Part shown: positions 1-64,000 of the stretch, one piece after another
Position numbering within the stretch: position 1 is the first letter of the stretch
Layout: each line of letters starts with the position of its first letter
Source of the DNA: Actinomycetota bacterium
GTDB taxonomy: Bacteria; Actinomycetota; Acidimicrobiia; Acidimicrobiales; Ilumatobacteraceae
Assembly: GCA_016871355.1 (NCBI GenBank)
Contig: VFZC01000002.1
Coordinates: 1-64,000 of the forward strand
DNA length: 64,000 nucleotides
Direction of reading: 5' to 3'
Program-made: the position numbers and the translations under genes
Notes under the pieces: generated by a model
Databases searched by the model: none
What the model was told of the DNA's origin: nothing
Seen by the model: only the letters and a program-made list of their open reading frames with translations

Positions 1-2
1 GT

Positions 3-707
3 TGGTACGACGGCAACCCGGCGAATCTCCACAAGTTGCCTCCCAGCGAAGTGGGTGCCCGCTATGTGCGCCTCGCCGGTGGACCCGACGCCTTACTGCA
101 GGAGGCTCGACGTTGTTTCGCCGAGGGCGACTACCGGTGGGTCGCGGAATTGGCGAATCATCTGGTGTTCGCCGATCCGTCGAACGTGGAGGCGCGTCAA
201 TTGCAGGCCGACGCACTCGAGCAACTCGGATACCAGAGCGAGTCGACCACGTTCCGCAACGCGTATCTGATGGGAGCACAGGAACTTCGTCAGGGTCCAC
301 CGCAACTCGGCAGTTCGGAAGTTCGTGGGCGCGGACTACTGAAGGCGATGACGATCGAGCAGGTGTTCGACACACTCGCGGTGCGTCTGAAGAGTGAAGC
401 CGTTGCGGGCGTGAGGCTGTTCGTGAACTGGACGTTCCCCGACATGGCCGGAACTCCCGACGAGAAGTGGGTGCTCGCACTCTCCAATCGGACGCTCTAT
501 TCGGTGCAGGGACGACATCAGGACGAGGCCGATGCCTCGATTCGCCTCGATCGCTCGCTCTTGCTGCGGATCATTGTGCAAGAAACGTCGTTCGCCGACG
601 AGATCGGGGCCGGCACCATCGCGCTCGATGGTGATGCGGGGGCGCTCTTGACGGTGTTCGGCAACCTCGACGTGTTCATGGGCAGCTTCCCCATCGTCGA
701 ACCCTGA
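3..707 (+). CDS. Linear alkylsulfatase, C-terminal part (5' end outside window)
   Basis: The frame is already open at the window edge and reads WYDGNPANLHKLPPSE, a stretch typical of class III alkylsulfatases (SdsA1/BDS1 family) just before the dimerisation domain. The visible 234 residues hold that helical domain (about 10-105) and an SCP2-like C-terminal domain (about 115-234) that in this family binds the alkyl chain. The metallo-beta-lactamase domain with the zinc ligands lies upstream and cannot be checked. Known family members hydrolyse primary alkyl sulfates such as SDS to the alcohol and sulfate. The gene ends 20 bp before a large palindrome that could terminate it. Family call firm; substrate inferred. 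Confidence 0.85.
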   Translation, partial: WYDGNPANLHKLPPSEVGARYVRLAGGPDALLQEARRCFAEGDYRWVAELANHLVFADPSNVEARQLQADALEQLGYQSESTTFRNAYLMGAQELRQGPPQLGSSEVRGRGLLKAMTIEQVFDTLAVRLKSEAVAGVRLFVNWTFPDMAGTPDEKWVLALSNRTLYSVQGRHQDEADASIRLDRSLLLRIIVQETSFADEIGAGTIALDGDAGALLTVFGNLDVFMGSFPIVEP

Positions 708-727
708 CCCCAAACAGTCTGAGGGTT

Positions 728-782
728 GTGGTTCTGGGTGAAGAATTCGCTGGAATCCAGCGAATTCTTCACCCAGAACCAC
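728..782. repeat. 55-bp perfect palindrome, repeat family copy 1
   Basis: Two 27-bp arms (728-754 and 756-782) are exact reverse complements around one base. The core is CTGGGTGAAGAATTCGC. Related palindromes occur at 17247-17296 and 18682-18736. It lies between the alkylsulfatase stop and the DoxX-like start. It could act as a terminator or be a dispersed repeat; there is no T-tract. Confidence 0.9.
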
Positions 783-803
783 GAAGAAATCTAGGGTTGG
801 GGG

Positions 804-1148
804 GTGGACACGTTGTCGAAAGTCTTGGCGATCATCCTCGCGATCGTCTGTGTCGTCACGGCCGTCGCCGACTTCAAGACCATCCCCCAGGTCATCCAGA
901 CCATGGAACGCCTCAAGCTTCCGTTGCGGATCATCCCCGTGCTCGGTGTGGCCAAACTCGCCGGGGCATTCGGCCTCGTCATCGGCCTGTCCATCGATGC
1001 GCTGCTCGTGTATTCGGCGATCTGTCTCACCGTGTACTTCGTGCTCGCCACATGGTTCCACTTACGCGTGAAGGACGACTTGGTGGAGACTGCTCCCGCC
1101 GCGACCCTCTCACTCGTGAGCCTGGCCACTCTGCTCACCGCCATCTAG
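804..1148 (+). CDS. DoxX-like integral membrane protein
   Basis: This 114-aa protein has four hydrophobic segments (about 3-22, 45-62, 67-85 and 95-113), with the short loops and the KLAGAFGLVIGL segment typical of DoxX-like proteins. The GTG start follows the palindrome by 21 bp and no strong Shine-Dalgarno sequence is visible. Family members are small quinone-associated or redox membrane proteins, mostly uncharacterised, so no substrate can be named. It stands alone and converges on ppa, whose stop is 9 bp away. Confidence 0.7.
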   Translation: MDTLSKVLAIILAIVCVVTAVADFKTIPQVIQTMERLKLPLRIIPVLGVAKLAGAFGLVIGLSIDALLVYSAICLTVYFVLATWFHLRVKDDLVETAPAATLSLVSLATLLTAI

Positions 1149-1157
1149 GCGATGGAA

Positions 1158-1637
1158 TCAGTGCGGGTAACGCGCCAACGCTGACGTGATCTCGGCCTCG
1201 GCGGCCGCTCGACCTTCCCAACCGCGAATATTCGTTTCCTTGTTGGGTTCGAGCAACTTGTACACCTGGAAGAAGTTGCCGATTTCACCCAAGAGGTGCT
1301 CGGGGAGATCTTCGATGTCTTCGTAGTCGGCGAAACGCGGATCGCGAGCCGGCACACACAACACCTTGGCGTCTCCACCGGCTTCGTCTGCCATCCAGAA
1401 CACCGCTACCGGTCGAACCATTACGTGACAGCCCGGAAACGTGGGCTGGCTCAACCACACGAGCGCGTCAAGCGGATCTCCGTCGTCACCCAACGTATTG
1501 GGAAAGAAGCCGTAATCGAGCGGATACTGCGTGGCCGTGAACAGTGTGCGATCGAGCCAGATCGCACCCGAGTCGTGATCCATCTCGTACTTGTTGCGAG
1601 ACCCTTGCGGGGTCTCGACCACCATCTCGACTTCCAC
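1158..1637 (-). CDS. ppa: Inorganic pyrophosphatase, soluble family I
   Basis: Cytoplasmic enzyme hydrolysing pyrophosphate to two phosphates, which pulls biosynthetic reactions forward. The 159-aa length fits bacterial family I. The signature DGDPLDALV (residues 52-60) supplies the magnesium-binding aspartates D52, D54 and D57; the N-terminal RNKYEMD and the later DPRFADYEDIEDLP are also family hallmarks. It lies 4 bp downstream of the tetR-type gene on the same strand, so it may be cotranscribed with the MFS-TetR pair although its role is housekeeping. The ATG start gives the standard N-terminus. Confidence 0.96.
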   Translation of the reverse strand: MEVEMVVETPQGSRNKYEMDHDSGAIWLDRTLFTATQYPLDYGFFPNTLGDDGDPLDALVWLSQPTFPGCHVMVRPVAVFWMADEAGGDAKVLCVPARDPRFADYEDIEDLPEHLLGEIGNFFQVYKLLEPNKETNIRGWEGRAAAEAEITSALARYPH

Positions 1638-1641
1638 GACG

Positions 1642-2256
1642 TCAGGAAGCGAGCATCGCGCGGATGGACACCAACGTGGCCTGCACCCAGTCGCTCTGAT
1701 CTTCGCCAGTGATGTCGGCGTAGATGCGACCGAGAAGAAGCGACTGGAAGGCCGAGGCGATTCCCGGCAACGACACGGTCGGGCTGATGATGCCGCGATC
1801 CTTCATCATCTGCAGCGTCTCGGCGAGGTGGGCCGTTCCTTCGGACTGCGCGTTAGCCAGTGACGCGGCCAGGGCCTTGTTGTGTTCGCTTGCGGCGACG
1901 AGGGCGATACGGCGACGGCGGCGAAGTCGCGCAGCCTTGTCGTCATCGGCGTTCAGAGCGATCTCGATGTAACCCATCACTTGCTCGAACTTGTCGCTGC
2001 CCAACAGAAACGACCGCAAGATTTCCATTTCCTTGAGCGTGTCTTCGAGGCCACGATCGACTTCGACGGTGGCGATCAGACCACCACGGCTGCCGAAGTG
2101 GTGGTACACCGAACTGCGCGACACACCCGACTTCTCGAGCACTCGATCGAGGTTGAACTTCACCGCGCCGTACTTGTCGAGCTCGGCGCGAGCGAACTTC
2201 TTGACCAGAGCCATCGTCTGGATGCCGTCAGAACGCTTGCGAAGAGGGGTGACCAT
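1642..2256 (-). CDS. TetR-family transcriptional regulator
   Basis: Predicted ligand-responsive DNA-binding repressor of 204 aa. The N-terminal helix-turn-helix spans about residues 36-61 (LEKSGVSRSSVYHHFGSR), the best conserved part of the family; the C-terminal ligand domain is divergent. An AGGAG ribosome site lies about 8 nt before the ATG. It starts 9 bp after the stop of the upstream MFS exporter gene, so it probably controls its own operon with that transporter, as TetR/exporter pairs commonly do. The ligand is unknown. I saw no clear inverted-repeat operator in the short upstream gap. Confidence 0.88.
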   Translation of the reverse strand: MVTPLRKRSDGIQTMALVKKFARAELDKYGAVKFNLDRVLEKSGVSRSSVYHHFGSRGGLIATVEVDRGLEDTLKEMEILRSFLLGSDKFEQVMGYIEIALNADDDKAARLRRRRRIALVAASEHNKALAASLANAQSEGTAHLAETLQMMKDRGIISPTVSLPGIASAFQSLLLGRIYADITGEDQSDWVQATLVSIRAMLAS

Positions 2257-2265
2257 GAGGCGCTC

Positions 2266-3558
2266 CTAGGCAGTGTGTGCCGGCGCCCCGACAGCCGGAC
2301 CGATGTACTTCGGTCGGAAGAACAGTGTGAACACCACACCGGCGGCGGCAATGCAGATCGTGGACACCAAAAGAGGTTGGCTCGACGTGATGCTGGAGGT
2401 GATGTAGCCCACCAGGATCGACGCCGGTACCTGAGCCAGGTTCTGCACACTCGAGAGAACTCCGAGGGCCTGACCCTGCTGGCCCGGCAACGCCGATCGG
2501 CTCACCAAACTCGACACGTTCGCGATCGAGAGTCCGTTCGACGCCGTGAAGAACGGAATGATCGCGTAGATCCAGAAGGTGGTCGATGTTGGCGTCACGA
2601 AGTACAGAAGCATCATCAACGCCAAACCGAAGAAACTGAACCGGAGCACCTTGTAGTCAGCGAACGACTTGGCGATACGGCCGACCAGCACGGCTTGCGA
2701 GAGTGCGATGAATAAACCGACGATGGCGAAGTAGTCACCCGTCTTCGAGGCGCTGTAACCGAATTCGTTGCGGAGATACACGCCGAAGAACGTCGTGAAG
2801 AACGTGAAGCCGGCGTTCCACAAGAAAGCCGAGGCCAGAACTACCCGCAAACGATCGGACGAGAAGCCTGTGACGACGTTCTGAACCGATCGCATCACGT
2901 TCAGCTTGGTCTGTGCACTCTTCTCGCGGAGTGTCTCGGGGAACGCTCCGAGTATCAAGGCGCAGTTGGTGAGCGACAAGATGGCCGCGAACCAGAAGGG
3001 CGTGGTGGCGCCGAACCAATCGGGCGTGTCGAACAGCCCGTAGAAGCTCGTGTTGGGAGAACTCAGTTTGCCGCCCAAGTACGGACCGATGATGAAACCG
3101 AGGCCGAACGCGGCACCGATCAAACCAAAGTTGCGCGCGCGGTTGGAGTCGTCACTGATGTCGCCAATCGCCGCTTGGGCAACGGCGATGTTGCCGCCCG
3201 TAAATCCGTCGAGGGCGCGGGCCGCGAAGAGCAAGGGAATGCTCGCGATGCTGATGCCAATGGCGAAGAGCATGTAACCGATCGCCGTTCCGAAGATCGA
3301 CAGCGCCAGAACCGGACGACGGCCGAAACGATCTGATAACTGACCGAGAATCGGTGCCGCGACGAACGAAGCGAACGGGTAGGCGGCCTGCAGCCAGCCG
3401 AGCATGATCAGACCCTCGGTGAACGACCAACTCTCCGGGGTCACCCGAAACGGCGACCCCGGGCTGATGAGCAACGGAAAAACCGGAATCAGAATTCCGA
3501 AACCGAGCAGGTCGAGAAAGACCGTGAAGAAGACGGAGAGGAGGGGCTTACCGCGCAC
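2266..3558 (-). CDS. MFS transporter, DHA1 (TetA-like) drug:H+ antiporter family
   Basis: A 430-aa membrane protein with about twelve transmembrane helices. The N-terminal LDLLGFGILIPVFPLL is a DHA1 motif, and the loop between helices 2 and 3 carries motif A (GQLSDRFGRRP, residues 72-82). It probably exports a small hydrophobic compound by proton antiport. It is the first gene of a minus-strand group with the TetR regulator and ppa. The GTG start gives a short N-terminal tail before helix 1. Substrate unknown; tetracycline resistance should not be assumed. Confidence 0.88.
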   Translation of the reverse strand: MRGKPLLSVFFTVFLDLLGFGILIPVFPLLISPGSPFRVTPESWSFTEGLIMLGWLQAAYPFASFVAAPILGQLSDRFGRRPVLALSIFGTAIGYMLFAIGISIASIPLLFAARALDGFTGGNIAVAQAAIGDISDDSNRARNFGLIGAAFGLGFIIGPYLGGKLSSPNTSFYGLFDTPDWFGATTPFWFAAILSLTNCALILGAFPETLREKSAQTKLNVMRSVQNVVTGFSSDRLRVVLASAFLWNAGFTFFTTFFGVYLRNEFGYSASKTGDYFAIVGLFIALSQAVLVGRIAKSFADYKVLRFSFFGLALMMLLYFVTPTSTTFWIYAIIPFFTASNGLSIANVSSLVSRSALPGQQGQALGVLSSVQNLAQVPASILVGYITSSITSSQPLLVSTICIAAAGVVFTLFFRPKYIGPAVGAPAHTA

Positions 3559-3582
3559 GAGACGACGGTAGTCGCCGAGCCC

Positions 3583-4704
3583 TCAGGCCGAGACCATCCG
3601 TTCACCGCGACGGTCGTACGCGATGTTCGACGCCATGAGGTGCTGATGCGACCCGACGGCATCGCGATACAAACGCGACAGAACGCTCGAGTTGAACAGC
3701 GCGCCCGCGCCGGCGAAATGGAACAGGTGCGTCACCGCGCCAACTGCAAGCTCGGTCGCGTAGGCGATGACGCCACCGAGTCGTTCGTTACCCGCCACCG
3801 TGAGGGTCTCGCCCCGCCGAAGCAGCGCATCCACCTCACCGAACTCGGACAGCCCGAAACCACGCGCGGCTTCGATCTGGATCTGAGCCTTGCCCACTTC
3901 GTACTTGAACGCTCCGCGATCGGCGAGTCGACCATCGAGTCCGCGTGCCTTGCCCCGCGAGTACGTCACGATCTCGTCGACGAAGCGCTGGCACACACCG
4001 AGGGTGAAGCCAAGGTTCTCGGCCGCCACGTAACCCTGATACGAGAGCGCGAACATCGGGCCACCGCGTTCGATCGGAGCGAACGGATCGATCGAGAGGT
4101 GATCGGGCACGAACACCCCGTCGGCGATCACGTCGATGCTTCCGGTTCCCTTGAGAGCCATCACGTTCCACTCCCCCGTGACGGTCACCTGTTCGGCCCG
4201 CACGATGAGGATCCGCGGGCGCGGCTTGTCGCCCTCGCTCAACGCTGTGAGGAGGATGAACTCGGAGTGCGGAACGCCGCTCGCGTATCTCCAGTGTCCG
4301 TTGAGTTGGTAGCCGCCATCGACTCGGATGAATCGTCCCGAGGGCGCCGACACCGCAGCCATGAACGGACACGCATCATCGGCGAACAACTCGGCAACTC
4401 CGGTATCGGCGAGCCGCGCACCAGCCATTCCACACGCACCAGCGTGATTGAAACCCGTCCACGCGGCCGTGGCGTTGCGGTACGACAGCGCCGAGAAGAA
4501 GCGAAGCTGATCGGCCAGTAGGAGAAGATCGCCCCCCACTTCCACCGGTGCCTTGATCATCGGAACCCGGATCTCACGCATCACGTCGACGAGTTCGATC
4601 GGTGCGCGACCGAGTGAGTCGGCTTCCTCGGCGAGCCGGTCGAGACGATCGGCACTCGATTCGATCTCCGACACGATTGCCTCCACCGAACGCGCAGAAC
4701 GCAT
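3583..4704 (-). CDS. Acyl-CoA dehydrogenase-fold flavoprotein, possibly a flavin monooxygenase
   Basis: The 373-aa protein has the acyl-CoA dehydrogenase layout: helical N-domain, beta-domain (about 120-220) and C-terminal four-helix bundle. The C-terminal SHQHLMAS segment and the neighbouring genes resemble two-component hydroxylases of the HsaA/DszC type more than beta-oxidation enzymes; this is inference. I chose the ATG at 4704 because it overlaps the upstream SDR stop by one base (TGATG), implying translational coupling. No flavin reductase gene is visible nearby, which a two-component monooxygenase would need. Last gene of a four-gene minus-strand operon in a ring-catabolism-like cluster. 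Confidence 0.78.
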   Translation of the reverse strand: MRSARSVEAIVSEIESSADRLDRLAEEADSLGRAPIELVDVMREIRVPMIKAPVEVGGDLLLLADQLRFFSALSYRNATAAWTGFNHAGACGMAGARLADTGVAELFADDACPFMAAVSAPSGRFIRVDGGYQLNGHWRYASGVPHSEFILLTALSEGDKPRPRILIVRAEQVTVTGEWNVMALKGTGSIDVIADGVFVPDHLSIDPFAPIERGGPMFALSYQGYVAAENLGFTLGVCQRFVDEIVTYSRGKARGLDGRLADRGAFKYEVGKAQIQIEAARGFGLSEFGEVDALLRRGETLTVAGNERLGGVIAYATELAVGAVTHLFHFAGAGALFNSSVLSRLYRDAVGSHQHLMASNIAYDRRGERMVSA

Positions 4705-5483
4705 CAGAAGACTCCCTCGTAACTTCCGCCATCGAGCTGAATGCTCTGACCACTGAGATAACTGGCCTGCGCCGAACACACGAAGGCGAACGTGTCGCCC
4801 AACTCGTGAGCCTGACCGAGCCGACCGGCCTTGATGGAAGCGATCTGTTCGGCACGGGCCTGCTCGTACGAGATTCCCTTCATCTTCATCGCCACCTGAG
4901 CCATCTGCTCCTGTCGCGCGGTGTCGAATCGCTCGGGCAACAACTGATTGATCGTCACGTTGTGTTTGGCGACGTCCTTCGACAATCCCTTGAGAACGCC
5001 CGTGAGTCCGAGTCGAGTGCCGTGGGACAGACTCATCATCGAATTGGGCGACTTCACCATGGCCGAACTGATGGCCACGATGCGACCGAATCGACGCTCG
5101 ATCATTCCGGGCAACACGCGTTGAACGAACGACAGCGGTCCGACGATTCCCTGCTGCACTGCCCGATCCCATTGCGACGAATCGAGTTGGCCGAACCGAA
5201 CCGGTGACGGCCCTTCTCCGTTGAGCAACACGATGTCGGGGCTCTCGCAGGCAGCGAGTAGCGCATCTTGAACATCGGTCGTGGTGGAGTCGCCGACCAC
5301 CGCGCGCGTTTCCACTCCGAACATCGACGCGATCTCGGCAGCGGCTCGCTCGACATCGGCCGCCGTGCGTCCGTTGACGACGACGTTGACTCCTTCACGC
5401 GCCACGCTGTCGGCGCAGGCGCGTCCGAGTCCACGACTCGATCCGAGCAGAATCGCCCAACGGCCGCGGATTCCGAGATCCAT
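4704..5483 (-). CDS. SDR-fold protein with altered catalytic motif
   Basis: A 259-aa short-chain dehydrogenase/reductase-fold protein related to 3-oxoacyl-ACP reductases. The cofactor loop GSSRGLGRA (residues 14-22) is present, with NGR after beta-2 suggesting NADP(H). The usual YxxxK is replaced by SHGTR, so both catalytic Tyr and Lys appear to be missing, although a serine precedes them in ISSAMV. An SDR subgroup lacking the perfect tetrad is known, so it may still act on a substrate or serve another role. It overlaps the acyl-CoA dehydrogenase-like gene by one base and follows the dioxygenase gene by 4 bp. Confidence 0.85.
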   Translation of the reverse strand: MDLGIRGRWAILLGSSRGLGRACADSVAREGVNVVVNGRTAADVERAAAEIASMFGVETRAVVGDSTTTDVQDALLAACESPDIVLLNGEGPSPVRFGQLDSSQWDRAVQQGIVGPLSFVQRVLPGMIERRFGRIVAISSAMVKSPNSMMSLSHGTRLGLTGVLKGLSKDVAKHNVTINQLLPERFDTARQEQMAQVAMKMKGISYEQARAEQIASIKAGRLGQAHELGDTFAFVCSAQASYLSGQSIQLDGGSYEGVF

Positions 5484-5487
5484 GGCG

Positions 5488-6444
5488 TCAGCGGAGCCCG
5501 AGTGCCTCGCGCGCGGCAGCGATCTGCTTCACGTCGGGTGGATTCAAGAACGCTTCGGGCGGATCCTTCGGGCCCCACACCGAGAAACCGGCCGGGCCAT
5601 CGGCGCCTTCCCAATCGTCACGGCGATGCACGCGATCCCACTCCGCGTCATCGACGATCTGATCCATGTCGGAGAAGAACTCGAACATGTTGCCGGCCGG
5701 ATCGGTGAGATACCAGAAGACGTTCGAGCCAAGGTTGTGCCGACCGACTCCGACCACGTTCGCCGAAGGATTCTCGGCGAGCACCGCCGTGCCGGATTGG
5801 CCGACGGCATCGATGTCGTCGACTTCGACGGCGTAGTGATTGAGGTACGACGTGGGCCCGGGCTGGATCAGCAGGTTGTGATGATCGGACTCGACGCGCA
5901 TGAACGTGAGAGCGCCCTTGAACATGCGGTCGGAGACGCGGAATCCGAGGGTGTTCACGTAGAAGTCGGCGGACTGCTTGAACATCGGAGTGGCCAACAC
6001 CACGTGTCCCACGCGGCGAGGTGCCGGCGGAGTCTGGCCGACCACTGCGTCAGCGCGCTCCGTGGTTCGGATTCGCTCACCGGGCCCGTTGAACGAGCGG
6101 CGCTGCGGCGGCACCAGCGGGTGTGGGGCACCGACATCGATCACGATCGCGTGACCGAACACGGGATCGACACACGAGAGTGTGGTTCCCGACACGGATG
6201 CAGCAACTCCAACGTCGGCCAGACGCGCGGACAAAGTGGCCAGGTCGGCTTCGGTCTCGCACGACATGTGCAGTTTCGACAGATGCCGATACGGACCTTC
6301 CTTCACAGTTATCTGGACGGGGCGGTCGGCCGTACCCAGAACATCGGAACTCGTCCGAGTCATGCCCCGGCGAATCCAGAAGTCGAACGTTTCACTCGGA
6401 TTCGGTACCGAGAGCTCGATGTCGAGCAATCCATTGAGGGCCAT
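5488..6444 (-). CDS. VOC-family extradiol-type ring-cleavage dioxygenase
   Basis: A 318-aa two-module vicinal-oxygen-chelate protein resembling catechol 2,3-dioxygenases. The C-terminal module keeps a 2-His-1-Glu metal triad: H147 (RRVGHVVLA), H203 (LNHYAVEVDD) and E255 (GNMFEFFSD); the N-terminal module lacks it, as in known two-domain extradiol enzymes. It would cleave a catechol-type ring using Fe(II) and O2. The ATG at 6444 overlaps the upstream stop by one base, which fixes the start over an upstream in-frame extension. Second gene of the minus-strand operon; substrate unknown. Confidence 0.85.
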   Translation of the reverse strand: MALNGLLDIELSVPNPSETFDFWIRRGMTRTSSDVLGTADRPVQITVKEGPYRHLSKLHMSCETEADLATLSARLADVGVAASVSGTTLSCVDPVFGHAIVIDVGAPHPLVPPQRRSFNGPGERIRTTERADAVVGQTPPAPRRVGHVVLATPMFKQSADFYVNTLGFRVSDRMFKGALTFMRVESDHHNLLIQPGPTSYLNHYAVEVDDIDAVGQSGTAVLAENPSANVVGVGRHNLGSNVFWYLTDPAGNMFEFFSDMDQIVDDAEWDRVHRRDDWEGADGPAGFSVWGPKDPPEAFLNPPDVKQIAAAREALGLR

Positions 6445-6806
6445 CAGCTCTTCTCCTGCTGATCCATGGTCTCCCACACCTCGGCGAGCGCGCGCGACGC
6501 GCTCACGGCAACGGGCCAACCGGCGTAATGTGCAACGTGAGTGATCATCGCCTCGAGGGTGTCGCGTGAGATTCCGAGATTGCGCGCCCCACGGAAATGC
6601 AAGAACTGTTCGGATTCACGGCCGAGCGCCACCAGCACGGTGCACGTGACGAGTGATCGCTGCTCGAGCGCGAGACGCGAGTCCTGCCAGATGTCGCCGA
6701 AGAGATGGTCGATCGTGTGAGCCATCAGGTCGGGGCTCACCCCTTTGGTGGGCGGGGCCCCTTTGAACAGTCGGCCCGCCAGTTCACGTCCTTGTTCGCG
6801 CGTCAT
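6444..6806 (-). CDS. Carboxymuconolactone decarboxylase-family protein
   Basis: A 120-aa all-helical protein of the CMD/AhpD superfamily. The segment ALEQRSLVTCTVLVALGRESEQF followed by GARNLGISRDTLEAMITH matches the family core (quoted in part only for identity). It lacks the CxxC pair of AhpD peroxidases, so it fits the decarboxylase-like branch better. First gene of the operon with the dioxygenase, SDR and ACAD-like genes, and divergent from a MarR regulator; the context supports a role in degrading a ring-cleavage product. The exact reaction cannot be assigned. Confidence 0.85.
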   Translation of the reverse strand: MTREQGRELAGRLFKGAPPTKGVSPDLMAHTIDHLFGDIWQDSRLALEQRSLVTCTVLVALGRESEQFLHFRGARNLGISRDTLEAMITHVAHYAGWPVAVSASRALAEVWETMDQQEKS

Positions 6807-6827
6807 CGAATCCCCCTCTCGGTGAGA

Positions 6828-6845
6828 TAGTACGATGTCGAACTA
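6828..6845. promoter_or_regulatory. Probable MarR operator in divergent promoter region
   Basis: TAGTACGATGTCGAACTA is an 18-bp inverted repeat (14 of 18 positions symmetric) in the 70-bp gap between the CMD-family operon and the marR-type gene. Its size and position suit a MarR dimer controlling both directions. The regulator assignment is inference. Confidence 0.6.
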
Positions 6846-6876
6846 ATTTGAGTCAACCGAACTTTGGGGAATCGAC

Positions 6877-7389
6877 GTGAGCGCGAACGAGATCATCGAC
6901 GACACCATCGCCACCTGGCGCGACACGCGCCCCGACCTCGACGTCACGGGCATGGACCTCGTTCTCCGCATGACGTCGGTGGTCCGGATCAGTGCGGCCC
7001 GCATCCACGAACAATTGAGCGAGTTCGGCATCACTCTCGCTGAATTCGACGTATTGGCGACTCTGCGTCGTTCGGGAGCCAAGGCCGAACTCACGCCGTC
7101 GCACATCGCCGAAGTCGGCATGGTGAAGCCGAGCGGCCTCTCCCATCGTCTCGGCCGCCTCGAGCGAGCCGGGCTCATTTCGCGATCCGTCGACCCCGAT
7201 GATCGCCGGAGTGCTCTCATTCGCATCACACCGGCCGGACGCCGGATCGCCGACCGTGGCATCGAGATCATCGCCGATGCTCACAACCAGATGATCAGCG
7301 GTCTGAGCGCAACCGAACAGCGGACGCTCAGCCGGCTCGTGACTACGCTCGTCGACGACGTCAGTGCAGACATCGAGGTGGGGACGTGA
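6877..7389 (+). CDS. MarR-family transcriptional regulator
   Basis: A 170-aa winged-helix regulator. The DNA-binding core runs from about residue 50 to 115: a recognition helix in GMVKPSGLSHRLGRLERAGL and the wing DPDDRRSALIRITPAGRR, both characteristic. MarR proteins usually repress aromatic catabolism or efflux genes until an aromatic ligand binds. The GTG start has a GGGGAA site upstream. Its 3' end overlaps the PEP-utilising gene by 4 nt (GTGA), so it is first in a three-gene operon and divergent from the dioxygenase operon. Confidence 0.92.
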   Translation: MSANEIIDDTIATWRDTRPDLDVTGMDLVLRMTSVVRISAARIHEQLSEFGITLAEFDVLATLRRSGAKAELTPSHIAEVGMVKPSGLSHRLGRLERAGLISRSVDPDDRRSALIRITPAGRRIADRGIEIIADAHNQMISGLSATEQRTLSRLVTTLVDDVSADIEVGT

Positions 7390-9053
7390 CTGCGAAACTC
7401 GAATGGAAAGCGCCCGGCCCGGGTCGGTGGGCGCTCGATCGCTCGCACATCAACCAGCCAGCCACGCTGATCAACCAGAGAATCCAAGCGACGGGGGTCA
7501 TCGACGGAACTCGTGAAATGTTCGAGTTCATCGGCGCGCCACTCGATGCTCTCGAGTTCCGTTTCGTGAACGGACTCGTGTACTCGCGAATTCGACCGCT
7601 CATCGCCCCCGACAAACCAGCGGCCAAACTGCCGCCCCTCCCCCTGTTGAAAGTCGCGATTCGTCTGCACCCGCAAATGCGCAAGCGACGCAAGACGGCC
7701 GAGCGGATGCTGGTGGAGCGGCCGTGGCGCGCGGTGGTGGACGACTGGCGTCGCCCCGGAGGTCGACGCGATCAGATCATCGCCCGGAACCTCGAATTGC
7801 AAGACGTCGACCGAGCTTCTCTCAGCGACGAGCAAACAATCACCCACGCCCTCCACGCGATCGCCTGGGCCCACGAGATGATGCGCCTTCACTTCTGGCT
7901 GCACGGCTTCGATCTCGGCCCGATCGGCTTCCTTCTCTTTTCCGCTGATTCCTGGGGAATCGAGCGCAGCGAACTCGTCCCACTTCTCGAAGGTGCATCG
8001 CCATCCACATCCGAGGCCGAGCGCATCTTGCTCCGCATCAAGAAGATGGTCGATGCATCAGGCCGTCAACCTCACGATCTCGACGAGATGCAGGCGATCT
8101 CCGACGACATCCGATCCGAGATCGACGCCTTCCTCCGGGTTCGAGGCGCCTTGATCTTCTCCCGCTACGACATCGACGGGTTGTGCCTCAACGAAGCACC
8201 CGATCTCCTCTTCACGTCGATCATGGCCGCGCGCGACGAAAGCGAGCGGACCAACGAAGTGATCGAACGAACTCGCCGTCTCACAGAGCGCGTTCGTGAG
8301 CGCATCCCGGCCCATTTCCGTAACGACTTCGACGACAAGTTGACCGAAGCTCGCGCCGCGATGGATCTTCGCGACGACAACGGACCCAACACTCTCGAGT
8401 GGCCGAACGGTCTGATCAGACTCGCTCTCCTCGAAGTCGGCCGACGTCTGGCCGCGCGGGGTCTGGTGCACGAAGCACACCACGCTCTCGAACTCGACGA
8501 GTCCGAGGTAAGTGTCGAACTCTTCAGCGGTCGTAGTCCATCGGCCGACACGCTCGCTCAGCGCGCGCAATGGCGAACCACCGATGTCTCGGATGCGCCG
8601 CGCGTGCTCGGAACTCCCGAACCTCCCCCGCCGCTCGACGCGCTGCCTCCGGCCATGGCCCACATCGCCGGTGGCATGCAGACGATCCTGGCCGAGGCGG
8701 GTCTCGACGGAGAGGTTCGCACCACCGGACTCACCGGTGTCGGCGTCGGCGAAGGCGTGCACCGTGGTCGCGTGTGTCGCGCCGATTCGCCCGAAGACGC
8801 AATCGCCAACCTGCAAGACGGCGATGTTCTCGTCGTTCCGTGCACGACGCCGGCCTACAACATGGTGCTCGCCATGGCGGGTGCAGTCGTCACCGCCGAG
8901 GGCGGTGTGTTGAGTCACGCCGCGGTGCTGGCCCGTGAACTCGGGATTCCGGCGGTGATCGGTGCGCCCGAAGCGATGAACACGTTGCACGACGGCATGA
9001 TCGTCGACGTCGACGCCGTCGCCGGCGAGATCCGCATCGTGGCCAACACCTGA
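7386..9053 (+). CDS. PEP-utilising-enzyme phosphohistidine protein without ATP-grasp domain
   Basis: The last 100 of 555 residues form a phosphohistidine swivelling domain: EGGVLSHAAVLARELGIPAV contains the phospho-accepting histidine H511 seen in PEP synthase, pyruvate phosphate dikinase and rifampin phosphotransferase. The first 380 residues are mostly helical and resemble the substrate domain of rifampin phosphotransferase-like enzymes only in layout. The ATP-grasp domain that normally charges the histidine is absent. Phenylphosphate synthase splits these functions over subunits, so an ATP-binding partner may be encoded elsewhere. It is coupled to the MarR gene (4-nt overlap) and 2 bp from a flavin monooxygenase gene. 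Domain call firm, function open. Confidence 0.8.
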   Translation: MTAKLEWKAPGPGRWALDRSHINQPATLINQRIQATGVIDGTREMFEFIGAPLDALEFRFVNGLVYSRIRPLIAPDKPAAKLPPLPLLKVAIRLHPQMRKRRKTAERMLVERPWRAVVDDWRRPGGRRDQIIARNLELQDVDRASLSDEQTITHALHAIAWAHEMMRLHFWLHGFDLGPIGFLLFSADSWGIERSELVPLLEGASPSTSEAERILLRIKKMVDASGRQPHDLDEMQAISDDIRSEIDAFLRVRGALIFSRYDIDGLCLNEAPDLLFTSIMAARDESERTNEVIERTRRLTERVRERIPAHFRNDFDDKLTEARAAMDLRDDNGPNTLEWPNGLIRLALLEVGRRLAARGLVHEAHHALELDESEVSVELFSGRSPSADTLAQRAQWRTTDVSDAPRVLGTPEPPPPLDALPPAMAHIAGGMQTILAEAGLDGEVRTTGLTGVGVGEGVHRGRVCRADSPEDAIANLQDGDVLVVPCTTPAYNMVLAMAGAVVTAEGGVLSHAAVLARELGIPAVIGAPEAMNTLHDGMIVDVDAVAGEIRIVANT

Positions 9054-9055
9054 CG

Positions 9056-10225
9056 ATGCGCATCGTCATCGTCGGAGCCGGAATCGGCGGACTGGCAGCA
9101 GCCGCCCTCCTCAGCCGTGAAGGTCACCAGGTCACGGTCGTGGAGACCGCCTGTGAACTCGGCGACGTGGGAGCGGGCATACAGATGAGTCCCAACGGAG
9201 TGGGAGTTCTCGATCGCCTCGACCTCGGCGATGCGGCCCGGGCGATCGGCTGTACACCCGATCGCATCGTGATTCGCCGTTGGCAGGACGACAACGAGTT
9301 GATGACGATGCCAATGGGATCGCTCGCCGAGCAGCGCTGGGGTCAGCCCTATTACTCGATGTATCGGCCCGACGTGATCGAGATCCTGGCTTCACGATGC
9401 GAGCACGTCGATCTTCGTCTCGGATCACGAGTGATCGCCATCGATCATGACGATCCGAGCATCACGCTTCTAGCCGGTGAGACTCTCGATGCCGACATCG
9501 TTGTTGGCGCCGATGGCATCCATTCGATCGTGCGCACGAGTGCCTTCGGTCCGCAGCCGACTCGTTTCAGCGGTTTCGTCGCCTACCGCGCACTCGTTCC
9601 GCGGGACGACGTGAACGATCTCCCGGTGGAAGTGACCAACCGCGTGGGGCCCGACGGTCACATCGTCAGCTACTTCGTGGGCCGCGAACGCCGCTTCCTC
9701 AATCTGGTGTGCATCTACGAAGACGCTTCGTGGGACGTCGAATCGTGGAACGAACCTGGTGATCCCGAGACGCTGCGCGCTCGCTTCGCCGACTGGTCGC
9801 CGTCGGTGCGTCGAGTTCTCGATCGGGTACGCGAGCCGGTGTTCCGGTGGGCACTGCACGACCGTGAACCGTTGCCTCGCTGGTCGCGGAGCAACACCAC
9901 CCTGCTCGGCGATGCCTGCCATCCGATGGTTCCTTTCATGGCGCAAGGTGCGTGCCAAGCCCTGGAGGACGCGGCCGCTCTCACCGACGCGTTGTCACAG
10001 CACACCGACGTCACAGCGGCTCTCGACGAATACGAGCAGCGCCGTCGACCCCGAACGGCCGATATTCAAGGTCGATCGTTCGCCAACGCAACCACGTATC
10101 ACCTACCCGATGGCGAACAGCAAGCACAGCGCGACGCCGTGTACACCACTGCGACACATCGCGGGGCCGATGGCCTGGCCGCGTTCGACTGGCTCTACGG
10201 CCCCGGCAAGACTGAAGGGGTCTAG
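9056..10225 (+). CDS. FAD-dependent aromatic monooxygenase (salicylate hydroxylase-like)
   Basis: A 389-aa class A flavoprotein monooxygenase. It shows the dinucleotide motif GAGIGGLAA (residues 7-15), the DG motif in GADGIHSIVR and the GD motif in LLGDACHPMVPFMAQG, in the right order. Relatives (salicylate hydroxylase, 3-hydroxybenzoate 6-hydroxylase, UbiH-type) hydroxylate a phenolic ring with NAD(P)H and O2. Third gene after marR and the PEP-utilising protein, 2 bp from the latter. With the divergent extradiol dioxygenase operon it suggests ring hydroxylation before cleavage; the compound is unknown. Confidence 0.87.
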   Translation: MRIVIVGAGIGGLAAAALLSREGHQVTVVETACELGDVGAGIQMSPNGVGVLDRLDLGDAARAIGCTPDRIVIRRWQDDNELMTMPMGSLAEQRWGQPYYSMYRPDVIEILASRCEHVDLRLGSRVIAIDHDDPSITLLAGETLDADIVVGADGIHSIVRTSAFGPQPTRFSGFVAYRALVPRDDVNDLPVEVTNRVGPDGHIVSYFVGRERRFLNLVCIYEDASWDVESWNEPGDPETLRARFADWSPSVRRVLDRVREPVFRWALHDREPLPRWSRSNTTLLGDACHPMVPFMAQGACQALEDAAALTDALSQHTDVTAALDEYEQRRRPRTADIQGRSFANATTYHLPDGEQQAQRDAVYTTATHRGADGLAAFDWLYGPGKTEGV

Positions 10226-10258
10226 AGTTGGGCTCTCATCACAACGACGAGGGACATC

Positions 10259-11371
10259 GTGTACGAAAAGACATTGATCACACGATCGGGCACTGCGCGA
10301 GATGCGGGCCTCGATGTCACACGCGTGATCGCACTTCTCGGAATCATCGTCGTCAACTACCACGGCTATCTCAACGGAGCCCAGGCTCTTGGCTACAACC
10401 AGAGCAATTTGCTCCTACGACTTCTTGATCCATGGAACGGAATCCTCGTCTTCAGCCCCGTGGTCTTCGTTGTAGCCGCCGGTATTGGTTGCGCACTTCT
10501 CACCAACGCCGCTCGGGAGTCAGAGGACGCTGGTGCTGTCTCGACGATGCGTTGGGTCCTGGTTCGTCGAGGGGTGACTCTTCTTCTCGCTGGTCTGATC
10601 TTCGATTGGATCTGGGCCGGAACGATCCTTCCCTACTTCGGTACCTACTTCCTGCTCGCCTCGATCATCTTCACGTGGCGGCCACGAGCCATCGTCACGC
10701 TTTCGCTCACTGCAACTTTGGGTGCCGCGGCTCTCTCGTGGTGGAGATTCGAGCGCGCAGTCGATGGATACTCCACGGCTTGGCTTTCACCTCGATGGAT
10801 CGTTACTCCGAGAAATCTCGTCTTCCGACTCTTCATCGACTACACCCACCCGGTGTTACCCTGGTTTACGTACTTCTGCGCCGGACTTCTCGTCGGACGC
10901 GCATGGAAGACATTCGTCGATCGGCGGCGACTGATCATGGCCGCGTGCGCAGCGGTCGCCGCTGTTTCTTTCACGATCAGTGCCCTCGCTCTTCATCTTT
11001 CAGATGGACTTACTCAACACCTGTTGAGCACCGACCCCTTCCGGCGAGGCATCCTCGCAACCGTGGCGTACACCGCCATTGGCGTCGGATTTATTGCTCT
11101 CGTGGTCACCTTCGTTGATCGCCGCCGATCAAATCGCTGGGTCGGTGTTGCTCAGCGAGTCGGCGCGAGCACATTGACCATGTACGTCCTCCATGCATTC
11201 GTCTACAACGCGGTCGTCAACTGGTGGAGTTGGATCGATCCCACCGGTTTCGATGTCGCCGCGCTCTTTGGCCTCATCACGTGGACCTGCCTGGTGATCA
11301 TTGCCTTTCTCTGGACCAACCGATTCGGACGTGCCCCGCTCGAGTACGTGCTCCGTCGCATCGGCGGCTAG
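10259..11371 (+). CDS. DUF418/acyltransferase-like multispanning membrane protein
   Basis: A 370-aa membrane protein with about nine or ten hydrophobic helices. The N-terminal GLDVTRVIALLGIIVVNYHG and the C-terminal FGRAPLEYVLRRI match DUF418 and related acetyltransferase-like membrane proteins. Function is not established; transfer of acyl groups across the membrane is a guess from distant homology. The GTG start at 10259 places the first helix at residues 18-35. It is separated from the upstream cluster by 33 bp and converges with the alpha/beta hydrolase, overlapping its end by 4 bp. Confidence 0.7.
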   Translation: MYEKTLITRSGTARDAGLDVTRVIALLGIIVVNYHGYLNGAQALGYNQSNLLLRLLDPWNGILVFSPVVFVVAAGIGCALLTNAARESEDAGAVSTMRWVLVRRGVTLLLAGLIFDWIWAGTILPYFGTYFLLASIIFTWRPRAIVTLSLTATLGAAALSWWRFERAVDGYSTAWLSPRWIVTPRNLVFRLFIDYTHPVLPWFTYFCAGLLVGRAWKTFVDRRRLIMAACAAVAAVSFTISALALHLSDGLTQHLLSTDPFRRGILATVAYTAIGVGFIALVVTFVDRRRSNRWVGVAQRVGASTLTMYVLHAFVYNAVVNWWSWIDPTGFDVAALFGLITWTCLVIIAFLWTNRFGRAPLEYVLRRIGG

Positions 11372-12300
11372 CCGGCGAGAAGGTCACCGCAGAGGACAAC
11401 CGTGGCCGACACCAACGCGTGCGGTGATTCCCACGGCACGAAATGTCCGCAGTCGCGCAACAGGAACGGCCCCACGTGATCGTCAAACACGTGAGCGGCC
11501 ATCTGGTCGAACGCCGGGTAGATCACATGGTCGCTCGGCCCGAACATGATGAGCGTTCGCGTGCGAGCATTGCGTCCGAGCACCGGCGGCTCCGATCGCT
11601 TGGCCGCATCGAACACCGATTCGTAACCGCCGAATGAAGCGCGCAACGACTCGGCCCGCGCGAATGGCTCGGTGTGGAAGTCGATCTCGGCGGCGTCGAA
11701 CGACCCCGGATGAGCCCAGAAGCGACTCGAGTAGAAGGTACCGATGTAGCGACGGCGTTCGGCTTCGGTGGACAGTTCCGCCGCCAGAGCGTCGGCATCG
11801 GTCCCCTGGCGGATGAAATAGTCGGCGGCCTCGCGCGGCGGTCGGGTGCCCACGATGCCATCCATGCGCTCCTTGTCGTACGGGAGCGGTGAGTTGAAGA
11901 GAACCATCCGCGACACGAAGTCGGGCCACCGCAACGCCATCTCCTGAATCACCGGGCCACCCAGATCACCGCCGAGCAACACCGCGCTTTCATAACCGAG
12001 ATGTTCGTGTACGAGGGAGTGAAGGTCGCGAGCGTGTGACGGAGTGTCGTAGAGGCCATCGGCGGCGAGCCCGCTGTCGCCGAACCCGCGCAGGTCGGGC
12101 ACGATCACGTCGAAGCCAGCAGCGGCCAGCGGCTCGATCACTTTCCAGAAAATCCGTTTCGACTCGGGCCAACCGTGCACGCACACCAAAGCCGGACCCG
12201 GCGTGCCCCGACGAGAACGCTCGAGTACGAAGGCCTGGTCGAATCCGCGCGCGTTCGAGCGATGCACCGCAAAGCGCGTCGGATCGAGGTGCTTGTCCAT
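11368..12300 (-). CDS. Alpha/beta hydrolase, epoxide hydrolase/haloalkane dehalogenase type
   Basis: A 310-aa alpha/beta-hydrolase. The oxyanion motif HGWPE (42-46) and the aspartate nucleophile D112 in GGDLGG are those of epoxide hydrolases and dehalogenases rather than serine esterases; the late CGHFVPWESP supplies the catalytic histidine. It probably opens an epoxide or ester-like bond through a covalent aspartyl intermediate. I used the ATG at 12300; an ATG at 12321 would add seven residues, and longer versions would run into the divergent decarboxylase gene. Substrate unknown. Confidence 0.85.
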   Translation of the reverse strand: MDKHLDPTRFAVHRSNARGFDQAFVLERSRRGTPGPALVCVHGWPESKRIFWKVIEPLAAAGFDVIVPDLRGFGDSGLAADGLYDTPSHARDLHSLVHEHLGYESAVLLGGDLGGPVIQEMALRWPDFVSRMVLFNSPLPYDKERMDGIVGTRPPREAADYFIRQGTDADALAAELSTEAERRRYIGTFYSSRFWAHPGSFDAAEIDFHTEPFARAESLRASFGGYESVFDAAKRSEPPVLGRNARTRTLIMFGPSDHVIYPAFDQMAAHVFDDHVGPFLLRDCGHFVPWESPHALVSATVVLCGDLLAG

Positions 12301-12328
12301 GCGGGCAAGGTAGCCCTGCATCACTAGC

Positions 12329-13741
12329 GTGACGAACATGGACGCCAAAGAATTCCGGACCCAGGGTCGAGCCGTGGTCGACATAATCGCCGACTACCTC
12401 GAAACGTTGGACGCACGACCCGTCACGTCCGACGCGCAACCCGGTGACGTTCGACGCGGTCTTCCCGAGCATCCCCCGAGTTCTCCCGAACCGTTCGACG
12501 CGATCCTCACCGACGTGCGCGACATCGTGATGCCCGGCCTCACCCACTGGCAGCACCCAAAGTTCTTCGCGTACTTCCCCGGCAATTCGTCGTACCCGTC
12601 GATCCTGGCCGATCTCTTGACGGCTGGTCTCGGTGTCCAGGGCATGAGTTGGGTCACGTCACCGGCCTGCACCGAAGTCGAAACCTTGATGCTCGACTGG
12701 ATGCACGAGTTGCTCGACCTGCCGGCTCAGTTTCGATCGACATCCGACAACGGCGGCGGAGTGATTCAGGGTTCGGCCAGCGAAGCCACGCTGTCGTCCA
12801 TCCTCGCCGCGCGACACCGCATCACCAGCGGACGCGTGAACACCGACGGCAATACGAGCAAACTCGTGGCGTACTGCACGTCCCAGGCTCACTCCAGTAT
12901 CGAGAAGGGTCTACGCATCGCCGGAATCGGCACCGATCGTGTGCGCGTCGTTCCCCACAACGAGTCGTTCGCAATGAACGTGAGCGAACTCGAGCGAATG
13001 ATCGAAGCCGACCGTGCGAACAAACTCGTTCCCTTCTGGGTGTGCTCCACTCACGGCACCACCTCATCAGGTGCCTTCGACCCCACCGCCGACATCGCCC
13101 CCATCACACGGCGACACGGAATGTGGCTGCACGTCGACGGAGCGATGCACGGCATCGCGGCTCTGGCCCCCGAGCACCGATGGGTGAACGAAGGTCTCGA
13201 ACTGGCCGACAGCTACTGCACCAATCCGCACAAGTGGATGGGCGTCAATTTCGACTGCGATCTCTTCTGGGTCGCCGACCGCACCGCGTTGCTCGGTGCA
13301 CTCAGCATCCTCCCCGAGTACCTCCGCTCGGCCGCTGCACAGTCGGGCCAAGCGATCGACTACCGCGACTGGCAGATTCCGCTCGGCCGTCGCTTTCGAT
13401 CGCTGAAGTTGTGGTTCGCCATACGCGCCGAGGGCATCGACTACTTCCGGTCGATGATCCGTCGTCACGTGGGCCTCACGCAAGAACTCGCCTCGTGGGT
13501 GGCCGCCGACGATCGCTTCGAGATCGTCGCCCCGCATCCACTCAATCTGTTGTGTCTGCGCCTGCGGGCCGGTGATCAAGCCACCGACTCCCTCGTCGAA
13601 CGGGCCAACGAAACGCGCGAAGCACTCTTCACCCGGACGGTGCTGGGCGACCGCAGCGTTCTGCGCGTCTCCATCGGCAGTCGCACGACCGAGCGACATC
13701 ACGTGGCCGAGGCGTGGGAATTACTGCGGGTTCACGCGTAG
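12329..13741 (+). CDS. PLP-dependent aromatic-L-amino-acid decarboxylase family (group II)
   Basis: A 470-aa group II decarboxylase (DOPA/tryptophan/tyrosine decarboxylase-like). The PLP lysine is K302 in NPHKWMGV, the cofactor aspartate D270 lies in WLHVDGAMHG, and H188 in SQAHSSIEK stacks on the PLP ring. The N-terminal HWQHPKFFAYFPGNSSYPS is highly typical. It would convert an aromatic amino acid to the amine and CO2; which one cannot be read. The GTG at 12329 is used; ATG at 12338 is an alternative. Divergent from the hydrolase gene; the FMN riboswitch follows. Confidence 0.92.
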   Translation: MTNMDAKEFRTQGRAVVDIIADYLETLDARPVTSDAQPGDVRRGLPEHPPSSPEPFDAILTDVRDIVMPGLTHWQHPKFFAYFPGNSSYPSILADLLTAGLGVQGMSWVTSPACTEVETLMLDWMHELLDLPAQFRSTSDNGGGVIQGSASEATLSSILAARHRITSGRVNTDGNTSKLVAYCTSQAHSSIEKGLRIAGIGTDRVRVVPHNESFAMNVSELERMIEADRANKLVPFWVCSTHGTTSSGAFDPTADIAPITRRHGMWLHVDGAMHGIAALAPEHRWVNEGLELADSYCTNPHKWMGVNFDCDLFWVADRTALLGALSILPEYLRSAAAQSGQAIDYRDWQIPLGRRFRSLKLWFAIRAEGIDYFRSMIRRHVGLTQELASWVAADDRFEIVAPHPLNLLCLRLRAGDQATDSLVERANETREALFTRTVLGDRSVLRVSIGSRTTERHHVAEAWELLRVHA

Positions 13742-13761
13742 GCTGGCCGGACAACTGAAAC

Positions 13762-13900
13762 CACCTCGTGCGGGGTGTGGGTGAAAGTCCCAACCGGCGG
13801 TGAGAGCCCGCGAACCCGGAGTCGGCAGCGATGTCGACGCCGGGCCGATCCGGTGAAATTCCGGAGCCGACGGTCAGAGTCCGGATGGGAGCACGGGTGC
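13762..13900 (+). promoter_or_regulatory. FMN riboswitch (RFN element)
   Basis: The aptamer shows the RFN landmarks in order: GGGTGAAAGTCCCAACCGGC, GGTGAGAGCCCGCGA, GGTGAAATTCCGG, AGCCGACGGT, AGAGTCCGGATGGGAG, closed by a P1 pairing of CTCGTGC with GCACGGG. It precedes ribD and should lower expression when FMN is abundant. A possible -10 box TAGGCT (13739-13744) would start the transcript just upstream. Confidence 0.97.
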
Positions 13901-13941
13901 GTCACTGCTGGCCGAGCCTGCTCGGTCGGTCGTAGCGTTCC

Positions 13942-13966
13942 GTCTCGTCTCGCACGAGCCGGAGAC
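13942..13966 (+). promoter_or_regulatory. Shine-Dalgarno-sequestering hairpin of ribD
   Basis: GTCTC (13942-13946) pairs with GAGAC (13962-13966), burying the GGAG ribosome site at 13961-13964, which is 7 nt before the ribD ATG. No T-tract terminator lies between aptamer and gene, so the riboswitch probably acts on translation. Confidence 0.6.
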
Positions 13967-13971
13967 CACAC

Positions 13972-14979
13972 ATGACCGACCACACGATGATGCAACGGGC
14001 ACTGGCTGCCGCCGCAACGGCGCGCACCGTCGCGTCGCCGAATCCGTGGGTCGGATGCGTGATCGTCACCACTGATGGACGCGTGTTCGACGGGGCCACC
14101 GAAGAGCCCGGTCGTCGCCACGCCGAACGCGTCGCGCTCGATGCGGCGCGCGCTGCCAGCGCCGATGTGCGCGGCGCGACCGTGTACACAACGCTCGAGC
14201 CGTGTAGCCACCATGGCCGCACACCACCGTGCCTCGACGCACTCTTCGAGGCGGGCGTGTCGCGAGTTGTAGCGGCGCTCGAAGACCCCGACTCGAACGT
14301 GGCTGGAAACGGTTTCGCCGCCTTGCGTGCGGCTGGTATCACCGTCGACGTCGGCTGTTGTTCCGATGAAGCGACCGAGCAACTGCTCCCCTATCTCCAT
14401 CATCGACGCACGGGGCGCCCTTTCGTGATCGTGAAGTTGGCCGCCACCGTCGACGGCCGCACCGCCGCAGCCGACGGTACGAGTCAGTGGATCACCGGCG
14501 ACCAAGCCCGCCGTGCGGCGCATCAGTTGCGTGCCGAGAGCGATGCGATCCTCGTGGGTGCGGGCACGGTGCGCGCCGACGATCCGTCACTCACCACCCG
14601 CCTCGTGCCCGGTCGATCGCCGCGTCGCGTGGTGCTCGGTTCGGCTCCGAAGAACGCTCAGGTTCATCCATGTCTCGAGTGGTCGGGTGAGCTCGAGCCA
14701 CTTCTCGATCAACTCGGCTCGGACGGCGTGGTGCAATTGCTCGTGGAGGGCGGCGCCGCCGTGGCCGGCGAGTTCCATCGCCGCGGGCTCGTGAACCGCT
14801 ACGTCGCCTACCTGGCCCCGGCCTTCATGGGCGGGAGCGACGGCACTCCTCTGTTCAGCGGGAATGGTGCGCCGTCCATTGCAGATCTCAGGCGCGGACG
14901 GTTCGTTCGCGTCACCCCGGTGGGCGGCGATTTGGAGATCGTCGTCGATCCGTCGATAGTGAGGAGTAGTCATGACTGA
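13972..14979 (+). CDS. ribD: Bifunctional riboflavin-specific deaminase/reductase
   Basis: Catalyses deamination and then side-chain reduction of the pyrimidine intermediate in riboflavin synthesis. The N-terminal deaminase domain has the zinc set H50 and E52 (HAE), C78 and C87 ([11 protein letters not shown]); the reductase domain starts near residue 148 ([10 protein letters not shown]) with [12 protein letters not shown] and [11 protein letters not shown]. At 335 aa it is on the short side because the segment between about 210 and 235 is compact. First gene after the FMN riboswitch; overlaps ribBA by 8 nt. Confidence 0.96.
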
Positions 14980-16210
14980 TTTCGAGTTCGCTCCCATCGA
15001 GGACGTGATCGCCGCCATCGGGCGCGGAGAGATAATTGTGATGGTCGACGACGAAGATCGCGAGAACGAGGGCGATCTCATCATGGCCGCACAGTTCGCC
15101 ACATCCGAGAAGATCAACTTCATCGTGCGCCACACGTCAGGAGTGGTGGTGGCCCCGCTGTCGGGTGAGCGCTGCGACGATCTGCGTCTGCCGCTGATGG
15201 TCGAGCACAACACCGAGAGCCACCGCACTGCGTTCACCGTGTCGGTCGATCTCATCGAAGGAACGTCCACCGGTATCTCGGCGTCCGATCGTGCGGCCAC
15301 TCTGCGTGCTCTGGCCGATCCGCAGGTGGGTTTCGCAGCCTTTGCGCGACCCGGCCACATTTTCCCCTTGCGCGCGCGTGAGGGTGGAGTGTTGAAGCGA
15401 GCCGGTCATACCGAAGCCGCCGTCGATCTCGCGCGTATGGCCGGCCTCGAACCGGCCGGAGTGATCTGCGAGATCACCAATGAGGACGGCACGATGTCAC
15501 GCCTGCCGCAACTCATCGAGTTCGCCAAAGAACACGGACTGCTGCTGTCGAGCATCGCCGAGTTGATCAAGCACCGCCGTCGTCATGAGAAGTTGGTGAC
15601 GCGAATCGGACAGGCCCAAGTTCCCACCGAGTGGGGCACGTTCACCTGCACCGCGTATCGTAGCCAGATCGACGACATCGAACACCTGTCGTTCAGCATC
15701 GGCGACGTCGACGACGGAGAGCCGGTTCTGGTTCGTGTGCACTCCGAGTGCCTCACCGGCGACGTGTTCGGTAGCCGTCGTTGCGACTGCGGACCGCAGC
15801 TCGATTCGGCCATGCGTCTCATCGGCGAAGCCGGTCGCGGAGTCGTCGTGTATCTGCGCGGTCACGAGGGGCGCGGCATCGGTATCGGCCACAAGATCCG
15901 CGCGTACTCGCTGCAGGACAAGGGTCTCGACACCGTCGATGCCAACACCGAATTGGGCCTACCCATCGACAGTCGCGAGTATGGCATCGGCGCGCAGATC
16001 ATCGCCGATCTCGGCGTGACGAAGTTGCGCCTCATGACCAACAACCCGTCGAAGTACGGCGGCCTCGCGGGGTACGGACTCGAAGTGGTCGATCGCGTCG
16101 CACTCGACACGCACGCGACGCCCGAGAACATCAAGTACCTCGAGACCAAGCGCGATCGCATGGGCCACCTGCTCGACCTGCCGTCGAGGGCGCCGAAGGG
16201 AGCGAACTGA
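14972..16210 (+). CDS. ribBA: 3,4-DHBP synthase / GTP cyclohydrolase II
   Basis: Fusion enzyme making both riboflavin precursors. The N-terminal DHBP synthase domain (1-205) carries [11 protein letters not shown] at 26-36 and the HTSG loop; the C-terminal GTP cyclohydrolase II domain has the zinc cysteines C260, C271 and C273 in [16 protein letters not shown] and the GHEGRGIG loop. At 412 aa it is full length. Overlaps ribD by 8 nt and lies 1 nt before ribH, so all three are translated from one riboswitch-controlled mRNA. Its product feeds RibH. Confidence 0.97.
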
Positions 16211-16211
16211 C

Positions 16212-16703
16212 ATGACCCGCCTCAACCACGCCAACGCGCTCTCGTTCGATGGCTCAGGCCTGAGCATCGCGATCGTGTGCGCGCGCTTCAACGATCACAT
16301 CGGCAAAGAATTACTGGCCGGCGCGTATCGCGGACTCGAGCGCTGCCAGGTCGCGCGCGATCGAATTGACGAGGTGTGGGTGCCCGGTGCCTTCGAAGTA
16401 CCGCTGGCCGCCACCACACTCGCTCGCAGCGGAAAGTACGACGCCGTCGTCACCCTCGGTGCGGTCATTCGTGGCGACACCGCACACTTCGACTTCGTGG
16501 CTGGTGAGTGCGCGCGCGGAATCCAGAGCGCGCAGATCGACACGGGCGTGCCGATCATGTTCGGCGTTCTGACCGTCGACACCAATCAGCAAGCGATCGA
16601 TCGTTCGGGCCCCGGTATCGACAACAAGGGCGACGAAGCCGCGGTGGGTGCCGTCGAGATGGCACTTCTGGTCAACGGCATCAACGACTCCGTCGAGTTC
16701 TGA
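16212..16703 (+). CDS. ribH: 6,7-dimethyl-8-ribityllumazine synthase
   Basis: Condenses the RibD-pathway pyrimidine with 3,4-dihydroxybutanone phosphate to lumazine. The 163-aa protein shows the family blocks ARFND (near 18), WVPGAFEVP, LGAVIRGDTAHFDFV (catalytic histidine) and FGVLT. Last gene of the visible rib operon. Riboflavin synthase (ribE), which uses this product and often sits between ribD and ribBA, is not encoded here and must lie elsewhere. The next gene has its own ribosome site 80 bp downstream. Confidence 0.97.
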   Translation: MTRLNHANALSFDGSGLSIAIVCARFNDHIGKELLAGAYRGLERCQVARDRIDEVWVPGAFEVPLAATTLARSGKYDAVVTLGAVIRGDTAHFDFVAGECARGIQSAQIDTGVPIMFGVLTVDTNQQAIDRSGPGIDNKGDEAAVGAVEMALLVNGINDSVEF

Positions 16704-16796
16704 TCACACCCTGATCCTCTGATCGCGTCGCCGATGAGGCGGTGCTGACTCCACCTTTGGTCTCCGGCACGGGCCGGAAACCGAACGGAGGAGCGC

Positions 16797-17225
16797 ATGG
16801 GCTGGGCCCTGGCCATCCTCGTGGCGGCCACGAGTCACCTGGCCGCTCCCCCTGTCGTCACGAATTCTGTCGACGACTTCCATCGTCTGGTGTTCGCCAC
16901 ACCGTTGCTGCAGTTCGCCGTGGCGGCCGAACGGCAACAGCCGCCGCAGTTCGACTGGACGACCGACTGGTGCTCGGCACCGTTGGTGGGCAGCACGGGG
17001 CGGTCGTTCGACTTCACGTTGCCGTGTCGGCGGCACGACTTCGCGTACCGCAACGCGAAACGGCTGCCCGGCGAGTGGCGCGCGCCGATGCGGCGGAAGT
17101 TCGACGAGCAGTTCAGGCGCGACATGACCGCGACGTGTGCGGTGCGGCCGATGGATCAGAAGGTGTCGTGCCGGTCGTGGGCCGAGATCTTCTTCCGTGC
17201 CGTCCGTATCGCCGGCGGCCCCTGA
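16797..17225 (+). CDS. Secreted prokaryotic phospholipase A2
   Basis: A 142-aa protein with a hydrophobic N-terminal signal sequence (about 1-16). The core DWCSAPL then LPCRRHDFAYRN matches secreted bacterial PLA2 of the Streptomyces violaceoruber type: C59 and C77 for a disulfide, H80-D81 as the catalytic dyad with calcium bound nearby. Two further cysteines (about 119 and 130) could form a second disulfide. It would release fatty acids from phospholipids outside the cell. A strong GGAGGAG site lies 3-10 nt before the ATG. Distance from ribH suggests a separate unit. Confidence 0.88.
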   Translation: MGWALAILVAATSHLAAPPVVTNSVDDFHRLVFATPLLQFAVAAERQQPPQFDWTTDWCSAPLVGSTGRSFDFTLPCRRHDFAYRNAKRLPGEWRAPMRRKFDEQFRRDMTATCAVRPMDQKVSCRSWAEIFFRAVRIAGGP

Positions 17226-17246
17226 CCCCGTGTGTGGATCCTCGGT

Positions 17247-17296
17247 GTTCTGGGTGAAGAATTCGCCGGATTCGCGCGAGTTCTTCACCCAGAAAC
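17247..17296. repeat. Imperfect palindrome, repeat family copy 2
   Basis: TTCTGGGTGAAGAA at 17248-17261 pairs with TTCTTCACCCAGAA at 17281-17294; the centre is imperfect. It shares the core of the perfect palindrome at 728-782. The right arm contains the stop codon of the Nudix gene (17285-17287), and it lies between that gene and the convergent phospholipase gene. Confidence 0.85.
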
Positions 17297-17992
17297 GCGG
17301 GGTTCGCGGTGGTCGACGCCGTGAACCACGCACAGCAACTCATGAAGCACGCGGGCGGTGGCACCCCACACGGTTTCGTCGTGCAGATAGAAGAAGAACA
17401 TCCGACGCTCGGGGTCGGTCAATCGATTGAACGACCACCACTCCCACTCGAACACATCGGGGGCAGCCAACTCGCACAACGGAATCCAGAACGCACGATC
17501 GACTTCGGCATCATGAAGTGACAACACAGGATTCGCATCGACGGTCGCAACTACCGGGACGATGTAGCTTTTGCTCACGAACGTCGACAACGAATTCAGC
17601 CGACCGTGAATTCGCGCCGGGTGAATATCGAGCCCCACCTCTTCGCGCGCCTCACGGCACGCCGCCGACACGACGTCTTCATCAGCATCCACTCGCCCGC
17701 CCGGAAAACTGATCTCACCTTTGTGGTTCGACAACGACTCCGAACGCCGAGTCAGGAGCACTTCGGCGCCGTGCGGGCCATCGGCGAGAGCGACCAGGAC
17801 CGCCGACACACGTTCGTCCGTGCGCGGGGTGTGCGAATCGGCAAGTGCCGACTGATGTCGAGTCACCGTCGCGAGGACGTCGTCCAGCGCGAACGAGGCG
17901 GAAGCGGACGACCACAGGGGATTTCCACCGGGTCGGCGAACCGCCGGTGATGGAATGCGCTGTGTGCCACCCGGGCGCCGAGTGGCACTCAT
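17285..17992 (-). CDS. Nudix hydrolase, CoA pyrophosphatase (NudL-like)
   Basis: A 235-aa Nudix hydrolase. The Nudix box spans G99-L121 with the REAREEVG helix. The preceding LLTRRS...GEISFPGG matches the extra motif that marks CoA diphosphatases, except that its usual arginine is serine here. Likely reaction: cleavage of (oxidised) CoA to phosphopantetheine and ADP. The last codons lie inside the palindromic repeat. Upstream neighbour is a 58-aa gene ending 4 bp before this ATG, so the two are probably one operon. Confidence 0.88.
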   Translation of the reverse strand: MSATRRPGGTQRIPSPAVRRPGGNPLWSSASASFALDDVLATVTRHQSALADSHTPRTDERVSAVLVALADGPHGAEVLLTRRSESLSNHKGEISFPGGRVDADEDVVSAACREAREEVGLDIHPARIHGRLNSLSTFVSKSYIVPVVATVDANPVLSLHDAEVDRAFWIPLCELAAPDVFEWEWWSFNRLTDPERRMFFFYLHDETVWGATARVLHELLCVVHGVDHREPRVSG

Positions 17993-17996
17993 GTCA

Positions 17997-18173
17997 TCAA
18001 CGTGAAGCGGGCTTCCAGCCGGATTCGGCGAGTTCGCGCAAGATTTCAGCCAGGCCAGCGGTCTTCATGTTCGTGAGCACCTTGCCGGGATTCTGCTCGC
18101 CCTTCTCCCACTCCTCCCAGGCCGTGAGGATCTTCGACAAATCGGGGGCCGGGCGTTCGAACGTTGACGACAT
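17997..18173 (-). CDS. Small conserved actinobacterial-type protein (58 aa)
   Basis: A short reading frame of 58 codons starting MSSTFERPAPDLSKILTAWE and ending KPASR. The pattern PDL..IL.AW.EWE.GE..PGKVL.N.KTAGL.E.L resembles small hypothetical proteins I recall from many actinobacteria, beside Nudix or other housekeeping genes; I know no function. It is acidic-amphipathic with no membrane segment. It ends 4 bp before the Nudix gene and shares its strand, which supports reality and cotranscription. Confidence 0.72.
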   Translation of the reverse strand: MSSTFERPAPDLSKILTAWEEWEKGEQNPGKVLTNMKTAGLAEILRELAESGWKPASR

Positions 18174-18206
18174 GACCTCAGCCTACGAGTGGCGATGCGA
18201 CGTCGC

Positions 18207-18659
18207 TCAGCGGGAACGGCGCCACTTGTCGCGCGCGCGGGCCGCGGCGTGTCCGGCCACTCGGCCAGCCTGCCGGCCCACATCGTCAGCCCGACTTGGA
18301 TCGGACGAAACCGAGCGTGGCTGCCTGGGCGAGTAATCGGTCCGCCACACGACGACCGCGAACACGACGACGATCATGATCATCACGATGCGTGTCGCGT
18401 CGTCGACGTTCGACACGGCCGAAGCGAGTATCGACACGGCGAGAACGAGCCAATCGAGAATGCGGTGAAGTCGACGCGATACCCGACGAAACGCACCGAG
18501 CGGCCCGTCGGCACAGGCGGTGTTCAACGCGATCAACGCGCCGACCATGGTGGGCACGAGGGGCTCGGGAGACTGAAGTCCCGTGGCAACGAGAGCGCCA
18601 CCGATCACGTACTCAGCGGCCTGGTGCAACCAGAACGAGCGCTTTCCCTCGGCGACCAC
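18207..18659 (-). CDS. Conserved hypothetical membrane protein
   Basis: A 150-aa protein with hydrophobic segments near residues 14-27, 35-50, 68-85 and 88-106 and a basic C-terminal tail rich in Arg and Ser. The motif HQAAEYVIGGALVATGLQSPEP looks conserved in actinobacterial membrane proteins of unknown function. GTG start. It lies just downstream, on its own strand, of tRNA-Glu and palindrome copy 3, and 33 bp upstream of the 58-aa gene. No function assigned. Confidence 0.6.
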   Translation of the reverse strand: MVAEGKRSFWLHQAAEYVIGGALVATGLQSPEPLVPTMVGALIALNTACADGPLGAFRRVSRRLHRILDWLVLAVSILASAVSNVDDATRIVMIMIVVVFAVVVWRTDYSPRQPRSVSSDPSRADDVGRQAGRVAGHAAARARDKWRRSR

Positions 18660-18681
18660 ACCCCGTAGTCAACCCGACCCC

Positions 18682-18736
18682 GTGGATCTGGGTGAAAAAT
18701 CGACGCGAATCCGGCGAGTTCTTCACCCAGATCCAC
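18682..18736. repeat. 55-bp palindrome, repeat family copy 3
   Basis: The outer 15 bp, GTGGATCTGGGTGAA and its exact complement TTCACCCAGATCCAC, bracket a less perfect centre. Total length equals copy 1. Outer bases differ from copy 1 (GGAT instead of GGTT) and the change is matched in the other arm, so pairing is kept. It lies 7 bp from the 3' end of tRNA-Glu. Confidence 0.9.
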
Positions 18737-18743
18737 AAGCAAC

Positions 18744-18819
18744 TGGCACTCCCAACGGGATTCGAACCCGTGCCGCCACCTTGAGAGGGTGGTGTCCTAG
18801 GCCACTAGACGATGGGAGC
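18744..18819 (-). tRNA. tRNA-Glu (CTC)
   Basis: The minus strand folds as a 76-nt tRNA with encoded CCA: acceptor GCTCCCA/TGGGAGT, D-arm GTCTAGTGGCCTAGGAC, anticodon arm CCACC-CTCTCAA-GGTGG with anticodon CTC (codon GAG), and T-loop GGTTCGAATCC. Palindrome copy 3 lies immediately downstream and may help end the transcript. Confidence 0.96.
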
Positions 18820-18879
18820 AAGTAGCGGCCAAAACGCTACCGCCGGTCCCCGACCGAGCCACACCGACCCAACCAGCCC

Positions 18880-18885
18880 TAACCT
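18880..18885 (+). promoter_or_regulatory. Leaderless -10 box TAACCT
   Basis: TAACCT ends 6 nt before the ATG at 18892 and no ribosome site is present, consistent with transcription starting at or next to the start codon. Confidence 0.5.
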
Positions 18886-18891
18886 GCAGCC

Positions 18892-19581
18892 ATGGGGGAA
18901 CGACGTGGTGGCGGGATCGTCCTTGCTCTGGCTCTCATCGGTATCGCGTCCGCCTGCGGATCGTCGGCAAACGGTGCCGTCGTCGTGCGCGACCTCGACG
19001 CGATCCAGGTCATGTCCCCCGCCGACGTGGTGGCCATGCGCTCGTCGATCCCCGAGTACTCGCCCTCGGCCACCACGCTGCCCACCGACGACCCGAACAA
19101 CAGCACGCCACCCGATTCGAGTGACACCGCCGACACCATTCCTCTCAATGAGGACAACCGGCCACCCGAATTGAAACTCTTCGATGCGTTCGGGAAGTTC
19201 CGGTCGTGCATCGAAGATGCGGGTGAAACGATTCGTGGCAACCTCCAGGATCCCAACAACCCGGCCTACCAAGATCCGAAGTACCGCGAACTCGTCGAGA
19301 AGTGCGCGGCCCGAAGCAAGATCCTCGAGGCCCTACGCGAGGCCTCGACCGCCCGTGCCGAACTGACCCCCGAACAAATCGAACAGCGCAACGAAGCATT
19401 CAAGTTGTTGTCCGAATGTCTGAAGAAGCGGGGCTGGAACATCGACTCACGTGTCGACGAAAAAGGTCTCATCACACCGACCCGCTTCGCCAGTCCCGAC
19501 GGCACACTCAACGAACGAGACCTCGAGCAGTGCTTGTCGGAAACCGGCATCAATGACGCCATCGAGAACGGAGCAGGATGA
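18892..19581 (+). CDS. Predicted lipoprotein of the Calx-beta adaptor/ABC operon
   Basis: A 229-aa exported protein. The N-terminal signal ends in a lipobox (IASAC, Cys at about residue 22), so it should be lipid-anchored outside the membrane. A Ser/Thr/Asp/Pro-rich linker (about 40-90) precedes a charged, helical domain (about 95-229) with four further cysteines near 105, 142, 188 and 219. I recognise no family. It overlaps the adaptor gene by 4 nt (ATGA), so it is part of the same export machine; a substrate-binding or accessory role is inference. Confidence 0.7.
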   Translation: MGERRGGGIVLALALIGIASACGSSANGAVVVRDLDAIQVMSPADVVAMRSSIPEYSPSATTLPTDDPNNSTPPDSSDTADTIPLNEDNRPPELKLFDAFGKFRSCIEDAGETIRGNLQDPNNPAYQDPKYRELVEKCAARSKILEALREASTARAELTPEQIEQRNEAFKLLSECLKKRGWNIDSRVDEKGLITPTRFASPDGTLNERDLEQCLSETGINDAIENGAG

Positions 19582-21689
19582 AACGGAAGGTTCTCTCAGC
19601 CGCCGGCGCAGTCGCGGTGATCGTGGTGGCCGTTCTCGTGGGTCGCATGTCGAGTTCTTCGTCATCCGACAACGATCTGCTGATCACTCCACGCGCGGTC
19701 GAGCGGCGCACACTCTCCGACATCCTCACGGTGAACGGCGAAGTTCGCCGCGACGAGATCCTTCGCGTTCTCTCCCCTCTCGACGGACGCGTATCCGAGC
19801 TCGGTGTCGAAGAGGGGCAGTCCATCGAAGCCGGAACCCGTGTCTTCGCGATCGATGGTCGCGCCTCCGTCGCCGTCAACGGCGACTTCGCCTTCTACCG
19901 AACACTTCAAGTTGGATCGGAGGGACGCGACGTTCAACAACTCGAGGAGATTCTCGTCGAGCTCGGCTACGAGATCAGCAATGTCGACACTCTCTTCACC
20001 GAGGAGACACGAACCGCTCTGGCGCAATGGCAGAACGAGCAGGGCTACGGCACCATCGCCGCCGAAACGGAAGAGACCGTGACGGCCACTCTTCTTCCGA
20101 ACGCGTCGGGTTACACAGTCGGTCGCGCCAACTCGGCGGCCTTCACGATCGTTCCGAGCGAGCCACAAAGCCTGCGCGGACGCCCGAGCTTCGCTCCAAC
20201 CGGCCCGAAGATCTCGATCTCCTATTCGAGCGACCGAACAGTCGAGGGTGAGTCGACCACGATCGGCTTCACCTCCGACACACGCCTCACCGAAGATCTC
20301 ACGATCGACTTCTCGATCAGTGGTACGGCCACCGAAGGGACCGATTATGAACGACCGCCGCGCACCGTGATCATGCCCTCGAACTCGCAATTCACCTCGT
20401 TCGATCTGAAGACCTACACCGACGACGTCCTCGAGGGCGACGAGGAGATCGTCATCTCAGTGATGACGGGCACCGGCGGCAACTACCAACTGGGAAGCCG
20501 CAACAAGATCCGGCTCGTCGTCCAGGACGGCACCGCCGGTGGTGCCCGGGCCATCAATATCACGGCGGGCGACACCAAGACCGACGAGGGCAAGACGACC
20601 GTCTTCACCTTGCGAGCATCAGCAGCCGCCGACCGCGACATGACCGTCAAGTTGCAGTACGGCGGAACCGCCCAACCCGACGTCGACTTCGTCACGCCCA
20701 CCAACGATCAACTCACGATCAGGGCCGGGACCATGAGCACCGACGTGCCCGTCAAGATCCTCGACGACGGCCGTTCCGAAACCCGCGAGACGCTCATCCT
20801 CACCGTCTTGCCCACCACGACCAACGACATTCGAACGTCATCGGTGCCAGGCAGTCAGCCCACCGCTTCGGTGGAGATTCGCAGTGGCGAGACACCCGAA
20901 CTCACGCTCACCGGGGGTGGACGACTCTCGGAAGGCCGCTCGGGTTCGTTCGTGATCGTGGCCGACGAGGCGGTTTCTGAAAACACCTCGATCAACTACC
21001 AGATCGCTGGAACCGCGACCCCGGGTGTCGACTACCAGGTCCTCACCGGAACGGTGATCATGCGAGCCGGAAGCGATCGTGCCTCGATCCCCGTTCGTGC
21101 CCTCGACGACGATGTCGTCTTTCAACCCACCGACATGCTCGTCGCTCAGTGGCCCGTCGTGGTCGGCGATGTCGCCGTCGAAGTCGGCGATCAGTTGGTG
21201 CGCGGCACCCCGATCCTCGCGCTCAGCGAGTCGACGTTCACGATCGTTCTCACAGTCGGTGCCGCCGAGCGCGCCGAACTCGAAGTCGGCCAGGTGGTCG
21301 AAGTCGACCTGACGGTTGGTGATCAGATCTTGAGCGGGACCATCGCCACTCTCGACGAGTCGGCAACCCTTGGCCCCAACGGCGAGGAGATCTTCGAAGG
21401 AACCGTTCAAGTGAGCGGCGAGTTCGCCGGTGTCGACGGCGCATCCGTCACCGTCGACGTCACGTTGTCCGAAGCCGTCGATGTTCTCGCTGTGCCGGTG
21501 GCCTCGGTTCTGCGAACAGCCGATGGGGACGTCGTTCGTGTCGTCAACGACCAAGGCACGATTACCCGCGTACCGATCACGATCGGTCTGATCGACCGCG
21601 AGTGGGCCGAGATCGTGACGGGTCTGCGAGGCGACGAACTCGTGATCGTCGACGTGGAGACCGAAGGCCGAGTCGCACAGACGCCATGA
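19578..21689 (+). CDS. MacA-like membrane-fusion adaptor with PG-binding-like domain and three Calx-beta repeats
   Basis: A 703-aa membrane-anchored protein (helix about 5-22). Residues 40-100 are the first half of an HlyD/MacA barrel-sandwich domain; 110-172 form a peptidoglycan-binding-like domain (VQQLEEILVELGY, ALAQWQNEQGYG). Three Calx-beta-type repeats follow, each with a GTA..G.DY-like turn: about 210-318 (GTATEGTDY), 325-436 (GTAQPDVDF) and 440-510 (GTATPGVDY, shortened). The adaptor fold then resumes (DDVVFQPTDMLVAQWPVVVG) through 703. Calx-beta domains often bind calcium, but fit here must be tested. It overlaps both neighbours by 4 nt. It should link the MacB-like ABC transporter to the wall or an exported substrate. 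Confidence 0.83.
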   Translation: MKRKVLSAAGAVAVIVVAVLVGRMSSSSSSDNDLLITPRAVERRTLSDILTVNGEVRRDEILRVLSPLDGRVSELGVEEGQSIEAGTRVFAIDGRASVAVNGDFAFYRTLQVGSEGRDVQQLEEILVELGYEISNVDTLFTEETRTALAQWQNEQGYGTIAAETEETVTATLLPNASGYTVGRANSAAFTIVPSEPQSLRGRPSFAPTGPKISISYSSDRTVEGESTTIGFTSDTRLTEDLTIDFSISGTATEGTDYERPPRTVIMPSNSQFTSFDLKTYTDDVLEGDEEIVISVMTGTGGNYQLGSRNKIRLVVQDGTAGGARAINITAGDTKTDEGKTTVFTLRASAAADRDMTVKLQYGGTAQPDVDFVTPTNDQLTIRAGTMSTDVPVKILDDGRSETRETLILTVLPTTTNDIRTSSVPGSQPTASVEIRSGETPELTLTGGGRLSEGRSGSFVIVADEAVSENTSINYQIAGTATPGVDYQVLTGTVIMRAGSDRASIPVRALDDDVVFQPTDMLVAQWPVVVGDVAVEVGDQLVRGTPILALSESTFTIVLTVGAAERAELEVGQVVEVDLTVGDQILSGTIATLDESATLGPNGEEIFEGTVQVSGEFAGVDGASVTVDVTLSEAVDVLAVPVASVLRTADGDVVRVVNDQGTITRVPITIGLIDREWAEIVTGLRGDELVIVDVETEGRVAQTP

Positions 21690-22375
21690 CCCCGTTCATG
21701 GAGTTGACCGACGTGTCACGCTGCTACGGCAGCGGCGACACCACCGTGTGGGCACTGCGGTCGGTCTCCCTGCGCATCATCCCCGGTGACTTCGTTTCGA
21801 TCGTCGGTCCGTCTGGTTCCGGGAAGTCAACCCTGCTCGGGTTGCTCGGGTGTCTCGACGTACCAACCTCAGGAACCATCCTCGTCGAGGGCGAAGACGT
21901 CACAGCGGTCGCCGACGCGACCCGCACTCGCGTTCGCGGTCGGTCCATCGGCTTCGTCTTTCAGCAGTTCCACCTCATCCCCCACCTCGACGCGCTCGGC
22001 AACGTCGGAACCGCTCTGCTCTATCGCGGGCTGCGACCCGCCGAGGTGAAGGAGAAGTCAATGGCCGCGTTGGCCCGTGTGGGTCTGGCACATCGACACG
22101 ATCACCGTTCGGTTCAGTTGTCTGGTGGCGAGCAGCAACGCGTGGCCATCGCGCGCGCTCTTGTCACCGAACCTCGCATCTTGTTGGCCGACGAGCCGAC
22201 CGGTGCCCTCGACTCCAACAACGCCGCCATGGTGATGGACATCTTGTCGGGATTGCGTGATGAGAGCCGCGCCGTCGTCGTCGTCACGCACGATCTCGAC
22301 ATCGCCAATTCCGCGGCCCGCAAGATCTCCATGCGAGACGGCCAAGTCGTGAACGACGAGGTGTTGGTCCCGTGA
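21686..22375 (+). CDS. ABC transporter ATP-binding protein, MacB/LolD type
   Basis: A 229-aa ATPase with Walker A GPSGSGKST, Q-loop FQQFHLIPHL, signature LSGGEQQR, Walker B ILLADEP and the H-loop VVVTHD, all intact. The family (MacB, LolD, FtsE-like) drives mechanotransmission through FtsX-fold permeases rather than classical transport. The ATG at 21686 overlaps the adaptor stop (ATGA), which fixes the start over an upstream in-frame extension. The GTG of the permease overlaps its stop. Energy source of the adaptor/ABC system. Confidence 0.95.
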   Translation: MTPFMELTDVSRCYGSGDTTVWALRSVSLRIIPGDFVSIVGPSGSGKSTLLGLLGCLDVPTSGTILVEGEDVTAVADATRTRVRGRSIGFVFQQFHLIPHLDALGNVGTALLYRGLRPAEVKEKSMAALARVGLAHRHDHRSVQLSGGEQQRVAIARALVTEPRILLADEPTGALDSNNAAMVMDILSGLRDESRAVVVVTHDLDIANSAARKISMRDGQVVNDEVLVP

Positions 22376-23565
22376 ACGAGTTCCGCGATCTCGCCCGAGT
22401 GGCGCTCACCGGTTTGGCTGCCCGAAAGGCCCGAACCCTGCTCTTGTTGCTCGGTCCGATGATCGGTGTGGCCGCCATCATCGCCGCGGTTGGTCTCACT
22501 GATTCGGCCAAGGGAGATTTGAAGGCCAAGGTGGCCGACCTCGGCACCAACTTGGTGGAGGCGTCAGCCGCCAGTTCGTTCGGCGGCGAAGACCCGACAC
22601 TTCCCGAAGATGCGGTTAAGCGCACGCTCACGGTTCGGACCGTCGAGAAGGTAGCGGCCGTGCGTCAGTTGGCCAATGTCGTCGTCACTCCGTACACCGA
22701 AGCCCTCGAGCAGTTCGACACCGTGCCGATTCCGGTGGTGGCCGCCGACTCCACACTTCCCGACGTTCTCGAGGTCGAATTGGTGTCGGGACGATGGATC
22801 GATCGCTTCGACGAAGAGACCGGTGCGCGGTCCGCGGTGATCGGCCAGTCGTTGGCCCGTGAGTTCTCGTACCTTCCGGGAGAGAACCGAACCATCGAAT
22901 TGGGCGGGCTCGCCTACACGGTCGTCGGTGTCCTGTCGCGCGTCGAACTCGAGCCTGGTTTCGACACCGCCGTCTTCATTCCCTTCCGCACGGCCGGTGA
23001 CGACTTCTTGAACGAAGACGGAATCATCGCTCCCAACAAGTTGTACGCCCGAACCGCTGAGGGAGCCGAGAGAGAAACAGCTGATGCGTTGGTGGTGGCC
23101 GTGAATCTCGGCGGACCCGACGAAGTCTCCACCGAGATCAAGAGCGAAGCCCTCGAACTCGCCGCCGAGAGTGACCGCCAGCTCCAGTTGATCGTGGTCT
23201 CGATGGGTCTGCTCGCCATCATCGTCGGCGGACTCGGAATCGCGAACGTGATGTCGATCTCGGTCATCCAACGATCGGCCGAAATCGGAATCAGGCGCGC
23301 ACTGGGTCATACCCGCCGGATCATCGCGATGCAGTTCTTGCTCGAAGCCATCGTCGTCGGAATCATCGGCGGAATCATGGGAGTTCTACTCGGCGTGCTC
23401 GCGATTCTCGTGGGCGTCTGGCTGGCGGGCTGGGTCTTCGTCCTCGCCGCCTGGCTCGTGCCGGCCGGAGTCCTCCTGGCCATCACCATCTCTGTGGTGG
23501 CCGGTCTGTTCCCGGCGACGCGCGCCGCGCGCCTCGAACCTCTCGAAACTCTGCGACTGGGCTGA
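22372..23565 (+). CDS. FtsX/MacB-fold ABC permease
   Basis: A 397-aa permease with one N-terminal helix (about 22-44), a large extracytoplasmic MacB-type domain (about 45-275) and three C-terminal helices (about 280-300, 328-350 and 358-380). The sequence GGLGIANVMSISVIQRSAEIGIRRALG after helix 2 is the hallmark coupling region (shortened here: IANVMSISVIQRSAEIGIRR). Last gene of the four-gene lipoprotein-adaptor-ATPase-permease operon, all joined by 4-nt overlaps. It probably moves a hydrophobic compound or peptide outward; substrate unknown. Confidence 0.93.
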   Translation: MNEFRDLARVALTGLAARKARTLLLLLGPMIGVAAIIAAVGLTDSAKGDLKAKVADLGTNLVEASAASSFGGEDPTLPEDAVKRTLTVRTVEKVAAVRQLANVVVTPYTEALEQFDTVPIPVVAADSTLPDVLEVELVSGRWIDRFDEETGARSAVIGQSLAREFSYLPGENRTIELGGLAYTVVGVLSRVELEPGFDTAVFIPFRTAGDDFLNEDGIIAPNKLYARTAEGAERETADALVVAVNLGGPDEVSTEIKSEALELAAESDRQLQLIVVSMGLLAIIVGGLGIANVMSISVIQRSAEIGIRRALGHTRRIIAMQFLLEAIVVGIIGGIMGVLLGVLAILVGVWLAGWVFVLAAWLVPAGVLLAITISVVAGLFPATRAARLEPLETLRLG

Positions 23566-23600
23566 AAAGCGAACGACCGGGCACGAGGCCCGATCGTTTG

Positions 23601-23675
23601 TGGCTGGGGAGCAAGGAATCGAACCCTGAATAACAGAACCAGAATCTGCTGTGTTGCCAGTTACACCACTCCCCA
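23601..23675 (-). tRNA. tRNA-Gln (CTG)
   Basis: The minus strand folds as a 75-nt tRNA with encoded CCA: acceptor TGGGGAG/CTCCCCA, anticodon arm GCAGA-TTCTGGT-TCTGT with anticodon CTG (codon CAG), and T-loop GGTTCGATTCC. It lies between the ABC permease and the ydcF-like gene, close to gltX. Confidence 0.95.
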
Positions 23676-23721
23676 AGGAGCAACCGAAGTGTAGTGGCGA
23701 CCCGGCCAGCCGCCACCGGGC

Positions 23722-24459
23722 TCACCCGATCCAGCTCTCCAACGTGCCGAAGCCCACGATCCGGCCCACCGCCACACCCGCCGCCTCGGCCAGGTGTTTG
23801 CGCGCCGCGGTCCAGCCCTTCACCGGACTCGTGGATGTGGCCGACACATACGCGGTGAGGCCGAGTTCTTCGGCCATCAAGCGCGCACGCAAACAGTGAT
23901 ACGGATCGCTCACGATGAGCACCGAGCCGACTCCCCACACCGATGCACGATCGGCCACGTTGGTGATCGACTCCCACGACGAGCGGCCCGTGTCCTCGGC
24001 GAGAATCACCGCCTCGGGTACACCCTTGTTCACGAGATACCGACGCGACGCTTGCGCTTCGGTGAAACGGTCGCCCGGCTGATTGCCACCCGTCACGATC
24101 ACCACGCGCGCGATTCCGGTGGACCACAACGCCACCACGTGATCGAGGCGGGCCTGCAACTGCGGTGACGGGCGTCCGTCGTATTGCGCGGCTCCCATCA
24201 CCACGATCGCATCCACCACACGGTCCTGCTGATCGCGACCGGTTGACCACACCTGGAACAGCGAGACCGCGTAATACACGACACCGAGGAGCAGAACGCA
24301 CAGCGCACTGCCCACCACGCGTCGCCAGCCACCGCGTCGCCACCACCGCGGCACCCGGATACGACGGCGCCACTGCGGAACCACCACTCCCCCGACCGGC
24401 GTGTCGTCGGCGCTCGACACCAGCGGCGACAGCAACGGCTCGTCGGCGGGTTGCGTCAT
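23722..24459 (-). CDS. YdcF-family (DUF218) membrane-anchored protein
   Basis: A 245-aa protein with a basic N-terminal region, one transmembrane helix (about 50-68) and an extracytoplasmic DUF218 domain (about 82-240). The family pattern is clear: AIVVMGAAQYDGRPSPQLQARLDH, then VTGGNQPGD, then EDTGRSSWESITNV (parts shown). Relatives include SanA and ElyC, tied to envelope integrity; the biochemical activity is unsettled. Its start is 1 bp after the gltX stop, so the two genes are probably cotranscribed. Confidence 0.85.
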   Translation of the reverse strand: MTQPADEPLLSPLVSSADDTPVGGVVVPQWRRRIRVPRWWRRGGWRRVVGSALCVLLLGVVYYAVSLFQVWSTGRDQQDRVVDAIVVMGAAQYDGRPSPQLQARLDHVVALWSTGIARVVIVTGGNQPGDRFTEAQASRRYLVNKGVPEAVILAEDTGRSSWESITNVADRASVWGVGSVLIVSDPYHCLRARLMAEELGLTAYVSATSTSPVKGWTAARKHLAEAAGVAVGRIVGFGTLESWIG

Positions 24460-24460
24460 G

Positions 24461-25885
24461 TCACCCGAGAATGGTCAACGCGGCGTCGAGCCGCTTCATC
24501 ACCGCATCGTGACCCAGCAATTCGAGCGCCTCGAACAACGGCGGACCGACGGTTCGGCCAGTGACCGCCACCCGAATGGGCGCTTGCGCCTTGCCCAACT
24601 TCAGACCCAGGGTCGATCCGGCTGCCTCGACCGCACCCTTCAACGCCTCGGCGTTCCAGTCGCACGACGTCAACGCATCGCGACCCGAACGCAGCATCGC
24701 GACACCGTCTGCAGTTCCGAACGTCTTCGACCACGACGCCTCGTCGACGAGAGGAGCGTCGAGGAACATGAAGTCGACGAGTTGCGGAACCTCACTCAAC
24801 GTGACGATGCGGGTCTGAACGAGCGGGGCCAACGCGCGGAAGATCTCGGGGCGATATTGCGCAGCCGTCCACGGCACGTCGGGGCCGGTGAGCCACGGAT
24901 CGCACATCGCGATGAAGTCGTCGAGCGACATCACGCGGATGTACTCGCCGTTGAACGCGGCCAACTTCTTGAGATCGAAGAACGCCGGCGAATGGTTGAC
25001 GTCTTCCAACCGGAACTTGTCCTGAATGGTCGACCAGGGCACGATCTCGGTCTCGCCTTGCGGCGCCCAGCCGAGGGTCATGAGGTAGTTGATCATCGCC
25101 GACGCCAGGTAACCCTCGGCGCGGTATTGCTCGAGCGCCACCTTGTCGCGACGCTTCGACAACTTCTTGCGCTGCTCGTTCACCAGCACCGGAACGTGGG
25201 CCCACACCGGCGGCTCGTGGCCGAGCGCCTCCCACAGCAACTGCTGCTTGGGGGTGTTGGGCAGATGCTCTTCGGCGCGCACCACGTGCGACACCCGCAT
25301 CGACACGTCGTCGATCACGTTGGCGAGCAAGAACATGGGCGAACCGTTGCCACGCAGAAGAACGAAATCTTCGATGGTGTCGTTCTGGAACTCGACCCGA
25401 CCGCGTACCAGATCGTTCACGACCGTGACGCCCTCGGGCACACGGAAACGGAGAACGCGACCCGGACCGGGGCCCAACCCACGATCGCGCGAATACCCGT
25501 CGTAACCCGGCTTGCCCGACTGCTTGGCCCGCTCCTGGATCTGATCGGGCGTGAGATCGCAGTAGTACGCCTGACCGGCCGCGTGCAGACGCTCGGCCGC
25601 GGCCACGTGCTCGCTCGCGTACTGGCTCTGGAAGTACGGGCCCTCGAAGGCGGGGTCGTTGCGACTGATACCGATCCACTCGAGCGCGTCGATGATGCCC
25701 TGGGTCCACTCGGGCTGATTGCGGGCCTCATCGGTGTCTTCGATACGCAGGACGAACGTGCCACCGGTTCGCTTGGCCAACGCCCAGTTGTAGAGCGCGG
25801 TGCGCGCACCACCGACATGGAAGAAACCGGTGGGTGACGGCGCGAAACGGAAGCGAGGCGCGCCTAACACTGCGCAGCACACCAT
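24461..25885 (-). CDS. gltX: Glutamyl-tRNA synthetase
   Basis: Charges tRNA-Glu with glutamate in the cytoplasm. The class I motifs are [13 protein letters not shown] (HIGH variant) near residue 15 and KKLSKRRD (KMSKS) near 240. At about 474 aa it is full length. I used the ATG at 25885; nearby GTG codons (25882, 25870) are equally possible, and no ribosome site decides. Actinobacteria usually lack GlnRS and use a non-discriminating GluRS plus GatCAB, so it may also mischarge the nearby tRNA-Gln; that is family knowledge, not seen here. Confidence 0.95.
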
Positions 25886-25942
25886 ACGAAAGAAACGAGC
25901 GACGTCATGCGCGTCACACGCTACCGGTGACGCCATTGGCAG

Positions 25943-25948
25943 TAGCGT
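25943..25948 (+). promoter_or_regulatory. Leaderless -10 box TAGCGT
   Basis: TAGCGT ends 7 nt before the ATG of the VIT1-like gene; no ribosome site is present. Confidence 0.45.
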
Positions 25949-25955
25949 CGACCTC

Positions 25956-26681
25956 ATGGGTCGACACTCGTTCACCACCGGCGCCGAACAGCATCCGGGT
26001 CACCGCAGTGTGGCCGGTGGGCTCGCACGTGCCGCCGTCTTCGGCATCAGCGACGGCCTCGTGTCCAACGTGTCGTTGGTAATCGGATTCGCCGGAAGTG
26101 GTGTCGACTCCACCTTGGTGCGTCTGGCCGGACTCGCCGGTGCCATCGCCGGCGGCGCGAGCATGGCCGCGGGCGAATGGATCTCCGTGTCGGCTCAGAA
26201 CGAACTCATCACGCGTGAACTCGACATCGAACGCCGCGAGTTGCACAGCAACACAGCCGCCGAGACACACGAGTTGGCCAAGATCTACGAAAGTCATGGC
26301 ATCGAACCGCAGCGAGCCGCCGCGGCTGCGGCCGACGTGATGAACGACCCCGAAGCGGCCCTCGCGGTGCACGCACGCGAAGAGCTCGGTGTCGACCCGG
26401 GTGTGCTTCCTTCGGCCTGGCTGGCGGCCGCTCTGTCGCTCGTGTGCTTCCTCTTCGGCTCGATCCTACCCGTCATTCCGTGGTTCATCGGCGAAGGAAC
26501 CGGTGCGCGCTACGCGTCGATCATCATCGGTGTGTTCGCGGCCGCGATCGTCGGTGCCGTGATCGGCAAGTTCGCCGAGAGACGCATCGCCTGGAGTTCG
26601 CTCCGGCAGGTCTTGATCCTGCTGGTGGCCTGCGGTGTCACGTACCTCATCGGTCAACTTCTCGACGTCTCGGTCTCCTGA
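25956..26681 (+). CDS. VIT1/CCC1-family transporter
   Basis: A 241-aa membrane protein with an N-terminal pair of helices ([18 protein letters not shown] and the following [20 protein letters not shown]), a charged cytoplasmic helical domain (about 90-150, [20 protein letters not shown]) and three C-terminal helices. The family moves Fe(II) or Mn(II), with the cytoplasmic domain carrying acidic metal-binding residues. Divergent from gltX and probably leaderless. The metal cannot be decided. Confidence 0.88.
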
Positions 26682-26695
26682 GCCACACTGTCGCC

Positions 26696-27067
26696 GTGAC
26701 CCAGCGCAACGTCCTCGGCGGCGAACTCCTTCCGTGTTCGTTCGATCCGCTCACCGGTTACTACCGCACGGGCTGCTGCGAATCGCGCGGTGACGACCCG
26801 GGAATGCACGTGGTGTGCGCGATCATGACCGACGAGTTCTTGTCGTTCAGCAAGAGCCGCGGCAACGACCTCAGCACACCGATGCCGCAGTACGGATTCG
26901 CCGGCCTCACCAACGGCGATCAGTGGTGCCTGTGCGCATCACGTTGGCAAGAGGCGTACGAGGCCGGTCGCGCACCGCGCGTGGTTCTCGCCGCTACTCA
27001 CGTGTCGGCTCTCGAGTTCTGCGATCTGGCCGCGCTCACCGAGCACGCCGTCGACGCACCGGCCTGA
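26696..27067 (+). CDS. DUF2237 family protein
   Basis: A 123-aa cytoplasmic protein with the full DUF2237 pattern: NVLGGELLPCSFDPLTGYYR, TGCCESRGDDPGMHVVCA, MTDEFLSFSKSRGNDLSTP, and GDQWCLCASRW. The conserved cysteines (about 15, 27, 28, 43, 77 and 79) hint at metal or redox chemistry, but no function is established for the family. GTG start 15 bp after the VIT1-like stop, so the two may share a transcript. Confidence 0.9.
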   Translation: MTQRNVLGGELLPCSFDPLTGYYRTGCCESRGDDPGMHVVCAIMTDEFLSFSKSRGNDLSTPMPQYGFAGLTNGDQWCLCASRWQEAYEAGRAPRVVLAATHVSALEFCDLAALTEHAVDAPA

Positions 27068-27070
27068 TCG

Positions 27071-28843
27071 TCAGATCGACGACATCAACAACTGCGCGTC
27101 ACCGGTGACGGCGCCCACGAGTCCGTCGGACGCTGGCATCAGTTGTTCGCAGAAGAAGCGGGCCGATGCGACGCGTTCGGCCACCACCGCGTCGCCCACC
27201 TCGGCGGCATGCTCACGCGCGATCAATGCCGATTCGGCGAGCAGGAAGCCGGCCGTGACGGTGCTCAGCATGCGCAGATAGGGAGTCGCGCCCGACAGCA
27301 TCGACAGCGGATCGGTCGCGTGAGCCAAGAGCCATTCGGTCGCCCGCTGCGTGGCCTGCAAACTCGTCTCGAGAGCCTTGGCCGATTCCACCAGATCGGG
27401 ATGCTTCCTCAGTCGTGTGGCCGTTTCGGCGATGGCGTCGAGATGACGCTTCACGACTTCACCACCACGCAAGCCGAGTTTGCGACCCACCAAGTCGATG
27501 GCCTGGATGCCGTTGGTGCCCTCGTAGATGGTGGCGATGCGCGCATCGCGATAATGCTGCGCCACTCCCGTCTCTTCGACGAAGCCCATACCGCCGTGAA
27601 TCTGCACGGCGATACCCGTCATCTCCACTCCCATGTCGGTGCCCCAACCCTTCGACAGCGGGGTGAGGAGCGCGGCCAGATCGGCGGCCCACTCGCGCTC
27701 GGTCGCGTCGGGATGGTGGTTCGCCACGTCGATGCACGCGGCGTTCCAGTACGTCAGTCGACGCAATGCTTCGTTGGTGACCTTCATGGTGAGCAACATG
27801 CGCTTCACATCGGGATGATCGATGATGGGCGAACTCTCACCGGCCGGTGCACCCGGGGCACGGCCCTGACGACGCTCACGCGCGTACCGCAGAGCCTGCT
27901 GGTACGCCCGCTCGCCGAGCGACAGGCCCTGCAGACCCACCGACAACCGAGCCTGATTCATCATCGTGAACATGTACTGCATGCCGCGGTTCTCTTCGCC
28001 GATCAAATAGCCGACCGCGCCGCCCTGATCGCCAAACGACAACACACAGGTGGGGCTGGCATGAATCCCCAACTTGTGCTCGACCGACACGCACGTGACG
28101 TCGTTGCGCCGACCAAGCGAGCCATCGGCATCGATGAGGAACTTCGGGACGATGAAACACGAGATGCCCTTGGTGCCTGGCGGAGCATCGGGGGTACGCG
28201 CCAACACGAGATGGACGATGTTGTCGGCCATGTCGTGTTCACCGAAGGAGATGTAGATCTTGGTTCCGGTGATGAGATACGACCCATCTGCCTGACGAAG
28301 CGCTCGCGTGCGAACCGCGCCCACATCGCTACCGGCATCGGGTTCGGTGAGATTCATGGTGCCCGACCACTCACCCGTGATCATCTTGGGCAAGTAGGTC
28401 ATCTTCTGTTCTTCGCTGCCGTGGTGCATGATCGCGTCGATCGCACCTTGTGTGAGCAACGGACACATGGAGAACGCCATGTTCGCCGAGGTGAGGATTT
28501 CTTGCAGGGCCACGCCGACCATCCATGGGAATCCGCCACCGCCGTAGCCCATGTCGAACGGCACCGCTCCCCAACCGGCGTCGACGTACGCCTGATACGC
28601 CTCGATGAAACCGGGCGCGGTGGTGATGGAACCGTCGGCGTTGCGCTTCACACCGTGCACGTCACCCACGCGATTGAGTGGCGCGACCTTCTCTTCCATG
28701 AACCGGGCCGCTTCGCCCAAGAGGTCGCGCACGACCGACGAATCGACCTCGATGTAGCCCGGCAACGACAGAATCTGATCGAGTCCGCAGACGCGATTGA
28801 GAACGAAGTCGATGTCGTGGAGAGGTGCGCGGTAGTCGGTCAC
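27071..28843 (-). CDS. Acyl-CoA dehydrogenase, DmdC-type (3-methylmercaptopropionyl-CoA dehydrogenase-like)
   Basis: A 590-aa FAD enzyme of the long acyl-CoA dehydrogenase branch that includes DmdC and FadE5-like proteins. Recognisable blocks are MNLTEPDAGSDVGAVRT (substrate/FAD), IKIYISFGEHDMA-like TGTKIYISFGEHDM, MGFVEETGVAQHYRDARI and YEGTNGIQAIDLVGRKL. The C-terminal extension of about 150 residues is usual in this branch. It could act on DMSP-derived thioesters or on fatty acyl-CoA; no other dmd genes are nearby, so fatty acid oxidation is at least as likely. GTG start, leaderless. Confidence 0.9.
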   Translation of the reverse strand: MTDYRAPLHDIDFVLNRVCGLDQILSLPGYIEVDSSVVRDLLGEAARFMEEKVAPLNRVGDVHGVKRNADGSITTAPGFIEAYQAYVDAGWGAVPFDMGYGGGGFPWMVGVALQEILTSANMAFSMCPLLTQGAIDAIMHHGSEEQKMTYLPKMITGEWSGTMNLTEPDAGSDVGAVRTRALRQADGSYLITGTKIYISFGEHDMADNIVHLVLARTPDAPPGTKGISCFIVPKFLIDADGSLGRRNDVTCVSVEHKLGIHASPTCVLSFGDQGGAVGYLIGEENRGMQYMFTMMNQARLSVGLQGLSLGERAYQQALRYARERRQGRAPGAPAGESSPIIDHPDVKRMLLTMKVTNEALRRLTYWNAACIDVANHHPDATEREWAADLAALLTPLSKGWGTDMGVEMTGIAVQIHGGMGFVEETGVAQHYRDARIATIYEGTNGIQAIDLVGRKLGLRGGEVVKRHLDAIAETATRLRKHPDLVESAKALETSLQATQRATEWLLAHATDPLSMLSGATPYLRMLSTVTAGFLLAESALIAREHAAEVGDAVVAERVASARFFCEQLMPASDGLVGAVTGDAQLLMSSI

Positions 28844-28849
28844 ACGCCC

Positions 28850-28855
28850 AGGCTA
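28850..28855 (-). promoter_or_regulatory. Leaderless -10 box TAGCCT
   Basis: On the minus strand TAGCCT is followed by 6 nt and then the GTG start of the DmdC-type gene (28843). Confidence 0.45.
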
Positions 28856-28883
28856 AACGCTGGTGCGCCGACGGGACAGTTGG

Positions 28884-29402
28884 TCAGGCGCCGGTGAGCA
28901 GACGCCACGAACCGGGATACGCCGCGGCGACCTGAGCCGGCGTGGATCGCAACGTGGATTCGGGAACGAGGTCGGCGATGAGGCGACCCTCTTTGTAGTG
29001 ATGCACGTGACCCACCCCCTCGAACAATTCGACGCGACGCGCCACGAGATCGGCCGGCGGATTGGCGTTGAGAAAACCCCACATCGTGAAGGCGATCGTG
29101 AGATCGTGAACGACCGGTGCACGACCGAAGAGTGACGCTCGACGCAGCGCGATGTTCAGACAGCCGCGCACTGCGTCATCGGCCGACAACTCACCCGTGT
29201 GCAGCCGCGAGCGAAAGCGGTTGGCGAGAGTGAGTCCGTAGCCCTGATCGGGCCCCTGGTAACCCAGGCGCTCCCCCGATGGCTGACCGGCCTCGAGATC
29301 GCCGGGACGATCGGGTGTCCACGGAGTCGGAACGAAGTCGGGCGATGCGTACGAACGAACGTCGTCGAGCACCGGAGTGGGCGCGTGCTTGGGGGCAGCC
29401 AT
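28884..29402 (-). CDS. Conserved actinobacterial hypothetical protein
   Basis: A 172-aa soluble protein. The N-terminus MAAPKHAPTPVLDDVRSYAS, the middle RPGDLEAGQPSGERLGYQGP and the later RRASLFGRAPVVHDLTIAF look like a family I recall from many actinobacteria but which has no known function. No transmembrane segment or catalytic motif is evident. The ATG at 29402 is preceded by a TACGCT -10 box and no ribosome site. It lies between cimA and the DmdC-type gene on the same strand, with short gaps. Confidence 0.75.
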   Translation of the reverse strand: MAAPKHAPTPVLDDVRSYASPDFVPTPWTPDRPGDLEAGQPSGERLGYQGPDQGYGLTLANRFRSRLHTGELSADDAVRGCLNIALRRASLFGRAPVVHDLTIAFTMWGFLNANPPADLVARRVELFEGVGHVHHYKEGRLIADLVPESTLRSTPAQVAAAYPGSWRLLTGA

Positions 29403-29408
29403 GTCTGG

Positions 29409-29414
29409 AGCGTA
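29409..29414 (-). promoter_or_regulatory. Leaderless -10 box TACGCT
   Basis: Minus-strand TACGCT ends 6 nt before the ATG at 29402. Confidence 0.45.
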
Positions 29415-29428
29415 GTTGTACCGACGCG

Positions 29429-31012
29429 TCAGTTTGAAGCGTGCAGGAGTCCGTACACCAGCGATTCCTCGAGGGCACGCCACGAGGCTTCGATGATGTT
29501 GGGGCTCACACCGATGGTGGTCCAGGTGCGCTCACCATCGCTCGCGTCGATGAGCACGCGGGTGACCGCACCCGTTGCGGTCGCACCGTCGAGGATGCGC
29601 ACCTTGTAGTCGGTGAGGTGCACGCGCGCGATCTGCGGGTAGGCCTGCATCACCGCGGCGCGGAGGGCCTTGTCGATCGCGTTCACCGGACCGTTTCCTT
29701 CGGCGGTGAACACGTGGCGGGTGGCCGAACCCTCCGGGCCGACCCACACCTTGACCGTTGCTTCGGTGCTGAAGGCACCAGTCTCCGTTTCGTCGGTGAT
29801 CACGCGCATGCTCTCCACACGGAAGTACGACTGCTCCCAACCGGTCGCGCGGCGCATGAGCAATTCGAGCGAGGCGTCGGCCGCTTCGAAGTGGTAGCCC
29901 TCGTGCTCGAGACGCTTGAGGTCGTCGATCACCTGGTTGACCGCCGGACCATCCATGGGCAAGCCGAGTTCGTCGGCCTTCATGGTGATGGTCGCGCGTC
30001 CGGCCATCTCGCTCACGACGAAGCGAGTTCCGTTGCCCACCAGATCGGGGTCGACGTGTTCGTACGCATCCTTGGCCCGAGCGATCGCACTCACGTGCAA
30101 GCCGGCCTTGTGCGCGAACGCCGAAGCACCCACGTACGGCGCCTGCGGGTTGAGAGGACGATTCAGGACCTCGGCCACGTGATTGCTCACGGCGGTGAGG
30201 CGCTCGATGCGACCGGCCGGCAAACACTCGTAACCCATCTTCAACTGCAGGTTGGGAATGACGGTGGTGAGATTGGTGTTGCCGGTGCGCTCACCCAGAC
30301 CGTTGAGCGTGCCCTGCACGTGGCGAGCGCCGCTCAACACAGCCGCCACCGAGTTGGCCACGGCGCAACCGGTGTCGTCGTGGCAATGGATGCCGATCAC
30401 CGCGTCGTTTCCGATGTGGCGCTTCACGTCGGCCACGATGTTCTGAACTTCGTGCGGCAGGCTGCCGCCGTTCGTGTCGCACAGAACCACGTGCGACGCA
30501 CCCTTGACGATGGCCGCTTCGAGCGCCCGCAACGCGAACTCGGGATTGCGCTTGTAGCCGTCGAAGAAGTGCTCCATGTCGACCAGAACACGACGGCCGT
30601 TGCCCACCAGGTACTCGACCGAGTCGGCGATCATCGCCTCACCCTCGTCGAGCGTGGTCTGCAGCGCTTCGAGTACGTGGTAATCCCAACTCTTGGCGAC
30701 GATGCACACCGCGCTGGTGTTGGCGTCGAGCAGATTGCGCAACGTGGCGTCGTCGTCGACCTTGCCGCGCGGACGACGCGTGGAACCGAACGCCACCAAC
30801 GTGCTCGTGGACAAACGAAGATCACGCGCGGCGCGCGCGAAGAACTCGATGTCCTTAGGGTTGGCTCCGGGCCAACCACCTTCGATGAAGTGCACACCGA
30901 GATGGTCGAGTTGTTCGGCGATGCGGAGCTTGTCTTCCACCGTGGCCGACACGCCTTCCACTTGCAGGCCGTCGCGCAACGTCGTGTCGAAGACTTCGAT
31001 CATGTCGCTCAT
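29429..31012 (-). CDS. cimA: (R)-citramalate synthase
   Basis: Condenses pyruvate and acetyl-CoA to citramalate, the threonine-independent entry to isoleucine. The 527-aa protein has the HMGL-like TIM barrel (FDTTLRDGLQ at 6-15, DTNGG, HCHDDTGCAVANS) and the C-terminal LeuA dimer regulatory domain (about 395-515). The alternative, 2-isopropylmalate synthase, is made by leuA at 48443, and the Ile-rich leader upstream argues for isoleucine control. The ATG at 31012 follows an AAAAGGAA site. Leader peptide and terminator sit 65-173 bp upstream. Confidence 0.93.
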   Translation of the reverse strand: MSDMIEVFDTTLRDGLQVEGVSATVEDKLRIAEQLDHLGVHFIEGGWPGANPKDIEFFARAARDLRLSTSTLVAFGSTRRPRGKVDDDATLRNLLDANTSAVCIVAKSWDYHVLEALQTTLDEGEAMIADSVEYLVGNGRRVLVDMEHFFDGYKRNPEFALRALEAAIVKGASHVVLCDTNGGSLPHEVQNIVADVKRHIGNDAVIGIHCHDDTGCAVANSVAAVLSGARHVQGTLNGLGERTGNTNLTTVIPNLQLKMGYECLPAGRIERLTAVSNHVAEVLNRPLNPQAPYVGASAFAHKAGLHVSAIARAKDAYEHVDPDLVGNGTRFVVSEMAGRATITMKADELGLPMDGPAVNQVIDDLKRLEHEGYHFEAADASLELLMRRATGWEQSYFRVESMRVITDETETGAFSTEATVKVWVGPEGSATRHVFTAEGNGPVNAIDKALRAAVMQAYPQIARVHLTDYKVRILDGATATGAVTRVLIDASDGERTWTTIGVSPNIIEASWRALEESLVYGLLHASN

Positions 31013-31076
31013 GTCGATGATTCCTTTTCGTTTCTCTTCGTCGTGGTTATCGGTTGGTCGCGGTCGTTTCGTGAGC

Positions 31077-31108
31077 GATAAAACGAAAACGCCGCCCACT
31101 GGGCGGCG
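31077..31108 (-). terminator. Attenuator terminator before cimA
   Basis: On the minus strand CGCCGCCCA and TGGGCGGCG pair around one base, followed by TTTTCGTTTT. It lies between the Ile leader peptide and cimA, the position of an attenuation terminator. Confidence 0.85.
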
Positions 31109-31111
31109 TGT

Positions 31112-31135
31112 GCGCACGAGGACGACCCCGTGCGC
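31112..31135 (-). promoter_or_regulatory. Pause/antiterminator-region hairpin of the cimA leader
   Basis: GCGCACG and CGTGCGC pair over 7 bp between the leader stop codon and the terminator. It could be the pause hairpin; the competing antiterminator pairing was not resolved by eye. Confidence 0.55.
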
Positions 31136-31185
31136 TAGCGAATAATGATGATCGCAACGGCGGCGGAGGCAGACAGAGCGTTCAT
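31135..31185 (-). CDS. Isoleucine-rich leader peptide of cimA
   Basis: A 16-codon reading frame, MNALSASAAVAIIIIR, starts at an ATG with a GGAAGG site 3-8 nt upstream and ends in TAG. Four consecutive Ile codons (ATC ATC ATT ATT) fall just before the stop, and a hairpin then a terminator follow. When charged tRNA-Ile is scarce, a ribosome should stall on this run and favour read-through into cimA. Classic attenuation is known for ilv operons of actinobacteria; here the target is the citramalate route. Val and Leu codons are also present once each. Confidence 0.88.
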   Translation of the reverse strand: MNALSASAAVAIIIIR

Positions 31186-31241
31186 CGCCTTCCAGTCAAC
31201 CGTTCCGCCGGCCGAAGCGTCAACGCGGACCCGCGAATGTC

Positions 31242-31371
31242 TGTGGACGACCTGTGGGCAACGGTGTGCATCACCGGTGAACAAATCCCCGATTTCTGTG
31301 GATTGACGGAAAAGTTAGGGGATAACCCTGTGAGTAGAAAAATATCCCTTGACCAGGACTGATGTGGATGG
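31242..31371. other. Cluster of four DnaA-box-like TGTGG motifs
   Basis: TGTGGACGA (31242-31250), TGTGGGCAA (31253-31261), TGTGGATTG (31297-31305) and TGTGGATGG (31363-31371) lie in one orientation and differ by one or two bases from TGTGGACAA/TGTGGATAA. A modestly AT-rich stretch lies between the last two. No dnaA or dnaN gene is near, so this is not a normal oriC setting; it could be a DnaA-binding cluster or chance. Confidence 0.25.
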
Positions 31372-31377
31372 CACAGT
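31349..31377 (+). promoter_or_regulatory. Candidate promoter of the structured RNA
   Basis: TTGACC (31349-31354), a 17-bp spacer and CACAGT (31372-31377) would start transcription near 31384, just where the series of stem-loops begins. The -10 match is weak. Confidence 0.4.
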
Positions 31378-31383
31378 CTTCTC

Positions 31384-31816
31384 ACCGGGACGAAAACGGT
31401 GACGAGATCCAACGTAGGGCTCCGGCCCTCTAGTGGGTCCCGACCACACGAGCGGCTCGGGAGAGGTCATCGACGTCCTGTGGGTGACGGGGGCAACCCC
31501 GGCACACACATTTGGATCTCCGATCGGCCGCTTCGCGAGGGAGACCTCCCGAAGGGGCAAGGGGAGGTTCGCACGGGCGACCCGTGGGCAACCATGAGGG
31601 CGCCGGTGGGTTCGGGGTCTCGGAGGGCAACTTCCGGGGCACACGGATCGGACCCTGAAATGGCACTCGCCCGCCGGGGGCAACTCCGACGGGCGAGTCA
31701 AGTGAGCGAACGAAGGGTAACAACCCTCGATCGATCGCCGGTGGATGACCTCGATCTCGAGAGCCCCGATGGAGCGCCGGGTAACCGGCAGCACCACTCG
31801 GGGCTCTCGTCTTGTA
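31384..31816 (+). ncRNA. Unclassified structured RNA candidate, about 430 nt
   Basis: This gene-free stretch folds on the plus strand into consecutive hairpins: AGGGC-TCCG-GCCCT (31416-31429), CGGGG-GCAA-CCCCG (31488-31501), ACCTCCC/GGGAGGT (31544-31568), CACGGG-CGA-CCCGTG (31572-31586), CGGAGG-GCAA-CTTCCG (31621-31636), a 9-bp stem ACTCGCCCG/CGGGCGAGT (31665-31698) enclosing another GCAA hairpin, and a final 12-bp stem (31758-31769/31798-31809) enclosing GCCGG-GTAA-CCGGC and followed by TCTTGTAT. Four GNRA and one UNCG-like loop read correctly only on this strand. I find no RNase P, tmRNA or SRP signature. The next gene has its own -10 box, so this looks like a separate transcript. Confidence 0.65.
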
Positions 31817-31820
31817 TCGG

Positions 31821-31826
31821 TAGCGT
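31821..31826 (+). promoter_or_regulatory. Leaderless -10 box TAGCGT
   Basis: TAGCGT ends 7 nt before the ATG of the agmatinase-family gene and 11 bp after the terminator-like stem of the structured RNA, suggesting the gene is transcribed independently. Confidence 0.45.
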
Positions 31827-31833
31827 GACGCGC

Positions 31834-32853
31834 ATGGCCTCAGCCGACGGGCGCGACACACCACGCCGCGAGCTTCCCGACGGACTTCGCGAGCAACTCG
31901 ACCTCGGTTACAGCTTCGGTGGTCTGTCCACCTTCGGCCAGCGCCCATTCCTCACCGAACCATCCGATCTCGATACCTGGCAACCCGATGTGGCCATCGT
32001 CGGTGCCCCGTTCGACAACTCCACCACCAATCGTCCGGGGGCGCGTTTCGGCCCGCGCGCGATTCGCACGCAGGCCTACGAACCCGGCACGTACCACATG
32101 GATCTCGGCATCGAGATCTTCGACTGGCTCGAGGTCGTCGACTTCGGCGACGCCTACTGTCCGCACGGACTCACCGAGTTGAGCCACGCCAACATCAAGG
32201 CGCGCATCGCCGAAGTGGCGAATCGCCACATCGTCCCGCTCGTACTCGGTGGCGATCACTCCATCACCTGGCCGTCGGCCACGGCGGTGGCGGCCGCTCA
32301 TGGTTACGGCAACGTGGGCATGGTGCACTTCGATGCTCACGCCGACACCGCCGACATCATCGGTGGCAATCTCGCCAGCCACGGCACGCCCATGCGTCGC
32401 CTCATCGAGAGTGGAGCCATTCCGGGCTCGCACTTCGTGCAGGTGGGTCTGCGCGGCTACTGGCCACCCAAGGACGTGTTCGACTGGATGGCCGCGCAAG
32501 GAATGCGCTGGTTCACCATGCACGACATTTGGGAGCGCGGCTTCCAGACCGTCATGCGTGAGGCGGTCGACCAGGCCTTGGCCTCGGCCGACAAGCTCTA
32601 CATCTCGATCGACGTCGACAGCCTCGACCCGGCCTACGCACCAGGCACCGGCACACCCGAACCCGGTGGCATCGTGGCAGCCGACTTACTGAGGATGGTG
32701 CGCACACTGTGTCTCGAACACGACGTGGTGGGCATCGACATCGTGGAGGTCGCCCCGGCGTACGACGTGAGCGAACTCACCGTGAACGTGGCCCATCGTC
32801 TGGCGTTCGAGTGTTTGGCCGGTCTGGCCGCCCGCAAACGGTCTTCTGGTTAG
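31834..32853 (+). CDS. Ureohydrolase (agmatinase/guanidino-acid hydrolase family)
   Basis: A 339-aa manganese-dependent ureohydrolase. Metal ligands are intact: H142 (GGDHS), D167, H169 and D171 (FDAHADT), D260 and D262 (SIDVDSLDP). It releases urea from a guanidino compound: agmatine, guanidinobutyrate, a related acid or guanidine; the substrate loop does not let me choose. The ATG at 31834 is preferred because the in-frame sequence further upstream is the hairpin region, not protein-like. No ribosome site; TAGCGT supports leaderless start. Converges with ilvE. Confidence 0.9.
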   Translation: MASADGRDTPRRELPDGLREQLDLGYSFGGLSTFGQRPFLTEPSDLDTWQPDVAIVGAPFDNSTTNRPGARFGPRAIRTQAYEPGTYHMDLGIEIFDWLEVVDFGDAYCPHGLTELSHANIKARIAEVANRHIVPLVLGGDHSITWPSATAVAAAHGYGNVGMVHFDAHADTADIIGGNLASHGTPMRRLIESGAIPGSHFVQVGLRGYWPPKDVFDWMAAQGMRWFTMHDIWERGFQTVMREAVDQALASADKLYISIDVDSLDPAYAPGTGTPEPGGIVAADLLRMVRTLCLEHDVVGIDIVEVAPAYDVSELTVNVAHRLAFECLAGLAARKRSSG

Positions 32854-32908
32854 GAAAATTGACCGTAGAGGTGAAAAATCCTCACCAAAACACCGGTTGG
32901 GGGGCTCG

Positions 32909-33829
32909 TTACTTGGCGAGTTCGCACCACGACTCGTACTTGGCCACTTCGCCGCGCACCAACTTGCCGTACAGCTGACCGATCTCGGTGGTGACCGGAC
33001 CCGGGCACGGAACCTTGCGATCGTCGACCGAGTTGACGGCGCTCACTTCGGCGGCGGTTCCGCACACGAAGATCTCGTCGGCGATGTACAGATCGCTGCG
33101 CGCGATGTTGTCGACGCGCATGTCGATCCCGAGATCGCGCGCCAGCGTCATGACCGTGTTCTGCGTGATGCCCTCGAGCGCACCCGCCGACAACGGCGGC
33201 GTGAGCACGATGCCGTTGCGCTTCACGAAGATGTTCTCGCCGGTGCATTCGGCCACCAGGCCGTTGGGTGCGAGCATGATCGCCTCGTCGTAACCGGCCT
33301 TGAGAGCTTCCACTTTGGCCAGCGACGAGTTCACGTAGTTGCCCACCGTCTTGGCCGCCGGCGGCATGGTGTTGTGATCGTGACGAGTCCACGACGAGAT
33401 CTTCATGCGCACACCCTTGGAGAGAGCGTCGTCGCCGAGATACGCACCCCAGGGCCAACAGGCGATGGCCACGTCGACCTTGCAGGGCAGCGTGTTGAGA
33501 CCCATCTCGCCGTAGCCGTAGTACGCGATGGGACGCACATAGCACGACGCCAAGCCGGTGCTGGCGACGGTCTCCTTGGTGGCCGAGATCAACTCGTCGA
33601 CCGAATACGGAATCTCCATGCCGAGAATGTGCGCGCTGCGGAACAGGCGCTCGATGTGCTCGGTCAGACGGAAGATGGCCGTGCCGTTCTTGGTTTCGTA
33701 CGCACGAATTCCTTCGAACACACCCGTGCCGTAGTGCAGCGTGTGAGTGAGAACGTGTACCTGCGCCTGGTCCCAGTCGACGAGCTTTCCGTTCATCCAG
33801 ATCTTGGGTGTCGGGATCAGGGTGGGCAT
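32909..33829 (-). CDS. ilvE: Branched-chain amino acid aminotransferase
   Basis: PLP enzyme making Leu, Ile and Val from their keto acids. The 306-aa protein matches bacterial IlvE: THTLHYGTGVFEGIRAY (near 28-44), PLP lysine K160 in MPPAAKTVGNYVNS, then YDEAIMLAPNGLVAECTGEN and FVCGTAAEV (parts). The ATG at 33829 follows a GGAGAAG site and gives the family N-terminus; the frame remains open upstream but overlaps leuB in another frame. Lies 70 bp downstream of leuB on the same strand, so a leuB-ilvE unit is likely. Confidence 0.95.
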   Translation of the reverse strand: MPTLIPTPKIWMNGKLVDWDQAQVHVLTHTLHYGTGVFEGIRAYETKNGTAIFRLTEHIERLFRSAHILGMEIPYSVDELISATKETVASTGLASCYVRPIAYYGYGEMGLNTLPCKVDVAIACWPWGAYLGDDALSKGVRMKISSWTRHDHNTMPPAAKTVGNYVNSSLAKVEALKAGYDEAIMLAPNGLVAECTGENIFVKRNGIVLTPPLSAGALEGITQNTVMTLARDLGIDMRVDNIARSDLYIADEIFVCGTAAEVSAVNSVDDRKVPCPGPVTTEIGQLYGKLVRGEVAKYESWCELAK

Positions 33830-33899
33830 CTTCTTCTCCGTTCGAGTAGTGGCCGTCACGGTATCCCCTGGCGGGACCGACGAGCACGGTGAATACTGC

Positions 33900-34892
33900 T
33901 CAGCGAGCGAGACGTCCGATGATGGTGCGACCGATGTCGGTGGTCGAACCACTGGCCGGTTTGGCACAGGCCGCGCGAATGCGATCGGCCGCCGACGACT
34001 CACCGAGGAAATCGAGCATGAGAGCCGCCGACAAGATCGCGGCCGTGGGATTGGCTTTACCCGTGCCCACGATGTCGGGCGCCGAACCGTGCACCGGCTC
34101 GAACATCGACGGACCGGTGCGCGCCGGATTGAGGTTGGCCGACGACGCCAGACCGATACCGCCCGACACCGCACCACCCAGATCGGTGAGGATGTCGCCG
34201 AACAAGTTGTCGGTGACGACCACGTCGTAACGATGCGGATCTTGAACGAAGTAGATGCACGCGGCGTCGACGTGGTTGTAGGCCGTGCCCACACCCGGGT
34301 ACTGCGCGGCCACTTCGTTGAAGGTGCGCTCCCAGAGGTTGCCGGCGAACGTGAGCACGTTGGTCTTGTGCACGAGGGTCACGTGCTTGCGCTCGCGTTG
34401 CGACGCCAACTCGAACGCGTAGCGGATGCACCGCTCCACACCGAACCGCGTGTTGACGCTGCCCTGAGTGGCGACTTCGTTCGGGGTGCCGCGTCGCAAC
34501 ACACCACCCTCACCCACGTACGGGCCTTCGGTGTTCTCGCGGATCACGATGAAGTCGTGCGGCTTGGAGTGGCCCGGTGCGGTACCCACGAACGGCCGTT
34601 GGTTCACGAACAAGTCGAGTTCGAAGCGCATCTTGAGGAGAAGACCACGCTCGATGACACCGGGCGGCACCGCGGGTGTGCCGACGGCGCCCAGAAGAAT
34701 CGCATCGAAGGCGCGCAACTGGTCGAGAGTTGCGTCCGACAGCACCTCGCCGTCGCGCAGGTAACGAGCACCACCGAGATCGAAATCGGTGGTGGCGATG
34801 TCGACACCCGTTGCCCGCACCACGTCGAGAGCGACCGCCGTCACTTCGGGTCCGATGCCGTCGCCGCCGATCACTGCCAACTTGTGCGTCAT
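33900..34892 (-). CDS. leuB: 3-isopropylmalate dehydrogenase
   Basis: NAD- and Mg-dependent oxidative decarboxylation of 3-isopropylmalate in leucine synthesis; homologues also act on 3-methylmalate downstream of citramalate. The 330-aa protein shows GGDGIGPEV at the N-terminus, [13 protein letters not shown], the catalytic lysine in VHKTNVL, the metal aspartates in [13 protein letters not shown], and [10 protein letters not shown](V)GTGKANP. This fits the shorter actinobacterial/archaeal-type LeuB. I used the ATG at 34892; a GTG at 34901 adds three residues. Followed by ilvE. Confidence 0.93.
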
Positions 34893-34968
34893 AGAGGACA
34901 CATCGTACGGGCGTACACGAGTAGGCGGCCATTCCCGCCCCGCCGTCTCAACCCCGGAGAACCACCGT

Positions 34969-34974
34969 TACCCT
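34969..34974 (+). promoter_or_regulatory. Leaderless -10 box TACCCT
   Basis: TACCCT ends 7 nt before the greA ATG. A GGGAG lies in between, so normal initiation is also possible. Confidence 0.4.
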
Positions 34975-34981
34975 GGGAGAC

Positions 34982-35452
34982 ATGGCGAAGGTCCATCACC
35001 TCACCAAGTCGGCATTCGAGCGTCTCCAGGCCGAACACCACGATCTCACGACCCGCGGTCGCATCGACGTGGCCAACAAGATCGAACGAGCCCGCGAACT
35101 CGGCGACCTCTCCGAGAACGGCGACTATCACGCCGCCAAGGACGAGCAGGGTCACATGGAAGGCCGTATTCGCCACCTCGAATCCATTCTCGAGAACTAC
35201 GAGATCGTCGAAGCCGACGACGGCGACGTCGTGGGTCCGGGCAAGCTCGTCACACTGTCGATCGACGGTGACGAACCCGAGACCTACTACTTCGGTTCGC
35301 ACGAAGAGCGCTTCGAGGGTGCCGCCACCATGACGCCCGAGTCGGCGCTCGGCAAAGCGGTCACCGGCAAGCGCGTGAACGAAACGTGCTCGTACACGAC
35401 GCCCAACGGCCACACGCTCAGCGTCGTGATCGTCAGCGTCGAACTCCCGTGA
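34982..35452 (+). CDS. greA: Transcription elongation factor GreA
   Basis: Rescues backtracked RNA polymerase by stimulating transcript cleavage. The 156-aa protein has the N-terminal coiled coil (about 8-75) with the acidic tip LGDLSENGDYHAAKDEQ holding the catalytic acidic residues, and the C-terminal FKBP-like domain (SPIGKAL-like ESALGKAVTGKRVNE). It overlaps the next gene by 4 nt (GTGA) and heads a plus-strand set with an alpha/beta hydrolase and an AarF-family protein. Confidence 0.96.
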   Translation: MAKVHHLTKSAFERLQAEHHDLTTRGRIDVANKIERARELGDLSENGDYHAAKDEQGHMEGRIRHLESILENYEIVEADDGDVVGPGKLVTLSIDGDEPETYYFGSHEERFEGAATMTPESALGKAVTGKRVNETCSYTTPNGHTLSVVIVSVELP

Positions 35453-36339
35453 GCAACGGATCGCCCACTCGGCAGAGCGAACCGCTGGCACCTCCGCTCC
35501 CGCCTGGGCGCGAGATCGAACTTCCGGGTCGCGGCACCACGTTCGTTCGCGAACTTCCGGGCCCGAGCCCCGACGCGCCCACGTTGCTGTTGCTGCACGG
35601 CTGGACGGCGACCGCCGATCTCAACTGGTTCGGCGCTTACGAGCGACTCGGTGAGCACTTCCGGATCGTCGCCCTCGACCACCGTGGCCATGGCCGCGGC
35701 ATTCGCTCGCGCAAACCGTTCCGCCTGGCCGACTGCGCCGACGATGCGGCCTGTCTCGTCAACGAACTCGAACTCGGCCCGGTGATTCCGGTCGGCTACT
35801 CGATGGGCGGACCCATCGCTCTCCTCATGTGGCGCCGTCACCGTCCCATCGTGCGCGGACTGGTTCTGTGCGCGACGGCCGGCAGTTTCCGACACAGTCG
35901 GGCCGAGCGCATGAGCTTTCTCGGCCTCACCGGCCTGAGTGCAGTTGCTCGTCTCACTCCGAGCGCCACCAAGGAACGCATCACCGAGCGCGTGTTCCTG
36001 CGGCGCAAGGCCGAGAGTTGGGGTGGCTGGGCCATGAGTCAGGTCGCTCAACACGACTGGCGCATGATTCTCGAGGCCGGACATTCCATCGGGTCGTTCT
36101 CGGCCACCGAATGGCTGCCCGACATCGACGTACCCACGTCGCACGTGATCACTCTGCGCGATCCGGTGGTGCCGGCCTATCGGCAACTCGAACTCTTCAC
36201 GAGTATCCCCGATGCCGATGCGGTGCGCATCGACGCCGAGCACGACGCCATCGCCGCGCATCACGACCGTATGTCCGACTTGATCATCGGGTCCGTCGCA
36301 TCGGTGTTGCGGCGCGCACCGCATCGGGCAGGCTCGTGA
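35449..36339 (+). CDS. Alpha/beta hydrolase
   Basis: A 296-aa hydrolase. LLLLHGWTATADLNWFGAY supplies the oxyanion hole, ALDHRGHGRG follows, and the nucleophile serine lies in GYSMGGPIA (about residue 108), so this is a serine esterase/lipase-like enzyme. A catalytic histidine is expected near DAEHDAIAAHHD. The GTG at 35449 overlaps the greA stop, and its own stop overlaps the next GTG, so translation is coupled on both sides. Similar hydrolases sit beside ABC1 kinases in actinobacteria (recalled, not checked). Substrate unknown. Confidence 0.87.
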   Translation: MSNGSPTRQSEPLAPPLPPGREIELPGRGTTFVRELPGPSPDAPTLLLLHGWTATADLNWFGAYERLGEHFRIVALDHRGHGRGIRSRKPFRLADCADDAACLVNELELGPVIPVGYSMGGPIALLMWRRHRPIVRGLVLCATAGSFRHSRAERMSFLGLTGLSAVARLTPSATKERITERVFLRRKAESWGGWAMSQVAQHDWRMILEAGHSIGSFSATEWLPDIDVPTSHVITLRDPVVPAYRQLELFTSIPDADAVRIDAEHDAIAAHHDRMSDLIIGSVASVLRRAPHRAGS

Positions 36340-37796
36340 AGAAGCTCCTGGGCGCTCTGGCCATCGCGGTCGGCGGGGTGTACGGCTGGTCGATCTGGAA
36401 GCGACGCGGTTCGCCCCTTCCGTCGGCCATCACACGCGGATCGATGGCGGCGCGCAACGGCGAACTCGCCAAGTTGGGTGTTCGCGTCGGTGCCACCTAC
36501 GCCAGCGCTTCGGCGCGCAAACTCTTCGCGTCGGCCGAGCGACGTGTCCAGATCGATCACGAGACAGAACTGAAGTCAGCCGCACAGGTGGCCGATCGTC
36601 TCGGTCAGATGAAGGGTGCGTTGATGAAGCTCGGCCAGATGGCGAGCTATCTCGACGACGGTCTCCCCGCTCCCCTGCGCGCGGCTCTGTCGCAACTGCA
36701 ATCGAGTGCGCCGCCCATGTCGGCCGCGTTGGCGGCCGACGTCATCGAACGCGAACTCGGTGCTCCACCCGAACAGCTCTTCGTCGAATGGGATCCCGAG
36801 CCCATCGCGGCCGCGTCCATCGGACAGGTTCACCGCGCCGTGATCATCGACCCCGACACCGGGGCCGAGCGCGCGGTGGCCGTGAAGGTTCAGTATCCCG
36901 GTGTCGATGCGGCCATCGACGCCGATCTGAAGAACGCCGATCTGCTCGGCTTCCTCCTTCAACAAGGATTCAGCGGACTCGACCCGTCAGAGATGGTCGA
37001 CGAAGTCAAGACCCGCGTCCGCGAAGAGCTCGACTACACCACCGAAGCTCGCAATCAGCAGATCTTCGCCGACTGGTTCCGTGGCCATCCGTTCATCAAG
37101 GTTCCCGCTGTCGTCCCGTCGCTCAGCACGTCACGCGTGATCACGTCCGAACTCGTGGTGGGTCAGCCGTGGTCGTGGGTTCTACAGCAGCCACAGGAGT
37201 ACCGCGACCGGGTCGCCGAAGTGTTGTTCCGCTTCGTGTTCCGGAGTCTCTACGGCATGCACAAGTTCAACGGCGATCCGCATCCGGGCAACTACGTGTT
37301 CCACGAGGACGGCACCGTGACCTTCCTCGACTACGGACTCGTGAAGCACTTCACCGACGACGAGATGACCACGTTCATCGCCATGGTGAAGTCGGCCGCC
37401 TACGAGAACGACGTTCCCACCTTCCGCGACGTTCTCGAGAACGCCGGAATGCTCAAACTCGACGCACCGGTCGAGACCGACGACGTGGGCACGTACTTCG
37501 GTCGCTTCTACGAACCAGTGCGCGCGAATCGTGAGATCACCTGGACCCCGTCGTACGCATCGGGCATCGTGCGTCACACGTTCGATCGTTCGAGCCCGAT
37601 CGCGCAGTACGCCACGGTGCCGCGAGCATTCGTGTTCATTCAGCGCATCAACCTTGGCCTGTACGCGATCCTCGGCGAACTCGGCGCGACCGGCAATTAC
37701 CGACGAATCGCCGAAGAACTCTGGCCGTTCGCCGACGGTGCTCCGAGTACCGCGCTGGGTCGGGCCGAAGCCGACTGGGCGGCGTCACGGCAGTAA
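36336..37796 (+). CDS. AarF/UbiB (ABC1) atypical kinase family protein
   Basis: A 486-aa ABC1-family protein with an N-terminal hydrophobic helix (about 3-18). The family KxGQ motif is in LMKLGQMASYLDD, the AAS-loop in IAAASIGQVHRA (an A-rich replacement of the glycine loop), the lysine in AVKVQYPGV, then GDPHPGNYVFHEDG and FLDYGLVKHF (catalytic and metal sites). Relatives aid quinone or lipid metabolism as ATPases. GTG start coupled to the hydrolase gene. The target lipid is unknown. Confidence 0.92.
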   Translation: MKKLLGALAIAVGGVYGWSIWKRRGSPLPSAITRGSMAARNGELAKLGVRVGATYASASARKLFASAERRVQIDHETELKSAAQVADRLGQMKGALMKLGQMASYLDDGLPAPLRAALSQLQSSAPPMSAALAADVIERELGAPPEQLFVEWDPEPIAAASIGQVHRAVIIDPDTGAERAVAVKVQYPGVDAAIDADLKNADLLGFLLQQGFSGLDPSEMVDEVKTRVREELDYTTEARNQQIFADWFRGHPFIKVPAVVPSLSTSRVITSELVVGQPWSWVLQQPQEYRDRVAEVLFRFVFRSLYGMHKFNGDPHPGNYVFHEDGTVTFLDYGLVKHFTDDEMTTFIAMVKSAAYENDVPTFRDVLENAGMLKLDAPVETDDVGTYFGRFYEPVRANREITWTPSYASGIVRHTFDRSSPIAQYATVPRAFVFIQRINLGLYAILGELGATGNYRRIAEELWPFADGAPSTALGRAEADWAASRQ

Positions 37797-37799
37797 CCT
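37794..37799 (+). promoter_or_regulatory. Leaderless -10 box TAACCT
   Basis: TAACCT overlaps the AarF stop codon and ends 7 nt before the FKBP-lipoprotein ATG; no ribosome site is seen. Confidence 0.45.
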
Positions 37800-37806
37800 C
37801 GGCCGA

Positions 37807-38697
37807 ATGTCGTCACGCCGCTACTCCGCACTCGTCGCCGCTTCACTCGTCGTTCTCGCATCGTGCGGTGGCGACTCGTCGGGCGACGACGCATCGAATG
37901 GTTCCACCGAATCGGTCGTCGACGTGACCACGGGTGATCCGATGATCGACGCCGAAGAGCCCACGGTCAGTCTTCCGGCGACGCTCCCCACCGAACTGGT
38001 GATCACCGACGTCACCGAAGGTGACGGCGCGGCTGCGGCCGAAGGCGACACCGTGTTCGTGTTCTACGTGGGTGTGCTCACCAAGGACGGCACACGCTTC
38101 GACGGCAACTTCGGTCAGTCACCCTTCGCCGTCACTCTCGGCTCGGGTTCGGTGATCCAGGGTTGGGAACAAGGTCTCGTGGGCATCAAGGCCGGTGGCC
38201 GTCGCCAGCTCGACATTCCGGCCGATCTCGCCTACGGCGACACCGGCGCCGGCGACATCATCAAGGCCGGCGACGCCATTTCGTTCGTGGTGGATGCGGT
38301 CGCCGTGGTGCCAGCCACGTCAGCCGATGACGCGCCCACCATCACGGTGGACGCGGCCGACAACATCGACGAACTCGCCGTCACCGATCTGGTGGACGGA
38401 ACCGGAACCGCCGCCGAGATGGGCATGACCGTCGTGCTGCAACTGCTCGCGTTCCGCGCCGACACCGGCGAACAGATCGTGAGCACCTGGAAGGATCCGC
38501 AGCCCGTCACGTTCGATCTGGAAGACGGCGGTACCTTGCCGGGTCTGCTCGACGCACTCGACGGAATGAAGGTGGGCGGACGTCGCCAAGCGCACATTCC
38601 GTTCGAAGAAGCATGGGGCGCCGAAGGTCAGCAGCAGATCGGACTTCCCGAGAAGACCGACGTCATCGTGGTCATCGACCTTCTGGCTGCCTTCTGA
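37807..38697 (+). CDS. Lipoprotein with two FKBP-type peptidyl-prolyl isomerase domains
   Basis: A 296-aa exported protein. The signal ends in a lipobox (VLASC, Cys about 20), followed by a low-complexity Ser/Asp linker. Domain 1 (about 70-170) is a canonical FKBP: VFVFYVGVLTKDGTRFDGNF, VIQGWEQGLVGIKAGGRRQL, IPADLAYG. Domain 2 (about 185-296) is divergent, keeping GLLDALDGMKVGGRRQAHIP but with few active-site aromatics. It probably helps fold exported proteins; domain 2 may be non-catalytic. Its end overlaps the convergent gene by 26 bp. Confidence 0.9.
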   Translation: MSSRRYSALVAASLVVLASCGGDSSGDDASNGSTESVVDVTTGDPMIDAEEPTVSLPATLPTELVITDVTEGDGAAAAEGDTVFVFYVGVLTKDGTRFDGNFGQSPFAVTLGSGSVIQGWEQGLVGIKAGGRRQLDIPADLAYGDTGAGDIIKAGDAISFVVDAVAVVPATSADDAPTITVDAADNIDELAVTDLVDGTGTAAEMGMTVVLQLLAFRADTGEQIVSTWKDPQPVTFDLEDGGTLPGLLDALDGMKVGGRRQAHIPFEEAWGAEGQQQIGLPEKTDVIVVIDLLAAF

Positions 38698-39175
38698 CCG
38701 CGTCGAACGCCGTCCACCACACACGCAGCGCCTCGGGGAAGATTCCCTCGCCGCCATCGGCGAACGAATCGGTCTGGCCTTCGAGATCCCAGCGTCGGAC
38801 CACGACCGACACGCCCTGATCGTTGACGGCCGCGGTGACCCGCACCCGCTCACGTGAATCGTCGAGCAATGCGTCGAGTTCGTCATCGAGTTCGTCACGG
38901 TGATCGTCACGGTGATCGTCGTCGACGTCGATACGCGACATCCAACCTGTCATCACGAGGCACAAGGCATCGACCGGTCGCCACACCGGAATTCGGGTGA
39001 GCAAGCGATACGGATCGGCGTCACTGTCGACCAGTTCGCGTTCGAGAAGGGCGCCATCGGAACGCACCGCGAACACGCGGGCGGCGCGATAGCGCATGGT
39101 CTCGGCCAGTGATTCGTGGAGATCGGAGTCGACCCATTCGGCGATCGACAAGGGAGTGACACGGGTGTCGGACAT
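38672..39175 (-). CDS. Hypothetical acidic protein
   Basis: A 167-aa soluble protein starting MSDTRVTPLSIAEWVDSDLH. It has a very acidic stretch (about 85-110, DDDHRDDHRDELDDELDAL) and no transmembrane helix or recognised domain. The ATG at 39175 was chosen because the region above it is low in coding character. It overlaps the end of the convergent FKBP gene by 26 bp. I do not recognise a family and cannot suggest a function. Confidence 0.55.
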   Translation of the reverse strand: MSDTRVTPLSIAEWVDSDLHESLAETMRYRAARVFAVRSDGALLERELVDSDADPYRLLTRIPVWRPVDALCLVMTGWMSRIDVDDDHRDDHRDELDDELDALLDDSRERVRVTAAVNDQGVSVVVRRWDLEGQTDSFADGGEGIFPEALRVWWTAFDAVRRQPEGR

Positions 39176-39251
39176 GCGGCGAGTGTGAGCGTCCGACGCT
39201 CGCCACGGAGTCGGGTCGGTCGACGCAGCCGGGTTGGTCGATGAAGTCGAT

Positions 39252-39902
39252 TCAACCAATGAGAGCAACCAACGCGCTGGCAGCGTCCACCACGGCCGAT
39301 CCGTACTTCTTGCCGGGGTCGGCCGACACTCGTTCGATCGGTCCGCTCAGACTCACGGCCGCGCGCACCACACCGTCACGAGTTCGCACCGGTGCACTCA
39401 CCGAGGCCACACCGGCTTCACGCTCACCCACACTCGCGACCCATCCGCGCTTGTTGACAGCCGCGCCATCGAGCACGTGTCCGGCCGAACCAGCCGACAA
39501 CGGAAACAGTGCTCCTTCGGGCACGATCCAGCGCAAACCGTGGGTCGATTCGAGCGACACCACGCAACGGCGCGCGTCGGCCTCGCGTACGTACAACTGC
39601 ACGCTCTCACCGGTGGTGTCACGCAGACGTTCGAGGATCGGTCGGGCCAACGCCACCAACGGAAACGCGTTCTCGGCGGAGTGGCCGAGCGACACGAGCC
39701 ACCAACCGAGGCAGAACTGGCCTTGCGGGTCGCGTCGGAGCAGACCCTGGCTCTCCATGGCCACGGCCAGACGGTGCAGCGTGGCCCGCGGAATGCCGGT
39801 GGCCGCGGTGAGATCGGCCAACGACAACGACCCGGCGCGTTCGAGGGCACGCCACACCGTGGCGACCTTGTCGAGTACTCCGACCCCCGATACCATGTCC
39901 AT
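39252..39902 (-). CDS. IclR-family regulator, probable leuCD repressor (LtbR/NdgR-like)
   Basis: A 216-aa IclR regulator. The winged HTH is at about 25-60 (LADLTAATGIPRATLHRLAVAM) and the effector domain follows (SVQLYVREADARRCVVSLES, then SAPVRTRDGVVRAAVSLSGP). It is divergent from leuC. In Corynebacterium (LtbR) and Streptomyces (NdgR) an IclR protein in this position controls leuCD, so this role is inferred by synteny. The palindrome at 39918-39932 is the likely site. ATG at 39902; an ATG at 39896 is possible. Confidence 0.88.
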   Translation of the reverse strand: MDMVSGVGVLDKVATVWRALERAGSLSLADLTAATGIPRATLHRLAVAMESQGLLRRDPQGQFCLGWWLVSLGHSAENAFPLVALARPILERLRDTTGESVQLYVREADARRCVVSLESTHGLRWIVPEGALFPLSAGSAGHVLDGAAVNKRGWVASVGEREAGVASVSAPVRTRDGVVRAAVSLSGPIERVSADPGKKYGSAVVDAASALVALIG

Positions 39903-39917
39903 GATTCAGGAAGTCTA

Positions 39918-39932
39918 TCCCACTATGTGAGA
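39918..39932. promoter_or_regulatory. Probable IclR operator between iclR-type gene and leuC
   Basis: TCCCACTATGTGAGA is a 15-bp inverted repeat (TCyCAC-N3-GTGrGA) in the 68-bp divergent gap, suited to the adjacent IclR regulator. Confidence 0.55.
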
Positions 39933-39970
39933 CTCCCCACGAGGCTCGCGGTGGGGACGAGGGAGAACCC

Positions 39971-41374
39971 ATGAGCCAACCAACCACCCTCCCGCAGAAG
40001 GTGTGGGATGCCCACGTGGTGCATTCGGCACCCGGCGAACCCGACCTGCTCTACATCGATCTTCATCTCCTGCACGAGGTCACCAGTCCGCAGGCCTTCG
40101 ACGGACTGCGTCTGTCGGGTCGTCCGGTGCGGCGCCCCGACCTCACGCTGGCCACCGAAGACCACAACGTGCCCACCGAGAACATCCACCTCCCCATCGC
40201 CGACCCGATCTCGGCCAAGCAGGTGGAGGTGCTGCGCAAGAACGCCAACGAATTCGGACTCGAGCTGTTTTCGATGGGCGACGCGCGCCAGGGCATCGTG
40301 CACGTGATCGGACCCGAACAAGGTCGCACACTTCCCGGCATGACCATCGTGTGCGGTGACAGCCACACCGCCACGCACGGTGCGTTCGGCGCACTCGCGT
40401 TCGGCATCGGCACCAGCGAAGTCGAACACGTGCTCGCCACGCAGACTCTTCCGCAGAGCCGACCGAAGTGGATGTCGGTGAACGTCGACGGCACGTTGCC
40501 GGCCGGTGTCACGGCCAAGGACGTGATCCTCGCCGTGATCGGCAAGATCGGCACCGGCGGCGGCATCGGCCACGTGATCGAGTATCGCGGTTCGGCCATT
40601 CGCGCGTTGTCGATGGAAGGTCGCATGACGGTGTGCAACATGAGCATCGAGGCCGGTGCCAAGGCCGGACTCATCGCACCCGACGACACCACGTTCGCGT
40701 ACCTCGAAGGTCGCGAGCACGCGCCGAAGGGCAAGAAGTGGGAGCAGGCCCTCGACGCCTGGCGCGCATTGGCCACCGATACCGGCGCACGCTTCGACAG
40801 GGACGTGTCGCTCGACGCCGGCGCGCTCTCGCCGCACGTGAGTTGGGGCACCAACCCCGGTCAGGTGGCGAGTATCGATGCCAACGTTCCGTCACCCGAC
40901 GACTTCGCCGACGCCACCACGCGTCAGACCGTGGTGCGCGCGCTCGAATACATGGGCCTCACCCCCGGACAGCGCATTCGCGATGTCGCCGTCGACACCG
41001 TGTTCATCGGGTCGTGTACCAACAGCCGAATCGAAGATCTCCGTGCCGCCGCTGATGTTCTGGCCGGTCGCAAGGTCTCGGTGAAGCGCGCGCTGGTGGT
41101 TCCGGGGAGCCACGCCGTGAAGCAACAAGCCGAGGCCGAGGGACTGCACACGATCTTCACCGCGGCCGGCGCCGAGTGGCGCGAGCCCGGATGTTCGATG
41201 TGCCTGGCCATGAACCCCGACAAGCTCGCACCGGGCGAACGTTCGGCGAGTACGAGCAATCGCAACTTCGAGGGCCGTCAGGGTCGCGGTGGACGCACAC
41301 ATCTCGTGTCCCCGGCCGTGGCCGCCGCCACCGCTGTGGTGGGCCGCTTCGCCGCCCCATCCGACCTCAACTGA
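39971..41374 (+). CDS. leuC: 3-isopropylmalate dehydratase large subunit
   Basis: Iron-sulfur aconitase-family subunit isomerising 2- to 3-isopropylmalate; it can also serve citramalate in the CimA route. The 467-aa protein has the cluster cysteines in [13 protein letters not shown] and [11 protein letters not shown], plus [11 protein letters not shown] and [28 protein letters not shown] site lies upstream of the ATG. First gene of leuC-leuD, divergent from the IclR regulator. Confidence 0.97.
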
Positions 41375-41406
41375 CATCGGCCGAACCGAACGAAACGAGA
41401 CGAACA

Positions 41407-41994
41407 ATGAAGAGCGTACGAGTACTCACCGGGCGCGGAATTCCGTTGCGCCGTAGCGACGTCGACACCGACCAGATCATCCCAGCCGAATGGCTGAAGC
41501 GTGTCGAGCGCACCGGATTCGAAGCCGGTCTGTTCGCCACCTGGCGCGACGACCGCGACTTCGTTCTCAACGATCAGCGCTACGCCGGTGCGTCGATCCT
41601 GGTGGCCGGGCCGTCGTTCGGCGTCGGTTCGAGCCGCGAACACGCGGTGTGGGCCATTCAGCAATACGGATTCGACGCCGTGATCGCGCCGAGTTTCAGC
41701 GACATCTTCCGCAACAACTGCACGAAGAACGGTCTCGTTCCGGTCGCCCTCGGTCTCGACAGCGTCGAGAAGGTGTGGGCCGCCATCGAAGCCGACCCGT
41801 CCACCTCGATCGTGGTCGACATGGAGCACCTGGTGGTGGAAGTGCCGGCGGCCGGTGTGAAGGAGTCGTTCCCGATGGAACCGCAGAACCAACACCGATT
41901 CCTGAACGGACTCGACGACATCGGTATCACGATGCAGCACGCGAGCGAGATCGACGCTTTCGAGAAGAAGCGGCCGGCCTGGCTCGGCGCCTGA
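41407..41994 (+). CDS. leuD: 3-isopropylmalate dehydratase small subunit
   Basis: Swivel-domain partner of LeuC. The 195-aa protein shows RSDVDTDQIIPAEWLKRV (near 16-33), the GPSFGVGSSREHAVWAI loop and PSFSDIFRNNCTKNGL. Length fits bacterial LeuD. It starts 32 bp after leuC. A GC-rich hairpin follows before the convergent helicase gene. Confidence 0.97.
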   Translation: MKSVRVLTGRGIPLRRSDVDTDQIIPAEWLKRVERTGFEAGLFATWRDDRDFVLNDQRYAGASILVAGPSFGVGSSREHAVWAIQQYGFDAVIAPSFSDIFRNNCTKNGLVPVALGLDSVEKVWAAIEADPSTSIVVDMEHLVVEVPAAGVKESFPMEPQNQHRFLNGLDDIGITMQHASEIDAFEKKRPAWLGA

Positions 41995-42008
41995 CACATT
42001 TCTGATTC

Positions 42009-42023
42009 GGCGCGTGCCGCGCC
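42009..42023. terminator. Possible bidirectional terminator hairpin
   Basis: GGCGCG-TGC-CGCGCC lies in the 38-bp gap between the convergent leuD and helicase genes. There is no strong T-tract, so it is a weak call. Confidence 0.4.
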
Positions 42024-42032
42024 GCGTCGCGA

Positions 42033-43319
42033 TCAGTCGGTGAGGAACTCGCCGAGGTTCAGCAACATCGGATCGTTGCTAAACACTTCGATCGGCTTGG
42101 TGATGGGCATGCGCATGGTGCGCTGAAGGATCGTCACCTGCGTGTGCTGGTTGTACTCCACCAGCGTGACGGCCCAACCGTCACGACCCGCGCGCGCCGT
42201 GCGGCCCGATCGGTGCAAGTAGTCCTTGTTGTCCTTGGCCGGCTCGTAATGGATGACGGCCGCGATGTCGTCGATGTCGATGCCACGCGCCGCCACATCG
42301 GTGGCCACCAACACCTTCAGGTCACCTTCGGCGAATCGACGCAGGGCCTTCTCACGCGCGGGCTGCGGCAAATCACCATGAATGGCGGCCGCGTTCACGC
42401 CGAGCGCCTGAAGATTGTCGGACACTCGATCGCACACGCGCTTGGTCTGGCAGAACACCACCGTCTTGCCGGCACCGCGTGCGATGGCCGACACGACCTT
42501 GTCCTTGTCCATGTGGTGCACCGCGAGCCACAGGTGATGCATCGTGCCCACGGTGTCGGTGGCGGCGTCGATCGCGACCTCCACCGGATCTTTCAGGTAG
42601 GCGCGGATCAAGTGGCCGACGTCGCCGTCGAGGGTGGCCGAGAACAACATGGTCTGATTGCGACCGGTGCAGCGGCGCAGGATCCATTCGACCTGCGGAG
42701 TGAAACCGTCGTCGGCCATGCGGTCGGCTTCGTCGAGAACCACCACTTCGACACCCGACACGTCGATCTCGTCGGACTTCAACAAGTCGATGAGACGTAG
42801 CGGAGTGGCCACGACGATCTCGATGCCCACTTTCAACTTGTCGACTTGATGGTGACGGCTCGCTCCGCCGTACACCGGGAGAACTCGGCGACCCGAATGA
42901 CGTGCCACCGGTTCGATGACCTCGGCCACCTGAATGGCGAGTTCGCGTGTGGGCACGAGCACCAAACCGAGCGGACGCAAGGGTTCGGCCCGCTCGGAGA
43001 TGCGCGACAACATCGGCACACCGAACGCGAGCGTCTTGCCCGAACCGGTCTTGGCCCGACCACAGACGTCGTGACCGTTCAGCGCGACCGGAATGGCTTC
43101 TTTCTGAATGGCGAACGGCTGAGCGAAACCGGCCGCGGCCAGGCCGGCGTCGACTTCGTGCGGAACACCGAGAACGGCGAAGCCGGTGGGGGTGGGCACC
43201 GGGGGCAGGACGTTGATGGAGGTGAGGGGCTGCGTGGACGTCGGGGCTGGACTGTCGTCTGGATGACGTCGGCGCCGACGACCGCGAGGAGATCCCTGTC
43301 GGGGGGCGGGCTCGGTCAT
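42033..43319 (-). CDS. DEAD-box RNA helicase
   Basis: A 428-aa ATP-dependent RNA helicase. Motifs in order: Q-motif region FAQPFAIQKEAIP, I GRAKTGSGKT, Ia PTRELAIQV, II VLDEADRM (DEAD), III SAT, V ATDVAARGIDI, VI HRSGRTARAGRDG. A short basic, arginine-rich N-terminal tail (about 5-20) precedes the core; the C-terminal tail is minimal. It probably unwinds RNA structure in ribosome assembly or mRNA turnover. I chose the ATG at 43319, where the helicase-like composition starts; the frame is open further upstream but overlaps the next gene. Confidence 0.93.
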   Translation of the reverse strand: MTEPAPRQGSPRGRRRRRHPDDSPAPTSTQPLTSINVLPPVPTPTGFAVLGVPHEVDAGLAAAGFAQPFAIQKEAIPVALNGHDVCGRAKTGSGKTLAFGVPMLSRISERAEPLRPLGLVLVPTRELAIQVAEVIEPVARHSGRRVLPVYGGASRHHQVDKLKVGIEIVVATPLRLIDLLKSDEIDVSGVEVVVLDEADRMADDGFTPQVEWILRRCTGRNQTMLFSATLDGDVGHLIRAYLKDPVEVAIDAATDTVGTMHHLWLAVHHMDKDKVVSAIARGAGKTVVFCQTKRVCDRVSDNLQALGVNAAAIHGDLPQPAREKALRRFAEGDLKVLVATDVAARGIDIDDIAAVIHYEPAKDNKDYLHRSGRTARAGRDGWAVTLVEYNQHTQVTILQRTMRMPITKPIEVFSNDPMLLNLGEFLTD

Positions 43320-43403
43320 GGTCGGTACCGAGGGTACCGGGTGGCGGCGACGCTGGTGCAGACCGGGTGATGATCGGCGAGAGAAGAGAGCACCACTGAT
43401 GCC

Positions 43404-43409
43404 TACTCT
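43404..43409 (+). promoter_or_regulatory. Leaderless -10 box TACTCT
   Basis: TACTCT ends 6 nt before the ATG of the acyl-CoA synthetase gene; no ribosome site is visible. Confidence 0.45.
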
Positions 43410-43415
43410 GTCGGC

Positions 43416-44975
43416 ATGCACGTGCCCCTGACGATCAACGACCACATTCGCCGCGCCGAGCTCCTCTACGCCGATCGCGTGGCCGTGGTGGACGAACCCG
43501 ACCAACCGGCCGAATCGTGGGGATCGCTCACCTACCGCCAGGTCGGCGAGCGCATGCGCGCACAGGCGGCCGGACTCGACGCGCTCGGAATCAGAGTAGG
43601 CGAACGAGTGGCGATGGTGAGCCACAACTCGGCGCGGCTGCTCACGAGTTTCTTCGGTGTGTCGGGGTCGGGTCGCATTCTCGTTCCGGTGAACTTCCGG
43701 CTCGTCGCCGAAGAAGTGAAGTACATCGTCGAACACTCCGGCGCGCGCGTGTTGCTCGTCGACCCCGAATTGGAAGATGCGATGTCGTCGGTCGAGTGCG
43801 AGCACAAGTTCGTGATCGGTCGCAATGCCGACGATGCGTTGATGCGCTTCGGCGTCGAGCCGAAGCCGTGGACTCCCGACGAAACCGCCACCGCCACCAT
43901 CAACTACACGAGTGGCACGACTGCTCGCCCCAAGGGAGTGCAACTCACGCATCGCAATCTGTGGCTCAACGCCGCCACGTTCGGGTGGCAGATGGGTGTG
44001 AACGATCGCGACGTGTACTTGCACACACTCCCCCAGTTCCACTGCAACGGTTGGGGAATGGTGTACGCGGTCACCGGCATGGGTGGACGCCACATCATTC
44101 TGCGCAAGGTCGACGGGGCCGAGATCTTGCGCCGTATCGACTCGCACGGCGTGACGATGTTGTGCGGTGCGCCGGCCGTCGTGAACGCCGTCCTCGATGC
44201 CGCCGCCACATGGAACGGTCCGATTCCGGGCCGCGATCGCGTGCGCATGGTCGTGGCCGGAGCACCGCCGCCCACGCGCACCATCGAACGTATGGAGACC
44301 GAACTGGGTTGGGAATTCGCGCAGTTGTACGGGCTCACCGAAACGTCACCGTTCCTCACGATGAACCGCACACGTTCCGAGTTCGACTCGCTCACACCCA
44401 CCGAGCGCGCGCAAAGGTTGTCGCGGGCCGGCGCGCCGGCTCTCGGTGTCGAACTGCGCACGTCACCGCAAGGTGAAGTTCTCGCGCGGGGCAACGTGAT
44501 CATGGAGGGTTACTGGAACCAACCCGAGGCCACGAACGATGCAATTCACGCGGCGGCCGACGACCCGAACGGCCCGGCCTGGTTCCACACCGGTGACGGC
44601 GGTGGCATCGATGCCGAGGGTTACGTCACCATCAGCGATCGCAAGAAGGACGTGATCATCTCGGGTGGTGAGAACGTGTCGTCCATCGAAGTGGAGGACG
44701 CCATCTTCAGCCACCCCGATGTGGCCGAAGTGGCCGTGATCGGCGTGCCCGACGAGAAATGGGGAGAACTGGTGCTCGCCCTCGTCGTGAAGTCGGCTGG
44801 TTCGACACTCAGTGAAGACGACGTGATCGCCTACGCCAAGACCAAGTTGGCCGGTTACAAGTGCCCGAAGCGCGTGGAGTTCCGCGATGCCCTGGCCCGC
44901 ACGGCCACCGGCAAGTTGCAGAAGTTCAAACTGCGCGAGCCCTACTGGGCCGGCCAGACCCGCCAGGTGAACTGA
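43416..44975 (+). CDS. AMP-binding acyl-CoA synthetase
   Basis: A 519-aa adenylate-forming enzyme that activates a carboxylic acid with ATP and CoA. The P-loop is TINYTSGTTARPKGVQLTHR (near 165-185), the YGLTE block is at about 308, and GDGGGIDAEGYVTISDRKKDVIIS-type hinge (partly GYVTISDRKKD) near 405 separates the C-domain; the catalytic lysine is in RTATGKLQKFKLR. Medium/long fatty acids or aromatic acids are possible substrates. It is leaderless and stands between the helicase and fcl genes. Confidence 0.92.
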   Translation: MHVPLTINDHIRRAELLYADRVAVVDEPDQPAESWGSLTYRQVGERMRAQAAGLDALGIRVGERVAMVSHNSARLLTSFFGVSGSGRILVPVNFRLVAEEVKYIVEHSGARVLLVDPELEDAMSSVECEHKFVIGRNADDALMRFGVEPKPWTPDETATATINYTSGTTARPKGVQLTHRNLWLNAATFGWQMGVNDRDVYLHTLPQFHCNGWGMVYAVTGMGGRHIILRKVDGAEILRRIDSHGVTMLCGAPAVVNAVLDAAATWNGPIPGRDRVRMVVAGAPPPTRTIERMETELGWEFAQLYGLTETSPFLTMNRTRSEFDSLTPTERAQRLSRAGAPALGVELRTSPQGEVLARGNVIMEGYWNQPEATNDAIHAAADDPNGPAWFHTGDGGGIDAEGYVTISDRKKDVIISGGENVSSIEVEDAIFSHPDVAEVAVIGVPDEKWGELVLALVVKSAGSTLSEDDVIAYAKTKLAGYKCPKRVEFRDALARTATGKLQKFKLREPYWAGQTRQVN

Positions 44976-44976
44976 C

Positions 44977-45945
44977 TCAGTCGATTCCGCGCAGGCCGAC
45001 CGCGGTCGACACCTGCTCGAGATACCACTGATACGTCGAACGAATACCCGAGTCGAGGTCGTACGACGGCGACCAGCCCAGGTTGCGCAGACGGCTGACG
45101 TCGAGCACCTTGCGCGGCATGCCGTCGGGCTTCGACGTGTCGAACACCAAATCGGCGTCGGGGTGCACCACATCGCGCACCTTCTCGGCCAGTTCGCGGA
45201 TGCTGAGATCGACTCCGGTACCCACGTTGATGTGCGAGTCGTCGCTGTAGTTCTCCATCAAGAACACACACGCGTCGGCCAGGTCGTCGACATGGAGGAA
45301 TTCGCGCATCGGACTGCCGGTGCCCCAGATTTCGACCTCGGATCGACCGGCTTGGCGAGCGTCGTGGAACTTGCGGATGAGGGCCGGCAGCACGTGACTG
45401 GAAGCGAGATCGAAGTTGTCGTTGGGCCCGTACAAGTTGGTGGGCATGGCCGAGATGAAGTCGGATCCGTATTGACGACGGTAGGCCTGACACAACTTGA
45501 TCCCGGCGATCTTGGCGATGGCGTACCACTCGTTGGTGGGTTCGAGTGGACCGGTGAGCAGTTGTTCCTCGGTGATCGGCTGTGTGGCGTGACGCGGATA
45601 GATGCACGAACTACCGAGATACAACAACTTGGTGACACCACTCAGATGGCTCGCGTGCACGACCGTGCCGTGAATCATCAAGTTGTCGTAGATGAATTCG
45701 GCCGGACGCGTGCTGTTGGCGAGGATCCCACCCACCGTGCCGGCCACCAAGAACACGTAATCGGGGCGGTTGGCCTCGAACCACGTGTTGACCGCACCCT
45801 GATCGCGCAGGTCGAGTTCGCGCCGTGTGGCCGTGAGCACGTTGATGTGGTCCGCAGCCTCGAGACGACGCACCACCGCACTGCCCACCAGCCCGGTGTG
45901 GCCGGCCACGTAGACACGGGCGTCCTTCGGCATCGGGTTCAGCAC
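44977..45945 (-). CDS. fcl: GDP-L-fucose synthase
   Basis: NADP-dependent epimerase/reductase converting GDP-4-keto-6-deoxymannose to GDP-L-fucose. The 322-aa protein has [14 protein letters not shown] (Rossmann loop near 14-27), the GTVGGI and LGSSCIYPR blocks and the catalytic Y-x3-K in [11 protein letters not shown], plus [12 protein letters not shown], all close to fucose synthases. GTG start with AGGAG 6 nt upstream. GDP-mannose dehydratase (gmd), its usual partner, is not nearby. Suggests L-fucose-type sugar in a surface glycan. Confidence 0.9.
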
Positions 45946-45965
45946 GACTGGCTCCTACGACTCAT

Positions 45966-45982
45966 CGCGGTCGACGACCGCG
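45966..45982 (-). terminator. Possible terminator after the serine hydrolase gene
   Basis: CGCGGTCG-A-CGACCGCG is an 8-bp perfect stem in the 83-bp gap after the beta-lactamase-fold gene and before fcl. No T-tract follows, so confidence is low. Confidence 0.35.
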
Positions 45983-46028
45983 AACAAACGATACCGACCG
46001 AACTCGGGTCGCACCTTTCAGTCCGCGC

Positions 46029-47264
46029 TCAATCGACCAAGGCCTGGTGCAGCAACTGCTTCAACTGGCTGCGAATCGGATACGTGCTGGACGGCATCAA
46101 CTGCGTCATGAACGTGAGCGTGAGGTCTTCCACCGGATCGACCATGAACCAGGTGCTGGCCGCACCGCCCCAGCCGAAGTCGCCGACCGAGCCCGGGGTC
46201 TTGTTGGCCACCGGATCGAGTGTGACGCTCACGCCGAGGCCGAAGCCCACGCCGTCGAACGTGGTCTCGGCGAACAACGGACGACCGTATTCGGTGAGGT
46301 CGGCGTTGCCGGGCAGATGATTGCTCGCCATGTAGTGCACGATGCGCGGCGACAGGATGCGATGACCGTCGAATTCGCCGCCGCGTCGCAGCATTTCGGC
46401 GAAGCGAACGTAGTCGGGCATCGTCGACACCAAACCTCCACCACCACCGTCGAAAGCAGGTTCACTGCGCGTTCCGCGATCGGCGCCATCGGCCCGCACC
46501 GCCTCGCGTTGGCCGGGCATCTTCGTGTACAGCGCACTCAGGCGATCGACTTTGTCGGGCGGGCACCAGAACGCCGTGTCGGTCATGCCGAGCGGCTCGA
46601 AGATGCGCTGGCGCAAGAATTCGCCCAGGCGTTGACCGCTGATCACTTCCACCACACGACCGAGCACATCGATCGACGTGGAGTAATTCCATTCACTTCC
46701 GGGCTGGAACAACAGCGGTTGCTTCGCCAGCAGTGAACACACACCAGCCAGATCGAGATCGCGAGGGAAGCCCCACTCCATACCGGCTCGTCGGTAGATC
46801 TCGTCGACCGGATGCGAATACATGAATCCGTACGTGAGTCCGGCGGTGTGCGTGAAGAGATGCCACATGAGCATCGGCTCGGTCTGCGGTTCGAGAATGG
46901 GGTTCACGAACGTGCCGCCCCGCCACACTTTCGATTCACCGAACTCGGGGATGAACTTCGACACGCGATCGTTGAGTTCGAAACGACCCTCTTCCCAGAG
47001 CATCAACGCGGCCACCGCGGTGATGGGCTTGGTCATCGAGAAGATACGCCAGATCGTGTCGTCGGCGACCGGACGACCTTCTTCGCGATCGGCGAATCCA
47101 CAGCGCGACGAATGCGCCACCTTGCCGTCGCGGGCGATCACCACCTGCCAACCCGACAGGCGACCTTCATCGACGTAGCGCGTGAAGTGCGCGTCGAGGC
47201 GCGCGAGACGCTCGGGCGACAGGCCGACTTCACCGGGACTCACCAAGGGCAGACCGTGATTCAT
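46029..47264 (-). CDS. Beta-lactamase-fold serine hydrolase (class C-like esterase)
   Basis: A 411-aa serine hydrolase of the beta-lactamase/EstB/DD-peptidase clan. The nucleophile motif is S76-M-T-K79 (FSMTKPITA), the Tyr motif is around Y194 (EWNYSTS), and a GWGGAAST block near the C-terminus replaces KTG. No signal peptide is seen, so it is probably cytoplasmic and an esterase rather than a true beta-lactamase. Leaderless: TAACGT ends 6 nt before the ATG. Substrate unknown. Confidence 0.9.
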   Translation of the reverse strand: MNHGLPLVSPGEVGLSPERLARLDAHFTRYVDEGRLSGWQVVIARDGKVAHSSRCGFADREEGRPVADDTIWRIFSMTKPITAVAALMLWEEGRFELNDRVSKFIPEFGESKVWRGGTFVNPILEPQTEPMLMWHLFTHTAGLTYGFMYSHPVDEIYRRAGMEWGFPRDLDLAGVCSLLAKQPLLFQPGSEWNYSTSIDVLGRVVEVISGQRLGEFLRQRIFEPLGMTDTAFWCPPDKVDRLSALYTKMPGQREAVRADGADRGTRSEPAFDGGGGGLVSTMPDYVRFAEMLRRGGEFDGHRILSPRIVHYMASNHLPGNADLTEYGRPLFAETTFDGVGFGLGVSVTLDPVANKTPGSVGDFGWGGAASTWFMVDPVEDLTLTFMTQLMPSSTYPIRSQLKQLLHQALVD

Positions 47265-47270
47265 GTCGTC

Positions 47271-47276
47271 ACGTTA
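47271..47276 (-). promoter_or_regulatory. Leaderless -10 box TAACGT
   Basis: Minus-strand TAACGT ends 6 nt before the ATG at 47264. Confidence 0.45.
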
Positions 47277-47289
47277 GGCACCCGAAATA

Positions 47290-47333
47290 CAACGACCCGT
47301 CGGCGAGCCGGAGCTCGAGCCTTCGGGTCGTTG
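47290..47333 (-). terminator. Hairpin terminator after thioredoxin gene
   Basis: CAACGACCCG and CGGGTCGTTG form a 10-bp stem with a GC-rich inner loop, followed on the minus strand by TATTT. An outer GCACCCG/CGGGTGC pairing can extend it. It lies about 150 bp after the thioredoxin stop. Confidence 0.6.
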
Positions 47334-47482
47334 CGCCGCTGGCGGGTGCGGCAGACCGAATTTAGTGAGACGTGAACGAACGCTGAACTTCCACCGCGGG
47401 GAAGTTTTCTACAATCTCACGCGTTTCCGTAGGAAAGTTTCGGCGCAGGGGGCCGCCGACCCGGCCACGTCGATCACATCGA

Positions 47483-47848
47483 TCACGTCGACTGGGCGTC
47501 GATCTCGGTGCGTACCGCATCCATGTCGAGCGCCTTGGCCTTGTCGACCAGATCGCTGAGCGCGTGCTCGGGCAACGCCCCGGCCTGGTTGTAGAGCAAG
47601 ATGCCGTCGCGGAAGATCATCAGAGTGGGGATCGACTGGATGCCGAACTGGGCCGCGATCGACTGCTCGGCTTCGGTGTCGACCTTGCCGAAGGTGGCGT
47701 CGGGGTGAGCCGAAGCCACCTTCTCGAACACCGGGGCGAAAGCCCGACACGGCCCACACCAGGCGGCCCAGAAGTCGACCAGTACCAGACCCTCACCGGC
47801 GACGGTGGACTCGAAGTTGGCCGAGGTGAGTTCGACGGCGGTGCCCAT
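47483..47848 (-). CDS. Thioredoxin
   Basis: A 121-aa thioredoxin with the active site WCGPC (C31 and C34), the preceding VLVDFWAAW and the cis-proline block SIPTLMIF. The ATG at 47848 has a GGAGG site 9 nt upstream and no signal peptide, so it is cytoplasmic, reducing protein disulfides. An in-frame hydrophobic extension upstream was rejected because it lacks a ribosome site. The gene stands alone; no thioredoxin reductase is adjacent. Confidence 0.94.
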   Translation of the reverse strand: MGTAVELTSANFESTVAGEGLVLVDFWAAWCGPCRAFAPVFEKVASAHPDATFGKVDTEAEQSIAAQFGIQSIPTLMIFRDGILLYNQAGALPEHALSDLVDKAKALDMDAVRTEIDAQST

Positions 47849-48005
47849 GACTGGTGCCTCCTTGGTGGCGGACCGAGCGATCACGACGACGACTCGGACT
47901 GCCAAGACAACCACGCGGGGTCCGGATTCATTCCCATCGGGCGCGAGCGGGGGTGCGGCCGGTTTATTACATCCGTCACTCCGGGGCAGAAATACCCCTG
48001 GACAA

Positions 48006-48034
48006 TGGACAGGTACCCCCCATGTTTGTAGGGT
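48006..48034 (+). promoter_or_regulatory. Promoter of the 54-aa gene
   Basis: TGGACA (48006-48011), a 17-bp spacer and TAGGGT (48029-48034) form a good sigma-70-type promoter. The leader contains a small hairpin TCCCTG-TACG-CAGGGA (about 48050-48065). Confidence 0.6.
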
Positions 48035-48088
48035 CCAACCGCTTTATCCATCCCTGTACGCAGGGAGACATCCGGGGAGGTCAGACCG

Positions 48089-48253
48089 ATGAACACCCAG
48101 ACCGCCGAGGCCCGCACCCTCACCATCGATCTCACGGAACCCCGCTACCCCGGTAAAGGCATCGGCTACGACTGGCGTTCGCTGGTCGCGGCCGCCGAGG
48201 CCGCTTCGCTCGACGACGACCTCGCGCACCTCGACGCGGTTCCCGTCGACTGA
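48089..48253 (+). CDS. Small acidic protein (54 aa) of unknown function
   Basis: A 54-codon frame starting MNTQTAEARTLTIDLTEPRY and ending HLDAVPVD, with a strong GGGGAGG site 9 nt upstream and its own promoter. It contains PGKGIGYDWRSLVAAAEAA, which may form a short helix, and an acidic tail. I do not recognise it. It lies 58 bp before the leu leader peptide, but the leu promoter intervenes, so it is probably a separate gene rather than part of attenuation. Confidence 0.65.
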   Translation: MNTQTAEARTLTIDLTEPRYPGKGIGYDWRSLVAAAEAASLDDDLAHLDAVPVD

Positions 48254-48275
48254 CGACGCACGTTCACCGATCTCG

Positions 48276-50179
<1,904 letters not shown>

Positions 50180-50259
50180 CGCGGGCCTTCGAGCCAACCG
50201 ATCCGGTGGGATAGGGTCGGCCCGAGTCATCCGACAACGTCTTTCAGACAGGAGTCACC

Positions 50260-50451
50260 ATGAAAGTGAAGGTCGACTACGACGTGTGCGCGTCGACGGG
50301 TTCGTGCATGCAGGTGTGCCCCGAAGTCTTCGAAGTGCGTAGCGATGGCTACCTCTACATCCTCAACGAAGAGCCGGGCGAAGAACTGCGCGAGAAGGTC
50401 GAGCAAGCCGCCGACCTCTGCCCCACCGCCGCCATCTCCGTCGAAGGCTGA
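50260..50451 (+). CDS. Small ferredoxin, probably [3Fe-4S] type
   Basis: A 63-aa iron-sulfur protein. Cys at 10, 16 and 54 (CASTGSC and LCPTAA) match a single-cluster ferredoxin in which the second cysteine of CxxCxxC is Thr13, as in [3Fe-4S] proteins that feed cytochromes P450; an additional Cys20 stands where alanine is usual. It carries single electrons in the cytoplasm. No P450 is nearby. A TAGGGT at 50212-50217 could be its -10, 42 bp before the ATG; AGGAG lies just upstream. pyrF follows directly. Confidence 0.9.
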
Positions 50452-50453
50452 TC

Positions 50454-51263
50454 CTGGGCTTCCACGCCAAGCTCCGCTCGGCCTGGAAGTCGGCCGACTC
50501 GATGTTGTGCGTCGGGCTCGATCCCGACCTCGACAAGTTTCCCGACGGTGTCGAACGGTCGGCTCGCGGCGCACTCGACTTCTGCCGCCGCGTCGTCGAC
50601 TCGACCGCCGAATTCGCCTGTGCGTTCAAACCGCAGATCGCGTACTTCGCCGCCCTCGGTGCCGAACGCGATCTCGAACAGCTCTGTGCGCACATCCGCG
50701 AACAGCATCCGAACATCGTTCTGATCCTCGACGCCAAACGCGGCGACATCGGCCCGACCGCCGAGCGCTACGCACGCGAGGCCTTCGATCGCTACGGCGC
50801 CGACGCCGTCACCGTCAATCCGTATCTCGGCACCGATTCGCTCGAACCGTTCTTCGCCCACTCGGGTAAAGGCGTGATCGTGCTGTGCCGCACGTCCAAT
50901 CCGGGTAGCGGTGATTTCCAATCGCTCACCGTCGACGGTCAACCCCTCTACGAACGCGTGGCTCGCCTCGCGGTCGACGACTGGACGAAGCGCGGCGAGG
51001 TGGCCCTCGTCGTTGGCGCCACCTATCCCGACGAATTGGCACGAGTCCGCGCGATCGTCGCTGACCTTCCGCTTCTGGTGCCGGGTATCGGTGCGCAGGG
51101 CGGTGACGTGGCCGCCACGGTGACGGCTGGTCGTGATGCGTCGGGCTACGGGATGATGATCAACTCGTCGCGCGCGATTCTGTACGCATCGAGTGGTGCC
51201 AATTGGGTGGAGGCCACGACCCGCGCCGCCGAACGGACTCGCGACGAGATCCGCGCCGTCTAG
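50454..51263 (+). CDS. pyrF: Orotidine 5'-phosphate decarboxylase
   Basis: Last step of UMP synthesis. The catalytic DAKRGDIG lies near residue 93 of the long form, with LCVGLDPD at the start of the barrel and GIGAQGGD as the phosphate loop; type 2 (mycobacterial-like) PyrF. The conserved N-terminal helix ([14 protein letters not shown]) lies upstream of the first ATG (50502), and no ATG, GTG or TTG occurs in frame before it. A CTG at 50454 with GAAGG 6 nt upstream is the best start. It follows the ferredoxin stop by 2 bp. Confidence 0.9.
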
Positions 51264-52825
51264 GCGTGCAGAACGTGGACGCTCGTGATGCCGGGCGACG
51301 TGCGCAAACGATGGAGCACGTCATCGGCCACCGGGCCCGAGGGCGCGATCACCATGAGAGCCGAACCCGGCTCGGGGCTACGACCCACGTCCATGTCGCT
51401 GATGTTCACGCCGGCATCACCGAGCACCGTGCCGACGAGACCGATCACACCCGGGCGGTCGTCGTTGCGGACCACGAGCATGTTCTCGGCCGGCGGAACG
51501 TCGGTGGTGTGATCTTCGATCATCACCAGACGCGGATCGCCCCGGCGTCCCGTGAGTGTGCCGGCGATGCTGTGGCCACCGCCGCGCAACGTCACGAGGT
51601 TCACGTAGTCGTGCGAATCGCGAGACGAGAGTTCGCGCACTTCTACACCGGCCGACTTGGCCAACTGCGGAGCGTTCACGTACGACACTGGTTCGTCGCT
51701 GATGGCACTGAAGAAACCCTTCAACACACTGAGCGTGAGGATGCGGCTGTCGTACTGCGCGATCTCACCTTCGAGACAGATCTCGAGTTGCGACGGCGCC
51801 GACTCGCACAACGTGGCGAACAGTCGACCCAAGCGTTCGGCCAGCGGAAGGAACGGACGAAGAGTCTCGTTGGCCTCGGCCGCCGACACGTTGACGGCGA
51901 ACGGGACGAAGTCGCCGGCGAGGGCGAGCTGCACCATGTCGGCGATCGTGTCACCGGCCTTGTCCTGTGCTTCACGCGTGCTCGCTCCGAGGTGCGGAGT
52001 GACCACCACTTGGTCGAGCGCGAAGAGCGGGCTGTCGGTGCACGGCTCGACATCGAACACGTCGAGAGCGGCGCCCGCGATCTGACCCGAGCGCACCGCT
52101 TCGGCCAGCGCCTCTTCGTCGACGATGCCACCGCGCGCCACGTTGATCACGCGAAGATCGGGCTTGGCCTTGACGAGGATGTGGCGGCCGATGATGCCCT
52201 TGGTCTCCTTGGTCTTGGGGAGATGCACCGTGACGAAATCGCTCTGGGCGATGAGGTCGTCGAGTTGAACCATGTCGACACCCATCTGACGGGCGCGATC
52301 GGCCGTGATGTACGGGTCGTACGCGATGAGACGCATACCGAAACCAGCCGCGCGCTGCGCCACCAGCTTGCCGATTCGACCGAGGCCGACGATGCCGAGG
52401 GTCTTGTCGGCGAGTTCGACGCCCTCCCAACGACTGCGTTCCCAGCGGCCGGCCTTCAGTGCGGCGTGGGCCTGCGGCACGTTGCGCGCCGAGGCCAGCA
52501 ACAACGCCATGGTGTGTTCGGCCGCCGACACGATGTTGCTCTGCGGCGCGTTCACCACCATCACACCGCGACGAGTGGCGGCTTCGACATCGACGTTGTC
52601 GAGACCGATCCCGGCGCGACCCACCACCACCAGATCGGTGGCTCCGGCCAGCACCTCGGCGGTCACCTGAGTGGCCGAGCGGATGATGAGGGCGTGGACC
52701 CCCACCACGGCCTCGGGCAGGGACTGCGGCGTGAGATCGAGACGCACGATCACGTCGTGGCCGGCCGCCCGTAAACGATCGAGGCCTCCTTCGGCAATCT
52801 CTTCGGAAACCAGGATGCGAGCCAT
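51260..52825 (-). CDS. serA: D-3-phosphoglycerate dehydrogenase
   Basis: Oxidises 3-phosphoglycerate, the first step to serine. The 521-aa protein is the long form: NAD domain with [15 protein letters not shown] (near 145-160), catalytic Arg in [12 protein letters not shown], the [21 protein letters not shown] region with the catalytic His, then an allosteric intervening domain and a C-terminal ACT domain (about 450-521). The ATG at 52825 gives [10 protein letters not shown]. Converges on pyrF with a 4-bp overlap. Confidence 0.96.
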
Positions 52826-52897
52826 AGACGAGTTCCTATCGTGGTCGGCGGGCCCCCGGGCCACCCAACCCAATTGACATTTCGTTCAAAGAAACCC

Positions 52898-53665
52898 ATG
52901 ACCTCCGACACGTCCAAAGCTTCAGCTTCACCCGCGAACATCGACATCCGTGTTCTGCACGACCTCGACGAGATGCACGCTCTCCTCGCCGTGGCCGATG
53001 CGGTGTGGGGCATCGCTCCAGGCGGTCTGGTCGGGCCCGACTTCCTGTTGGCCCTGTCGCACGCCGGCGGCTACGTGTCGGGAGCCTTGGACGGCGACCG
53101 CATGATCGGTGCATCGTTCGGGGTGCTCGCTCGCCATCGCGGCGACTGGTGCCTGCACTCACACATCACCGGTGTGGTTCCCGAGCAACAGAACTCGGGG
53201 CTCGGGAGGCGGCTCAAGCGCCACCAGTACGACTGGGCCCGTCGACACGGACTGGCCGCCATCACGTGGACCTTCGATCCGCTCGTTCGACGCAACGCCT
53301 GGTTCAACCTCCACGTGCTCGGCGCGATCGCGACCGAGTACCACGAGAACTTCTACGGACCGCTGCGCGACGACATCAACGGCGACGATGACTCCGATCG
53401 ACTGCTCGCGCGCTGGGACATCGATTCCGAGCGCTCTCGCTCCGCGGCCTCCGCTCCGCTTCCCGTGATCGAACCCCGACCGGGTGATCACCTCGTGCCC
53501 ACACCGGCCGACATCGTGACGACACGACGCTCGGACGATGCCACGGCTCGTCGCTGGCGCCGATCGTTGCGAGCCGACCTACAGTCGTTGCTCGACGACC
53601 ACGACGTGATCGGTCTCACCGCCGACGGCGCCTACGTCGCCCGACTCCGAACGGACAATTCATGA
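52898..53665 (+). CDS. GNAT-family N-acyltransferase (COG3375-like), partner of the NSAR/OSBS gene
   Basis: A 255-aa predicted GNAT enzyme. The acyl-CoA site is in HITGVVPEQQNSGLGRRLKRHQ (GxGxxL-like QNSGLGRRL), followed by WTFDPLVRRNAWFNLHVLGA, typical of the COG3375 group. Its stop overlaps the start of the enolase-superfamily gene (ATGA). In Geobacillus and others such a GNAT transfers succinyl from succinyl-CoA to a D-amino acid, which the N-succinylamino acid racemase then epimerises. Same role here is inference. ATG chosen after a weak upstream region. Confidence 0.85.
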   Translation: MTSDTSKASASPANIDIRVLHDLDEMHALLAVADAVWGIAPGGLVGPDFLLALSHAGGYVSGALDGDRMIGASFGVLARHRGDWCLHSHITGVVPEQQNSGLGRRLKRHQYDWARRHGLAAITWTFDPLVRRNAWFNLHVLGAIATEYHENFYGPLRDDINGDDDSDRLLARWDIDSERSRSAASAPLPVIEPRPGDHLVPTPADIVTTRRSDDATARRWRRSLRADLQSLLDDHDVIGLTADGAYVARLRTDNS

Positions 53666-54801
53666 GCAGACTCGCCGATCTCTCTCCCATCGTCTTGCGT
53701 GGTTTCGAGTTCCGTCGTGTCGCCCTGCCGCTGGTGTCACCGTTCCGTACGTCGTTCGGCACCGAAACCGCTCGCGACATCTTGTTGGTGCGGGCCCTCA
53801 CCGATGGTCCGGACGGCTGGGGCGAATGCGTTGCCGGAAACGACCCGCTCTACTCGAACGAATACGTCGATGCCGCCCAACACGTGAGCATCAATCACCT
53901 GATCACACGTCTTCCGATCGGCACCCCGATTCACGCGGTCGACGTCGCTCGCCTTCTCGAGCCGGTGAAAGATCACCGCATGGCCAAGGGAGCCATCGAA
54001 GCCGCTGTGCTCGACGCACAACTGCGGGCCAACGGTGTGTCACTGGCCGCCGCACTCGGAGCAGTTCACGATCGCGTTCCGTCCGGTGTGTCGGTGGGCA
54101 TCATGGACACGATCGACGATCTCGTGAGCGTGGTGGGCGGATACCTCGACGACGGCTACGTACGCATCAAGTTGAAGATCGAACCGGGTTGGGACCTCGA
54201 GCCCGTGGGCGTGATTCGTCGAACCTTCGGCGACGCGATTCCACTCCAGGTGGACGCCAACACCGCGTACACCCGCGACGACGGCCCACATTTGGCCCGC
54301 CTCGACCAATTCGGCCTGCTCCTCATCGAACAACCACTCCCCGAGGACGACGTGACCGGCCACGCGCTCATCGCCCAGCAGGTGGCCACACCCATCTGCC
54401 TCGACGAGTCGATCGTGTCGGCCCGGGCCGCCATCGACGCGATCGAGCGCGGGGCCTGCCGGATCATCAACATCAAGGCCGGTCGAGTGGGGGGCTACCT
54501 CGAAGCCGCCGCCGTGCACGACGTGTGCCGCGAACGCGGTGTTCCGGTCTGGTGCGGTGGGATGCTCGAAACCGGAATCGGACGCGCCATGAACCTGGCC
54601 CTGGCCGCACTCCCGAATTTCACGATCACCGGCGACGTGTCGGCGTCCGAGCGGTTCTGGCGCCGCGACATCGTGACCGAACCGGTGCGCCTGCACGACG
54701 GCCACGTCACGCTGCCAGGAGGCTCGGGATCGGGAGTGAGCATCGACCACGATTTCCTCGAGTCGGTCACGACCTCGCGTGTCGTCGTCCCCCAGGGATA
54801 G
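53662..54801 (+). CDS. Enolase-superfamily NSAR/OSBS (o-succinylbenzoate synthase / N-acylamino acid racemase)
   Basis: A 379-aa muconate-lactonising-like enzyme. Catalytic lysines are K170 and K172 (RIKLKIE, KxK) and K272 (NIKAGR); metal ligands D198 (QVDAN), E223 (LIEQP) and D248 (CLDES). Sequence resembles the bifunctional NSAR/OSBS group. Coupling to a GNAT gene favours N-succinylamino acid racemase; no other menaquinone genes are visible to support MenC. The two activities cannot be separated by eye. Confidence 0.9.
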   Translation: MSRLADLSPIVLRGFEFRRVALPLVSPFRTSFGTETARDILLVRALTDGPDGWGECVAGNDPLYSNEYVDAAQHVSINHLITRLPIGTPIHAVDVARLLEPVKDHRMAKGAIEAAVLDAQLRANGVSLAAALGAVHDRVPSGVSVGIMDTIDDLVSVVGGYLDDGYVRIKLKIEPGWDLEPVGVIRRTFGDAIPLQVDANTAYTRDDGPHLARLDQFGLLLIEQPLPEDDVTGHALIAQQVATPICLDESIVSARAAIDAIERGACRIINIKAGRVGGYLEAAAVHDVCRERGVPVWCGGMLETGIGRAMNLALAALPNFTITGDVSASERFWRRDIVTEPVRLHDGHVTLPGGSGSGVSIDHDFLESVTTSRVVVPQG

Positions 54802-54804
54802 GGT
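54799..54804 (+). promoter_or_regulatory. Leaderless -10 box TAGGGT
   Basis: TAGGGT ends 6 nt before the ATG of the SCP2 gene and overlaps the preceding TAG stop. Confidence 0.5.
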
Positions 54805-54810
54805 CGCGCC

Positions 54811-55218
54811 ATGACTCATGAATTCTTGTCCGACGACTGGATGAACGCGGCCCGCGCCATCCGCGCGAAGTACGAAGGCCAGACGCCCAAGATCGCCGCG
54901 TCCATTCGTATCAATCAGGTGATCACCGAAGTCCCTTTCGGAAGTGGTGAAGTCAAGAGTTTCATCGACACGTCATCGGGCGACATGCAGATGGATCTCG
55001 GTGAACTCGAAAGCCCCGACGCCGTCGTCACCACCGACTGGGCCACCGCTCGCGCGATGTTCGCGCTCGGCGATCAGGCTGCGGCCATGCAGGCGTTCAT
55101 GAGCGGCAAGATCAAGGTCACCGGCGACATGATGAAGCTCATGTCGATGCAGACCGCCGTTCCTCAGAGCGACATCACCCTCAAGATCGCCGACGAGATC
55201 AAGGGCATCACGAAGTAA
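54811..55218 (+). CDS. SCP2 sterol-binding domain protein
   Basis: A 135-aa single-domain SCP2-type lipid carrier. The alternating pattern KSFIDTSSGDMQMDLGELESPDAVVTTDWATARAMF-like region (partly DAVVTTDWATARAM) and GDQAAAMQAFMSGKIKVTGD are typical: a hydrophobic tunnel that binds fatty acyl or sterol-like ligands. It is cytoplasmic and leaderless. The neighbours (SDR and DmdC-type genes elsewhere) suggest lipid metabolism; the ligand is unknown. Confidence 0.9.
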   Translation: MTHEFLSDDWMNAARAIRAKYEGQTPKIAASIRINQVITEVPFGSGEVKSFIDTSSGDMQMDLGELESPDAVVTTDWATARAMFALGDQAAAMQAFMSGKIKVTGDMMKLMSMQTAVPQSDITLKIADEIKGITK

Positions 55219-55229
55219 CGGTCGTCGGT

Positions 55230-56705
55230 TCAGGCCGTTCGCGGCGTCGACCGAACGAAAGCGGCGAGAATCACCGCCACACCGGAGACTGCGGCCGCCA
55301 CTGCGAACGTCACGTGATACGACGTCTCGAGTCCGGCCCCCAACGTGGCCACCTGAATCGTGGTCATGACCACCGAGCCGAACACCGAACCCATCTGATT
55401 CACGAGTTGTTGCATGGCTCCGGCCACGCCGAGGTCGCGTTCGTCGACCGAGTTGGCCACCAATGACGTGAGCGCCGGTCCGGCGATGCCGAAACCGGCA
55501 CCCGACAACGCGAGCGCCGCAACCATGAGCATCACACCACTCGATTCGTCGACGAACATGAAAGCGAGCATCGAGGCGAGGATGCACGACCAGCCGAACA
55601 TGGCCGCCTGACGCTCGCCCACGCGGATGGTGGCCAGGCTGGCCAGCGGCGCGAGCAAGGCGAAGGTGAGTGGACGCGCGATGATCACGAGTGAAATGCG
55701 TCCGCTGTCGTAACCGAGGATCTCGCTCATGACGAGCGGCGAGAGCAACAGGCCGCCCATGTAGGCGAAGTTGGCGAAAGCCTGCGAGGCCACCGGTACC
55801 ACGAAGTTGCGTGTGCGCATCCACCGCAATGGCATCAACGGATCGGACACCCATCGTTCGATGCGGACGAAGAGAATCAACACCGCCACACTGCCGGCGA
55901 GAAGCAACACGACGGCCGGACTGGCCCAGCCCCACTTCGGACTTTGGTTCACACCGGTGAGCATCATGAGCGCACCGAGTCCGAGCGTGAGCGAACCCCA
56001 GATGTCGAACCGAACGTCGGGCACTCGCTCGGTATCGGGCAACAGACGCCACGCGAGCAACACACCGATCACACAGAGCGGGGCCTGCACCGCGAAGATC
56101 GCCCGCCAACCGACGGCATCGACCAACGGGACACCCGCGACCACGCCGATCACCGGCGCACCTGCGTTCACGAAACTCCAGTAGCCGAGTGGGCGCACGC
56201 GCTGTTCGGGTGGGAAGAGCCGGTTGATGTAGGCCATCGTCGCCGGACCCGTGGCCGCGCCCGCGGTGGCCGACAGGATGCGGAACGCCACCATCGACGC
56301 CGCACTCCACGCGATGGCTGTGAGTGCGGCGAACAAACCGGCACCCAACAAGCCGAACACGAACACTCGCTTGTGTCCCCAGAGATCACCGGCCTTGCCG
56401 TACGCCGGACCCACCACGCCGAACGCCAACATCGGCCCGGTGATGGCCCACGAGATCACCGACACCGTCGAATCGAACTCGCGGGCGATCGTCTGTAGTT
56501 CGACCACGAGAATGGTGAAGGTGACGCCGATCGTGAACAGTCCCGACAGAACGACGATCAGCAGCGCCCAGTTGCGCTCGATCGGAACTCGATCGGCCAA
56601 CCGTCGACGAACGAGGCTCGGCCAGGGAACGACACCTACCTCGTCGACTCCGGCGGAATCGACGTTGACGGTGCGCGGCGAGGATTCGCGGGGCTCGGCG
56701 CCCAC
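55230..56705 (-). CDS. MFS transporter, DHA2 (EmrB/QacA-like, 14 helices)
   Basis: A 491-aa membrane protein with about 14 hydrophobic segments. The motif GPAYGKAGDLWGHKRVFVFG matches motif A of DHA2, and ILSATAGAATGPATMAYINRLFP follows as in QacA-like proteins. It probably exports a hydrophobic compound by proton antiport. It starts 3 bp after the SDR stop on the same strand, so the two are likely cotranscribed. Substrate unknown. Confidence 0.9.
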   Translation of the reverse strand: MGAEPRESSPRTVNVDSAGVDEVGVVPWPSLVRRRLADRVPIERNWALLIVVLSGLFTIGVTFTILVVELQTIAREFDSTVSVISWAITGPMLAFGVVGPAYGKAGDLWGHKRVFVFGLLGAGLFAALTAIAWSAASMVAFRILSATAGAATGPATMAYINRLFPPEQRVRPLGYWSFVNAGAPVIGVVAGVPLVDAVGWRAIFAVQAPLCVIGVLLAWRLLPDTERVPDVRFDIWGSLTLGLGALMMLTGVNQSPKWGWASPAVVLLLAGSVAVLILFVRIERWVSDPLMPLRWMRTRNFVVPVASQAFANFAYMGGLLLSPLVMSEILGYDSGRISLVIIARPLTFALLAPLASLATIRVGERQAAMFGWSCILASMLAFMFVDESSGVMLMVAALALSGAGFGIAGPALTSLVANSVDERDLGVAGAMQQLVNQMGSVFGSVVMTTIQVATLGAGLETSYHVTFAVAAAVSGVAVILAAFVRSTPRTA

Positions 56706-56708
56706 GGG

Positions 56709-57587
56709 TCAGGACTTGGGCGCGAGCTTCGCCATCGCGACGGTGAGATCGGCGACCGACCAACGATCGTTCTGCTTGATCTCTTCGGCCATGGTCCACG
56801 ACTGCACGCGCGTCACCTGACCACCTTGCACGTAGAACGTCTCACCGTTGAACTCGCAGGCGGCCGACGACAGATAGGCGACGAAGGGGCTCACGTTGGC
56901 CGGATCCCACATGTCGAACGCACCTTCCTTGGGCGCCATCACGTCTTCGAGACCCGGTGTGGCCAGAGTGAGACGAGTACGCGCGGCCGGAGCGATGGAG
57001 TTGCTCTTCACGTTGTAGCGGGCCAACTCCTTGGCGCAGATCTGGCTGAACGTGGCGATACCCGACTTGGCCGCGCCGTAGTTGGTCTGGCCGGGATTGG
57101 AGAACAGACCCGAGGTGCTGGACGTGTGCACGATGTTGCGCGGCTTGGTGACACCGTTCTTCGCCTGCTCGCGCCAATACGCGGCGGCATGGCGCGTGGG
57201 CGTGAAGTGTCCCTTGAGGTGCACCGCGATCACGGCGTCCCACTCGGCTTCGGTCATGTTCACCAGTACTCGGTCGCGAAGGATGCCCGCGTTGTTGACG
57301 AGGATGTCGAGGTCACCGAAGGTCTCGATGGCCTGATCGATCATGCGCTTGGCACCGTCCCAATCGGCGACGTTGTCGGTGTTGACGATGGCGTCTCCAC
57401 CCATCGTCTTGATGTCGGCCACGGTCTGCTGGGCCGGAGTCTTGTCGGAACCGGTGCCATCGTTGGCCCCTCCCAGGTCGTTCACCACGACCTTGGCTCC
57501 TTCGGCGGCGAACAACAACGCGTGCTCGCGTCCGAGGCCGCGACCGGCTCCGGTGATGATCGCTACTCGCCCGTCCAGTGCACCCAT
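56709..57587 (-). CDS. SDR-family oxidoreductase (hydroxyacyl/steroid dehydrogenase-like)
   Basis: A 292-aa SDR with all motifs: GAGRGLGREHALLFA (NAD loop), DLGG after beta-2, NNAGIL, the catalytic Ser in HTSSTSG, and YGAAKSG (Tyr-Lys). It resembles the dehydrogenase module of peroxisomal multifunctional enzyme type 2 and related hydroxyacyl-CoA dehydrogenases of actinobacteria. Contrast it with the SDR at 4704, which lacks these residues. An AGGAGTAGGTC lies before the ATG. First gene with the downstream MFS. Confidence 0.93.
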   Translation of the reverse strand: MGALDGRVAIITGAGRGLGREHALLFAAEGAKVVVNDLGGANDGTGSDKTPAQQTVADIKTMGGDAIVNTDNVADWDGAKRMIDQAIETFGDLDILVNNAGILRDRVLVNMTEAEWDAVIAVHLKGHFTPTRHAAAYWREQAKNGVTKPRNIVHTSSTSGLFSNPGQTNYGAAKSGIATFSQICAKELARYNVKSNSIAPAARTRLTLATPGLEDVMAPKEGAFDMWDPANVSPFVAYLSSAACEFNGETFYVQGGQVTRVQSWTMAEEIKQNDRWSVADLTVAMAKLAPKS

Positions 57588-57698
57588 GACCTACTCCTCG
57601 TCGAACTGTCGCGGCGTCACGCTCGCGAGCGACCGAACATCCCGCTCGGCCGCATCTCACCTTAGGCAGGGCGGCCCAACGACGTGAAGCCGCGCGGG

Positions 57699-59702
57699 TC
57701 AGCGACCGAAGTAGGCCAGGTCGACGGCAGCGCCACGGGGCAACAACTGGCCCGGTGTCACGATCTGACCGTTGTAGGCGAGGGCCACCAGGACACCGTT
57801 GGTGTTGCCGGTCACATTGCCCACCACGAGGCCGGCATCGGCGATGGCCTGCTTCACCTGTTCGAAGTTGAGACGGCGCAGCACCGGGATGGCGACCACA
57901 TCGGGGCCCTTCGACACCACGACGGAGATCTCGGTGTCACGGGCGACTTGTTCGCCCGCGGCCGGAACTTGCGAACCGATCGCCCCGGCCGGCGCGTCGA
58001 TGAAGAACTGATCGTCGAGACGCTTGATCGTGAGTCGCAACTCGGCCAACTTCGCCGTTGCCGACTCGAGAGTCTGACCCTTCAGATCGGGAACGATGCG
58101 CGGGGCCGGCCCTTGCGACACGTATACGTCAATGGTGGTTCCCTTGATCACGTCGTCACCGGCGGCGAGATTGGGTTGTTCGGGAACCACCCAACGCACG
58201 ACCACACCCACCGCGACGTCTTCGCTGGGTTCTTCCAGCACGTTGGCCTGCAGACCCGTGTTACCGAGCGCGGTCACGGCGGCCACCGAATCGAGAGTCG
58301 CCAGATCGGGCAGCGGAACCGGCGGCGGGCCGCTCGACACCACGAGGGTGAGGACTCCACTCGACTTCAACGAATCACCAGCCGGTGGTTCGGTGCGAAT
58401 CACACGGCCGGCTTCGATGTCTTCACTGAACTCTTCGATGCGCTCGATGTCCCAGCCGTACTCGGTGATGGAGTTGGCGGCTTGACCCTCGGTCAGATTG
58501 GCGAGGATCGGGATCTCACGACCGTTGTCGGTGATCCAGCGGTAGGCGAAGAAACCGCCGACGACCAACACCAACGCCGCCGTGGCGGCCAGGATCCACC
58601 GAGCCACCAACGGCTTGTCGTCGTCATCGTCGCCCTCGACAGCCGCGACCGGGGCCAACATCTCGGTGTCGGCCTTGATGACCAGATCGCCGACGGCGGT
58701 GGGAATGTCGCGGGAAATCGTCGAACTCGCCGTTGTCTCGGCGATGTGCATCGATGCGAACTCGCTCGGACGCGCGACGTCGATCGTCGGATCGACCTCC
58801 AACGACGGGATGAGGATTTCTCCGGTCGCATCGGACACGACGAGAGGAAGCACGTCGGGACGCGGCATGGTCGATGCCGACTGCACGAGAGCACGACCCA
58901 TCTCGGCGGCACTCGAGCGTTCCTCGGGCTGAGCGCGACCGGCCTTCTCGAGAACCGAGGCCAACGCACCGAGATCGGCCGACACCGGGAACAAGCGATC
59001 GATGCGCGACGAGAGAGTGGCCACGACCGAGTCGGTCACGAAGGGAACCGAACCAGTCACAGCTTCCACCAGGATGAGTGCCAGCGCGTACACATCGGTC
59101 TTCTCGTCGAACGGCTGGGCGGCGGATTGTTCGGGTGATGCATAACGCGCGCGCTCGGGTGACACCCCCGACGGAACCGACCACGCCACCTCGGCCGACG
59201 GTGCGGTGATACCCAAGTCGGCCACCACGACTCGTTGATTCTCCGAGAACACGATCGCGGAGGGGCGCAGATCGAGATGCACGACGCCACGACGGTGGGC
59301 GCGGTCGAGAGCGCGGCACACGTCGACACCAATCACGACCGCCTGCGACGGAGTGAGCAAACGACCACGATCGAGCATGTCTTGCAGCGTTCCGCCGAGT
59401 GGTCGCTCGCTCGCCACGTACACCGTGCGCTGACCAGCCACGACGGCTCGACCGGCTGACAACACGGCGGCGACGGTGGGGTGATTGATCGACGCCACCA
59501 TGCGCGCCTGTTCGAGAACCGCGTCACCGATGGACGTCGAGGTCTCGGGGGTGAAAAGTCGGACGTGAACCGAGCGCTTTTCCTGAATGTCGACCGCGAC
59601 GAACGTGCTCGATTGCGTGGACGGCGACACCAGACGCTCGAGCCGGAAGCGGTCGTCGATGATGGTGCCGACGAGTTCGAGCGGATCGACGACCCCGGAC
59701 AT
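57699..59702 (-). CDS. PASTA-domain protein with degenerate serine/threonine kinase domain
   Basis: A 667-aa PknB-like protein: kinase-like domain (20-275), linker, one transmembrane helix (366-388) and about four extracytoplasmic PASTA repeats (396-667). Several kinase residues are altered: no glycine loop (SPSTQSST at 26-33), the ATP lysine is R48 (VHVRLF), HRDLKPxN reads HLDLRPSAI (142-150; D144 kept, Asn lost), and DFG is DLG (162-164). I expect weak or no catalysis: a pseudokinase that could bind partners while PASTA domains sense muropeptides or wall. The ATG at 59702 may be leaderless (TAGTTT 8 nt before). Confidence 0.88.
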   Translation of the reverse strand: MSGVVDPLELVGTIIDDRFRLERLVSPSTQSSTFVAVDIQEKRSVHVRLFTPETSTSIGDAVLEQARMVASINHPTVAAVLSAGRAVVAGQRTVYVASERPLGGTLQDMLDRGRLLTPSQAVVIGVDVCRALDRAHRRGVVHLDLRPSAIVFSENQRVVVADLGITAPSAEVAWSVPSGVSPERARYASPEQSAAQPFDEKTDVYALALILVEAVTGSVPFVTDSVVATLSSRIDRLFPVSADLGALASVLEKAGRAQPEERSSAAEMGRALVQSASTMPRPDVLPLVVSDATGEILIPSLEVDPTIDVARPSEFASMHIAETTASSTISRDIPTAVGDLVIKADTEMLAPVAAVEGDDDDDKPLVARWILAATAALVLVVGGFFAYRWITDNGREIPILANLTEGQAANSITEYGWDIERIEEFSEDIEAGRVIRTEPPAGDSLKSSGVLTLVVSSGPPPVPLPDLATLDSVAAVTALGNTGLQANVLEEPSEDVAVGVVVRWVVPEQPNLAAGDDVIKGTTIDVYVSQGPAPRIVPDLKGQTLESATAKLAELRLTIKRLDDQFFIDAPAGAIGSQVPAAGEQVARDTEISVVVSKGPDVVAIPVLRRLNFEQVKQAIADAGLVVGNVTGNTNGVLVALAYNGQIVTPGQLLPRGAAVDLAYFGR

Positions 59703-59804
59703 GGGGGGAGAAACTAGCCGTCGTGGCAACGCGTGTGACCAGCGGCGACCGAGTTCACGCTGGTGCGTTGTGGAAAACCTGGTCGTGACGGCGAAACTGA
59801 TCGC

Positions 59805-60320
59805 GTGGCGAGCGACGAATCCACTGACGTCAGCACGACGCGTCGGCGTCGTCGACCCAACCGTGAATTGCTGTTCATCAGCATCGCCGCGGGGGCCGGA
59901 CTGTTCTTGGTGATCGCCGGATTCCTGTCGGCCACCACGGGACGCGATCTCCTCGATTATCCCGATGCCATCATCGACATCTCCCCCGCCCCGAACGATC
60001 GACAGGTGCTCTCGCAAACCGAGATCTCGGTCGATCTGCAAGACGGCTACGAAGCGGTGCTCGTGCTCGACGACATCGAGATTCCGACGTCACGACTCGA
60101 AGACGTCGCCGGTGGTCTCCCCGAACCGGGTCAGCAGATCGACTTGCCACCCACGGCCATCTACGACCAGGGCAACTCGCTCATTCGTTTCGAACCACGC
60201 GACGGAGCCGTGATCGAGTCGTACTCGGTGGGACGCCACCAAGTGACGGTGATCTTCTGGAAGATCGAAGACGGTCGCAACACGGCTCGCTCGTACTCGT
60301 GGTCGTTCGAAGTTCTCTGA
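59805..60320 (+). CDS. Hypothetical membrane-anchored protein
   Basis: A 171-aa protein with a basic N-terminus (TRRRRRPNRELL), one transmembrane helix (about 22-43, LFISIAAGAGLFLVIAGF) and an outer domain with beta-strand-rich pattern (IISVDLQDGYEAVLVLDDIEI-like, partly ISVDLQDGYEAVLV). I recognise no family. A GTG at 59805 is used; upstream GTG at 59763 would add 14 residues. Divergent from the PASTA pseudokinase gene, and ends 7 bp before the convergent ligA, so it may belong to envelope functions, but that is context only. Confidence 0.65.
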   Translation: MASDESTDVSTTRRRRRPNRELLFISIAAGAGLFLVIAGFLSATTGRDLLDYPDAIIDISPAPNDRQVLSQTEISVDLQDGYEAVLVLDDIEIPTSRLEDVAGGLPEPGQQIDLPPTAIYDQGNSLIRFEPRDGAVIESYSVGRHQVTVIFWKIEDGRNTARSYSWSFEVL

Positions 60321-60327
60321 CCGCTCG

Positions 60328-63458
<3,131 letters not shown>

Positions 63459-63561
63459 TTCGTTCTCCCCTCGGGGTATGTCGTATCAAAGTGGGAGAAG
63501 TCGTCACGAATCGGATCACACGGTTTGGTCATGGCGTCGCCGACGGGCCACCCTTGACGAC

Positions 63562-64000
63562 GTGGACGGTCAGCACGACTCGATCACGAGCGAACGATCT
63601 CCGATCCTCGTGGTGACCCGCGTGTTCACGTTGGCCCTCGGCCTGTGTGCGCCGCTGGTGTCGAATCGGCTTCAGACTCTCGATGCCGCCGAACGTCTGA
63701 CCGTGCAGATCACGGCCTGGGCGGCCTGGGCGATGGTGCTCTTGTGCGTTCTGGTGCCATCCACGATGTCGCTCACGGCGCTGCGACTCGTGTCGCCGCT
63801 TCATCTCATCGTCTTCTTCGTGCTCGCGGTGTCGAACCCCGACACCGGATCGATGGTAGCCACGGCCCTCAGTGCGATCGTGGTGGTGTTGGTGCTGTCG
63901 GCCGAACTCGGTCATGTGTTCGTTCAGACGTCGGCGTACGGCGACGAGAAGCGAGTTCTATTGCGGTGTCCGCGAGCGCACCTCGTCGTCATCGTCACGA
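63562..64000 (+). CDS. Hypothetical membrane protein, 5' part (3' end outside window)
   Basis: An open frame from a GTG at 63562 to the window edge encodes about 146 residues with several hydrophobic stretches (about 18-30, 50-66, 80-95 and 103-116), so a multispanning membrane protein. The last visible part (GDEKRVLLRCPRAHLVVIVT) turns cytoplasmic and then hydrophobic again. It is divergent from the MetE-like gene. The start is uncertain, as the GTG lacks a ribosome site. No family recognised. Confidence 0.55.
   Translation, partial: MDGQHDSITSERSPILVVTRVFTLALGLCAPLVSNRLQTLDAAERLTVQITAWAAWAMVLLCVLVPSTMSLTALRLVSPLHLIVFFVLAVSNPDTGSMVATALSAIVVVLVLSAELGHVFVQTSAYGDEKRVLLRCPRAHLVVIVT

Follow-up and report, generated by a model that had tools for sequence, protein, structure and literature searches.

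A predicted stand-alone structured RNA gene of the Acidimicrobiales, preceded by a phased DnaA-box-like array

Introduction

An intergenic stretch of the window, the whole 64-kb piece of DNA that was analysed, carries a single-copy gene for a structured RNA with its own putative promoter, a hairpin-rich 5′ domain, a constrained 3′ core and a predicted intrinsic terminator, as established by comparing the sequence with that of relatives. Immediately 5′ of the -35 element lies a phased array of same-strand, DnaA-box-like repeats, and same-genus relatives that lack the RNA also lack the array. The explanation that we favour, with somewhat more confidence than doubt, is that of a stand-alone gene for a trans-acting structured RNA of the Acidimicrobiales, which would be controlled by DnaA or another reader of the boxes and whose core would be held by a protein. 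Free-standing structured RNAs are a known kind of gene, and it is the link to a phased DnaA-box-like array that constitutes the unusual part. The family appears to be new: Rfam 15 does not contain it, and no description of the RNA was found in the part of the literature covered. It is widely distributed among the environmental actinobacteria of this little-studied order, nine genomes of which yielded no 6S RNA. Owing to the unusually regular array at its promoter, cultured Ilumatobacter would allow a direct test of whether replication control is linked to an RNA regulator. The features are collected in Table 1.

Table 1. Predicted elements of the RNA gene and of the DNA upstream of it (window positions).
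Feature	Position	Strand	Details and basis
Same-strand DnaA-box-like repeat array	31242-31336	+	About seven units; sequence; conserved in 38 order loci
Array units 1-4	31242, 31253, 31265, 31276	+	TGTGGACGA, TGTGGGCAA, TGTGCATCA, GGTGAACAA
Array units 5-7	31297, 31317, 31328	+	TGTGGATTG, AGGGGATAA, CTGTGAGTA
Promoter	31349-31377	+	-35 TTGACC 31349-31354; 17-bp spacer; -10-like CACAGT 31372-31377
Structured non-coding RNA	31384-31816	+	Start (~31384) and end (~31816) both predicted
Variable 5′ domain	31384-31654	+	Short stable hairpins with GNRA/UNCG-type loops
Core hairpin 1	31665-31698	+	Lower stem TCGCCCGC/GACGGGCGA; conserved C.A mismatch; variable, covarying upper stem
Core hairpin 2	31702-31739	+	Conserved AGGNUAAC inner hairpin; R2 model and alignments
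GGUGGAU	31740-31746	+	Near-invariant, predicted unpaired; alignments
Terminal hairpin, intrinsic terminator	31758-31809	+

Fold, Boundaries and Strand of the RNA

According to a sequence-only reading of this DNA, an unclassified structural RNA of about 430 nt stands here by itself and ends near 31816. This proposal is supported, since relatives keep both the sequence and the pairing, no Rfam family matches, and the stretch holds no conserved protein. The stretch 31378-31820 (+) has a minimum free energy (MFE) of −253.4 kcal/mol, compared with −196.1 ± 6.7 for 100 dinucleotide shuffles, none of which was as good (z = −8.6), and the MFE fold of the RNA in the window is predicted to be multibranched. 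The strand is not fixed by energy alone, because the minus strand of the stretch also reaches a z of −6.4; it is set instead by the promoter, the terminator and their order. The tetraloops listed in the earlier reading (GCAA at 31493, 31627 and 31680, GTAA at 31781 and TCCG at 31421) are all present in the sequence, as are the stems at 31665/31698 and, with 12 bp, at 31758-31769/31798-31809. The repeated GNRA loops, which had been presented as the key feature, turned out not to be conserved, the loop of hairpin 1 being GCAA, UUCG-like or longer in distant relatives. As to the list of elements, the RNA itself stood, but the conserved promoter and the upstream array had both been overlooked.

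The 5′ domain is the most variable part of the RNA, with a length that differs widely between species, and the whole RNA is predicted to span about 290 to 830 nt in relatives. Repeated CCGGGCAACCGG hairpins occur inside this domain in some Ilumatobacteraceae. At one locus (L003, genome G019), about 80 extra bases lie just before the core and include a degenerate second hairpin 1, which suggests an internal duplication of RNA modules.

As expected of a structured non-coding RNA gene, the sequence provides a promoter and a terminator of its own. TTGACC or TTGACG, together with a -10-like element, is conserved upstream of the RNA in relatives, and an A-rich tract lies just 5′ of the promoter. TTGAC is also present in seven loci missed by the promoter pattern, most of which carry a similar box array. 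At the opposite end, most distant relatives have a TTTT or TTTTT run right after the last hairpin, and the T run of the window is weak.

No conserved protein was found when one was looked for in this stretch. In the window, the frame 31399-32853 crosses the RNA without a stop; in relatives it is closed by in-frame stops, which rule out a coding sequence across the RNA. Nor did the covariance models of known families provide a match: no Rfam 15 family exceeded its gathering score within the stretch, no match within the RNA was shared among 13 homologous loci, and the sub-threshold matches (F6, dauA, SrbA and others) differed from one sequence to another and are taken as chance. The stretch does not match RNase P RNA (RF00010), whose copy in this genome is on a different contig (G000:C14:21316-21670). 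In another part of the window, an FMN riboswitch is located at 13762-13900 (+; RF00050, 93.6 bits).

A Conserved and Covarying 3′ Core

The 3′ core (31665-31746) is composed of two adjacent hairpins and the GGUGGAU motif. Among the aligned cores hairpin 1 has a lower stem of nearly invariant sequence and GGUGGAU has a single exception (L024), an invariance that is due in part to selection, as many of the aligned loci were chosen by a DNA pattern requiring parts of the stem and GGUGGAU; the same loci were also recovered by a covariance search free of this pattern. Hairpin 2 combines a variable outer stem with the conserved inner AGGNUAAC hairpin.

Both sequence and pairing are kept in relatives, with compensatory base changes in the conserved helices, as is characteristic of structured non-coding RNA genes. 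Across 29 sequences the core structure is paired in 92.4% of cells, and 11 of its 23 pairs have changed on both sides and are still paired. Cells with such double changes number 56, compared with 15.7 ± 3.7 after shuffling (0 of 500 shuffles as high), and control structures slid by 1-3 columns are paired in only 25-41% of cells. RNAalifold, given no structure, predicts the same three helices. When applied to the window, the covariance model R2 matches 31665-31748 (57 bits, E 2.5e-11), which is its sole significant match in the 64 kb.

Eight pairs in the lower stem of hairpin 1 never vary, and hence give no covariation signal. Because neither strand of this stem varies, although compensatory change would preserve the pairing, the core may be held by a protein, which probably reads the invariant stem as sequence. 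It could also be postulated that the molecule is a base-pairing small RNA whose exposed GGUGGAU pairs with mRNAs, as this motif is near-invariant and predicted to be unpaired; such a role would not account for the lower stem of hairpin 1, which is double-stranded and invariant, and we regard it as quite unlikely.

Two further pairings were considered and discarded. A pseudoknot joining GGUGGAU to the 5′ domain was rejected because the motif has no consistent partner there, its exact complement being present in two Microthrix-like sequences only. GACGGGCG of hairpin 1 is complementary to CGCCCGUC, which we take to be part of 16S rRNA near position 1400; this match is not kept by the flanking bases and is taken as chance.

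Distribution and Genomic Neighbourhood

About 50 Acidimicrobiales genomes, from Ilumatobacteraceae, Ca. Microthrix and others, were found to contain relatives of the RNA, with one copy in each. A DNA search of 61 related genomes gave matches in the same genus, in one other genus of the family and in one other family of the order. A first covariance model, built from 13 sequences, together with the core DNA pattern placed the RNA in several Acidimicrobiales families, and a scan of named genomes located it in Ilumatobacter nonamiensis, many Ilumatobacteraceae, Ca. Microthrix and other Acidimicrobiales. According to a second model, 26 of 41 genomes of the family carry it, again in one copy each; the family genomes devoid of the RNA are mostly of 1.5-2.2 Mb, and the carriers are mostly larger. 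The exact pattern, searched in 396 genomes across the phylum, matched only within the order, and the reversed core pattern, used as a control, gave zero matches. Five candidates of the named-genome scan, from Actinomadura, Planobispora and one delta-proteobacterium (L075, L091, L099, L100 and L105), have neither the AGGNUAAC hairpin nor the terminator and were rejected as chance matches.

In the matching loci of the genus, the RNA lies between a divergent cimA and an agmatinase-like gene, which encodes an Arginase-family protein. In four genomes of the same genus (G003, G007, G009 and G016) and in one of a genus with other carriers (G194), a short gap separates the cimA leader from the agmatinase-like gene: the array, the promoter, the RNA and the terminator are absent together, and the cimA leader with its terminator and the agmatinase-like gene are kept. 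Outside the family, the neighbours of the RNA are prenyltransferase-like and hydrolase-like genes (named by eye), an enoyl-CoA hydratase gene, an IclR/ABC-transporter pair or a DUF459/histidine kinase pair. Since the neighbours differ outside the family, the RNA would serve no particular one of them, and it probably acts in trans.

The adjacency of the RNA and the agmatinase-family gene on the same strand, in the genus of the window and in many Ilumatobacteraceae, could be taken as indicative of a cis-acting leader or attenuator of that gene. Such a role is given hardly any credence: the RNA ends in a terminator of its own, in many carriers the gene downstream is another one or was not found, and genomes without the RNA have retained the agmatinase-like gene. 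A riboswitch or leader of the downstream gene is, in the same way, ruled out by the terminator, the changing neighbours and the empty sites.

The flanking genes display features of their own. The cimA leader (31086-31185, minus strand), conserved in the genus and in family relatives, would encode a peptide of 16 residues (MNALSASAAVAIIIIR), with four consecutive codons for Ile, and a GC-rich terminator comes next; by its sequence the leader appears to be a classical isoleucine attenuator. At 31817-31834 of the window, a GGTAGSGTG motif, conserved in relatives a few bases before the start codon of the agmatinase-like gene, suggests a leaderless transcript for this gene.

The Upstream DnaA-Box-Like Array

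The unit starts of the array in the window are spaced by 11, 12, 11, 21, 20 and 11 bp, and the aligned loci share CTGTGNACAAC, GGTGGACGAAC, CTGTGGATAAC, GGTGGATAACC and CTGTGA repeats directly upstream of the -35. Boxes were counted against TTATCCACA, TTGTCCACA or TCGTCCACA. In the 135 bp upstream of the order loci, box-like 9-mers within one mismatch average 2.5, compared with 0.15 in shuffled sequence; 94 of 96 boxes lie on the same strand, the commonest spacings being 11, 20 and 21 bp. The pattern employed to locate the promoter contained one box, so the count was repeated in the 90 bp beyond it with the anchor box excluded. This recount gave 1.55 boxes per 90 bp at one mismatch versus 0.095 after shuffling (about 16-fold), with 58 of 59 boxes on one strand, and 3.2 versus 0.85 per 90 bp at two mismatches. 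Several 9-mers within two mismatches of TTATCCACA or TTGTCCACA are found clustered above chance, as in a DnaA-box cluster, and nowhere else in the 64-kb window are such boxes as dense as in the array. Many of its boxes deviate, either by a C as the last base or by two mismatches.

High-affinity DnaA boxes correspond to TTATCCACA in E. coli and to TTGTCCACA in M. tuberculosis and S. coelicolor (PMC4285127). In genomes of the order, the same box words occur in the dnaA-dnaN gap, beside an ACT-rich run, and directly after parB. The array is read as DnaA-box-like because of these counts, the published boxes and the recurrence of the same words in the dnaA-dnaN gap and after parB, and we infer that it is bound by DnaA or by another regulator that recognises such boxes. 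At individual loci, the dnaA-dnaN gap (oriC) of L146, L147 and L144 harbours a DnaA box beside a DnaA-trio-like CTACTACTA run. Right after parB, around position 1500 of L160 and L153, there is a second GTGGATAAC[CT]CTGTGG site, conserved in two species of the genus; these sites are probably DnaA boxes near the origin.

It is also conceivable that the array is bound by MtrA, PhoP or another response regulator of the OmpR family instead of DnaA, the rest of the interpretation remaining in place. The units are 11 bp apart, on the same strand and just upstream of the -35, 11-bp direct repeats also suit such regulators, and some units read CTGTGAC, the reverse complement of GTCACAG, which is presumably a word for mycobacterial MtrA. 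However, the most conserved units read GTGGATAAC/GTGGACAAC, i.e., TTATCCAC/TTGTCCAC, and the same words are found at oriC and after parB in genomes of the order, so that we consider this regulator unlikely, if still a serious contender.

Alternatively, the DNA array might be the functional part, binding DnaA on the chromosome much as the E. coli loci datA and DARS do, with the RNA being secondary. The array is conserved across the order, and in three small-genome genera without the RNA (L167-L169) box-like repeats persist beside cimA, with a different next gene; given these remnants, the array may serve a purpose independent of the RNA. In addition, datA and DARS are non-coding regions acting on DnaA (PMC4585315). 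Against this proposal, covariation of the RNA core would be needless for a DNA element, and array and RNA co-occur in unrelated gene neighbourhoods; we consider it very unlikely.

A Model for the Action of the RNA

Under the favoured explanation of a trans-acting RNA under the control of a box-reading protein, DnaA or another such regulator would assemble cooperatively on the phased array and, once bound, would set the rate of the sigma-70-type promoter. The level of the RNA would thereby be tied to the activity of DnaA and so to replication. The transcript would end at its own terminator and act in trans through the constrained core, for which a grip by a protein would be the simplest answer to the invariant stem. 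It would affect a global process, transcription or replication for example, and not the neighbouring gene. That the RNA is DnaA-responsive, with phased DnaA boxes setting its transcription and coupling replication to a global process, is a more specific proposal, which we advance tentatively, as a possibility somewhat short of an even chance.

Comparison with Known Systems

Ms1 (Mycobacterium MTS2823, Streptomyces scr3559), in the parts of its literature considered here, resembles the RNA described above: both are free-standing RNAs of actinobacteria, a few hundred nt long, with a promoter and an intrinsic terminator of their own, and both are missing mostly from small genomes. It could be argued from the similar size and from the presence of an own promoter and terminator that the two are functional counterparts, the RNA of the Acidimicrobiales being, like Ms1 or 6S RNA, an abundant molecule that binds RNA polymerase and adjusts its availability. 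In line with this, a covariance model of 6S RNA (RF00013) found no match in the nine order genomes tested or in the window stretch. Moreover, the portion of the Ms1 report considered (PMC9130861) places Ms1 in 14 actinobacterial orders with no mention of Acidimicrobiia there, and describes it as missing mainly from small genomes, as is the RNA studied here. On the other side, Ms1 and 6S RNA form long hairpins with a central bubble, according to the part of the source considered (PMC4191392), whereas the present RNA is predicted to fold into a row of short hairpins and a compact core. Furthermore, Ms1 adjoins a HAD hydrolase gene (PMC9130861, in the same portion), and no such HAD-IB gene adjoins the RNA in the loci examined, where the neighbours are cimA and the Arginase-family gene, or others elsewhere. 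Because fold and synteny disagree, the RNA is not filed as Ms1, and its being a functional counterpart is considered unlikely. No DnaA-box-like array is described for Ms1 in the parts of these sources considered.

Compared with other systems, the RNA is similar to 6S RNA in being a stand-alone, single-copy structured RNA, and differs from it in giving no match to the RF00013 model. The array shares with datA, DARS and other DnaA-box clusters the character of an intergenic cluster of box-like sequences away from oriC; unlike in those, its boxes are in one orientation and helically phased, and the promoter of a structured RNA follows them directly. Lastly, OLE, GOLLD and ROOL are long, hairpin-rich RNAs with stable tetraloops whose role is unknown or partly known, and the RNA described here is distinct from them in having no Rfam match, a small conserved core and a single chromosomal copy between housekeeping genes.
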